From positions 1-42,422 of the forward strand of contig MFJJ01000019.1 of assembly GCA_001780895.1 (NCBI GenBank): a stretch of 42,422 bases of DNA. Reading direction: 5' to 3'. Every line of letters begins with the position of its first letter. Position 1 is the first letter of the stretch. Source of the stretch: Candidatus Gottesmanbacteria bacterium RIFCSPHIGHO2_01_FULL_46_14 (GTDB lineage Bacteria; Patescibacteriota; Microgenomatia; UBA10105; UBA927). A model generated the notes under the pieces. It worked only from the letters and a program-made list of their open reading frames with translations, made no database searches and was not told the DNA's origin. Position numbers and translations under genes: made by a program. Positions 1 to 42,422 of the stretch are shown here, piece after piece.

Positions 1-369
1 TATATTGGCTTGACACTTCTTAAAGTCGAATTCGTGCTCCCGCTTGCTATTATCGCGGGTATTCTGGAGATAGTTCCGACGATCGGTCCAATCATCTCAG
101 CCGTTCCGGCGGTGTTTGTTGCGCTTGCAACATCGCCATTTTTAGCACTCTCTGTTGTCGCGCTGTATTTTATCGTCCAACAGCTGGAAAATAACTTGAT
201 GGTTCCTATAGTTCTTTCCAAAAGCACTGGGCTTTCGCCGATTATTACGATTTTTTCCCTTATGCTAGGCGTTCGATTTTTGGGTATTACCGGGGCGATT
301 TTAGCCGTACCGATCGTATTAGTGCTTCAGGTAGTTATCGGAGCATTTCTCAACAAGCCTACAAAATGA
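1..369 (+). CDS. AI-2E family transporter (PerM-like), C-terminal part, truncated by window edge
   Basis: Open from the window start; hydrophobic, with 'ILEIVPTIGPIISAVPAV...LENNLMVPIVLSKSTGLSPIITIFSLMLG' typical of the AI-2E transporter family. Confidence 0.9.
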   Translation, partial: YIGLTLLKVEFVLPLAIIAGILEIVPTIGPIISAVPAVFVALATSPFLALSVVALYFIVQQLENNLMVPIVLSKSTGLSPIITIFSLMLGVRFLGITGAILAVPIVLVLQVVIGAFLNKPTK

Positions 370-736
370 GCGCACATTGGAATCTCGTAAGCCAGATTCT
401 GTTTGGAAAACTCTCATTTCTCTGGTGCCCGTAAACTTCGACTCATCCCGAATGCGTGGTAATAGCGAGTCGTTCGCCGGTTGCAGCGGGTGGGATTGCC
501 AGCGTTTCATACACCTTCCATAGCCGTCAGGCTACAGGACGATGATCGTCTCTGTGGCTCTCTCATCCTGTCGTTTCAGGAATCGTTCCATTTCCTTTCG
601 GATTTGGACACCAGTCCCGATTTAATCGGGATCAGTGCTTGCGCACAGTCCCCTGCATTCTGCTGTCTGGACTTTCCTGAGGGATATCAAAGGCTTACGC
701 CTTCCATCCCCCCGAGAGTTCGGATTCCAATGTGCC
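370..736 (-). ncRNA. rnpB: RNase P RNA (bacterial type)
   Basis: Reverse strand has GAGGAAAGTCC, CCACAGAGA, GGCAATCCCACCCGCTGCAA and ACAGAATCTGGCTTACGAG conserved blocks. The ends pair as P1 (GCACATTGGAATC / GATTCCAATGTGC). An extended -10 (TGGTATAAT) lies just upstream of the 5' end. Confidence 0.93.
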
Positions 737-741
737 CTATA

Positions 742-750
742 ATTATACCA
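742..750 (-). promoter_or_regulatory. Extended -10 promoter element of rnpB (TGGTATAAT)
   Basis: Reverse strand TG-G-TATAAT about 6 nt before the inferred RNase P RNA 5' end. Confidence 0.55.
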
Positions 751-751
751 C

Positions 752-781
752 AAAATAACCCCGATGACTCAGGGTTATTTT
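752..781 (-). terminator. Stem-loop between the DUF5679 gene and rnpB
   Basis: 10-bp perfect inverted repeat AAAATAACCC...GGGTTATTTT with T-rich flank. Confidence 0.6.
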
Positions 782-803
782 GTTTCATTTTCAATACCTG
801 ATG

Positions 804-944
804 TTAACCACCGATCTTAAACATTCCGGTACCACAGACGGGGCATTTGCCTTTGAGCGCCGGTTTACCGTTTTTCATCGTGATTTTTGTTGCATTTGGG
901 TCATCGCGCTTCGCTCTGCACTTTACGCAATACATAGTCGCCAT
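804..944 (-). CDS. DUF5679-like small zinc-ribbon protein (46 aa), absent from the ORF track
   Basis: Translates to MATMYCVKCRAKRDDPNATKITMKNGKPALKGKCPVCGTGMFKIGG; two CxxC motifs; strong SD (GGAGGTG) upstream. Confidence 0.9.
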   Translation of the reverse strand: MATMYCVKCRAKRDDPNATKITMKNGKPALKGKCPVCGTGMFKIGG

Positions 945-969
945 AAATAAAATTCACCTCCTTTGAGTT

Positions 970-1191
970 TCACCGCAAGATTCCATACAACACAAGTTCT
1001 ACGGTGACTGCGATGAGGGAAAGAACAATCGTTTTTGTTAAGTCTCTTTGTACCGATGTGATATGGGAATAGGATGTCACATGTGTTTGGGGTTTAGTCT
1101 CATCGATACGGGATAATGAAGGGGGAATCTCTATGTGCGTTGCTCTGTGTGACGCCGCTAAGATTTTAGCTCGTTTCGTCTTTTTAGGCAT
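970..1191 (-). CDS. Small basic protein with C-terminal transmembrane segment
   Basis: MPKKTKRAKILAASHR... basic N-terminus, C-terminal hydrophobic helix (TIVLSLIAVTVELVLYGIL). Confidence 0.5.
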   Translation of the reverse strand: MPKKTKRAKILAASHRATHIEIPPSLSRIDETKPQTHVTSYSHITSVQRDLTKTIVLSLIAVTVELVLYGILR

Positions 1192-1298
1192 TGTGCGCTT
1201 GAGCGTAGCACGCACCGGGCTTCCTTGTCAACCTCGTTTAGCTTCGGGATTTTGGGAGCATTGACATTTGCTGAAAAAGGATCGTAACATGGATAGTA

Positions 1299-1766
1299 TT
1301 GATGGGAAGTGGTTTTGGATTGATCGGGTGGGGAAGCATTTTTGTATGGCTTATCATACTGAGCATTGTCATAGCTCGCATGCTTTCTCATTACAATCGA
1401 TTAACCCGTGGAGTGACGTCGACTGGACTGCGGGACGTGCTTGAGTCACTCATGAAGAGTCAACAAGCTGCGCAGTCTCGTTTTCGTTCGATAGATGAAG
1501 CAGTTAAGCTTCTCAATCAGGACGGAGCACTTCACATACAGCGTATTGGTATTGTTCGGTTCAATCCGTTTTCCGATACTGGTGGCGCGCAAAGTTTTTC
1601 GCTTGCCATCGTCGACAGTAAAGACAACGGTATCGTGATGACCTCGCTCTATGCGAGAAATGGTAATAGATGGTATGTTAAAGAGATCGTATCGGGGAAA
1701 GGCAATGGCGTAGAATTATCTCATGAAGAGGAATCAGCAATTAAACATGCACGCATAAAACAATGA
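1299..1766 (+). CDS. DUF4446 family protein, membrane anchored
   Basis: N-terminal TM; 'IQRIGIVRFNPFSDTGGAQSFSLAIVDSKDNGIVMTSLYAR' typical of DUF4446. ATG at 1302. Confidence 0.85.
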   Translation: MMGSGFGLIGWGSIFVWLIILSIVIARMLSHYNRLTRGVTSTGLRDVLESLMKSQQAAQSRFRSIDEAVKLLNQDGALHIQRIGIVRFNPFSDTGGAQSFSLAIVDSKDNGIVMTSLYARNGNRWYVKEIVSGKGNGVELSHEEESAIKHARIKQ

Positions 1767-2935
1767 AAAAAAATCGACAACAAATGATTATGACAGGCCT
1801 CATAGGGCTTGCGTTATTTTTGATTGCAACAGGGTTATCGTTTGCGTTGTTTTCATTCTTTGGCAAAGCCCGTGGTCTTTCATCGCTTTCTCCGCTAGGT
1901 CAACAGGATCATTTTGTGGTTGATCCCAGTCTCCCCAAAACAGAAGCCTGTCCTCTTAATGGGCAGTTATTTACAAAACCGGAAAAAGAACTCTGGGCGA
2001 AACGCAGGCCGCTTGCCGTCATGGTTGAAAACCACGCCGAAGCGCGACCACAATCAGGACTTTCTCATGCCGACGTTGTCTATGAGGCCGTTGCGGAAGG
2101 CGGAATTACGAGATTTATGGGTGTTTTTTACTGCGGTGCGGCAGAACCGGTGACTCTTGCACCGGTGCGAAGCGCGCGAACGTATTTCCTTCCCTGGGTG
2201 CTTGAGTACGACGCACTCTACAATCACGTCGGAGGAGCGGGCCGTTGCAATGACACAACCGTTGATGAACGGGCTAAGGCGCTTTGTCAGATAGAGGAAT
2301 GGGGAATTAGGGATATGGATCAATTTGGTATTGGATTTCCCACATGTTATCGTAACTATGACCGTTTAGATCACCCCGTAGCGACGGAACACACCATGGT
2401 GTGTTTCACGGATAAACTTTGGAAATTAGCAGCCGAGAGGGGATGGACAAATGTTGATTCAAAAGGAGTCGCATGGGATAAATCGTTTGAACCCTGGATG
2501 TTTAAAGATGACGCAACGGCGGGAGACAGAGGAGCCTCGTCATCGGCTTCGTTTGTGGCGTGGGATGGGTATGAGAAAGAATATGGCGTCCGGTGGGATT
2601 ATGATCCGAGTATCAACAGCTACAAACGGAATAACGGAGGCGCCCCGCATATGGATCTTGAAAATCAACAGCAGCTCACCGCTAAAGTCGTTGTCGTGCT
2701 TTTTGTTAAAGAAATTGGTCCTGTAGACAGTCACGCACATTTGCTTTATAACGATGTGGGAAGCGGAAACGGGCAAATTTGGCAAGACGGCAAGACGATC
2801 AAGATAACGTGGAAGAAACCGGTGCGAACCAGCCGGACGAAGTTTTACGACGCGGCCGGTCGCGAGGTACAATTAAATCGTGGACAAATTTGGATTGAGA
2901 TGTTACCGATCGGCACTTCTGTTTCAACTCAGTAG
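1763..2935 (+). CDS. DUF3048 domain (YerB-like) protein
   Basis: 'RPLAVMVENHAEARPQSGLSHADVVYEAVAEGGITRFMGVF' signature; overlaps the preceding gene (ATGA). Confidence 0.9.
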   Translation: MKKNRQQMIMTGLIGLALFLIATGLSFALFSFFGKARGLSSLSPLGQQDHFVVDPSLPKTEACPLNGQLFTKPEKELWAKRRPLAVMVENHAEARPQSGLSHADVVYEAVAEGGITRFMGVFYCGAAEPVTLAPVRSARTYFLPWVLEYDALYNHVGGAGRCNDTTVDERAKALCQIEEWGIRDMDQFGIGFPTCYRNYDRLDHPVATEHTMVCFTDKLWKLAAERGWTNVDSKGVAWDKSFEPWMFKDDATAGDRGASSSASFVAWDGYEKEYGVRWDYDPSINSYKRNNGGAPHMDLENQQQLTAKVVVVLFVKEIGPVDSHAHLLYNDVGSGNGQIWQDGKTIKITWKKPVRTSRTKFYDAAGREVQLNRGQIWIEMLPIGTSVSTQ

Positions 2936-2961
2936 TCCCTGCCCAGCAATGGAGGACGTAC

Positions 2962-3543
2962 ATGCTTGAGGATATTATTATCTCTCGGGTCAGGGTAAAA
3001 ATATTACAGTTATTTTTGACCCACCCCGGAACAATATTTCATGTCCGCGATATGGTGCGGAGGGTTGACGAAGAAATAAACGCTGTTCGTCGAGAACTCT
3101 CCCACATGGAAAAAGCGGGCATGGTGAGTAAGGAGGCGAGAGCCAACCGTCTTTTCTACATGTTCCGCAAGGATTACCCCCTCTACTATGAGCTTCTCGG
3201 ATTAATCGGAAAAACCACCGGATTAGGACTCGATTTTCTCAAGAATCGGGCAAAACTCGGAAAGGTAAAATTTGTCATGATATCAGGCAGGTACGTGCGG
3301 GGATTGCCCAACAAGTCGAGCACCAATGTCGATCTTTTGGTCGTGGGAACCGTCGTTCTTCCTGAACTTGCCCAGCTCGTTAAGCTCGAGGAGGGAAGGC
3401 GCGGTCGCGAGATGAATTACACGGTTATGACCGAAGAGGAATTCACGTTCCGTAAACGCCGTAACGACCCGTTTGTAAAGGAAATTCTTTCCCAATCCAA
3501 GATTATGGTGATTGGTGATGAAGAAGACCTCGTTGCGGTATAA
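2962..3543 (+). CDS. Winged-helix transcriptional regulator with nucleotidyltransferase-like C-terminus
   Basis: N-terminal wHTH (VRVKILQLFLTHPGTIFHVRDMVRRV...VRRELSHMEKAGMV), C-terminal VDLLVVG NTase-like strand. Confidence 0.7.
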   Translation: MLEDIIISRVRVKILQLFLTHPGTIFHVRDMVRRVDEEINAVRRELSHMEKAGMVSKEARANRLFYMFRKDYPLYYELLGLIGKTTGLGLDFLKNRAKLGKVKFVMISGRYVRGLPNKSSTNVDLLVVGTVVLPELAQLVKLEEGRRGREMNYTVMTEEEFTFRKRRNDPFVKEILSQSKIMVIGDEEDLVAV

Positions 3544-3552
3544 TCAAACTCC

Positions 3553-4836
3553 ATGTTTAAAAATCCCAAACGAGTTTTTTTGCTCCTGGTGTTATTGACT
3601 GCGTTTCTCGTGAGTATTGATATACCCAACACGCTTCCGTTTTTCGGGTCGCTGAAGACAAGACTGGGGCTTGATCTATCGGGAGGATCGCGCGTTGTGT
3701 TATCTGCGGATATGACCAATATAGCAGAATCCGAGCGGGTATCTGCGCTCGAGTCCGCGCGGGAAGTTATTGATCGCCGTATTAATTTTTTTGGCGTAAG
3801 CGAACCCAATGTCCAGACCGCGCGGTCCGGGCAAGATTACCGGATTATCGTGGAAATGCCGGGCGTTACCAATACACAAGAGGCAATTGCCACGATTGGT
3901 CAAACGGCACGCTTAGACTTCCGTGAGTTTACCCAAGTGCCCCAAGCGAGCGGAGCAGCATTGACCATTCCGACTTTGGAAACGACCAAGAGCGTCGGTA
4001 TTTCAGGGAGTGATTTAAAAAAAGCAACACTTGCGTTTAGCTCGCAAACCGGGGAACCGGAGGTAGCGATAGAATTTACCGCGAAAGGTGCTACGACGTT
4101 TGCCGATGTAACGACTCGACTTGTAGGTCGGCCACTGGCTATATTCTTAGATGATTTTCCGGTTACCTGGCCAACGGTCAAAACTGCCATCATGGATGGT
4201 CAGGCGGTTATTTCCGGAGGGTTTAAGCAAGAGCAATCTCGTCAATTAGCTATCCAACTCAATGCCGGCGCGCTCCCGGTTCCGGTTGCTGTCATCGAAC
4301 AACGCGCCGTGGGTGCCACCCTAGGGGCTGATTCAGTGGCAAAAAGTATTCAGGCGGGGGTGATCGGACTCTCTATCGTTGCTGTTTTTATGATTGCCAA
4401 ATACGGCAGGCTGGGAATATTAGCTGATAGTGCGCTTGTGCTGTATGGACTCTTAACGCTTGCCCTCTATCGCCTTATTCCGGTAACATTGACGCTCCCG
4501 GGTATCACCGGATTTCTTTTATCTATAGGTATGGCTGTTGATAGTAATATTTTAATCTTTGAACGGTTTGGGGAGGAGAAGCGGTCCGGAAAACCTTGGT
4601 ACATCGCCATCGAAAGCGCCTTTGGCAAAGCCTGGGATAGTATTCGTGATGCAAATGTGACGACGATTCTTACCTGTATCGTTCTCTATAATCCCGGCAA
4701 CTGGCAATTCCTTCCTACTTCCGGTCTCGTTCGTGGGTTTGCGTTGACCCTGCTGTTGGGGGTGCTCATAAGTTTATTTACCGGTATCGTCGTCACTCGG
4801 ACGCTGATTCGCGTATTGTATAAAGAAAAATCATGA
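3553..4836 (+). CDS. secD: Protein translocase subunit SecD
   Basis: 'TRLGLDLSGGSRVVL', 'INFFGVSEPNVQTARSGQDYRIIVEMPGV', 'SIGMAVDSNILIFERFGEE'. Confidence 0.95.
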   Translation: MFKNPKRVFLLLVLLTAFLVSIDIPNTLPFFGSLKTRLGLDLSGGSRVVLSADMTNIAESERVSALESAREVIDRRINFFGVSEPNVQTARSGQDYRIIVEMPGVTNTQEAIATIGQTARLDFREFTQVPQASGAALTIPTLETTKSVGISGSDLKKATLAFSSQTGEPEVAIEFTAKGATTFADVTTRLVGRPLAIFLDDFPVTWPTVKTAIMDGQAVISGGFKQEQSRQLAIQLNAGALPVPVAVIEQRAVGATLGADSVAKSIQAGVIGLSIVAVFMIAKYGRLGILADSALVLYGLLTLALYRLIPVTLTLPGITGFLLSIGMAVDSNILIFERFGEEKRSGKPWYIAIESAFGKAWDSIRDANVTTILTCIVLYNPGNWQFLPTSGLVRGFALTLLLGVLISLFTGIVVTRTLIRVLYKEKS

Positions 4837-5711
4837 TACATTTTTCTAAATATATCTGGTTGTATGTTCTTATTTCGGCGTTCGTCCTCGTGCCGGGTAT
4901 CATGTCACTCGTGTTGTTTGGTTTGCGACCATCGATCGATTTTACTGGCGGTACGTTGTTGGAAGTGACCTCAAGTGCCGATGTCACCGCTCCGGCGATC
5001 GAATCGATTGCTCGGTCGCAGAAACTCGAAGTCGTTGATGCGCGACAGGACCAATCAATACTCGTCCGTATGAAACCGGCTCCTCCGGAGAACGTCACGC
5101 GTTTTGAAAAAGACGTGCGTGTGCTCGCCTCAGACTCGGCGACCATTTTGCGGATGGAGAGTGTCGGTCCGGTGCTTGGGAATGAACTGTTGATCAAAGC
5201 CGGGATTGCGTCCGGTATTGCAATTTTGGGGATTCTATTGTTTGTTGCGTACACATTTCGAAATGTGACGTTTGGGATATCTGCTGTTGTTGCGCTCATT
5301 CACGATGTGCTTGTGGTATTTGGGTCTTTTTCACTGCTTGGGCATTTTTGGGGGATTGAAGTCGATACCTTGTTTGTCACGGCATTTTTAACGACCATGA
5401 GTTTTTCTGTCCACGATACGATTGTGGTCTTTGACAGAATTCGGGAATATGAAAAGCGTGGTGAACGGCTTACCTTTAGCGAGCGCTGTGATCTTGCTCT
5501 TACCGAAACAATGGGTCGATCCGTGACCAATTCTCTTACCATTTGTTTCATGTTGCTTGCCCTGGTCCTTTTGGGAGGAGAAACAATTCGATGGTTTGCC
5601 GTGGCACTCCTCATCGGAACAATATCCGGAACCTACTCTTCGCCATTTGTCGCAACGCCGGTACTTATCTTTTTAAGCTCTTTCAAACGAAGCAAAAGCG
5701 GCTCTCGTTGA
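4833..5711 (+). CDS. secF: Protein translocase subunit SecF
   Basis: 'PSIDFTGGTLLEV', 'FSVHDTIVVFDRIREY'; overlaps secD by ATGA. Confidence 0.95.
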   Translation: MIHFSKYIWLYVLISAFVLVPGIMSLVLFGLRPSIDFTGGTLLEVTSSADVTAPAIESIARSQKLEVVDARQDQSILVRMKPAPPENVTRFEKDVRVLASDSATILRMESVGPVLGNELLIKAGIASGIAILGILLFVAYTFRNVTFGISAVVALIHDVLVVFGSFSLLGHFWGIEVDTLFVTAFLTTMSFSVHDTIVVFDRIREYEKRGERLTFSERCDLALTETMGRSVTNSLTICFMLLALVLLGGETIRWFAVALLIGTISGTYSSPFVATPVLIFLSSFKRSKSGSR

Positions 5712-6997
5712 TTGGGAAGGGAGCCTTGTTCGACTTCGGAAAATAACTGATCTAAAATTTTTCCCACAAGCGGTCCTGGTTGGATAGAAAATTCCTTCAT
5801 TACATCATTTCCATCGACCTTGAGATCGCTTACCGTAAACGGCTGTTTTTGTACTTCGATTAACCGTTTTTTATACAGTTCAAGTCTCCAGGATGTTTCC
5901 CGTGCGCCTCCGCCCAAGCGGTCTCCGATTCGAAGAGCGAGCATATCATCAAGATTATCTTTGCCGACTCTGCGTATAAAACGCCGGATTGCCGAATCGG
6001 TTTGCCGTTCATCAACGCTAAATTGATGCCATCGGACGAGGGTTACGAGTTTTTCTGATTGTTTTTTCGAAAGTCGCAGTCGATCGGCAACAGCTCGTGT
6101 AAGCTTCGTACCGACAACTTCATGATTGTAAAACGTTATAGTTCCCGATTCATCAACGCGATACGTTGCGGGTTTGCCGATGTCATGGAGAAGTGTCGCC
6201 AGTCGCGTGATTGGATCAGTTGACGGGCAGTGTTTGAGACTCATGACCAAGTGGGTTCCGACGTCAAAGACATGATGCCGCTTCGGACTCTTTTGTTGTG
6301 TTGTAAAGGAAAGGTCAACTTCCGGGAGGATAATGAAAAGAAGCCCGCTTTGTTTCAACAGCAAAATCCCATCGGCTGCAAAGGAGGCTCCCATTATCCG
6401 TAGGAGTTCATCGCGAATTCTTTCTGCAGAAATTTTTGTGAGCGACTGGGTCTGCTCGGAAATGGCAGTAAGCGTGGGCGGGTCAATTATGAATCCGAGT
6501 TCTGTAGCGATTCGGACTGCACGCATCATGCGGAGGGCATCTTCAGCAAATCGTTCTGACGGATTGCCAACAGCCCGGACAAGTTTTTTTTGAATATCGC
6601 CTTGTCCGCCGTAGGGATCAATCAGTGTTTGTCCGTCAAAAGCAATCGCATTTATGGTAAAGTCCCGCCGTGCCAGATCATCCTCGATCGTTTTTCCCCA
6701 TTGGATTTGGTCAGGGTGCCGGTGGTCTGTATATCCTAATTCAGCCCGGTACGTCGTTATTTCATAAATATCATCAGGAACTTTTACTCCTACTGTTCCG
6801 AACTGATTATCATAAAAACTATCCGGGAACAGTGTTACGATGTCTTCCGGTTTTGCGTTTGTCGTAAAATCCCAACCCTTCGTCGGTCGGTTCATGAGGA
6901 GGTCGCGCACTGATCCGCCGACAGCATATGCTTCAAAACCGGCAATTTTGAGCGTATCAATAATCTTTTTGGCTTGGGTGGGAAGGGTAATCATCAT
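5633..6997 (-). CDS. cca: CCA tRNA nucleotidyltransferase / poly(A) polymerase-like with HD domain
   Basis: 'GFEAYAVGGSVRDLLMNRPTKGWDFTTNA', 'RRDFTINAIAFD', HD motif 'LATLLHDIGKP'. Start taken at ATGATGATTACC. Confidence 0.92.
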   Translation of the reverse strand: MMITLPTQAKKIIDTLKIAGFEAYAVGGSVRDLLMNRPTKGWDFTTNAKPEDIVTLFPDSFYDNQFGTVGVKVPDDIYEITTYRAELGYTDHRHPDQIQWGKTIEDDLARRDFTINAIAFDGQTLIDPYGGQGDIQKKLVRAVGNPSERFAEDALRMMRAVRIATELGFIIDPPTLTAISEQTQSLTKISAERIRDELLRIMGASFAADGILLLKQSGLLFIILPEVDLSFTTQQKSPKRHHVFDVGTHLVMSLKHCPSTDPITRLATLLHDIGKPATYRVDESGTITFYNHEVVGTKLTRAVADRLRLSKKQSEKLVTLVRWHQFSVDERQTDSAIRRFIRRVGKDNLDDMLALRIGDRLGGGARETSWRLELYKKRLIEVQKQPFTVSDLKVDGNDVMKEFSIQPGPLVGKILDQLFSEVEQGSLPNQREPLLLRLKELKKISTGVATNGEE

Positions 6998-7019
6998 GCC
7001 TATGATATCATAAGGATCA

Positions 7020-8594
7020 ATGAAAAAGTGGTTAATTTTAAGCGGTAGTGGAGATCTTATAGAGAATATTCTCAAAAATAGGGGACTGACGACGAAAAAA
7101 GAAATCGAAGAATTTTTTCATCCTCCGTATCCCCCCCATCTCCCTAGTTTCCCTGATCTAGCCAAGGCAATCGAGCGCATCAAAAAAGCCATCAACAACA
7201 AGGAATCTATTGTGGTGTATGCCGATTACGACGCCGATGGTGTTACCGCCGGCGCAATCATGTGGGAAACGATCTATAAACTGGGAGGCAACGTTATGCC
7301 CTATATTCCCCATCGCATCGAGGAAGGGTATGGACTTTCGCTAAAAGGCATCGATGCCGTAAAAAAAGAATTTAATCCGTCTCTTATTATTACCGTCGAT
7401 CACGGTATCACTGCATGGGAAAAGATCGCGTATGCAAAATCTCTGGGAATTGATGTCATTGTGACGGATCATCACGTTAAACCAATAAAACTTCCGGATT
7501 GTTTGATTGTTCATACGACAGAATTATCTGGTGCTGGAGTTTCCTGGTGTGTCGCAAAAAAATTAATGCCTGATCCAGACCTTTCGCTTGCGGCAATCGG
7601 CACGATTGCAGACATGATGCCATTGGTCGGACCTAATCGGTCGATAGTAAAATTTGGGCTCTTGGCAATTGCAAAAACAAAACGGGTGGGGCTCGAAGCG
7701 CTCATGGGAGATGCCGGAATTTCTAAGGAGTCTCTCGCGACGTATGAAGTGTCCCATATGATCGCGCCGAGGCTCAATGCCATGGGGAGAATTGAACATG
7801 CTCTCGATGCCCTGCGACTGTTATGTACCAATAATAAAGAGAAGGCACGAACGCTTGCTGAAACTCTCGGACTCAAAAATCGGGAGCGCCAGCAACTTAC
7901 CGCAGATACCACACTGCATGCATTAGGTTTGGTTCCCAAAACGACAAAAAAACTTATTTTCATTGCTCACCAATCATATAACCAGGGGGTTATTGGACTG
8001 GTAGCTGGAAAGCTCGTCGAGGAATATTATGTGCCGGCAATCGTCGTTTCCAAAGGAGAGGTGTACTCAAAAGCGTCAGCTCGGTCAATTGCAGGATTTA
8101 ATATCGTCGAAGCGATTCGGAGCGCGAGCGATTTATTGGTCGATGTTGGAGGACATCCTATGGCTGCCGGGTTTACGGTAGAAACGAAAAATCTGGGTGC
8201 ACTTCAGAAGCGGCTTGAGCAGTTGGCAGAAAAAGAAATTAGTGATGAACTCTTGATCCGGGTTCTTACAATCGATGCTGAAATTCCACTGACATCTGTC
8301 ACAGAAGAACTTTGGAAGAAACTTCGCGATTTTGAACCGTTTGGTTTCGGCAATCCCGAGCCGGTGTTTGCGACCAAAAATGTACATGTTACAGAAGCTC
8401 GTCTCGTCGGTGCCGACGGCAAGCATCTCAAACTAAAAATTGATGGCATGGAGGCAATCGCGTTTAATTTCGGTAAACTCTACGGAGAGCTTCAGGCCAA
8501 TGCCACCGTTGACATTGCCTACACCATAGCCCTCGACACCTGGAACGGATCAAGGCGATTACAACTCAAAGTAAAAGACATTCACATTGTGTGA
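7020..8594 (+). CDS. recJ: Single-stranded-DNA-specific exonuclease RecJ
   Basis: DHH motifs 'YADYDADGVTAGAIM', 'IITVDHG', 'VTDHH', DHHA1 'VDVGGHPMAAGF'. Confidence 0.93.
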   Translation: MKKWLILSGSGDLIENILKNRGLTTKKEIEEFFHPPYPPHLPSFPDLAKAIERIKKAINNKESIVVYADYDADGVTAGAIMWETIYKLGGNVMPYIPHRIEEGYGLSLKGIDAVKKEFNPSLIITVDHGITAWEKIAYAKSLGIDVIVTDHHVKPIKLPDCLIVHTTELSGAGVSWCVAKKLMPDPDLSLAAIGTIADMMPLVGPNRSIVKFGLLAIAKTKRVGLEALMGDAGISKESLATYEVSHMIAPRLNAMGRIEHALDALRLLCTNNKEKARTLAETLGLKNRERQQLTADTTLHALGLVPKTTKKLIFIAHQSYNQGVIGLVAGKLVEEYYVPAIVVSKGEVYSKASARSIAGFNIVEAIRSASDLLVDVGGHPMAAGFTVETKNLGALQKRLEQLAEKEISDELLIRVLTIDAEIPLTSVTEELWKKLRDFEPFGFGNPEPVFATKNVHVTEARLVGADGKHLKLKIDGMEAIAFNFGKLYGELQANATVDIAYTIALDTWNGSRRLQLKVKDIHIV

Positions 8595-8625
8595 TAGGTG
8601 CTCGAATGTTATACTTACATTTGTT

Positions 8626-8856
8626 GTGAAACAGAAAACGATTTTTCCCAATATTGCGGTCCATCCCGGAGTACGCTTCGGTAAGCCGGTAATTGCTGGC
8701 ACGCGTGTACCGGTTGATGTTGTTGTGGGCAAAATTGCGGGAGGCATGGTCGTAAACGATGTGATGCGTGAATATGATCTTACAAAACGGCAAGTTTTTG
8801 CTGCTCTTCAGTACGCTGCAAACGTCGTCGCTCACGAGGATGTTATCATCGCATGA
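8626..8856 (+). CDS. DUF433 antitoxin-like protein
   Basis: 'IAVHPGVRFGKPVIAGTRVPVDVVVGKIAGGMVVNDVMREYDLTKRQVFAALQYAA' DUF433 signature; GTG start; ATGA overlap with next gene. Confidence 0.9.
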   Translation: MKQKTIFPNIAVHPGVRFGKPVIAGTRVPVDVVVGKIAGGMVVNDVMREYDLTKRQVFAALQYAANVVAHEDVIIA

Positions 8857-9215
8857 ACGCAGTTATAGACGAGGATCTCCACCGGTCACTCGGAAGCCAT
8901 CTTTCATCATTGGGGTTTACATCTCTGGACGTCCGTGATCACGGACTCCGTGGCGCTTCAGATGAAGAGGTGTTTCTCTTTGCGCAAAAGCGTAAGGCAA
9001 TTTTATTTAGCGCAGATTTAGGTTTTGCCAATACGCTCTCGTATCGGGTGCAAAATCACTGCGGCGTCGTTATCTTGCGCTATCCTAATGAACTGTCAAC
9101 AAACGCGATCAACGAAGACATCCGTCTGCTTCTTTCAAAGCTCATCCATGAGGATTATGACAGAAGTTTGATTATTCTCTCTCCCGGTAAACTCCGGATA
9201 CGACGGAATCAATAA
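8853..9215 (+). CDS. DUF5615 PIN-like toxin
   Basis: 'AVIDEDLHRSLGSHLSSLGFTSLDVRDHGLRGASDEEVFLFAQKRKAILFSADLGFAN' DUF5615/PIN-like acidic residues. Confidence 0.9.
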   Translation: MNAVIDEDLHRSLGSHLSSLGFTSLDVRDHGLRGASDEEVFLFAQKRKAILFSADLGFANTLSYRVQNHCGVVILRYPNELSTNAINEDIRLLLSKLIHEDYDRSLIILSPGKLRIRRNQ

Positions 9216-9225
9216 CTCTATCTTT

Positions 9226-9303
9226 TACACCATAGCCCTCGATACCTGGAACGGTTCCCGCCGCCTCCAACTCAAAATCAAAGATATCCATCAAATTATA
9301 TAA
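9226..9303 (+). pseudogene. Detached second copy of the recJ 3' end
   Basis: Encodes YTIALDTWNGSRRLQLKIKDIHQII*, versus the recJ C-terminus YTIALDTWNGSRRLQLKVKDIHIV*. No upstream recJ body. Confidence 0.93.
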
Positions 9304-9491
9304 TTTACTTGTACAGTTTCGTACGAAACATCAACAGGAGGTGGTACGAGTAATTCTCGCCTATCCACGAACACTGAAACAGTTCCTCCTTTATAAACAC
9401 GAGTTCTTTCATGTGGATTATTACTCTTTTTTAAAGATAATGCTTCTGTAGTTGATTGACCTGTTTCTGATTTTGCATCTATGTTTACCAT
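9291..9491 (-). CDS. Small hypothetical protein (66 aa)
   Basis: Strong SD (AAGGAGGTG) then ATG: MVNIDAKSETGQSTTEALSLKKSNNPHERTRVYKGGTVSVFVDRRELLVPPPVDVSYETVQVNYII. No family recognised. Confidence 0.55.
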   Translation of the reverse strand: MVNIDAKSETGQSTTEALSLKKSNNPHERTRVYKGGTVSVFVDRRELLVPPPVDVSYETVQVNYII

Positions 9492-9513
9492 ATATATCAC
9501 CTCCTTTTTCCAT

Positions 9514-9655
9514 AAAAAAACCTCCCTATTTTGGGAGGTCGTGGGTTGTTTTTAAATTTCTTTTACGTCTTCACCACACGACTCTCCCTCCAGACTCGGA
9601 GGTTAATACGATTAAGTTCAATAAAGTGTGTGGTGTGCAAATTCATACGAACCTA
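9514..9655 (-). ncRNA. Candidate structured leader or small RNA with intrinsic terminator
   Basis: Promoter-like TTGACA-18-TATAAA on the minus strand, several pairing segments, and a terminator ACCTCCCAAAATAGGGAGGTTTTTTT just before the SD of the 66-aa ORF. Confidence 0.5.
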
Positions 9656-9681
9656 TATTTTATATCAAACCAGCTCACGCC

Positions 9682-9711
9682 TTGTCAAGAGGGTAAGATG
9701 TGTTTTATACT
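9682..9711 (+). promoter_or_regulatory. Promoter of the DUF5678/retropepsin operon, overlapping the divergent -35
   Basis: TTGTCA-18 nt-TATACT, with ATG 10 nt downstream. The minus-strand TTGACA (9683-9688) shares the same bases. Confidence 0.55.
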
Positions 9712-9720
9712 CATACCTAT

Positions 9721-9930
9721 ATGAAGAAAGATACGATCATTAGACTACCAAAGGCGCTTGCAAATCCTCAGTACAAAGGGAAACATCTCGTGTTGGTCGA
9801 AGGCAGAGTTGTTGCAGCTGGCACGTGGGAAAAAGTTTCGCGGGCACTAAAGAGTATATATAAACAGGGGAAAACTCCGATGATTACCTATATGCCCAAA
9901 GCCGACTCCATGATTCTCCTTACCAGATGA
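9721..9930 (+). CDS. DUF5678-like small protein
   Basis: 'YKGKHLVLVEGRVVAAGTWEKVSRALKSIYKQGKTPMITYMPKADSMILL' resembles DUF5678. Confidence 0.65.
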   Translation: MKKDTIIRLPKALANPQYKGKHLVLVEGRVVAAGTWEKVSRALKSIYKQGKTPMITYMPKADSMILLTR

Positions 9931-9934
9931 TCTC

Positions 9935-10345
9935 ATGAGTATTCGTTTTCCTTTTGAACGAGAGCGATCTTCATTGTTTGGCTGGGTATACCGACCCTAT
10001 GCAGTTGTTTCTTTTTGGTCAAAGAAATGGGACGAGTGGCTTGATATAGGCATGATCGTCGATAGTGGAGCGGACTATACCATGTTGCCGAGAACCTATA
10101 TTGCCGAGCTGGGAATTGATGGAAAACATGAGACCCGTGAGCTTTCAACGCGAGGCGTTGGCGGATCGTCGCGAGTCTATCTTCTGCGTCGGAAACATCG
10201 AATCAAGCTTGGGCGTTGGGAACGACAAATTCCTTTGGGTTTTATTGATGCGATTGATATTCCACCTCTATTGGGACGACAAGATTTTATGGAAACGTTT
10301 CGTTTTACTCTCCATAATCACACAACGGAAATTGACATTGGCTAA
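9935..10345 (+). CDS. Retropepsin-like aspartic protease domain protein
   Basis: 'MIVDSGADYTMLP' catalytic D-S-G motif and C-terminal 'LLGRQDFMETFRFTLHNHTTEIDI'. Confidence 0.8.
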   Translation: MSIRFPFERERSSLFGWVYRPYAVVSFWSKKWDEWLDIGMIVDSGADYTMLPRTYIAELGIDGKHETRELSTRGVGGSSRVYLLRRKHRIKLGRWERQIPLGFIDAIDIPPLLGRQDFMETFRFTLHNHTTEIDIG

Positions 10346-10360
10346 TCGGTAGAGTACTAT
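10332..10360 (+). promoter_or_regulatory. Promoter for the aspS T-box leader
   Basis: TTGACA-17 nt-TACTAT, overlapping the end of the retropepsin gene. Confidence 0.6.
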
Positions 10361-10366
10361 ATGGCA

Positions 10367-10535
10367 ATTGAAATGCGATGATGGCTCAACACGCCGGAGC
10401 AGCGGGAAGAAACCCCGATTCAATCGGGGCTGTAGACCCCGCCGGGAATGCCCGATACAGCATACAACGAGAAGCAACGAAGGTGGTACCACGGTGAGAG
10501 CCGTCCTTTGATAGAATAGAAGGGCGGCTTATTTT
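10367..10535 (+). promoter_or_regulatory. T-box riboswitch leader upstream of aspS
   Basis: AACGAAGGTGGTACCACGGTGAGAGCCGTCCTTT forms the canonical antiterminator (AAGG/CCTT, 7-nt bulge TGGTACC, ACGG/CCGT). The alternative terminator AGCCGTCCTT...AAGGGCGGCT is followed by TATTTT. Confidence 0.88.
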
Positions 10536-11939
10536 ATGGAACGAACATTAGCAATCGAAACAGTCAAAGCAGTCGGAAAGGAAGTAAAGCTTCAGGGGTG
10601 GGTCAATACTAGGCGGGATCACGGCAAGATCATGTTTTTGGATCTTCGAGATCGATCCGGAATCGTGCAGCTCGTTTCCACCAAGGATTTGGCAGATGCA
10701 CGGGCAGAAGACGTGATCGAAGTCGTGGGTCTGGTCAAAGAGCGCCCCGCTTCTATGGTCAATCCCAAGATTGAGACCGGAACGGTTGAAGTGGAAATCA
10801 AAAGCATAGCCATTATTTCAAAAGCACGCGAACTCCCGTTTCCCATCGATACGGATGGGTATGACATCAACGAAGAAATTCGGATGAAGTATCGGTATCT
10901 CGATATTCGCCGTTCCCGCATGACAAGAAATCTGCGTGTTCGATCCAAGGTGACAACATTTATCAGAAATTATCTTACGGTACTGGATTTTGTCGAAGTC
11001 GAAACACCGATGCTTACAAAAACCACTCCAGAAGGAGCGCGAGATTTTATTGTTCCCTCGCGTCTCCAAAAGGGCAAATTCTACGCGCTTCCCCAATCAC
11101 CCCAGCAATACAAACAACTCCTCATGGTTGCAGGGCTTGAGCGATATTTCCAGATCGTTCGGTGTTTCCGGGATGAAGATCCGAGAAAAGACCGCGCATA
11201 CGGAGAATTTACGCAACTCGATATGGAAATGTCGTTTGTGACACAAAACGATATTCTCTCGCTAATTGAACTAATGTTTACCAAACTGGTTGGAGAAATT
11301 TTTCCGGAAAAACATATATCACAGTCTCCCTGGCCAAGAATTCCTCACAAGGAAGCGATGGCAACATATGGAACCGATAAGCCCGATATTAGAAAGGACA
11401 AAAACGACCCAAACGAACTCGCTTTTTCCTGGACCATCGATTTTCCGCTTTTTACCGAGCAATCGGAGGAAGATTTTTACCATGGATCGGGAGCAGCCAA
11501 ATTTGCTCCATCGCACCACATGTTTACTTCACCGCATCCGGACGATATTGGGCTTTTGGATACGGATCCAATGAAAGTTCGTGGACTCCAACATGACTTA
11601 GTGCTCAATGGCTATGAAGTCGGTGGGGGAAGCATTCGTATTCACGAGCGGGAAGTGCAGGAAAAGGTGTTTGATCTTATCGGCTTTAGCGAAAAACAAA
11701 AATCACAATTTGAACATATGCTCACGGCATTTACCTACGGGGTGCCGCCGCATGGGGGAATAGCACCGGGAATTGATCGTTTGGTCATGAGTATTTTGGG
11801 GGAACCCACGATTCGTGAAGTCATGGCATTTCCGGCCTCCTCGTCCGGTCAGACGAGCGTCATGGACGCCCCAAGTGACGCCACACCAGAACAACTCAAA
11901 GAGCTGGGAATTACCGTGATAAGTAAAAAGAAATTATAG
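10536..11939 (+). CDS. aspS: Aspartyl-tRNA synthetase, bacterial type without GAD insertion
   Basis: 'YALPQSPQQYKQLLMVAGLERYFQIVRCFRDEDPRKDRAYGEFTQLDMEMSF', 'GGIAPGIDRLVM'. 467 aa; runs from KPDIRKD straight to FSWTIDFPLF. Confidence 0.95.
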   Translation: MERTLAIETVKAVGKEVKLQGWVNTRRDHGKIMFLDLRDRSGIVQLVSTKDLADARAEDVIEVVGLVKERPASMVNPKIETGTVEVEIKSIAIISKARELPFPIDTDGYDINEEIRMKYRYLDIRRSRMTRNLRVRSKVTTFIRNYLTVLDFVEVETPMLTKTTPEGARDFIVPSRLQKGKFYALPQSPQQYKQLLMVAGLERYFQIVRCFRDEDPRKDRAYGEFTQLDMEMSFVTQNDILSLIELMFTKLVGEIFPEKHISQSPWPRIPHKEAMATYGTDKPDIRKDKNDPNELAFSWTIDFPLFTEQSEEDFYHGSGAAKFAPSHHMFTSPHPDDIGLLDTDPMKVRGLQHDLVLNGYEVGGGSIRIHEREVQEKVFDLIGFSEKQKSQFEHMLTAFTYGVPPHGGIAPGIDRLVMSILGEPTIREVMAFPASSSGQTSVMDAPSDATPEQLKELGITVISKKKL

Positions 11940-11941
11940 GT

Positions 11942-12151
11942 TTACGCGAAATATTTTTGTTTTATTTCCTTAGGAAGCTCCTTGGAGGCTTTGTGAAAGA
12001 AACGCGAAGCCTGAAGAATTTCCAGTGAAACCGGGGCATTGTTCTTATCTACTTCCAGAATGGTATTTTCCACCTCAAAAGAGTCGTCAACTGGTTTGCT
12101 GGAAAATTTGACAACCAAGATATCGTCTTTTTTGTGATATTTAAGCTTCAT
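11942..12151 (-). CDS. DUF2283 domain protein (antitoxin-like)
   Basis: 'MKLKYHKKDDILVVKFSSKPVDDSFEVENTILEVDKNNAPVSLEILQASRFF'. Confidence 0.85.
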   Translation of the reverse strand: MKLKYHKKDDILVVKFSSKPVDDSFEVENTILEVDKNNAPVSLEILQASRFFHKASKELPKEIKQKYFA

Positions 12152-12302
12152 ATATATCTTCCTTTTCGGGCAATATGAAATGTTATAATTTTGATTTTCC
12201 CGTCTATTATATCATAGATAATTCGCAGATCGTAAGTCTAAACTTCTTGATATCAGGCCGAAGAAGCTTTTCTGATGAGTGCTTTGTATACACAATACTC
12301 AT
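12148..12302 (-). pseudogene. Internally deleted, frame-disrupted DUF4258-like toxin gene
   Basis: N-terminal frame MSIVYTKHSSEKLLRPDIKKFRLT... then a second frame TYDLRIIYDIIDGKIKIITFHIARKGRYI*, whose TGA overlaps the DUF2283 ATG. Confidence 0.75.
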
Positions 12303-12321
12303 TAATCGTTATGATATCATT

Positions 12322-13317
12322 ATGGCCAAAAGGAAGGTTATCTACCGGCGAAAGAATTTCTGGAAGTCAGCGTGGGATAAAATAGTGTTTCTCGTGGTTT
12401 TGGTTGTTTTTATTCTTCTTTCTCCCGCACAAAACGTGTATACAACCGCAACGACTGGAACGCCCACGCTTTTCCGTTTGCCGTTCCCCATGCCCACCCC
12501 CGCTCCCTATCCGGTCAACGCGACCGGGGTTTATCCCGGCAGTGAGATCACCGCGTCGGGTATTGTCATTGTCGATGTGGACTCAGCGGTGGTTATGTAT
12601 CAAAGAAATGCTAATTTGCTTCTCTCTCCCGCTTCAACAACCAAAATCATGACTGCTCTTGTGGCTCTGGATTCGTATGATCTGGGTGAGGTCGTGACGA
12701 TCAAAAATTTATTGACCGACGGCCAAACCATGAAACTTTTTGTCGGAGAAAAGATGATGGTTGAGAATCTCCTCTATGGAACGCTCGTCATGTCCGGCAA
12801 TGACGCAGCCTATGCTCTCGCCGATCATTATCCCGGAGGAGTGGACGGCTTCGTTTCTGCGATGAACGAGAAAGCAAAAGCGCTTAAACTCACCCAAACG
12901 CATTTCACCAATCCCATGGGTTTTGATAATCCAAATCACAAAACAAGTGCAATGGACTTAGCAAATCTGGCTCGCGTCGCCCTGTCTAATCCAGTGATAG
13001 CTAAAATGGTTGCTATCCCCCAGATTACCATTGCCGACGTCACGCACACGTACTACCATCCGCTCAAAAACGTCAATGAACTCTTGGGGAAAATTCCCGG
13101 TGTCGGAGGTATCAAAACGGGTTGGACCGAAGAAGCAGGGGAAAATCTGGTAACGCTTGTTGACCGTAATGGACATAACGTCATTCTGGTTGTTCTTCAC
13201 AGCGAGGATCGATTTGCAGAAACCACAGTGCTTATTGGCTGGATATTCGGTAATTACCAGTGGGAAGACTTCACTGTTCAATCCACGGCGGAGCCACTGC
13301 TTCCACATAGGCCATAA
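12322..13317 (+). CDS. D-alanyl-D-alanine carboxypeptidase (peptidase S11)
   Basis: SxxK 'SPASTTKIMTALVALD', SxN 'MSGNDAAYALADH', KTG 'GGIKTGWTEEAGENLV'. Start set at MAKRKV; the ORF-track start is antisense to the toxin remnant. Confidence 0.92.
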   Translation: MAKRKVIYRRKNFWKSAWDKIVFLVVLVVFILLSPAQNVYTTATTGTPTLFRLPFPMPTPAPYPVNATGVYPGSEITASGIVIVDVDSAVVMYQRNANLLLSPASTTKIMTALVALDSYDLGEVVTIKNLLTDGQTMKLFVGEKMMVENLLYGTLVMSGNDAAYALADHYPGGVDGFVSAMNEKAKALKLTQTHFTNPMGFDNPNHKTSAMDLANLARVALSNPVIAKMVAIPQITIADVTHTYYHPLKNVNELLGKIPGVGGIKTGWTEEAGENLVTLVDRNGHNVILVVLHSEDRFAETTVLIGWIFGNYQWEDFTVQSTAEPLLPHRP

Positions 13318-14326
13318 ACCCGTTGTCTCCTTCAAACACAAAGACGGGCTGCAGATACGTCTGCGGATCGTAGGAGTCGTAGTAGGCCAGGTACACATTG
13401 CGTACAACTGCGTTGTTTCCTGTTTTGGGGTAGCGGGCGATGTAGCCAATGTCGTTCTGGAGGTCTTGCCATGCCTGGCTGCTCGTTTTGAGTCCGTAGG
13501 TAGCTGACGTTTGGTCATCTGTCGGCCAATAGGTATAGGCAAGCTGGAGGATATGTTTTTTTGTATTGGATGCACCGGAAAAGACAAAATTAATGGGGCC
13601 TTCGTCCGGATTGGGAGTAACCACCGGCGTATTGCCGATACCCCGTCGGTAAAAATCTACCCGCACGGCGTCGGCTGTCGATAGACTCGTCGTTGGAACG
13701 AGTTTGTCGCCAACGAGACGAAGAAATACGATTTTACTCTTTCCCGCGCGGATATCGTTATTATACAGCGCATAGGACTGGAGCAGGCTTCTTGCTTCAG
13801 CCAGGAGTCCGTCGCTTCCGGAAAAGTTTTTTTCGTTAAATACCCCCGTATCTTCTTCAAATCGGTACCGGAGGATAAAATTTTTGGAAACGATGTCATA
13901 GCGCAGGGTCCGCAGAATAAAATCAACATCGCCAAACCGGTATATATTTTTTGTTTCCTGGATCGGATTGGGATTTAAGTCAAGTCGCGTGGCAAAATCC
14001 TGCGTCTCATTGAGTGCCAGGAGATTAGCCGGAGATTTCGGCATGAAATACGCCTTTGCAGATTCCGATGCAGCAGGAGTACGGCCTTCGATCGTCTCGA
14101 GGCGGAAATTGAGTCGCGCCGACGGAGAGGCTTGTTGGGGAAACTGTATTCGGGGTAATACGCCGAATGCGTTATTGGGAGGAGGGGGTTTTGGTGGAAA
14201 TATAGCAAGCCAGGCTGCCACAAGTATTGTCGCGCTCAATCGGAGAATAATGTAGCCGATAACGCTCAGGATGAGCCAATTGATTGTTCGTCGGGTATAG
14301 TATGCGGTTTCGGTCAATGTTGTCAT
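13271..14326 (-). CDS. Membrane-anchored extracytoplasmic protein of unknown function (C-terminus weakly YycI-like)
   Basis: N-terminal TM; C-terminus 'VRNVYLAYYDSYDPQTYLQPVFVFEGDNGFMAYVEAV'. Overlaps the carboxypeptidase gene convergently by 47 bp. Confidence 0.65.
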   Translation of the reverse strand: MTTLTETAYYTRRTINWLILSVIGYIILRLSATILVAAWLAIFPPKPPPPNNAFGVLPRIQFPQQASPSARLNFRLETIEGRTPAASESAKAYFMPKSPANLLALNETQDFATRLDLNPNPIQETKNIYRFGDVDFILRTLRYDIVSKNFILRYRFEEDTGVFNEKNFSGSDGLLAEARSLLQSYALYNNDIRAGKSKIVFLRLVGDKLVPTTSLSTADAVRVDFYRRGIGNTPVVTPNPDEGPINFVFSGASNTKKHILQLAYTYWPTDDQTSATYGLKTSSQAWQDLQNDIGYIARYPKTGNNAVVRNVYLAYYDSYDPQTYLQPVFVFEGDNGFMAYVEAVAPPWIEQ

Positions 14327-14370
14327 ACTCTTTTGAGTATACGGGTGTCGGATGGTAGAATCAATCTATT

Positions 14371-15720
14371 ATGAATGCGGTCCGGACACGAATTGCTCCT
14401 TCTCCCACTGGCGTTGATCTCCATATCGGTAATGCCTATACGGCCCTCATCAATTATGTCTTTGCAAAAAAACATAATGGTCAGTTCATCGTTCGTATAG
14501 AAGACACCGATCGAACGAGGTTTGTGGAAGGATCAGAAAAACGAATTCTGGCCTCACTTGCCTGGCTGGGTATTCCATACGATGAAGGTCCGTTCCATCA
14601 ATCAGAGCGTCTGGATATATACAAAAAATGTGCAGAAGAGCTTGTCGAAAAAGGCCACGCCTACTACTGTTATTGTACGCAGGAGCGCCTTGCCCAGATG
14701 AGAAAGGATCAGGAGGCTCGCCATGAACCGCCTATGTACGACGGCACATGTAAAAATCTTAAAAGCAAAAAAGATGGGCCCCACGTGATTCGTCTCAATG
14801 TTCCCGAAACAGGTGTTACAAAGTTTACCGATGTTATCAGGGGTGAAATTAGTTTTGAAAACAAGCTGATCGATGACCAGGTGATACTCAAGTCCGATGG
14901 TTATCCCACCTATCATTTAGGCGTGGTTGTCGACGATCACCTTATGAACATTTCTCACGTGATTCGCGGAGAAGAGTGGATTTCTTCAACACCAAAACAC
15001 GTCTTGCTCTATCAATTCTTCGGATGGGAATTGCCCATATACGCCCATATGCCGCTCTTGCGAAATCCCGACAAAAGTAAATTGTCGAAGCGCAAAAATC
15101 CCGTCTGGTCGTCATTTTACAGGGAGCAGGGATTTTTGCCGGAAGCCATTGTGAATTATTTAGCAACGCTTGCTTGGGCTCACCCGGAAGGAAAAGAAGT
15201 GTTTACGATTGAGGAAATGATGAAGGTATTCGATCTAACACAGATTCAAACAACCGCGCCGGTATTCGATGTAGATAAACTTCGTTGGATGAATGGAGAG
15301 TATATCCGCAAAGATTCGGATCTCGGTAAGAAGATTTTTGAGTTCTATTCCCATATCTACCCGATCTCCCAAATCACCCCCATTCTTCCTCTTGTCCGTG
15401 AGCGCATGCATACGCTTGCAGAATTTGCCACGCTCGCCGGATTTTTCTTTGAGCGTCCTCATGAGTTTGAGCGTCCCAAATCAGCCGAATTAGTCCAATT
15501 TGTCAAATCCGCACTTACAAATTGTGACTGGAACCACGATGTCATGGAAAAGGCGATTCGCGACGCGGCGGAAAAAGAAGGCATCAAAGCGCGCGACGTA
15601 TTTATGGAACTTCGCGTCGCCGTGACCGGCAAAACCGTCGGCCCACCACTCCTGGAATCGCTTGAAATACTTGGGAGAGATGAAACACATAAGCGACTTT
15701 CTGGGGTAGCGTATGCGTGA
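14371..15720 (+). CDS. gltX: Glutamyl-tRNA synthetase
   Basis: 'RIAPSPTGVDLHIGNAYTALINYVFAKKHNGQFIVRIEDTDRTR', KMSKS-like 'KSKLSKRKNP'. Confidence 0.95.
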   Translation: MNAVRTRIAPSPTGVDLHIGNAYTALINYVFAKKHNGQFIVRIEDTDRTRFVEGSEKRILASLAWLGIPYDEGPFHQSERLDIYKKCAEELVEKGHAYYCYCTQERLAQMRKDQEARHEPPMYDGTCKNLKSKKDGPHVIRLNVPETGVTKFTDVIRGEISFENKLIDDQVILKSDGYPTYHLGVVVDDHLMNISHVIRGEEWISSTPKHVLLYQFFGWELPIYAHMPLLRNPDKSKLSKRKNPVWSSFYREQGFLPEAIVNYLATLAWAHPEGKEVFTIEEMMKVFDLTQIQTTAPVFDVDKLRWMNGEYIRKDSDLGKKIFEFYSHIYPISQITPILPLVRERMHTLAEFATLAGFFFERPHEFERPKSAELVQFVKSALTNCDWNHDVMEKAIRDAAEKEGIKARDVFMELRVAVTGKTVGPPLLESLEILGRDETHKRLSGVAYA

Positions 15721-16600
15721 TGATAGTGCCGCAATCGCCAAGTACTACGACAACAGTGTTTTCGCATATCGACTGTTTGCACACAATACCCAAACGCTAT
15801 CCATTCACTACGGCCTCCGGGAGCCCGGTGTAAAGGATCGACACGAAGCGATGCTCCGTGAGAATGACTTCGTTATTACTCTGGCCGCCATTAAAAGGGG
15901 CATGCGCGTGTTAGACGCGGGGTGCGGAGTCGGAGGTAGTGCATTGTATATTGCAGAAAATACTGGTGCACATGTTACTGGACTTACACTAAGCCCGAGG
16001 CAAGTCATGTTGGCAAAGCAGTACGCAGCAACTCGAGGACTTAGCGACCGTACCTCGTTTTTTGTTACGGATTATACGAAAACCAATTTTCCCAATAACT
16101 CTTTTGATGTCATTTATGGAATCGAAAGCATTTGTTATGCCGTTCCCAAATCCGCATTTTTGCAAGAAGCACTGCGACTACTCAAACCAGGTGGGCGATT
16201 GGTCGTTTCCGATGGATACGTGACCCATCGGCCACAAACACCACAGGAACAGAACATATTAAAACAATTTCTCTTTGGATATTCCCTGCAGGAGCTTATT
16301 ACATTCGAGGAAATGGGGAAGGCAATGAAAAAAGCCGGGTTTAAAAAAACATACTATGTATCAAAAACTGCAGAGGTAGAACCTGCGGTGAAGTACTTTG
16401 GGATACTTGCTTCGTTACTGTTGCCATTCCTATACGTAATCAAGCGGATTCATACTTCGCTTTTGGCGTTATACAAAAATGGCATCGCCGTAAAAGCTGC
16501 CTATGACGGAATGAAAATTGGATTTGCGGAATATGGAGTGTGGGTGGGAAGAAAAAATTCTGCTTATAAACACGATGCTAGCTATTTGCAAATCGTCTAA
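15713..16600 (+). CDS. SAM-dependent methyltransferase (sterol/tocopherol methyltransferase-like class I)
   Basis: 'GMRVLDAGCGVGGSALYIAENTGAHVTGLTLSPRQVMLAKQYA', 'ALRLLKPGGRLVVSDGYV'. Confidence 0.88.
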   Translation: MRDDSAAIAKYYDNSVFAYRLFAHNTQTLSIHYGLREPGVKDRHEAMLRENDFVITLAAIKRGMRVLDAGCGVGGSALYIAENTGAHVTGLTLSPRQVMLAKQYAATRGLSDRTSFFVTDYTKTNFPNNSFDVIYGIESICYAVPKSAFLQEALRLLKPGGRLVVSDGYVTHRPQTPQEQNILKQFLFGYSLQELITFEEMGKAMKKAGFKKTYYVSKTAEVEPAVKYFGILASLLLPFLYVIKRIHTSLLALYKNGIAVKAAYDGMKIGFAEYGVWVGRKNSAYKHDASYLQIV

Positions 16601-16621
16601 AAATCGTCTATAATTCGTCTA
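16593..16621 (+). repeat. Three TCGTCTA units at 11-nt spacing upstream of the Fic gene
   Basis: TCGTCTAAAAA TCGTCTATAAT TCGTCTATATA, ending 8 nt before the Fic ATG and containing TATAAT. Confidence 0.8.
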
Positions 16622-16629
16622 TATACCGT

Positions 16630-17664
16630 ATGTTTCAGCCTCACTATACCATTACAGATCAGCTTTTAGCAAATATTAAAAGAATAAGTAGCCTTGTCAA
16701 TGAGCTTAATAATAAACGCTTTCCCAATATCGTGCTTTTGGAGCTGGAAAGAAGCGCTCGTGAAGTATCATCGTATGCCTCAACAAGTATCGAAGGGAAC
16801 CCATTGCCTTTAACTGAAGTTAAAAAAATACTTAAGTCAATTCCTACTCATGCACGAGATAGTGAAAAAGAAGTAATTAATTACAACCAAGCGTTAAAAG
16901 ATTTAAATAAACAGCTTGAAGAGGGTGAAATAGCATTATCTCTTCGTTTTATTCTGAAAATTCAAAAACAAGTTATTGAGGGTTTACTACCAAAATTTGA
17001 GACAGGAAGACTCAGGCAAAACTCGGTTGTCGTGAATGATCCAAGAGCTGGACGGGTCGTTTATTTACCCCCAGATACAAAAGATGTAGGAATCCTCATG
17101 GAAGACGTAGTTGCATTTACGAACGATAATAAAGGGAACGTAGATCCACTTATCTTAGCTGGAATATTTCATAAGCAAACGGTACTTATTCATCCGTTTA
17201 TGGATGGTAACGGAAGAACAACACGGCTTGTCACAAAAGCATTACTTGCTGCGATGGGACTCAATACGTTTAATCTCTTCAGTTTTGAAAATTATTATAA
17301 TAAAAATGTTACAAAGTACTTTCAGACTGTGGGAGAATTTGGCAATTACTATGAATTAGTAGATAAAGTAAATTTTACCAATTGGCTTGAGTATTTTACT
17401 GAAGGAATTATTGATGAACTCTTAAGAGTTCAAAAAATACTTCCGGAAATTGCAGTAAGCCCTGAAAGTGAATTACAACCATATCACCTCAAAATGCTTG
17501 AGTTTATTCAAAAGAAAGGCTTCGTTCATGACAGTGATTATGCAAAGTTCACAGCTCGCGCAAAGGCGACAAGAGCACTTGACTTTCAAAAGCTCATTGA
17601 ACTTGGATTAATAGAAAGACGTGGTAAAGGAAGAGCGACGTATTATGTATCGAAAGGAAAATAA
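16630..17664 (+). CDS. Fic family protein (class II-like, N-terminal inhibitory motif)
   Basis: Fic motif 'HPFMDGNGRTTRL'; N-terminal 'STSIEGN' inhibitory-helix-like motif; C-terminal wHTH. Confidence 0.93.
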   Translation: MFQPHYTITDQLLANIKRISSLVNELNNKRFPNIVLLELERSAREVSSYASTSIEGNPLPLTEVKKILKSIPTHARDSEKEVINYNQALKDLNKQLEEGEIALSLRFILKIQKQVIEGLLPKFETGRLRQNSVVVNDPRAGRVVYLPPDTKDVGILMEDVVAFTNDNKGNVDPLILAGIFHKQTVLIHPFMDGNGRTTRLVTKALLAAMGLNTFNLFSFENYYNKNVTKYFQTVGEFGNYYELVDKVNFTNWLEYFTEGIIDELLRVQKILPEIAVSPESELQPYHLKMLEFIQKKGFVHDSDYAKFTARAKATRALDFQKLIELGLIERRGKGRATYYVSKGK

Positions 17665-17697
17665 TGTTTAGGAACGGTCCTCAGCTTGGGATCTGGG

Positions 17698-17768
17698 CTG
17701 GGAGGCTTGGATTCGAACCAAGATAGCATCCTCCAGAGGGATGCGTACTACCGTTATACGACCTCCCA
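17698..17768 (-). tRNA. tRNA-Gln (anticodon CUG), CCA not encoded
   Basis: Minus strand TGGGAGG...CATCC-CTCTGGA-GGATG...CTTGGTTCGAATCCAAG-CCTCCCA-G; anticodon loop C-U-CUG-G-A. Confidence 0.92.
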
Positions 17769-17882
17769 GCTCAATTCCCAATTAATGTATTTAAAAACTC
17801 TCTTCCCTGACCAGATTTCAAAAATACCTCTCGTTTTCTCTTCTCGTGAACCAAGACACTCCGCCTCAGGCAGACAAATACT

Positions 17883-18665
17883 TCACTCTGGCAGGCTGAT
17901 TATACCAGTTTTGGAGCGCGTGATTAAACCGTCAGCTATGAGATCCTTAAGAATTGCTCTGAGTTCTTTTTTGGATTTATCGAGGTTTCGGAGAAGTTGT
18001 TTTTCAGATTGTGACTTCTCCCTTAGTCTATTGATGATTTGGCCACGGAAATACCGGTTTGTTTGATGAAAGGGGATAGTCTGTTTTGTCGGTTTGCGAA
18101 TGCGAACGAGTTCAAGAGCACCGTAGTCCATCAGCGCTTGGTGCCATTCCCCGGCTTTGCCTTTGGGGAGGAGTTGGTCGGCAATTTCCTGGATTGTTTT
18201 TTCGCTCTGGGGCTTATCTTCAAAGAAGAAATGTGTAATAATCTGCCGGATATTTGTATCGACCATTGCCACATTTTGCCGATAAGCGAACACCAAAATT
18301 GCTCGAGCAGTATATTTGCCCAATCCGGGGAGTTTAACCAGTTCTGACTCGATTTTTGGGAGTTTGCCTGCTTTAGCCGTTTTCTGAAGGTAGAGTGCCC
18401 GGCGGTTATAGCCCATGCCTTTCCAAGCACGCAGAACATCTGCCGGACTGGCGTTGGCTAATGATTTGAGCGTAGGGAAGTGATGAAGAAACTCTTTATA
18501 CTTCGGAAGAACCCGTGATACCTGTGTTTGTTGCAGCATGACTTCCGAAACGACGATTTTGTATGGATCATGCGTATGTCTCCAGGGGAGATCCCTTTTA
18601 TTCTTTTTCCACCAGGTAAATATTTTGTTTTGAAAAGCTTTTGGAGACAGCGTCATACCGGGCAT
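17883..18665 (-). CDS. MutY-like A/G-specific adenine glycosylase lacking Fe-S ligands
   Basis: 'LPWRHTHDPYKIVVSEVMLQQTQVSRVLPKYKEF', HhH 'LPGLGKYTARAIL', 'AMVDTNIRQII'. Post-HhH region has no cysteines. Confidence 0.88.
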   Translation of the reverse strand: MPGMTLSPKAFQNKIFTWWKKNKRDLPWRHTHDPYKIVVSEVMLQQTQVSRVLPKYKEFLHHFPTLKSLANASPADVLRAWKGMGYNRRALYLQKTAKAGKLPKIESELVKLPGLGKYTARAILVFAYRQNVAMVDTNIRQIITHFFFEDKPQSEKTIQEIADQLLPKGKAGEWHQALMDYGALELVRIRKPTKQTIPFHQTNRYFRGQIINRLREKSQSEKQLLRNLDKSKKELRAILKDLIADGLITRSKTGIISLPE

Positions 18666-18683
18666 TATAGTACAATAGGAGCT

Positions 18684-19544
18684 ATGAAAAGCGGCATCGT
18701 TTGCTTGGTGGGAAGGCCAAACGTAGGCAAATCTACGCTCCTTAATAATATCCTTGGTCAGAAGGTTGCTATCACCTCACCTAAGCCTCAAACCACGCGT
18801 GTCAATCTTGAGGCTGTCTACGAGGATGATCGCGGACAGATCGTCTTTGTCGATACGCCGGGGATATTTGGCAAAGTCGTCGATTCACTCTCCAAGCGAA
18901 TCAATCCAAGAGCAGAGCAAGCGCTTTCCCGCCATGTGGACGTGGTGATCTATATGGTCGATCACACCCGGGAAAAGGATTTTGAGGAAAATAAAGCAAT
19001 CGGTATTGTCCGGAAAATCAAGGCTCCCAAGATATTGGTTATCAATAAATCTGACGTCCGGACTCCTACGTACATTGTCCAATACAAATTTCTGGAAGAA
19101 GAATTTGATCGCACGATAGAAATATCGGCCCTTCACCGGAAAAATTTAAATACGCTTCTTGAGGCAATTTTTGAACTCTTGCCGGAAGGTAAACCCATGG
19201 TGGATACCAAAGATATGGTCCAGCCGGGACTTAATATCGAAAGCAAAACGTTTTTGGCAGAGATTATTCGGGAAAAAGCATTTCTCTTTCTTCGTCGCGA
19301 GGTGCCCTACCGCGTGACGGCGATCGTTGATGAAGTCGTTGAGCGGGGGAGCGGCGCACTCTACATTAAAGCGAGAATCCTGACGACCGAGGATCGCTAC
19401 AAAGCAATGATTATCGGGGCAGGCGGGGTAATGATAAAAGAAATTAGCATGGCCAGCCGTAAAGAACTTGAGACAGCAACGAGCAAGAAGGTATTTCTAG
19501 ATCTCACCGTCGAAACCAACGAGCACTGGATGGATTTTGTATAG
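18684..19544 (+). CDS. era: GTPase Era
   Basis: 'GRPNVGKSTLLNNILGQKVAITSPKPQTTR', 'DTPGIFG', 'NKSD', KH-domain C-terminus. ATG at 18684. Confidence 0.93.
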   Translation: MKSGIVCLVGRPNVGKSTLLNNILGQKVAITSPKPQTTRVNLEAVYEDDRGQIVFVDTPGIFGKVVDSLSKRINPRAEQALSRHVDVVIYMVDHTREKDFEENKAIGIVRKIKAPKILVINKSDVRTPTYIVQYKFLEEEFDRTIEISALHRKNLNTLLEAIFELLPEGKPMVDTKDMVQPGLNIESKTFLAEIIREKAFLFLRREVPYRVTAIVDEVVERGSGALYIKARILTTEDRYKAMIIGAGGVMIKEISMASRKELETATSKKVFLDLTVETNEHWMDFV

Positions 19545-19581
19545 CTGTAAAGTTGACGTATGTATAACACTGTAATACAAT

Positions 19582-19857
19582 ATGACTAGAATTATCGTTC
19601 GTGTGTTGGTGTTTGATAAGGTTAACCGCGAACATATTAAGAAACATAAGGTTACAGAAGAAGAGATTGAAGTAGTTGGAAAGAAGTTTCTTTATCATCG
19701 AAGGGCGCATTCGGGTAGGTATTTAGCAATTGGAAGAGTTGGTCAAAGAATCCTGACGATCATTATTAGAAGAACTTCTGTAGGAAAATATTATGTAGTT
19801 ACCGCACGGGATGCGAGTAAAAAAGAAAGGAAAGATCTCTATGAAAAAGAAAAGTAA
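19582..19857 (+). CDS. BrnT-like toxin
   Basis: 'DKVNREHIKKHKVTEEEIEVVGKKFLYHRRAHSGRYLAIGRVGQRILTIIIRR...YYVVTARDASKKERKDL'. Confidence 0.75.
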   Translation: MTRIIVRVLVFDKVNREHIKKHKVTEEEIEVVGKKFLYHRRAHSGRYLAIGRVGQRILTIIIRRTSVGKYYVVTARDASKKERKDLYEKEK

Positions 19858-20113
19858 AATTCCTAAATTCAGATCATATAAAGAAGAAGCTAATTTTTGG
19901 GACACACATAATGTCACGGATTTTGAAGGGGAAACCAAAGATGTTGATATCATTGTTGAACTCGATAAACCACGAGATGAAACAGTAGTGCTTCGTCTTC
20001 AAAAAAAAGTTAAGAATAAGCTTGAAAAAACCGCCCGATCCAAAGGATTAAATGTATCCACGTTGGCCCGTATGTGGCTTATGGAAAAGCTCCAATCAAG
20101 TAGATTCTCATAA
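19841..20113 (+). CDS. CopG/BrnA-like antitoxin
   Basis: 'IPKFRSYKEEANFWDTHNVTDFEGE' plus ribbon-helix-helix-like C-terminus; overlaps toxin gene. Confidence 0.8.
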   Translation: MKKKSKIPKFRSYKEEANFWDTHNVTDFEGETKDVDIIVELDKPRDETVVLRLQKKVKNKLEKTARSKGLNVSTLARMWLMEKLQSSRFS

Positions 20114-20124
20114 TTTTTCAAACC

Positions 20125-20889
20125 ATGAAGCTCATGACATATAACATTCTCGATGGAGGAGTGGATCGACTGGGGCTCATAATAGAGGCGATTACTTCAG
20201 TCGGTCCTGATTATCTTACGATTAATGAAGCCAATACGTTTGCCGCTGATGGCAATAAAGTCCTTAAAGAAGTTTCTTCCAAAATTGGTTTACCATACTG
20301 TGACATCGCTTTGTCCGGAGAATATGACTATCATGTGGCGGTATTTTCAAAATATCCGCTGGAAACGGTACAGAAAATCCAACCACTCAAACGAGCGTGT
20401 ATTATTGCGACCGTAAAGACAGATGTAGGTGAACTCTCGATTGCCAGTCTGCATATGAATCCTTATGCGGAAGATTTGCGCCGGGAAGAAATAGAACGGG
20501 TACTTTCCTATCAGAACAAATTTGAAAAACGAATTCTCATGGGAGATATGAATTCTCTTTCAGGGGAAGATGGATATAACCCAAAGATGGTACAAGAATT
20601 TAATGACATTCAGAAAAAGAAATATACAAAAAACGGAAAATTACGTTTTGACGTCATCAGCACAATGACCGGAGCTGGCTACAATGATTCTGCCGTCGTC
20701 CTCAAGAAAAACAATATTTCTACTGTTCCTACGCCGATGAATGAAGGTGCAGCCCATGGAGATGTGCGGCTTGATTATATTTTCGTTTCTCGGCCCTTGG
20801 TATCTCATCTTGCAAACTACGAGGTAATCAAGAATGAAGTGACAAAAAAAGCGTCCGATCATTATCCAGTTGTAGTGGAGATTACGTAA
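20125..20889 (+). CDS. Endonuclease/exonuclease/phosphatase family protein
   Basis: 'MTYNILDGG', 'TINEAN', 'ILMGDMNSL', 'RLDYIFVS', 'ASDHYPVVVEI' motifs. Confidence 0.88.
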   Translation: MKLMTYNILDGGVDRLGLIIEAITSVGPDYLTINEANTFAADGNKVLKEVSSKIGLPYCDIALSGEYDYHVAVFSKYPLETVQKIQPLKRACIIATVKTDVGELSIASLHMNPYAEDLRREEIERVLSYQNKFEKRILMGDMNSLSGEDGYNPKMVQEFNDIQKKKYTKNGKLRFDVISTMTGAGYNDSAVVLKKNNISTVPTPMNEGAAHGDVRLDYIFVSRPLVSHLANYEVIKNEVTKKASDHYPVVVEIT

Positions 20890-20895
20890 TATCGT

Positions 20896-21528
20896 ATGAA
20901 GAAACACGTTCCGTTTGTTTCCAATACTTCCGATGATATGCATTGTGTACCGGCAGTGTTTCGAATGGTGCATAAATACTTTCTAAAAAAGGATATCAGT
21001 TGGAAAGAAATTGACAAGATCTTGAAAGTCGTGTCGGGAAAAGGAACGTGGACATTTCCGGGCCTCACCGGATTTGCCAAAAAGGGAATTTCCATTATCC
21101 AGATCGAGCAGGTCGATTACGAGAATATGTATCGCCAAGAACCTGAGTATTTGCACAAAGTCGTAGGCGAAAAAAATGCCCAGTATTATCTTACAAAAAG
21201 TAATATTGCCTCAGTCATTCCCTTTGTTCCGGATTTTCTCAAACACGTCCATCACGAGACGAGACGGGGGACAGTTGAGGAGATTATTGATTTTTTAAAA
21301 GAAGGGGGACTCGTTGGTGTCGAAGTAAACTCGGCGACACTCAACAATAATCCAGGATTTAACCTGCACTATATTTTGCTTTACGACTTTGATGAGAAAT
21401 ATATCACGTTTCATGATCCTGGGTTGCCCCCGATTGAGGGGAGAAGAATTACTATCGAAGACTTGAGAAAATGTTACGATTATCCTGGTGCAAATGGTGG
21501 AATAACGGTATTTAAGAATAATACATGA
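20896..21528 (+). CDS. C39-like (papain-fold) cysteine peptidase family protein
   Basis: 'SDDMHCVPAVFRMVHKYF' (candidate Cys) and 'NLHYILLYDFDEKYITFHDPG' (candidate His/Asp). Confidence 0.7.
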   Translation: MKKHVPFVSNTSDDMHCVPAVFRMVHKYFLKKDISWKEIDKILKVVSGKGTWTFPGLTGFAKKGISIIQIEQVDYENMYRQEPEYLHKVVGEKNAQYYLTKSNIASVIPFVPDFLKHVHHETRRGTVEEIIDFLKEGGLVGVEVNSATLNNNPGFNLHYILLYDFDEKYITFHDPGLPPIEGRRITIEDLRKCYDYPGANGGITVFKNNT

Positions 21529-21878
21529 AAGTTTTTCATTTAGTGAGGAAGGACGACTGGGAGAAAAGGAAAGATTTAGAGTATTACGCCCCGCCCTCAT
21601 TAGAGCGAGAAGGATTCATTCATTGTTCAACTGTAGGTCAGGTATTAGCCACAGCAAGCAGACGATTTAGTGGAGTCACAGATTTATTAATTCTTATCGT
21701 TAATTCAGATAAAGTTCCAACAGAGATTGTCTATGAAGATCTTCGTGGAACTGGCGAAAAACATCCACATATTTATGGTCCGTTGTCTCGAGAAGCAATC
21801 GAAAAGGTAATCGCATTTCTGTGTGATAAGGATGGAGAGTTTACCTCGCTGCCTATAGAATTGGATAAATATGATTGA
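21525..21878 (+). CDS. DUF952 domain protein
   Basis: 'VFHLVRKDDWE...YAPPSLEREGFIHCSTVGQVLATASRRF...EDLRGTGEKHPHIYGPLSREAI'. Confidence 0.88.
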   Translation: MKVFHLVRKDDWEKRKDLEYYAPPSLEREGFIHCSTVGQVLATASRRFSGVTDLLILIVNSDKVPTEIVYEDLRGTGEKHPHIYGPLSREAIEKVIAFLCDKDGEFTSLPIELDKYD

Positions 21879-22797
21879 CAAATCTCAATTATCTAAAATC
21901 GGTATCGGAATGTGGGGGATTGGAGGATTAGATAAAAGAAATCCCGACAATAATGACGAAGGTCAGGTAGAAGCCATTGCATACGCGTTTTCCAAAGGCC
22001 TTAATTTCTTTGAAACGGTACTTTGGTACGCAGAAGGTTGGGCTGCCAAGCTCGCAGCACAGGCGCTGAAGAAATCAGGAAAAAAACGTGACGAGATTTT
22101 CATATCGCAAGGGATTTATCAATATAAGCTTGCAGATCTTGCGGGAGCAGAAAAAGAAGTAGAGGACTTTGAAGAAATTTTTCAAACTGAGTATGTTGAT
22201 ACGATGTTATTTCCCCTAGGGGCCTATCAAAAATTCGGGCAGCGAGAGAGCATTGAGTTTTTTCATAAAATGCTAGATCTGAAAAAAACGAGATCTGTAA
22301 GCGTTACAAATGCTAATCTCCCTTTGCTAAAAACCCTGCATAAGGAATTTGGAGATAAACTGTTTTCTCATGAGCTCACGTATAGTTTTGAAATTCGAGA
22401 AAATGATAACTTGGGTATAATAGGATTTGCCAATGGGCATGGGATGCTTAATGTTGTCTTTCAACCTCTCCGAAGGAATCGTACCGCGGTACATAATTGG
22501 AGTCTGTTGACCGAGTTGGCAGCAAAATATCACAAAACGCAAAATCAAATCATAATCAATTGGATCGTATCAAGGGGATTTTTACCGCTCAATAAATCAG
22601 AAAATACCAAACACATCGACGAGAATCTCGCGGCACTGGAATTTGTTATGGATAAAAATGATTTGAATCATTTAACCTCGTTTCGTGTACCAGGCTATAG
22701 ATCTCCGAAGATTGACTGGAACGGATCAGGCGATGGTGTCCCCGTCTTCATGCTTCCGAACGTATTTGACGATGAATACAAAAAACAAATTCTATGA
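21871..22797 (+). CDS. Aldo/keto reductase-fold protein, apparently atypical active site
   Basis: AKR-like layout (IGIGMWGIGG..., FFETVLWYAEGWAAKLAAQALKK, RSVSVTNANLPLL, QIIINWIVSRG). Confidence 0.7.
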   Translation: MIDKSQLSKIGIGMWGIGGLDKRNPDNNDEGQVEAIAYAFSKGLNFFETVLWYAEGWAAKLAAQALKKSGKKRDEIFISQGIYQYKLADLAGAEKEVEDFEEIFQTEYVDTMLFPLGAYQKFGQRESIEFFHKMLDLKKTRSVSVTNANLPLLKTLHKEFGDKLFSHELTYSFEIRENDNLGIIGFANGHGMLNVVFQPLRRNRTAVHNWSLLTELAAKYHKTQNQIIINWIVSRGFLPLNKSENTKHIDENLAALEFVMDKNDLNHLTSFRVPGYRSPKIDWNGSGDGVPVFMLPNVFDDEYKKQIL

Positions 22798-23177
22798 ATA
22801 GACTACGGTGGCAGGGAGTAATAATCAAAGAGAGCTTAAATAATCAGTCGGTCTTTGGTGAGGTAAAAATCGTTGGGACAAAAGAGGCACAATTGGAAAG
22901 CGAGGGAGAGCGTGGGATGTTTCATTTTTTGAGTGTTGAGGTTGAAGATAATAAACTCGAAAATGTTTTGGAGAAGCTAAAGAAAAGCCTCAGGCCGAGT
23001 TGGTATGTACACTTAGTAAAAGGCAATGTTTTGCATGTCGCCTTTTTAGGTAAAGTAATGACGGCCCACACAGACAATGCTAGTGAGTTTGAGAGTATAC
23101 GAATTCATGCTCTATCAAAGGGCATACACGCCGATCAGTTGCCTCTTGAGCATCTTCTTGCCCATCCGTTTGACTGA
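22794..23177 (+). CDS. Hypothetical protein (127 aa)
   Basis: ATGA overlap with the AKR-like gene; intact ORF; no family recognised with confidence. Confidence 0.55.
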   Translation: MNRLRWQGVIIKESLNNQSVFGEVKIVGTKEAQLESEGERGMFHFLSVEVEDNKLENVLEKLKKSLRPSWYVHLVKGNVLHVAFLGKVMTAHTDNASEFESIRIHALSKGIHADQLPLEHLLAHPFD

Positions 23178-23262
23178 GAGTCGTGAAATAACGCAAATTG
23201 ACAATCTCTCTCATGAAGAGTTTTTGACATTAGAAGTTTTTCTAAGTAAGATAATAGTGGTG

Positions 23263-23433
23263 ATGCATATGTCTTTACCTAAAGCAAAAAAGAAAAAATT
23301 AATCAAAGAGAAGGAATTCGTTAAAATTGCTCAGAAAGTGAAAAAAAGCTTAGAACAAGAAGCAAAATATCTGCTTGAAGGAAGGGTGAAGAATGGAAAT
23401 AGTGTATCCCACGCAATTTATTTCCTCCCTTAG
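23263..23433 (+). CDS. Small lysine-rich protein, candidate antitoxin of the PIN gene
   Basis: MHMSLPKAKKKKLIKEKEFVKIAQKVKKSLEQEAKYLLEGRVKNGNSVSHAIYFLP. Preceded by TTGACA-17-TAAGAT; overlaps the PIN gene by 41 nt. Confidence 0.5.
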   Translation: MHMSLPKAKKKKLIKEKEFVKIAQKVKKSLEQEAKYLLEGRVKNGNSVSHAIYFLP

Positions 23434-23893
23434 GGGAAAACATCTTCTACTTGATACGAACGTATTTAGAGATGCAGTTTCAAGATCGACCGATTTTAGC
23501 CGTTTCTTCAATAATCTCAAACAGAATGATATTACGTTGGTTACGGTTGACTTTGTTCGACTTGAACTCTTAAAAGGATCTGTAAATGAAACCAAATACA
23601 AAGAAAAGGAGAAACTCATTGCGGAGATTGTGGATGCGACTATACCGATGACGCCGAACATGATTGAGCTTATGTATTCCTTGATTCAGATCTACGGAAT
23701 CGATGGAACCGCACTAACTATCACGGATGTTCTGTTGGGAGCGATGCTAATGCAGTATGGGGATAATATAGCACTACTGATGAGAGATACAACAGATTTT
23801 ATTCAAAGGGTTTTTAAACTTCTTTTTGTGGTTAATGCCCCTTTTGGAAAAGGCATTTGGACCTATGGGGTATATCAATATATAAATTCTTGA
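23393..23893 (+). CDS. PIN domain protein (VapC-like)
   Basis: 'HLLLDTNVFRDAV', 'VTVDFVRLELLKG', 'TALTITDVLLGAMLMQYGDNIALLMRDTTDF'. Confidence 0.8.
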   Translation: MEIVYPTQFISSLRGKHLLLDTNVFRDAVSRSTDFSRFFNNLKQNDITLVTVDFVRLELLKGSVNETKYKEKEKLIAEIVDATIPMTPNMIELMYSLIQIYGIDGTALTITDVLLGAMLMQYGDNIALLMRDTTDFIQRVFKLLFVVNAPFGKGIWTYGVYQYINS

Positions 23894-23906
23894 GCATTTA
23901 GACAAT

Positions 23907-23953
23907 AATAAGCATGACTCGGGGCGAAACCCTCATCATGCTTATTTTGTTTT
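23907..23953. terminator. Terminator between convergent genes
   Basis: AATAAGCATGA...TCATGCTTATT 11-bp perfect stem, inner GGG-CGAAA-CCC, T-rich tail on plus strand. Confidence 0.8.
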
Positions 23954-23965
23954 TGTGAATCGAAT

Positions 23966-24337
23966 TTAGTACGGTCGTCTTCCGCCTCGATCTCCACCTC
24001 TTCCACCTCGATCTCCACCTCTTCCACCTCCACCTCGATTAAATCCACCGCCTCCACCTCCGCCAAAACCTCCACGATCTTCTCGTGGTTGCATTGGTTT
24101 GGCTTCGTTCACTGCAACTGCTCGACCGTCCAATTGCTGGCCGTTCAAGGTTTGCATTGCTTTCTGAGCTTCTTCTTCAGAGCCCATTTCCACAAATCCA
24201 AAACCTTTGGATTTGCCTGTGTATTTATCGGTTATGACTGTTGCTGAGACGACTGTTCCAGTTGCTGCGAAGAAACTTCGAAGACTGTCCTCTGTCGTAT
24301 CCCATGAAAGTCCCCCGACGAATAATTTTGTTGCCAT
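23966..24337 (-). CDS. RRM-domain RNA-binding protein with RGG/Gly-rich tail
   Basis: RNP2 'KLFVGGLS', RNP1 'KGFGFVEM'; tail [35 protein letters not shown]. Good SD at the MATK start. Confidence 0.93.
23989..24030. repeat. Two tandem 21-bp units encoding the RGG tail
   Basis: gatctccacctcttccacctc x2. Confidence 0.8.
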
Positions 24338-24452
24338 TAATATCTCACCTCCGCTCCCATTTTTCACTCACCTGTTATTCGCTCTAAATAACCCTCGGGG
24401 GATTACGATTGAATAAAACAGAGAAAAGTTTAGAATGTACCAGCATATTATA

Positions 24453-25259
24453 TCAGGATTGGGACCATCTGGCAAAGATGCCGTTGGGGAGGAGTCGTCC
24501 GCCGACAGTTTCTTTGAGTGCGAGTTCTCCATGCTCTAGTTTTCCCCAATCCATTATTCCCCCGAGCATATGATGAAGAACTAGTGAAGAAAAATCAGCC
24601 GTGTAGGCGTTTATCAAGAAAAATGTTGGTTTTTGAGAAAGAATTGTTTTACATGCATCAATGAGTTTTGGGAGATCTTCTTCGACTTTCCATACTTCTC
24701 CTTTTGAACCTCTTCCAAATCGCGGAGGATCCATAATAATGGCATCATACGTGCTACCGCGTCTGCCTTCCCGGAGGACAAATTTGTATGCGTCTTCTTC
24801 TATCCAACGAATAGGAGTTGAGCGAAGATTTGATGCGGCTGCATTTTCTCGCGCCCAGGTAATCGTGCTTCTCACACTATCCACATGGGTCACATGGGCG
24901 CCGGTTGATGCTGCTGCCAGCGTAGCAGCGCCCGTATAAGCAAAGAGATTGAGAACATTGAGTGGTCTGTGTTGGCTAATCCAATCCCAATTGATCGCTT
25001 GTTCCGGAAATATGCCAACGTGCTTAAACTCAGTCGCACGCAAAATAAACGTGAGTTTTTTGTATGATATTCGAAAAGGGTTCGGAGGAAGAGGGCGGGC
25101 AATACTCCACTGGTCAGGTGCTCGTTTTTGCCACAATGCGCGCGGATCGCTTCGAGCGATCGTATTGGGGCCAAACCGTTCGAGTTTCTCTCCTTGCCCA
25201 CTGTCGATGAGTTCGTAGTCTTTCCAGTCAGTTGGATATTCAATAGAGATTGATAGCAT
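24453..25259 (-). CDS. Class I SAM-dependent rRNA methyltransferase (RlmI-like family)
   Basis: 'VLNLFAYTGAATLAAASTGAHVTHVDSVRSTITWARENAAASNL', 'YDAIIMDPPRFGRGSKGEVWK'. Confidence 0.88.
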   Translation of the reverse strand: MLSISIEYPTDWKDYELIDSGQGEKLERFGPNTIARSDPRALWQKRAPDQWSIARPLPPNPFRISYKKLTFILRATEFKHVGIFPEQAINWDWISQHRPLNVLNLFAYTGAATLAAASTGAHVTHVDSVRSTITWARENAAASNLRSTPIRWIEEDAYKFVLREGRRGSTYDAIIMDPPRFGRGSKGEVWKVEEDLPKLIDACKTILSQKPTFFLINAYTADFSSLVLHHMLGGIMDWGKLEHGELALKETVGGRLLPNGIFARWSQS

Positions 25260-25273
25260 GCTAAGATTGTATC

Positions 25274-25474
25274 ATGATAAGCCAGGAAAAATTAAAAAGT
25301 CTCAAAGACAAACTGGCTCAGTATGAATCAAAACTTGCGTTTAAAATGAAGCGGTATCGCGGAGTTATTCACGAGAGCGCGGCAAGTGAGATGAAGCATC
25401 AGGAGGTTATGGTGCTCAAAGCAATGGTAGCTGATTTACAAAAAGAAATTCACATGCTTGAAAATCAACCATGA
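25274..25474 (+). CDS. Small coiled-coil protein
   Basis: 66 aa heptad-like sequence; ATGA overlap with the next gene. Confidence 0.6.
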   Translation: MISQEKLKSLKDKLAQYESKLAFKMKRYRGVIHESAASEMKHQEVMVLKAMVADLQKEIHMLENQP

Positions 25475-26778
25475 CACGGTGGCAGAAATTATTAGTATTT
25501 GCGGTTATAGTATTAGGTACAGTTCTACGGCTTCATACCTACGATGTCTACCCCCAGCGGGGAGCCACCAGTGATGAATATACCTATTCATTTTTAGGTC
25601 AAAGCCTACTCACAGGCGGCGTTCCCATATCTTGGTCGTATTTCGGTGGATACAAAAACCATCGGGATCTCACGATCAACAAGCTCTATTTTCCGATCGT
25701 CTGGCCGTATTTTGATCATCCGCCTTTGAGTGGCATTCTTGTTGCCGCTTGGGCGATAGTAAATGGAGAAACGACATTTGAGCAAATTTCGCTTTCCACC
25801 ATTCGGTTAGTTCCGATACTGTTCACTTTTATTTCATCAGTACTTTTATTTTTCTTACTTTATCGACAATATGGTTTTGCCATCGCGCTACCCGCGCTTA
25901 TTATTTACTCGACGTCGACGATCATGGTCGTCAGCAGTAGGGTAGTCATGGCGGAAAATTTATTAACTCCTCTCCTTCTCGGTGCACTCGTGTACTACGA
26001 ACGCGTGCGGAAAAAAATTTCGTTACGTTCGGCAATTATTCTCGGCATTATTTCAAGTTTGGCTGTATGGACCAAAGAGCTGGGAATTGTCGTCGCTATG
26101 TCCGTTGTGGCGCTATTTATCTACGATAAACAGAAACTATTTCATAGTATTGTGGTTGTTGCGATTGTAGCTGCGGCGATACTTGGCTACGTCGTCTATG
26201 GATTTGCCTACGATAAAGAGGTGTTTTTGACAATTGTTGCAACGCAAGCCAGCCGCATGGTTGGTCCGGAGACCTTGCTCATGCTCGCGTCACGTCCTGT
26301 GCTCATCAATAAGGTTTTTTATGATGGGTGGTACCCGTTCGGGCTCGTTGGTGTCTTTGCGTGTTTTGTTGACTGGAAAAAGCATTTCCGGATGCTCCTG
26401 CCGTTTTTTATCTACTTTGTTCTTCTCGTGGGGTCGCTCACGCGGGAAGGAGACATGGGGTGGTATATGATTGTTGCCTATCCGTTCCTCGCGGCAGCGA
26501 GCGCCATTGTGCTTGGCGATTGGTGGAAAAAGCCCAACGCAATGATACTCGTGGCTGTTTTGATCATCGGATTATCATTTTTTTACTATCTTATTGAATT
26601 GCCGTTTGGTAGTACGTTGGCCAGATTCAGGTTATTCTTAGGAGTATCGTTTATACCGTATATCTTAGCGTCCATGCTCCATAGGGAGCGAGCCGTCGTT
26701 GGTATTCAACGAGTGACAATGGGCACACTTCTGTTTCTCACCGCACTACAGACCTATTTTTATATACATCCTGCTTGA
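25471..26778 (+). CDS. Glycosyltransferase family 39 / PMT-like membrane protein
   Basis: Multi-TM with 'HTYDVYPQRGATSDEYTYSFLGQSLL...YFDHPPLSGILVA' GT-C/ArnT-like N-terminus. Confidence 0.8.
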   Translation: MTRWQKLLVFAVIVLGTVLRLHTYDVYPQRGATSDEYTYSFLGQSLLTGGVPISWSYFGGYKNHRDLTINKLYFPIVWPYFDHPPLSGILVAAWAIVNGETTFEQISLSTIRLVPILFTFISSVLLFFLLYRQYGFAIALPALIIYSTSTIMVVSSRVVMAENLLTPLLLGALVYYERVRKKISLRSAIILGIISSLAVWTKELGIVVAMSVVALFIYDKQKLFHSIVVVAIVAAAILGYVVYGFAYDKEVFLTIVATQASRMVGPETLLMLASRPVLINKVFYDGWYPFGLVGVFACFVDWKKHFRMLLPFFIYFVLLVGSLTREGDMGWYMIVAYPFLAAASAIVLGDWWKKPNAMILVAVLIIGLSFFYYLIELPFGSTLARFRLFLGVSFIPYILASMLHRERAVVGIQRVTMGTLLFLTALQTYFYIHPA

Positions 26779-26886
26779 CAGCAGGGCAATATTTCCGTAC
26801 GCTTGATGATAGAGAGTTATTATGATCCTGCCCAACGATCAGACTTCGAAAAACACCTCAAGATATTTCAAAGGAGGTGATAGTAC

Positions 26887-27090
26887 ATGAAGTCGAAAGA
26901 ATTAAGTAGTGTCGCTTACGCGCTCGTGACGTTAGGTGCACTTAACTGGGGATTGGTCGGAGCGTTTCGATTGGATCTCGTTCAAACAATATTGGGTACA
27001 AGCCCGGCGTTGGTACAACTCGTCTACATATTGGTTGGACTTTCCGGACTTTTTAGCTTGTATAGCATGACTGCCAAGGGCAAGAAATAA
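26887..27090 (+). CDS. DUF378 family small membrane protein
   Basis: 'YALVTLGALNWGLVGAFRLDLVQTILG...LVYILVGLSGL'; SD AAAGGAGGTGAT. Confidence 0.9.
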   Translation: MKSKELSSVAYALVTLGALNWGLVGAFRLDLVQTILGTSPALVQLVYILVGLSGLFSLYSMTAKGKK

Positions 27091-27122
27091 GAGTGTAACA
27101 ATAGGAAAACGATCGTTTTTAT

Positions 27123-27152
27123 CCCCGTCCCGACCCTTCGGGACGGGGTTTT
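27123..27152 (+). terminator. Intrinsic terminator
   Basis: CCCCGTCCCG ACCCTT CGGGACGGGG TTTT. Confidence 0.85.
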
Positions 27153-27166
27153 GGTACAATACGGCA

Positions 27167-27949
27167 GTGAAACGCATGTTATTGGTTTTTGCCCATCCGG
27201 ACGACGAGTTATTTGCCTGTGGTGGTACGATTGCCAAGTATGCCAGAAACGGTTGGGAAATCGACTTGATCTGCGCTACGCGACAAAAAGAGCTGGAAAG
27301 CGCGGCAAAACTCCTGGGAATACGCACCATTCATTTTCTGAATTATAAAGACGGGACGCTTAAAGAGGATCGGCCGGGAGATCTCGAGGACACATTGGAT
27401 AAATACCTGCGAACTCTCGCACCGTCAATTGTCATTACGTTTGAGCCCGGCGGGATATCAAACCACCCAGATCACATCCGTCTGACTCGCGCCGCCACGT
27501 ATGCGTTTCAAAAATATGCCAAGACGATCACGCATGTTCAAGCCATCGGAATAAGTCCGGACCGACCGCCGCGGCATCCCCGGGACGCATGGCAAATCGA
27601 ATTTGCCGAGGTGACATTTGACCAGACGACTCCGAAACTTTACTATGTGTGTATTCCCAAAAGCGTTGGAGACTATTTAATTAAAGCAAAACTCTATCCT
27701 CCGGAAATACTTGGGAAACCCTGGTCTACGACGCCCGATAAGTTCATTACGACCGTTATAGACACGCATTTGTTTCAAAAGAAAAAAGAAGCGGCACTCA
27801 ATCTTCACAAGACACAGGAAGAGGATGTAAAACGATTTCTGGCTGATCCAGGAAAAGCCCTTTTGGCCAGAGAGTTTTTCATTCTGCGCATGCAGGGGGA
27901 ACAGGAAGTATTTATGGGGAAAAGCGATCGGGTATCGGATAGATTATGA
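27167..27949 (+). CDS. PIG-L family deacetylase
   Basis: 'LLVFAHPDDELFACGGTIAKYA', 'NHPDHIRLTRAA'. Confidence 0.92.
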   Translation: MKRMLLVFAHPDDELFACGGTIAKYARNGWEIDLICATRQKELESAAKLLGIRTIHFLNYKDGTLKEDRPGDLEDTLDKYLRTLAPSIVITFEPGGISNHPDHIRLTRAATYAFQKYAKTITHVQAIGISPDRPPRHPRDAWQIEFAEVTFDQTTPKLYYVCIPKSVGDYLIKAKLYPPEILGKPWSTTPDKFITTVIDTHLFQKKKEAALNLHKTQEEDVKRFLADPGKALLAREFFILRMQGEQEVFMGKSDRVSDRL

Positions 27950-28737
27950 ACAATGCTCTCGTCATAGGAGATCTTCGAGTTTCCATTGACAAAATTCAGA
28001 TTCTCAAAGGAGTGAACCTCACATTTGCATCGGGCGAAGTGTATGCACTCATGGGGCCAAACGGGAGCGGTAAATCCACGCTTGCGTATGCACTCATGAA
28101 TCATCCGAGCTACCAGACCCGCGGAACAATACGGATGGGAAAAAAGAATCTTATGACGCTTTCGACGGAAGATCGTGCAAAAGCCGGTCTGTTTTTGGCA
28201 TTTCAGGCTCCCATAGGTATTCCGGGAGTCACGGTTATGAATTTACTAAGGTCTTCTTATCAGGCATTGCATGGAAAAACTCAAAAAAGTCTGGAAAAAA
28301 TTCAGAACCCGGTACTCGCTCGACGATGGCAGACAAACGGGATGGGGATTGCGCAATTTCAGAGTATCGTTAAGACCCATGCAAAATTTATTCATATCGA
28401 TGAATCATTCCTGAGCCGCGGTATCCATGATGGATTTTCCGGCGGAGAGAAGAAAAAAATGGAAATGCTGCAAGCGTTGGTTCTCAAACCGAAATTTGCC
28501 ATTTTTGATGAAATTGATACGGGGCTTGATGTTGATGCACTTCGAATCGTGGCAGGTGGAATTGAACTCTTGGCAAAAGGGGGCACTGGAGTGGTGGTGA
28601 TAACACACTACCAACGCATTTTACGATACATCAAACCAGACTTCGTTCACGTATTGGTTGCCGGAAAAATAGTTGACTCGGGTAGCGAGTCGCTTGCGAA
28701 AAAAATTGAGGAAAAAGGATATGCGGGTTATATCTGA
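27946..28737 (+). CDS. sufC: Fe-S assembly ATPase SufC
   Basis: Walker A 'GPNGSGKSTLAYALMNHPSY', 'SGGEKKKMEMLQ', 'FAIFDEIDTGLDVDAL'. Confidence 0.95.
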   Translation: MNNALVIGDLRVSIDKIQILKGVNLTFASGEVYALMGPNGSGKSTLAYALMNHPSYQTRGTIRMGKKNLMTLSTEDRAKAGLFLAFQAPIGIPGVTVMNLLRSSYQALHGKTQKSLEKIQNPVLARRWQTNGMGIAQFQSIVKTHAKFIHIDESFLSRGIHDGFSGGEKKKMEMLQALVLKPKFAIFDEIDTGLDVDALRIVAGGIELLAKGGTGVVVITHYQRILRYIKPDFVHVLVAGKIVDSGSESLAKKIEEKGYAGYI

Positions 28738-31327
28738 CAATTATACATACGGGTTTCATAAACCCGAACGGTACGTCTATAAATCCAAACGAGGCTTGGA
28801 CGCATCTGTTGTTGAGGCAATTAGTTTCCATAAAAATGAACCCGACTGGATGCGGCAGTTTCGTCTCCGTGCCTTTCCCGCGTTTAAAAAAAAGCCGCTA
28901 CCTCTGTGGGGCGCTGATTTGTCGACGGTAAAATTTGAAAATATTTTCTACTATTTGAAGCCTACAGAGAAAAAAGTCGGCTCGTGGGATCAGCTGCCAG
29001 CAGAAATCCGCGATACCTACGACAAGATTGGGATTCCGGAAGCAGAAAAACGCTTTCTCGCGGGAGTATCTGCACAATACGAATCTGAGGTTGTCTATAA
29101 AAGTATTCAATCTATGTTAACAAAAAAAGGCGTCGTATTTTTAGACATGGATAGCGGTCTTGCTGAGTATCCCGATCTCGTTAAACAATACTTTGGCACG
29201 ATTATTCCTCCTCTGGATAATAAATTTGCCGCACTCAATAGTTCGGTGTGGTCCGGTGGGTCCTTTGTGTATGTCCCCAAAGGTGTGCGGGTAGAACTTC
29301 CGCTTCAGGCCTACTTCCGTATCAATGCAGCTAACATGGGCCAATTTGAGCGCACCCTCATTATTGCCGATGAAGGCAGCTACGTTCATTATGTGGAAGG
29401 GTGTACGGCTCCCATTTATTCCACTGATTCTCTCCACAGTGCAGTCGTCGAGATTATTGTCAAAAAGGGAGCGCGCGTGCGATACACCACAATCCAAAAC
29501 TGGAGCACCAATGTTTATAATTTAGTCACCAAACGCGCCAGAGTTGAAGAAGAAGGAACGATGGAATGGGTCGACGGCAATTTAGGCTGCTTAGCAGAAG
29601 GCTCAACAGTTACGACTCCCGAAGGAGTGAAAACAATTGAATCTCTCCATGTAGGCGATCAGGTGCTTTCTTATGATGAACTGAATGGAAAATTATGCTT
29701 TAGAAAAGTAACGACAAAGCGATTTTCCGGTAATCAGCCTATTCATTCTGTTGCTGTGGGTGAGCGAAAATTACAGGTAACTGCTAATCATCCGTTTTTT
29801 TCCTATGTCTACAATGCCAACACTCCAAAAAAAATAGGACGTTATCAGCTCGGTTATGTTCGTGCGGACCGGTTAAAAAAAGCGATTGTTCCTCGCATCT
29901 CTATTGATTATGGCGTTCCATATCCGCTAAAAGCGCCAGGGTTAATTACAGAATTTGAATCATTTAACCAATATGCTTCGAAGTTAATGATGACGCGCGC
30001 AAGAACAACGCGGATGATGAAGATAAAACACACAAGTGATGCAATTATGTGGTTGTTTGGGTATTGGATTGGAGACGGCAATATAGATATAAAATTTGGA
30101 AAAACGAAAGGAGTCATACGCTATGCGAAAGTTGGCTTCTCAACACCCCGTCAAAATAGAGCCCGAGAACACTTAATGAGTAGCATGAGGATTTTGACCG
30201 ATATTGCACCAACTGAACGATCCGATGGTCACCACCTCGCGTGGAGCAGTAAAGAACTTGCTGAATTTTTCCATCTAAATGGACTTTTAGGAAATGCAGT
30301 AGCCAAGCGTGTCCCTCGATGGGTGTGGTCGATTCCAGAGTCGCAACGATTAGCGTTTATCGCCGGATATATAGATGCCGATGGCTGTATGAAATCGGGA
30401 CGCTTCAATATAAAATCAGTCAATAGAAAACTTCTTGAAGATATTGGTTCGCTCCTTACGACACTCGGGATCACGTCGCGAATTTTTGTTGAATATAGTA
30501 CATCAAGAAGAGTTCGGATCATGGGAGTTGAGTGTACCACCCCCGGTTCATATCGTTTAGATTTTAGGATCGATTCGCGACTTTATAACAATGTAAGTAG
30601 AGCATTGCAGAAAAAAATTGATCAATTCTTACAGCCAAAACGTGAATACTATCGTGTGGTAGGGCGATCAAATATTGAGCTTGGAGAAGACATAGAAATA
30701 GTTTCTGTAACAGTCTCTTCACGCTCCTCCAGAGCGGTGCCAACGTGGGATATTGAAGTTGAAGGAACAGGTAATTTTGTATCTCAAGGATTCATCGTCC
30801 ATAATTCAAAGATCACAATGAAGTATCCGAGTGTCTACCTCGTCGGTCGCAAAGCCCGTGGAGAGATTTTATCCATTGCCTGTGCCGGTCCCGGCCAACA
30901 TTTGGATGCAGGAGGCAAAGCCATTCATATTGCTCCCGAAACCACCTCGCAGATTATTTCAAAATCCATCAGCCGGGGTGGCGGGCGTACGTCCTACCGC
31001 GGTCTCGTGCAAGTCTATCCCGGAGCAAAAAATGTCAAAAGTAAAGTCGTCTGTGACGCGCTTCTGCTTGATGAAGCGTCCAGGTCCGATACGTATCCCA
31101 CGATGAAGATTGACGAGCAGGATGTTGAAATTCAACACGAAGCCACGGTATCCAAAGTCGGCGATGAGCAACTGTTTTATCTCGAAAGCCGCGGTATCCC
31201 CAAGGCACAAGCCGAGTCGATGATTGTCAATGGGTTTATCGAGCCAATCGTCAAAGAGTTGCCCCTAGAGTACGCAGTTGAAATGAATAGGCTTATTGCG
31301 CTTCAGATGGAAGGTTCGGTAGGATGA
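28721..31327 (+). CDS. sufB: SufB Fe-S scaffold, interrupted by an in-frame intein
   Basis: SufB motifs on both sides ('VEGCTAPIYSTDSLHSAVVEIIVKKGARVRYTTIQNW', 'SKITMKYPSVYL', 'SKSISRGGGRTSYRGLV'). ATG at 28721 overlaps sufC. Confidence 0.95.
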   Translation: MRVISDNYTYGFHKPERYVYKSKRGLDASVVEAISFHKNEPDWMRQFRLRAFPAFKKKPLPLWGADLSTVKFENIFYYLKPTEKKVGSWDQLPAEIRDTYDKIGIPEAEKRFLAGVSAQYESEVVYKSIQSMLTKKGVVFLDMDSGLAEYPDLVKQYFGTIIPPLDNKFAALNSSVWSGGSFVYVPKGVRVELPLQAYFRINAANMGQFERTLIIADEGSYVHYVEGCTAPIYSTDSLHSAVVEIIVKKGARVRYTTIQNWSTNVYNLVTKRARVEEEGTMEWVDGNLGCLAEGSTVTTPEGVKTIESLHVGDQVLSYDELNGKLCFRKVTTKRFSGNQPIHSVAVGERKLQVTANHPFFSYVYNANTPKKIGRYQLGYVRADRLKKAIVPRISIDYGVPYPLKAPGLITEFESFNQYASKLMMTRARTTRMMKIKHTSDAIMWLFGYWIGDGNIDIKFGKTKGVIRYAKVGFSTPRQNRAREHLMSSMRILTDIAPTERSDGHHLAWSSKELAEFFHLNGLLGNAVAKRVPRWVWSIPESQRLAFIAGYIDADGCMKSGRFNIKSVNRKLLEDIGSLLTTLGITSRIFVEYSTSRRVRIMGVECTTPGSYRLDFRIDSRLYNNVSRALQKKIDQFLQPKREYYRVVGRSNIELGEDIEIVSVTVSSRSSRAVPTWDIEVEGTGNFVSQGFIVHNSKITMKYPSVYLVGRKARGEILSIACAGPGQHLDAGGKAIHIAPETTSQIISKSISRGGGRTSYRGLVQVYPGAKNVKSKVVCDALLLDEASRSDTYPTMKIDEQDVEIQHEATVSKVGDEQLFYLESRGIPKAQAESMIVNGFIEPIVKELPLEYAVEMNRLIALQMEGSVG
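29588..30805 (+). mobile_element. Intein (406 aa) with LAGLIDADG homing endonuclease domain, in SufB
   Basis: Starts CLAEGSTVTTPEGVKTIESLHVGDQVLSYD; block B 'LQVTANHPFF'; LAGLIDADG motifs 'WLFGYWIGDGNI' and 'FIAGYIDADGCM'; ends 'TWDIEVEGTGNFVSQGFIVHN' followed by Ser +1. Confidence 0.97.
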
Positions 31328-31926
31328 AAACAATTGTCGAACGTATTACGCGTGCGTGTTTTGCAAAAACATATACGGTTCATTCAGATCGTACGATCGT
31401 CTTGTTGATAGCGGGAAGAAAAAAACAAGAAATTCGGATTTATGTAAAATGTAATAAACCAGGTAGCAGAGCAGATATTGTCGGCGTCGTAGTCGGAAAT
31501 GATAATGACCATATAACACTTCACACCCTTCAGCATCACAAGCAGCCCGATGCTACGAGCAATTTAATCGTCAAAAGCTTACTCACAGGCAACGCATCCT
31601 TTGTCTATGATGGCGCTATCCGCGTAGAGCCCAAAGCGCAAAAAACCGATGCATACCAACGAAATGAAAATCTTCTGCTTTCAGACAAAGCCCATGTGGA
31701 GAGTAAACCCAAGCTTGAGATACTGGCAAATGACGTTCGCTGTACTCATGGCGCAACCACGGGTAGCGTGAGAGAAGATGAGCTTTGGTATTTGGCCACA
31801 AGAGGAATAGCGAAAAAAGAAGCTACTTATCTTATCGCACAAGGGTTTTTAGAAAGCGTTGTAATTAAGATTACTGATCCCAGAGCCCAATCTCAGGTAT
31901 ATTCGTTTATCGATCATGCGGTATAA
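31324..31926 (+). CDS. sufD: SufD-like protein, short form (200 aa)
   Basis: 'RNENLLLSDKAHVESKPKLEILANDVRCTHGATTGSVREDELWYLATRGI'; ATGA overlap with sufB. Confidence 0.88.
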   Translation: MKTIVERITRACFAKTYTVHSDRTIVLLIAGRKKQEIRIYVKCNKPGSRADIVGVVVGNDNDHITLHTLQHHKQPDATSNLIVKSLLTGNASFVYDGAIRVEPKAQKTDAYQRNENLLLSDKAHVESKPKLEILANDVRCTHGATTGSVREDELWYLATRGIAKKEATYLIAQGFLESVVIKITDPRAQSQVYSFIDHAV

Positions 31927-31934
31927 TACAAACT

Positions 31935-32243
31935 ATGGATTTTGTAAAAGTCATATCTAAAGGAGATCTTCCCGCAGGATCAATGAAAACATTCATGGTT
32001 GGCAATAAACCCGTGGCTATTGCCAACGTCGACGGAGAGTATTTTGCCGTTAGTGATATTTGTACGCACGAACACTGTTCGTTGGGGACCGAAGGATTCC
32101 TTGATGGGAGCGTCATTACGTGCGGATGTCACGGTGGACAATTTGATGTCACGACGGGCAAAGTACTTGCCCTGCCCCCGCCAGCGGACGTTTCCTCATA
32201 TGAGGTGAAAGTTGAAGGGGATGATGTCCTCATTAAAATGTAA
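31935..32243 (+). CDS. Rieske [2Fe-2S] ferredoxin-like protein
   Basis: 'CTHEHCSLGTEGFLDGSVITCGCHGGQFDVTTGKVL' (CxH...CxxH). Confidence 0.92.
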   Translation: MDFVKVISKGDLPAGSMKTFMVGNKPVAIANVDGEYFAVSDICTHEHCSLGTEGFLDGSVITCGCHGGQFDVTTGKVLALPPPADVSSYEVKVEGDDVLIKM

Positions 32244-33414
32244 CGGTGCAGATTTCCCACTGCTCAAGAGAAGAATTAACGGTAAACGCGTCGTGTATCT
32301 CGATTCAACGGCAACGAGTTTAAAGCCGCAATCTGTCATTGATAAAGAGAACGAGTACTATATCAAATACTGCGCAAATATTTTTCGAGGTATTTACACG
32401 ATTTCTGAAGAAGCGACAGCGGAATATGAGAATGTTCGAGATAAAGTAGCTCGATTTATCAATGCGCCAAGCCGCGATGAAATAGTATTTACAAGAAATA
32501 CAACAGAATCTATCAATCTTGTTGCTAGCGGCATAAAAAAGAGTGATGAAATTGTGGTCTCAATCATGGAACACCACTCGAATTTTGTTCCTTGGCAACA
32601 GTTGGCAACGTTGAAAGTATGGGAACTAGGAAAAGAAGGTGAGCTTCTATTAAATGATTTAAATCATTTAATTACGCCAAAAACAAAAATACTCGCAATC
32701 ACTGCCGTATCCAATGTTTTAGGGACTATCAATCCCATTGGCCACATTAGTCAAATAGTAAAACGAATTAACCCGCAGTGTTTAGTTTTAGTCGACGCAG
32801 CCCAGGCTGCGCCGCATATGCCTATGAATGTACAAGCATGGGGAGCTGACTTTGTTGCGTTTTCCAGTCATAAGATGTTGGGTCCAACGGGTGTCGGTGT
32901 ACTGTGGGGAAAGATGGAACGATTAGAAGAGTTATCCCCGTATCAATATGGTGGTGAGATGATTAAGGAAGTACACGTAGAAAAAACCGTATTTGCAAAA
33001 CCCCCTCACAAGTTTGAAGCAGGGACCCCGCATATTGCCGGAGTCATAGGATTTGGAGCTGCAATTGATTATTTACAAAAACTCGGCATGGACAATGTCC
33101 GGGCTCATGAGGTGGAAATCACCGCCTATGCGCTCAAACAACTGAAAAAACTAAAAGGCGTTTCTATTTACGGTCCCCAAGATCGCGGAGGTGTCATAGC
33201 GTTTACGATGAATGGCGTGCATGCGCATGATATTGCCCAACTTCTCAATGAAGACAATGTTTGTATTCGGGCCGGCCATCACTGCGCCATGCCGCTCCAT
33301 GAGTATCTTAAAATATCTGCCACCGCCCGTGCCTCTTTTTATATATACTCGACAAAAGAGGACGTAGATGCTCTGATTGCAGGGTTAGAAAAAGTCAAAC
33401 AATTATTTACATAA
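32221..33414 (+). CDS. sufS: Cysteine desulfurase SufS
   Basis: 'YLDSTATSLKPQSVID', 'IMEHHSNFVPWQQLA', 'DAAQAAPHMPMNVQAWGADFVAFSSHKMLGPTGVGVLWG', 'RAGHHCAMPLHEYL'. Confidence 0.94.
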   Translation: MMSSLKCNGADFPLLKRRINGKRVVYLDSTATSLKPQSVIDKENEYYIKYCANIFRGIYTISEEATAEYENVRDKVARFINAPSRDEIVFTRNTTESINLVASGIKKSDEIVVSIMEHHSNFVPWQQLATLKVWELGKEGELLLNDLNHLITPKTKILAITAVSNVLGTINPIGHISQIVKRINPQCLVLVDAAQAAPHMPMNVQAWGADFVAFSSHKMLGPTGVGVLWGKMERLEELSPYQYGGEMIKEVHVEKTVFAKPPHKFEAGTPHIAGVIGFGAAIDYLQKLGMDNVRAHEVEITAYALKQLKKLKGVSIYGPQDRGGVIAFTMNGVHAHDIAQLLNEDNVCIRAGHHCAMPLHEYLKISATARASFYIYSTKEDVDALIAGLEKVKQLFT

Positions 33415-33437
33415 AATGATTCAAATCATTTTATATT
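33411..33437. repeat. 27-bp repeat, copy 1 (11-bp inverted repeat), containing the sufS stop codon
   Basis: ATAAAATGATTCAAATCATTTTATATT. Confidence 0.95.
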
Positions 33438-33440
33438 CCC

Positions 33441-33809
33441 ATGGATATTTACCGCGAGAACATTTTAGATCACTATAAACATCCCCGAAATTTCGGACAT
33501 CTGGAGAAACCTGATGTTGTGATGGAAGAGGGGAATGTTACGTGTGGTGATAAGATTATTATGGAAATTAACGTAAAAAATAACAAAATCGAAAATGTTG
33601 CATTTAATGGAGAGGGATGTGCAATTAGTCAGGCAAGTGCGTCAATGTTGACTGAAATGGTAAAAGGCATGAACATAAATAAAATTATGAAATTATCTGT
33701 CATTGATATAACGACAATATTAGGTACAAGTCTCACACCGTCTCGAATAAAATGTGCTACTCTCCCATTAGAAGTACTCCAAAAGGCCGGAATCAAATAT
33801 ATAAAATGA
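33441..33809 (+). CDS. sufU: SufU/IscU-like Fe-S scaffold
   Basis: 'DIYRENILDHYKHPRNFG', 'EGNVTCGDKI', 'NGEGCAISQASASMLTEMVKG', 'RIKCATLPLEVL'. Confidence 0.92.
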   Translation: MDIYRENILDHYKHPRNFGHLEKPDVVMEEGNVTCGDKIIMEINVKNNKIENVAFNGEGCAISQASASMLTEMVKGMNINKIMKLSVIDITTILGTSLTPSRIKCATLPLEVLQKAGIKYIK

Positions 33810-33827
33810 TTCAAATCATTTTATATT
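33801..33827. repeat. 27-bp repeat, copy 2, containing the sufU stop codon
   Basis: Identical 27 bp to 33411-33437. Confidence 0.95.
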
Positions 33828-33861
33828 GATTGCGGAATAGATATTGCAGTATAGTGTGGGT

Positions 33862-34116
33862 ATGGATCCAAATGATCCCAAATCCAAAAGAAAAATCCGC
33901 AAACTCACGATGAGGATTGACCGCAGTTTGTGTATCGGTGCGGCGACGTGTATTGCGCTCGCGCCAAAAGCGTGGGCACTGGATGATGAGGCCAAAGCAA
34001 TAATCCTCGATTCCGCGAGTGAAGAAAGTGACCAAGCGCTTTTGGATGCAGCAAAATCATGTCCGGTGATGGCAATTATTATCACCGGTCAGGACGGGAA
34101 ACAGCTTTATCCATAA
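33862..34116 (+). CDS. Ferredoxin, probable single-cluster [3Fe-4S]-type
   Basis: 'IDRSLCIGAATCIALAPKAWALDDEAKAIIL...AAKSCPVMAIII': Cx5C...CP, with Ala at the second ligand position. Confidence 0.82.
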   Translation: MDPNDPKSKRKIRKLTMRIDRSLCIGAATCIALAPKAWALDDEAKAIILDSASEESDQALLDAAKSCPVMAIIITGQDGKQLYP

Positions 34117-34123
34117 TTTTGTG

Positions 34124-34197
34124 TTGTCATCCCGGCCCCCGAGCCGGGATCCAGAACAGAAAAGGCATGGATTCCGGGTCAAGCCCGGAATGACAAG
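34124..34197. repeat. Dispersed palindromic repeat copy A
   Basis: TGTCATCCCGG...CCGGGATCCAG...TGGATTCCGGGTCAAGCCCGGAATGACAAGG; terminal inverted arms. Confidence 0.88.
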
Positions 34198-36395
34198 GCC
34201 AGATACTTGCGGAATCCCGCAGGTCTCGAGAAGGCGATGACGTTTCGGATCTCGTGGTCCCGAGCGTAGAGGAGGGCGTGTTCGATGAGAAGAACACTCG
34301 GAGAAGACGTGTTGCTGCGGACGATTTTTGTGTTTTTGGTAATTTCCGGATACTTCATAAGCACGTTATAGCCCATGGATTCTTTGTCATTCGGCCGGCC
34401 ATTTTTAAGTATCTTCCACACCGTTGCTCCACCAATTCCTCCTTTTGGTTTGCGATGAAACTCCAAGACATGATCTTTTCCTGACTTCACATATTCTTCG
34501 ATACTTTTAACACCTCCGGTGTGATACGGCTTGGCACCTGTGGTATTTTTGACAGAAATGGCTACGCAAAGGAGCGTATCTCCATTCGAATCATGATTGG
34601 AGAGCGTACCGTTCCCTGTGGCTTGATTCCAGGTCTTTATTTTATCGACATTGGATACCTGAACACACGAAAGCGTTCCGACGAGGCCTTCTTTTTCTTC
34701 AAACGCGCCAAATACGAGTCCATTTTGTGTTCGAGCACAAAATTCCTCCAGAGTTGAAGGTAATCCAAGCCAGCGCTGGTTATTTATCGCAACTGCCTTT
34801 TCGAGTATATCTGTTTCGTTTGGTTTAATTCTGCGCACGTAATAAAGTTTCTGTTCTTCGTTTTTGAGAAGCTCGGCGATCTGTTTTTTTACTTCCACTC
34901 GTTGAATTTTACCGGTTGATGTTTTAGGAAGACTATCAACAAAGAATATTTTTTTCGGAGTTTCATAAAGAGAAAGTCCGGGAACAGTTAAGGCCGAGCC
35001 TTGAAGCGCCCTAAGGCTCGGCCTTTTAAGAACTATTGCTGCTGCTATTTCCTCACCCATGCGTTCATCCGGATATCCCACAACACTGACTTCATCGATC
35101 TGGGGGTAGGCTTTAAGAAGCGCATCCTCAATGGCTGAAGGAGAGATATTGACGCCTCCTTTAATAATAATTTCTTTAATTCTCCCGATAATAAAAAAAT
35201 ATTTCTGTCCATCGATTTTCTTCCAGTGTCCCAGATCTCCCGAATGAAACCAACCGTCGATAAACGATTTTTTTGTTTCTTCGGGATTATTCAAATATCC
35301 ATCGGCCAATATTGGACCGCTTATGCATATTTCTCCATGTTTATTTTCTTTTTTCTCATTATTGTGCTCATCCATGATAGCGAGGTGATTATTGGCAAGT
35401 TCTACACCAATCGTATTGTTTTTGACCAACGAACGGTATTGCGTTTCATCTGTGTCGATCGGGACGCCGGAAACACGTAGAGCCGTTTCCGTCTGGCCAT
35501 ATCCTTGAACGACGCGAATTTTGAAGATTTTATAAAACCGTAATGTTTCCTCGGGGAGAACCGGCGCCGAACCAATACATATTCGTTTAAGTGATGGCGC
35601 TTTTGTATATTCTTTCTGACGAACAAGAAGATCATGGAGGATCGTCGGAACAATGCTCGTATTGGTGGCTTCGTACGTATTGATGATGTGCCAGAATTTA
35701 CTGGTTGAATAGCGACTGTTAAGAATTATAGTTCCACCAACCAAAAGCATGCTCAGACAGAATTCAGTTGAGTTAATATGGTGAAGAGGTAGAATAATGT
35801 TAAACCGATCCCTACTGGTAAATTTCTGCCAATCGATAATGCCCATGGCGTTGAGTAAGCAGGCTCGCTGAGAGAGGAGTACGCCTTTGGGATGGGCAGT
35901 CGTTCCGGATGTATAGAGGATGACGTAGTGATCGCTTGAGTCGCCATGTGTCAACAATGGAGTGGGTTTGGGAAGAAGAGATTGAAATTCGTCAAACGAA
36001 GACCAGAAAATTACATGGAGTCCGGAAAGTTGGGGTATATCGTTCGTCCCTCCGTTATCAACCTTAATAAACAGCGCTTTTGATTGGGTATCTTGGAGTT
36101 TGAAAATTTTACGTTCCAGTGTGTCTCGTTTGAAATCCAAGGGGACCGTTGTTGCGCCAAGGAGCGCGCCGGCGAGTTCAAAGATGAGCACTTCCGGAGC
36201 ATTGGGCATGAGGATGGCAAACCGATCGCCTTTGGTAATACCCAATGCGGTAAGATACGAAGCAGTACGTCTGACGAGCAAAACCAATTGTTGATAGGTG
36301 ATGGATAAATGTTTATCAGTATCCGGATCAACTGCCACAATAGCTTCTTTGGAGGATTTCGCGTGAGACCGGAGCAATCCTTCGACTGATTTCAT
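34179..36395 (-). CDS. Acyl-CoA synthetase / AMP-dependent ligase fused to a C-terminal GNAT-like domain
   Basis: 'VILYTSGTTAHPKGVLLSQ', 'VQGYGQTETA', 'WFHSGDLG', 'PKTSTGKIQRVEVKKQI'; then ~220 aa with acetyltransferase-like features. Confidence 0.85.
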   Translation of the reverse strand: MKSVEGLLRSHAKSSKEAIVAVDPDTDKHLSITYQQLVLLVRRTASYLTALGITKGDRFAILMPNAPEVLIFELAGALLGATTVPLDFKRDTLERKIFKLQDTQSKALFIKVDNGGTNDIPQLSGLHVIFWSSFDEFQSLLPKPTPLLTHGDSSDHYVILYTSGTTAHPKGVLLSQRACLLNAMGIIDWQKFTSRDRFNIILPLHHINSTEFCLSMLLVGGTIILNSRYSTSKFWHIINTYEATNTSIVPTILHDLLVRQKEYTKAPSLKRICIGSAPVLPEETLRFYKIFKIRVVQGYGQTETALRVSGVPIDTDETQYRSLVKNNTIGVELANNHLAIMDEHNNEKKENKHGEICISGPILADGYLNNPEETKKSFIDGWFHSGDLGHWKKIDGQKYFFIIGRIKEIIIKGGVNISPSAIEDALLKAYPQIDEVSVVGYPDERMGEEIAAAIVLKRPSLRALQGSALTVPGLSLYETPKKIFFVDSLPKTSTGKIQRVEVKKQIAELLKNEEQKLYYVRRIKPNETDILEKAVAINNQRWLGLPSTLEEFCARTQNGLVFGAFEEKEGLVGTLSCVQVSNVDKIKTWNQATGNGTLSNHDSNGDTLLCVAISVKNTTGAKPYHTGGVKSIEEYVKSGKDHVLEFHRKPKGGIGGATVWKILKNGRPNDKESMGYNVLMKYPEITKNTKIVRSNTSSPSVLLIEHALLYARDHEIRNVIAFSRPAGFRKYLALSFRA
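34990..35025. repeat. Perfect 13-bp inverted repeat inside the ligase coding sequence
   Basis: AAGGCCGAGCCTT-GAAGCGCCCT-AAGGCTCGGCCTT; read in frame as KRPSLRALQGSAL on the minus strand. Confidence 0.95.
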
Positions 36396-36421
36396 ACGAA
36401 TATGGTAAGCTAAACGTATAT

Positions 36422-38101
36422 ATGTTGCAAAGTGTAACATTAAAAATTGGGGGAGAGGCGGGATTTGGCATACTATCTTCCGGAACGATGCTTGCGCGGG
36501 CATTTGCGCGCGTCGGCTATCATGTTTTTGCGACTAATGAATATCCTTCGCTCATCCGTGGCGGTCATAACGTGATTACGGTACGAATTGCTACCACTCC
36601 GTTTACCTCTTTGAATCGTGATGTTCACATTCTCGTTGCGCTCAATAAGGAAACCATAGACCTGCATAAAGAAGAGCTGGGTGCCGGTGCGGTCGTTGTG
36701 TATGACCCCAAAGACGGACAAGTAGATGGGGGACTGTCTATACCGCTTACCGAAATTATAAGAACAAATAACGGAGAACAAGTTATGCGAAATACCGTCG
36801 CTCTCGGCGCCTGCGTTGCAATTCTCGGAGCCGAGTTTGAAGTGTTGGCAAGCGTCATCCGTGATCAGTTTGCAAAGAAAGGCGCGGAAGTGGTTAATCA
36901 CAATCTTGAGATAGCTCGGGCAGGATACGATGAGGCGAAAAAGTTGAATAGAGAGAGTATGAAACTGGCTCCGGGTGAAAAAAAGGGAGAGCAACTCGTC
37001 ATCAATGGGAGTGAAGCACTTGGTGTTGGTGCGGTGCGTGCGGGGCTTAAATTTGCGGCAATTTATCCCATGACGCCAATCAACTCCCTGATCACGTTCC
37101 TCGCTGATCATGCCAAGAGTCTTAATCTTGTCTATAAACAACCAGAAGATGAAACAGCAGGTATCAATATGGCAATTGGCGCCTCCGTTGCCGGAGTCCG
37201 GAGTATGGTGGCAACCTCAGGAGGAGGATTTGCACTCCAAGTGGAAGGATTGTCGCTTGCCGGTATGATCGAGGCGCCTTTGGTTATCGATATGGGCATG
37301 CGTGCAGGGCCCGCAACCGGAATGCCCACATGGACGGAGCAAGGAGAACTTCGGTTTGTCATCTCAGCCGGCCACGGTGAATTTGCGCGTATTGTATTGG
37401 CACCGTCTGATGCCCGAGAAGCGTATGCTTTAACGATCCATGCGTTTAACCTCGCTGATCGCTATCAGGTACCGGTATTTATCCTTACCGATAAATATCT
37501 CAATGAAAGCCTCTGGTGTATTTCTGAGGAGCATTTTAAAGGAGATGTGGTCATTGATCGCGGAAAGCTCGTAAAAAAAGAGGATCTTCCCACCGACGAT
37601 TCATTTAAGCGATATCAGTTTACCCAGGATGGAGTTTCTCCGAGAAGTCTTCCGGGTATGCCGCACGGCCAGTATTTTGCCAATTCTTATGAGCACGACG
37701 AGACAGGGCACGTTGCCGAAGCAGCAGACAAACGGGTGGCCATGGCAAAAAAGCGGTTAGCAAAATTTGTCGCCATCCAAAAAGATATTATGAAGCCAGT
37801 GGTGTACGGAGAAGAATCAGCGGATATTACATTTGTCACCTGGGGGACATCCAGAGGCCCACTTCAGGAAGCAATCAAGGGAAAATCAGCAAATATTGTT
37901 CATTTTCCGTGGCTTTATCCGTTTCCGGGAGAGGCTACTATTGAGCTTTTAGGCAAAGCCAAGAGGATTATTGATGTTGAGCAAAATGGCACCGGACAAC
38001 TTGCATCCTTGATCCGGGAACATACGGGGATAGAAATCAAGGAAAAAATTCTCAAGTTTAACGGACGGCCCTTTTTTCCAGATGAGATATGGCGTCAATA
38101 A
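36422..38101 (+). CDS. 2-oxoacid:ferredoxin oxidoreductase, fused gamma-alpha subunit
   Basis: N-terminal gamma domain 'KIGGEAGFGILSSGTMLARAFARVGYHVFATNEYPSLIRGGHN' fused to alpha 'NGSEALGVGAVRAGLKFAAIYPMTPINSLI'. Confidence 0.93.
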   Translation: MLQSVTLKIGGEAGFGILSSGTMLARAFARVGYHVFATNEYPSLIRGGHNVITVRIATTPFTSLNRDVHILVALNKETIDLHKEELGAGAVVVYDPKDGQVDGGLSIPLTEIIRTNNGEQVMRNTVALGACVAILGAEFEVLASVIRDQFAKKGAEVVNHNLEIARAGYDEAKKLNRESMKLAPGEKKGEQLVINGSEALGVGAVRAGLKFAAIYPMTPINSLITFLADHAKSLNLVYKQPEDETAGINMAIGASVAGVRSMVATSGGGFALQVEGLSLAGMIEAPLVIDMGMRAGPATGMPTWTEQGELRFVISAGHGEFARIVLAPSDAREAYALTIHAFNLADRYQVPVFILTDKYLNESLWCISEEHFKGDVVIDRGKLVKKEDLPTDDSFKRYQFTQDGVSPRSLPGMPHGQYFANSYEHDETGHVAEAADKRVAMAKKRLAKFVAIQKDIMKPVVYGEESADITFVTWGTSRGPLQEAIKGKSANIVHFPWLYPFPGEATIELLGKAKRIIDVEQNGTGQLASLIREHTGIEIKEKILKFNGRPFFPDEIWRQ

Positions 38102-38940
38102 CATCAGAATCATTTAAGACTGGTTTTCTTCCCACCTGGTGTCCTGGGTGCGGTGACTATGGTATTTGGACTGCGCTCAAAATAGCTCTTGCAAAATTGG
38201 GCATTGGTCCTGATGATGCGCTTTTGGTTTACGGTATTGGTTGCCATGGCAATATGTACGATTGGATGCGCACGTACGCCTTTGAAGGGCTTCACGGTCG
38301 GGCGCTGCCGGTTGCGCAGGGCGCGAAGGTCGCCAATCACAAGCTGCCCGTGATTTGTGTGTGTGGTGATGGTGACTGTTTAGGCGAGGGAGGTAATCAT
38401 TTTATCCACGCAGCCAAGAGAAATCCCAATGTCACCGTCCTTATTCATGATAACCAAGTCTATGGATTGACGACCGGCCAAGCATCGCCCACCGCAAAAC
38501 CGGGATTTAAAACCAAATCAACGCCCGATGGGGTTACCGATGAACCGATCAACCCTTTGACCCTGGCGCTGACCGCCGGAGCCACGTTTGTCGCGCGTGG
38601 ATTTGCCGGAGATATTCCGGGGCTTTCAGAGCTTATTGTCCAGGCTATTAGCCATAAAGGATTTTCGGTTCTGGATATGCTCCAACCCTGCGTCACATTC
38701 GACAAGGTTCACACATATGCATGGTACAGGAGTAGGTTATATAAATTAGAGCAGCCGGAAAATAAAATCCGCGCCATAGAAAAAGCAATGGAGTGGGGAG
38801 ATAAAATTCCCCTGGGTGTCTTGTATAAAGAAGAAAAACCCACAAGCGAAGATCGGGAACCGGCGCTTGAAAAATCTACGCTTGTTGAGTCGTCACTTGA
38901 CGTAGCTGACTTGCCTTTATTATTATCTGAGTTCAAGTAG
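38089..38940 (+). CDS. 2-oxoacid:ferredoxin oxidoreductase beta subunit (TPP-binding)
   Basis: 'TWCPGCGDYGIWTALKIAL', 'GIGCHGNMYDW', 'VCGDGDCLGEGGNHFIHAAKRNPNVTVLIHDNQVYGLTTGQASPT'. Confidence 0.94.
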   Translation: MASITSESFKTGFLPTWCPGCGDYGIWTALKIALAKLGIGPDDALLVYGIGCHGNMYDWMRTYAFEGLHGRALPVAQGAKVANHKLPVICVCGDGDCLGEGGNHFIHAAKRNPNVTVLIHDNQVYGLTTGQASPTAKPGFKTKSTPDGVTDEPINPLTLALTAGATFVARGFAGDIPGLSELIVQAISHKGFSVLDMLQPCVTFDKVHTYAWYRSRLYKLEQPENKIRAIEKAMEWGDKIPLGVLYKEEKPTSEDREPALEKSTLVESSLDVADLPLLLSEFK

Positions 38941-38945
38941 CCCTC

Positions 38946-38974
38946 TTGACGGACGTTTTAGCAGTTGTTATACT
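38946..38974 (+). promoter_or_regulatory. Promoter of lon (TTGACG-17-TATACT)
   Basis: Consensus-like -35/-10 with 17-nt spacer; ATG 12 nt after the -10. Confidence 0.6.
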
Positions 38975-38986
38975 TGAGTGCCAAAT

Positions 38987-41404
38987 ATGACAGAAATTGA
39001 ACAAAGCCAACAAGTTCTTCCGGTTGTCCCCATTCGCGATGGTATCGTGTTTCCCAACACAGAGATGATTCTTACGTTTGGAAGGCAGCGATCCGTTGCT
39101 GCAATAGAGGCCGCACAGTCTTCAGGTAAACGGGTAGTTCTCGTCATGCAACGGAATGGCAACATCAACGACCCAACGCCGGGAGACCTCTATAGTACCG
39201 CTACAGTCGGTGAGATTGTTCAGATGATGAAGAACGAAGGAGAGATCAACGCTCTGGTTCGTGGAATTACCAAAGTGCAAATTCTTTCCTACGAAGCAAT
39301 CGAACCGTTTTTTGTTGCCCGCGTCATGCCCGTCGAGGATACCATTGAGGACAATGATGAAGTGCGGGCGCTTACAAGACACCTGGTTAACGAGCTCCGA
39401 CGCGCCGTCAATTTGGGGAAGTCGATGGACTTTTTGATGTTTATGAATATCATGTCCGGAGTTACCTCGCTCCAGCTGTCCAACCAGGTCGCCGGAGTTC
39501 TGGATATCAAACCCAGCGAACGACAGGAGCTTTTGGAGCTTACCTCCGTCCGGGAGCGCTTGGAAAAAGAGATTTCCCATCTCTCCCGGGAACTCAAAGT
39601 ACTGGAACTGGAAAAGAAAATTGCAAGTAAGACGCAAGAGAAATTTGATAAATCGATGCGGGAGCAAGTACTGCGGGAGCGCATGAAGACGATAGAAAAA
39701 GAGTTAGGTGAGGAGGGAGAAAACAAAGAAACAAAGGACCTCTCCGATAAGATTAAGAAAGCAAACATGCCCGAAGACGTACGGAAAAAGGCAGATAAAG
39801 AGCTCTCGAGGCTTGCCCAAATGTCCCCATATAATCCCGAGGCCTCGTATCTGCGCACTTACCTCGACTGGCTCGTCGAACTTCCTTGGTCGGTGTCGAG
39901 TCCCAACAATGTGATCATAAAAGACGCCGAGAATGTGCTCAACGAAGATCACTACGGTCTCAAGAAAATGAAGGAACGGATCTTGGAGTACCTGGCGGTC
40001 ATGAAACTACGATCAAGCGTTATTGAGGGAGATACCAAGGAGAAAAAGAGTAAGTCCGCACCGACTATTTTGTGTTTTGTGGGTCCCCCCGGAGTGGGAA
40101 AAACGTCTATAGGCAAGTCGATTGCGCGTTCGCTCGGGCGGAAGTTTGTAAAAATATCTCTAGGCGGGATTCGGGATGAAGCGGAAATTCGCGGACACCG
40201 CCGAACCTATGTTGGTGCCCTTCCCGGCCGCATCATTCAGGGCGTCAAACAAGCAGGAACAAAAAATCCGGTATTCATGCTCGACGAAATAGACAAGGTG
40301 GGGACCGATTTTCGGGGTGATCCTTCCTCAGCACTTCTTGAAGCGCTCGACCCGGAGCAAAATTTCGCCTTCTCCGATCATTATCTCGAAGTCGCATTTG
40401 ATCTATCGGATGTATTTTTCATTACGACCTGTAACGTTTTGGATACCATTCCTCCCGCACTTCGGGACCGATTGGAAATTATTCATTTTCCCGGCTATAC
40501 AGAGGAAGAGAAGTTTCACATAGGAAAGGACTTTCTGTTTGAAAAACAGCGGGAGCTCCATGGCGTACCAACGAGTATTGTCGATTTGTCCGATAAAGCC
40601 CTCTACGAAATTATCCGGCGATACACGAGAGAAGCCGGTGTCCGAAATCTTGAACGGCAGATAGCCACGCTCTTTAGAAAAGTCGCCAAACGAATTGCGG
40701 ATTCGTCAAACGGTCACACAGAAACAATCCCAATCATGCCAAAGAATCTACACGATTTTTTGGGGCCATATAAATTTACGTCATATCTTGCCGAGAAAAA
40801 GGATGAAGTAGGAATGACCACCGGTCTTGCCTGGACCGAAGCAGGTGGAGATATATTGTTTATTGAAGTCGCCCTTATGCCCGGCAAGGGAAGCCTCATT
40901 CTCACGGGTCAATTAGGCGACGTCATGAAAGAGTCGGGACAAGCTGCACTTTCCTATATTCGAAGTCGCTATAAGATGCTGGGACTTGCTGAAAAGTTTT
41001 TCCAAAAGATTGATGTGCATGTTCATGTGCCGGAAGGGGCTGTTCCTAAAGACGGACCTTCGGCTGGTGCGGCTATCGCTTCAGCACTCGTGTCGGCATT
41101 TACAAGAATTCCGACGAAACGAACGGTTGCCATGACCGGAGAAATCACGCTTCGCGGCCGCGTTCTGGAAATCGGGGGCGTGAAAGAAAAAGTGATAGCT
41201 GCCCATCGGGCCGGTATTAAGACGATCATTATGCCAAAGAATAACAAAAAAGACTTGGAGGATATACCCAAAAGTGTTTTGACTGATTTAACGTTTCACT
41301 TTGTTGAGCATATGGATGAAGTATTAAAGCATGTCCTTGTGCGTCCTCTTTCCCGCGAGCGACAGGTGACCCCGCTCGTTCGTCACCCTCAACTCAACGC
41401 CTAG
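38987..41404 (+). CDS. lon: ATP-dependent Lon protease
   Basis: '[17 protein letters not shown]', Walker A '[15 protein letters not shown]', catalytic '[11 protein letters not shown]', Lys in '[12 protein letters not shown]'. Confidence 0.96.
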
Positions 41405-41410
41405 TTCCCG

Positions 41411-41495
41411 TTTGTCATTCCGGGCTTGACCCGGAATCCAGTTTTTATTCTCTCTGGATCCCGGATCTTCGCTTCGCTACGTCCGGGATGACAAG
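41411..41495. repeat. Dispersed palindromic repeat copy B
   Basis: TTTGTCATTCCGGGCTTGACCCGGAATCCAG...CTGGATCCCGGATCTTCGCTTCGCTACGTCCGGGATGACAAGG; shares arms with copy A. Confidence 0.9.
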
Positions 41496-41497
41496 GG

Positions 41498-42422
41498 CTA
41501 TTGCTTCATGTAATCGTAGACAGTTTTAGAAATTTGAGAGGCTATTTGCGTCGCTTCCTCATCGTTATTTTCATCAGTCGTGAGAATTCCAATGTAGTAG
41601 ATCATATTTCCATCTACGACGATACCCGTATCGTGTAAAACTCCAACTTCTGTTCCGATTTTATGGTAGACGACCGCCGTATCTGGAAGAAGCGCGGGTA
41701 GCCGGTCTTCAAAGTCGGTGTCTTTGAGAAATGAGAGCATTTCCAGAGTATAGGCTTCACCGGCAACTTGCCTGTTGTAGAGTTTTTTCATGAGGATGGC
41801 GATGTCGCGATTGGATGTTTTGTTGTTGGCCATATCTGTCTGGGTAAGGCCCCAGCTCGTCATGAGAGTTTGGATGTCGTCAATGCCTACAATGTTATTT
41901 GCCAGTATATAGGCTGCCGTATTGTCACTTTGTTGGATCATGAGTTTAGCAAGTGTTTTAATGGAATACGTGGCGCCGGGAGTATCGTAGCGGATTGATC
42001 CCGTGCCATAATTTTGGATATCGCTTTTTTGAAGTGTAATGACGCGGTCAAGATCTATGTCTCCTTTTTCTACGTTGTAATAAAGGGCAGTCAGAATGGG
42101 CAATTTATTGACGGAAGCAGCCGTATATATGACCGATTCATTTATCCCCAGCGAAAAATCGGATTTGTAGTCCTCGACAAAGACTGAATAGTTGACCCAA
42201 CGATTGTTGACGACTTTTTGGATTTGTTTCCCGAGTTTATCTGGAGATTTTTTCTTGGTGAATATTGCAGAAACGACAGATTTTTCTTGTTTTGGGTTAT
42301 CAGGAATAGGAGAGATAATATTGGAATTGGTCCGCCGAACAAGCCAAAATATAAGCAATAGAAAACTTACTCCACCAAGAGTGAGAAAAAAAAGTTTCCC
42401 GATTCTACTTCCGTGTGCCACA
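41498..42422 (-). CDS. Class A beta-lactamase-fold serine hydrolase, 5' end beyond window
   Basis: SxxK 'AASVNKLPILTALYY', 'QQSDNTAAYILAN', 'VYHKIGTEVGVLHDTGIV'; N-terminal TM. Confidence 0.85.
   Translation of the reverse strand, partial: VAHGSRIGKLFFLTLGGVSFLLLIFWLVRRTNSNIISPIPDNPKQEKSVVSAIFTKKKSPDKLGKQIQKVVNNRWVNYSVFVEDYKSDFSLGINESVIYTAASVNKLPILTALYYNVEKGDIDLDRVITLQKSDIQNYGTGSIRYDTPGATYSIKTLAKLMIQQSDNTAAYILANNIVGIDDIQTLMTSWGLTQTDMANNKTSNRDIAILMKKLYNRQVAGEAYTLEMLSFLKDTDFEDRLPALLPDTAVVYHKIGTEVGVLHDTGIVVDGNMIYYIGILTTDENNDEEATQIASQISKTVYDYMKQ

Follow-up and report, generated by a model that had tools for sequence, protein, structure and literature searches.

Introduction

T-boxes that act on transcription have been described as generally requiring a long Stem I with the elbow-binding module (IDTM; PMC7583486). 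The review literature makes this connection because the decision has to be taken before the polymerase passes the terminator. Most translational T-boxes have been described as having an ultrashort or intermediate Stem I (PMC7583486). The TBDB searches with a short-Stem-I model covered Actinobacteria and truncated class I hits (PMC7778990). The open-access papers searched include none on T-boxes of the candidate phyla radiation (CPR) or Patescibacteria, which does not prove that none exists.

Here, the leader of aspS is described on a stretch of 42,422 nucleotides (the window) from Candidatus Gottesmanbacteria. This leader shares with canonical class I T-boxes (RF00230; for example, Bacillus glyQS and tyrS) the order of Stem I, Stem II, Stem IIA/B, antiterminator and terminator, together with the UGGN bulge and a predicted output at the level of transcription. 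It differs from them by the absence of the specifier internal loop, the AG bulge and the IDTM apex. The specifier loop itself closes its Stem I, there is hardly any Stem III, and its covariance-model score is far below the cut-off. The ultrashort translational T-boxes of Actinobacteria (ileS in Nocardia farcinica and Mycobacterium tuberculosis) resemble it in their truncated Stem I without an IDTM, in the S-turn of Stem II (by published description) and in a presumed dependence on Stem II. In contrast to these, the aspS leader ends in a terminator and not in a ribosome-site sequestrator, occurs in another phylum, and belongs to a group with wider targets (aspS here; valS, proS, trpS, argH and others in relatives). 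The elements of this group, with an ultrashort Stem I, terminators and broad targets, are T-boxes of a variant outside both described classes. A third system, from Clostridium acetobutylicum, is a T-box with two codons (Saad et al., 2013, cited in PMC4052509). It reportedly recognizes tRNA-Asn and tRNA-Glu via overlapping codons in the specifier loop and, like the present leader, ties tRNA-Asn charging to transamidation. The aspS leader differs in having one codon, a minimal hairpin and a lone aspS gene.

The evidence makes it quite probable that the leader is a transcription-attenuating T-box with an ultrashort Stem I, in which uncharged tRNA-Asn, read by the codon AAC, controls aspS. For Patescibacteria as a whole, it is fairly likely that terminating T-boxes without the elbow-binding arm, built on a 5-9-nt loop and Stem II, are widespread, and that tRNA-Asn, not tRNA-Asp, governs part of the aspS genes, since the AspRS they encode feeds Asn-tRNA synthesis.

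A T-box in front of aspS

The first-pass annotation had proposed a compact T-box controlling aspS, and this was borne out. The Rfam model RF00230 matches positions 10369-10511 with 38.0 bits (E 3.3e-7 for the local stretch; E 2.5e-7 when the whole genome was searched). The alignment spans all 219 model positions, the parts are in place (Table 1), and the downstream gene was correctly named. This is the sole Rfam match within the window. The gathering score for RF00230 is 93 bits, so an element scoring 38.0 is overlooked by routine annotation. The order of the parts was taken from the Rfam alignment and not from free folding: a thermodynamic fold of the entire leader mispairs the T-box region and does not form the T-box architecture. 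As such mispairing can occur with a two-state switch, this fold was not counted as evidence.

Table 1. Features of the aspS leader and gene (positions in the window).
Feature	Position	Strand	Basis or detail
Sigma-70-type promoter	TTGACA 10332-10337, 17 nt, TACTAT 10355-10360	+	Consensus scan, 10 of 12 matches
Ultrashort Stem I	10375-10400	+	Rfam alignment, local fold, homologous hairpin in related aspS leaders
Predicted specifier AAC (Asn codon); next base A (10391), the usual purine	10388-10390	+	Position and homology
Stem II with S-turn GAA/GUAGA	10402-10442	+	Rfam alignment; fold -19 kcal/mol
Stem IIA/B region CGGGAAUGCCCGAUACAGC with F-box-like CCGAUAC, putative pseudoknot	10443-10461	+	Rfam alignment; conserved in alignment A1
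Linker with purine-rich GAGAAGCAACG	10462-10479	+	Sequence and alignment
Antiterminator AAGG-TGGTACC-ACGG-TGAGAG-CCGT-CCTT	10480-10508	+	Rfam alignment
T-box bulge UGGUACC	10484-10490	+	UGGU is the predicted partner of tRNA NCCA
Terminator hairpin and interrupted U-tract	10498-10535 (hairpin 10498-10530)	+	Fold
aspS	10536-11939	+	Aspartate--tRNA ligase, 467 aa; TIGR00459, 546.8 bits; ATG at 10536

The leader thus holds a genuine T-box. Its kind is common in the clade but largely escapes standard annotation. Matches to RF00230 at E <= 0.01 were found in 58 of 96 sampled relatives, nine of which have one over the cut-off. Of 145 genomes from across the phylum, 36 have a match at E <= 1e-6 and five have one over the cut-off. 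The Rfam threshold thus conceals a layer of CPR gene regulation. The host draft genome (943 kb in 63 contigs) itself holds two further T-boxes: contig C4 has a long one, and on contig C11 a short T-box precedes ileS.

The low score (38 against 93) could also be the mark of a decayed, non-functional relic, and several close relatives have an aspS without a T-box motif (L033, L035 and L040). Every sensor and switch element is intact, however, and many leaders of the clade that carry cognate codons are laid out in the same way, which makes decay a barely credible explanation.

Stem I and the specifier codon

A strongly reduced Stem I without distal motifs had been recognized before, but in the wrong hairpin. 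The stem gcggg/cccgc was taken for Stem I, and the Asp codon GAC at 10435-10437 for a possible specifier of tRNA-Asp. Both stem and codon are present; GAC does lie in the internal loop of a good stem, and the downstream gene is indeed aspS. However, the Rfam model aligns the stem (10402-10442) to Stem II, where GAC overlaps the 3' strand of the S-turn (10432-10436; GUAGA(C)). The sequence GUAGAC is identical in nine ileS leaders, that of the host included, and is GUAGAA or GUAGAT in others. Before ileS, an Asp codon would be meaningless; GAC is therefore not the specifier, and this candidate was rejected. Furthermore, the internal loop has no counterpart in five related aspS leaders, and a better-placed hairpin upstream carries cognate codons. 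Sensing of tRNA-Asp through this GAC is accordingly scarcely conceivable. In T-boxes, the A-G-A of the S-turn strand has been described as part of a string of five purines that lines the codon-anticodon duplex (PMC7583486).

Stem II is reduced to a simple hairpin whose loop is rich in purines (GGUAACAA or CUAAGAA) in the aspS leaders L113, L115, L127, L034 and L093 and in the Pro-codon leaders L142 and L147. The shortest leaders with a cut-down Stem II have only about 92-110 nt to the T-box; in the aspS leader L115, which lacks the S-turn, this distance is 92 nt.

The hairpin overlooked in the first-pass annotation is 26 nt long (Table 1), without the AGAGA/GGUG distal loops (IDTM) of a long Stem I. 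It is made up of a GC/GC base, a K-turn signature UGA/GGA (GCGAUGA..GGAGC) and a GGC/GCC helix of 3-4 bp, closed by the 7-nt loop UCAACAC (10386-10392). Five related aspS leaders have an upstream hairpin GGY[CUGACAA]RCC, in which loop positions 3-5 are GAC and position 6 is A. The leader under study reads GGC[UCAACAC]GCC and has AAC and A at the matching positions. By position and homology, AAC in this loop is the predicted specifier. Overall, GAC is the loop codon in six aspS leaders (L113, L115, L127, L034, L093 and L029), and AAC in four others (L132, L231 and, from Nomurabacteria, L064 and L070).

The loop codon follows the downstream gene in other leaders of the relatives as well: AUC and A before ileS, GUC and A before valS, CCG or CCC before proS, proB and a CsaA-like gene, UGG before trpS and trpE, UCC before serS, UUC before pheS, and GGA before glyS. 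GAC or AAC loops also precede genes for PEP carboxylase, an asparaginase-like protein and aspartate aminotransferase. Gene identities were confirmed for representatives; proB, the CsaA-like gene and argH were named from sequence only. Under a blind rule, codon and gene agreed in 22 of 43 leaders of aminoacyl-tRNA synthetase genes, compared with 7.2 +/- 2.2 after shuffling (0 of 20,000 shuffles as high; kinship uncorrected). In the leader under study, AAC is cognate to the gene in that it precedes an AspRS that should serve tRNA-Asn. A cognate codon followed by a purine was found within a hairpin in 50 of 80 leaders and in 71 of 476 control windows (p 5e-18, with shared ancestry remaining in this comparison). 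Near-copies are found among the loops of several valS and argH leaders. The valS leader L122 (gene confirmed by HMM) has the loop CCAACCA, which reads ACC (Thr) and is an exception to the codon-gene rule.

Because the MAFFT alignment A1 is unreliable in Stem I across genes, Stem I was anchored on the codon. In the ileS leaders, the AUCA loop is constant and each of the five closing pairs occurs as at least three standard pair types. Since pairing was the criterion by which these leaders were picked, the evidence lies in how varied the pairs are and not in the pairing itself. In the ileS leader L149, the purine after AUC is missing.

AspRS and the choice of tRNA

An Asn codon in front of a gene for aspartate--tRNA ligase can be understood from the synthetases of the group. 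No AsnRS scored over the curated cut-off in the 25 genomes searched, host included, and GatB did so in 23 of them. GatB is present in the host. With GatB and no recognisable AsnRS, the host AspRS should charge tRNA-Asn too, and it is probably non-discriminating. The supply of Asp-tRNA-Asn by AspRS for amidation is a described route (PMC6523644). As AspRS would have to feed this amidation, a tRNA-Asn sensor on aspS would be sensible. The host AspRS is of the bacterial type, without a match to the GAD insertion in a Pfam domain search, and is nearest to the AspRS of Candidatus Gottesmanbacteria and of a Patescibacteria genome (76-81% identity), which places the host among the Microgenomates within the CPR. 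In a tree of AspRS, the AAC and GAC labels require at least two changes (L064 and L070 were left out of this tree). A search of the host draft genome (63 contigs) did not find a tRNA-Asn gene.

Could the leader instead sense tRNA-Asp, or both tRNA-Asp and tRNA-Asn, despite its AAC? Related aspS leaders do use GAC, and a T-box for two tRNAs (Asn and Glu) is known from the transamidation operon of C. acetobutylicum, as cited in PMC4052509. However, AAC would form an A-C mismatch with the anticodon GUC at the first codon position, the loop UCAACAC contains no overlapping Asp codon, and four further aspS leaders, belonging to two kinds of AspRS, also have AAC. The U of the T-box would form only a wobble pair with G73 of tRNA-Asp. 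Taken together, tRNA-Asp sensing, alone or in addition, is very unlikely.

In a side observation, the AspRS of L113 and L132 were found to carry a C-terminal YbaK-type editing domain (PF04073, E 2e-31 and 7e-30). This domain was also seen in L115 and L127 and is missing from the host AspRS (467 aa).

Predicted antitermination and termination

The promoter, antiterminator and terminator were found where the first-pass annotation had placed them (Table 1). Transcription from this promoter would start a few bases 5' of Stem I. In the antiterminator, helix A2 covaries, with changes on both sides in four of four pairs (98% paired in the tested structure); helix A1 is invariant among the leaders and uninformative on covariation. 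In the linker region, Stem III is essentially absent. The terminator hairpin directly before the aspS ATG has 12 bp and a folding energy of -19.1 kcal/mol (z -5.7 against shuffles) and is followed by ATTTT. It overlaps the 3' half of the antiterminator and, since the strand GCCGUCCUU is common to both, the two structures are mutually exclusive. A strict terminator scan called no terminator at this leader because the loop has nine bases and the limit was eight; folding was used instead.

In the proposed mechanism, the anticodon GUU of uncharged tRNA-Asn would pair with AAC in the 7-nt loop of the K-turn hairpin. Judging by T-boxes of solved structure, the resulting duplex is probably gripped by the S-turn of Stem II, which would take over from the elbow-binding arm that this leader lacks. 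Through its free NCCA end, the tRNA would also pair with UGGU of the T-box bulge, and the antiterminator held in this way would win over the terminator, so that aspS is transcribed. Charged tRNA would be unable to pair, and transcription would end just before the ATG.

The output could also be translational, as in the actinobacterial ileS class, with the hairpin at 10498-10530 hiding AAGGG until tRNA binds, alone or beside termination. An ultrashort Stem I is the type known from translational T-boxes (PMC7583486). Moreover, AAGGG (10520-10524), a possible Shine-Dalgarno sequence, lies inside the hairpin, 11 nt 5' of the ATG, and the U-tract is interrupted (UUAUUUU). An added translational contribution is therefore possible. 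On the other hand, the hairpin is long and GC-rich with a U-rich tract after it, and the U runs at the end of most related leaders are clean. Some homologues lie far from a start codon; in L115, aspS starts 292 nt past the match. Terminator-like hairpins are general across the group, being present in 110 of 116 leaders without the IDTM pattern as compared with 84 of 266 coding windows, where the IDTM test was a simple pattern that misclassifies some leaders in both directions. A translational output is thus unlikely, and transcription attenuation by tRNA-Asn is the preferred reading.

Implications

If terminating T-boxes without the elbow-binding arm operate as proposed, they would contradict the IDTM as a general need for timely co-transcriptional tRNA capture. 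Most T-boxes of the clade are predicted to terminate and many keep only the specifier hairpin, which makes the IDTM idea testable with natural RNAs of ~120-170 nt. The small size of the aspS leader also favours structural work. An Asn codon before a synthetase named for Asp may furthermore serve as a readable sign of indirect Asn-tRNA synthesis.

Other T-boxes in the group

The long T-boxes with an IDTM nearly all carry GAA-N-UAC, a Tyr specifier. They were found at L001:1501-1821 (host contig C4), L004, L005, L009, L011, L012, L014-L019 and L021-L024, and precede orphan ORFs, not tyrS. Among these ORFs are a methyltransferase-like one (L009 tested) and a prephenate-dehydratase-like one (L019, weak); others have no Pfam match. 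One orphan family behind long T-boxes (alignment A2; L001:1-936 on the minus strand, L004, L027, L217 and L220) shows only faint similarity to TyrRS/TrpRS (PF00579, E 0.033 with L004), and its sole PDB match is the tyrosyl-tRNA synthetase 2cyb (E 0.09). It is possibly a degenerate synthetase-like enzyme.

Tandem T-boxes precede glyA at L120 (G023 contig C4, 213809-214173); the first contains UUUGGCAA and the second has a GGC (Gly) loop. Finally, a short tRNA-binding protein resembling CsaA or the C-terminal part of MetG is encoded behind T-boxes with a Pro codon (CCG or CCC), as found before proS and proB, at eight loci (L142, L145, L147, L116, L124, L135, L258 and L259).
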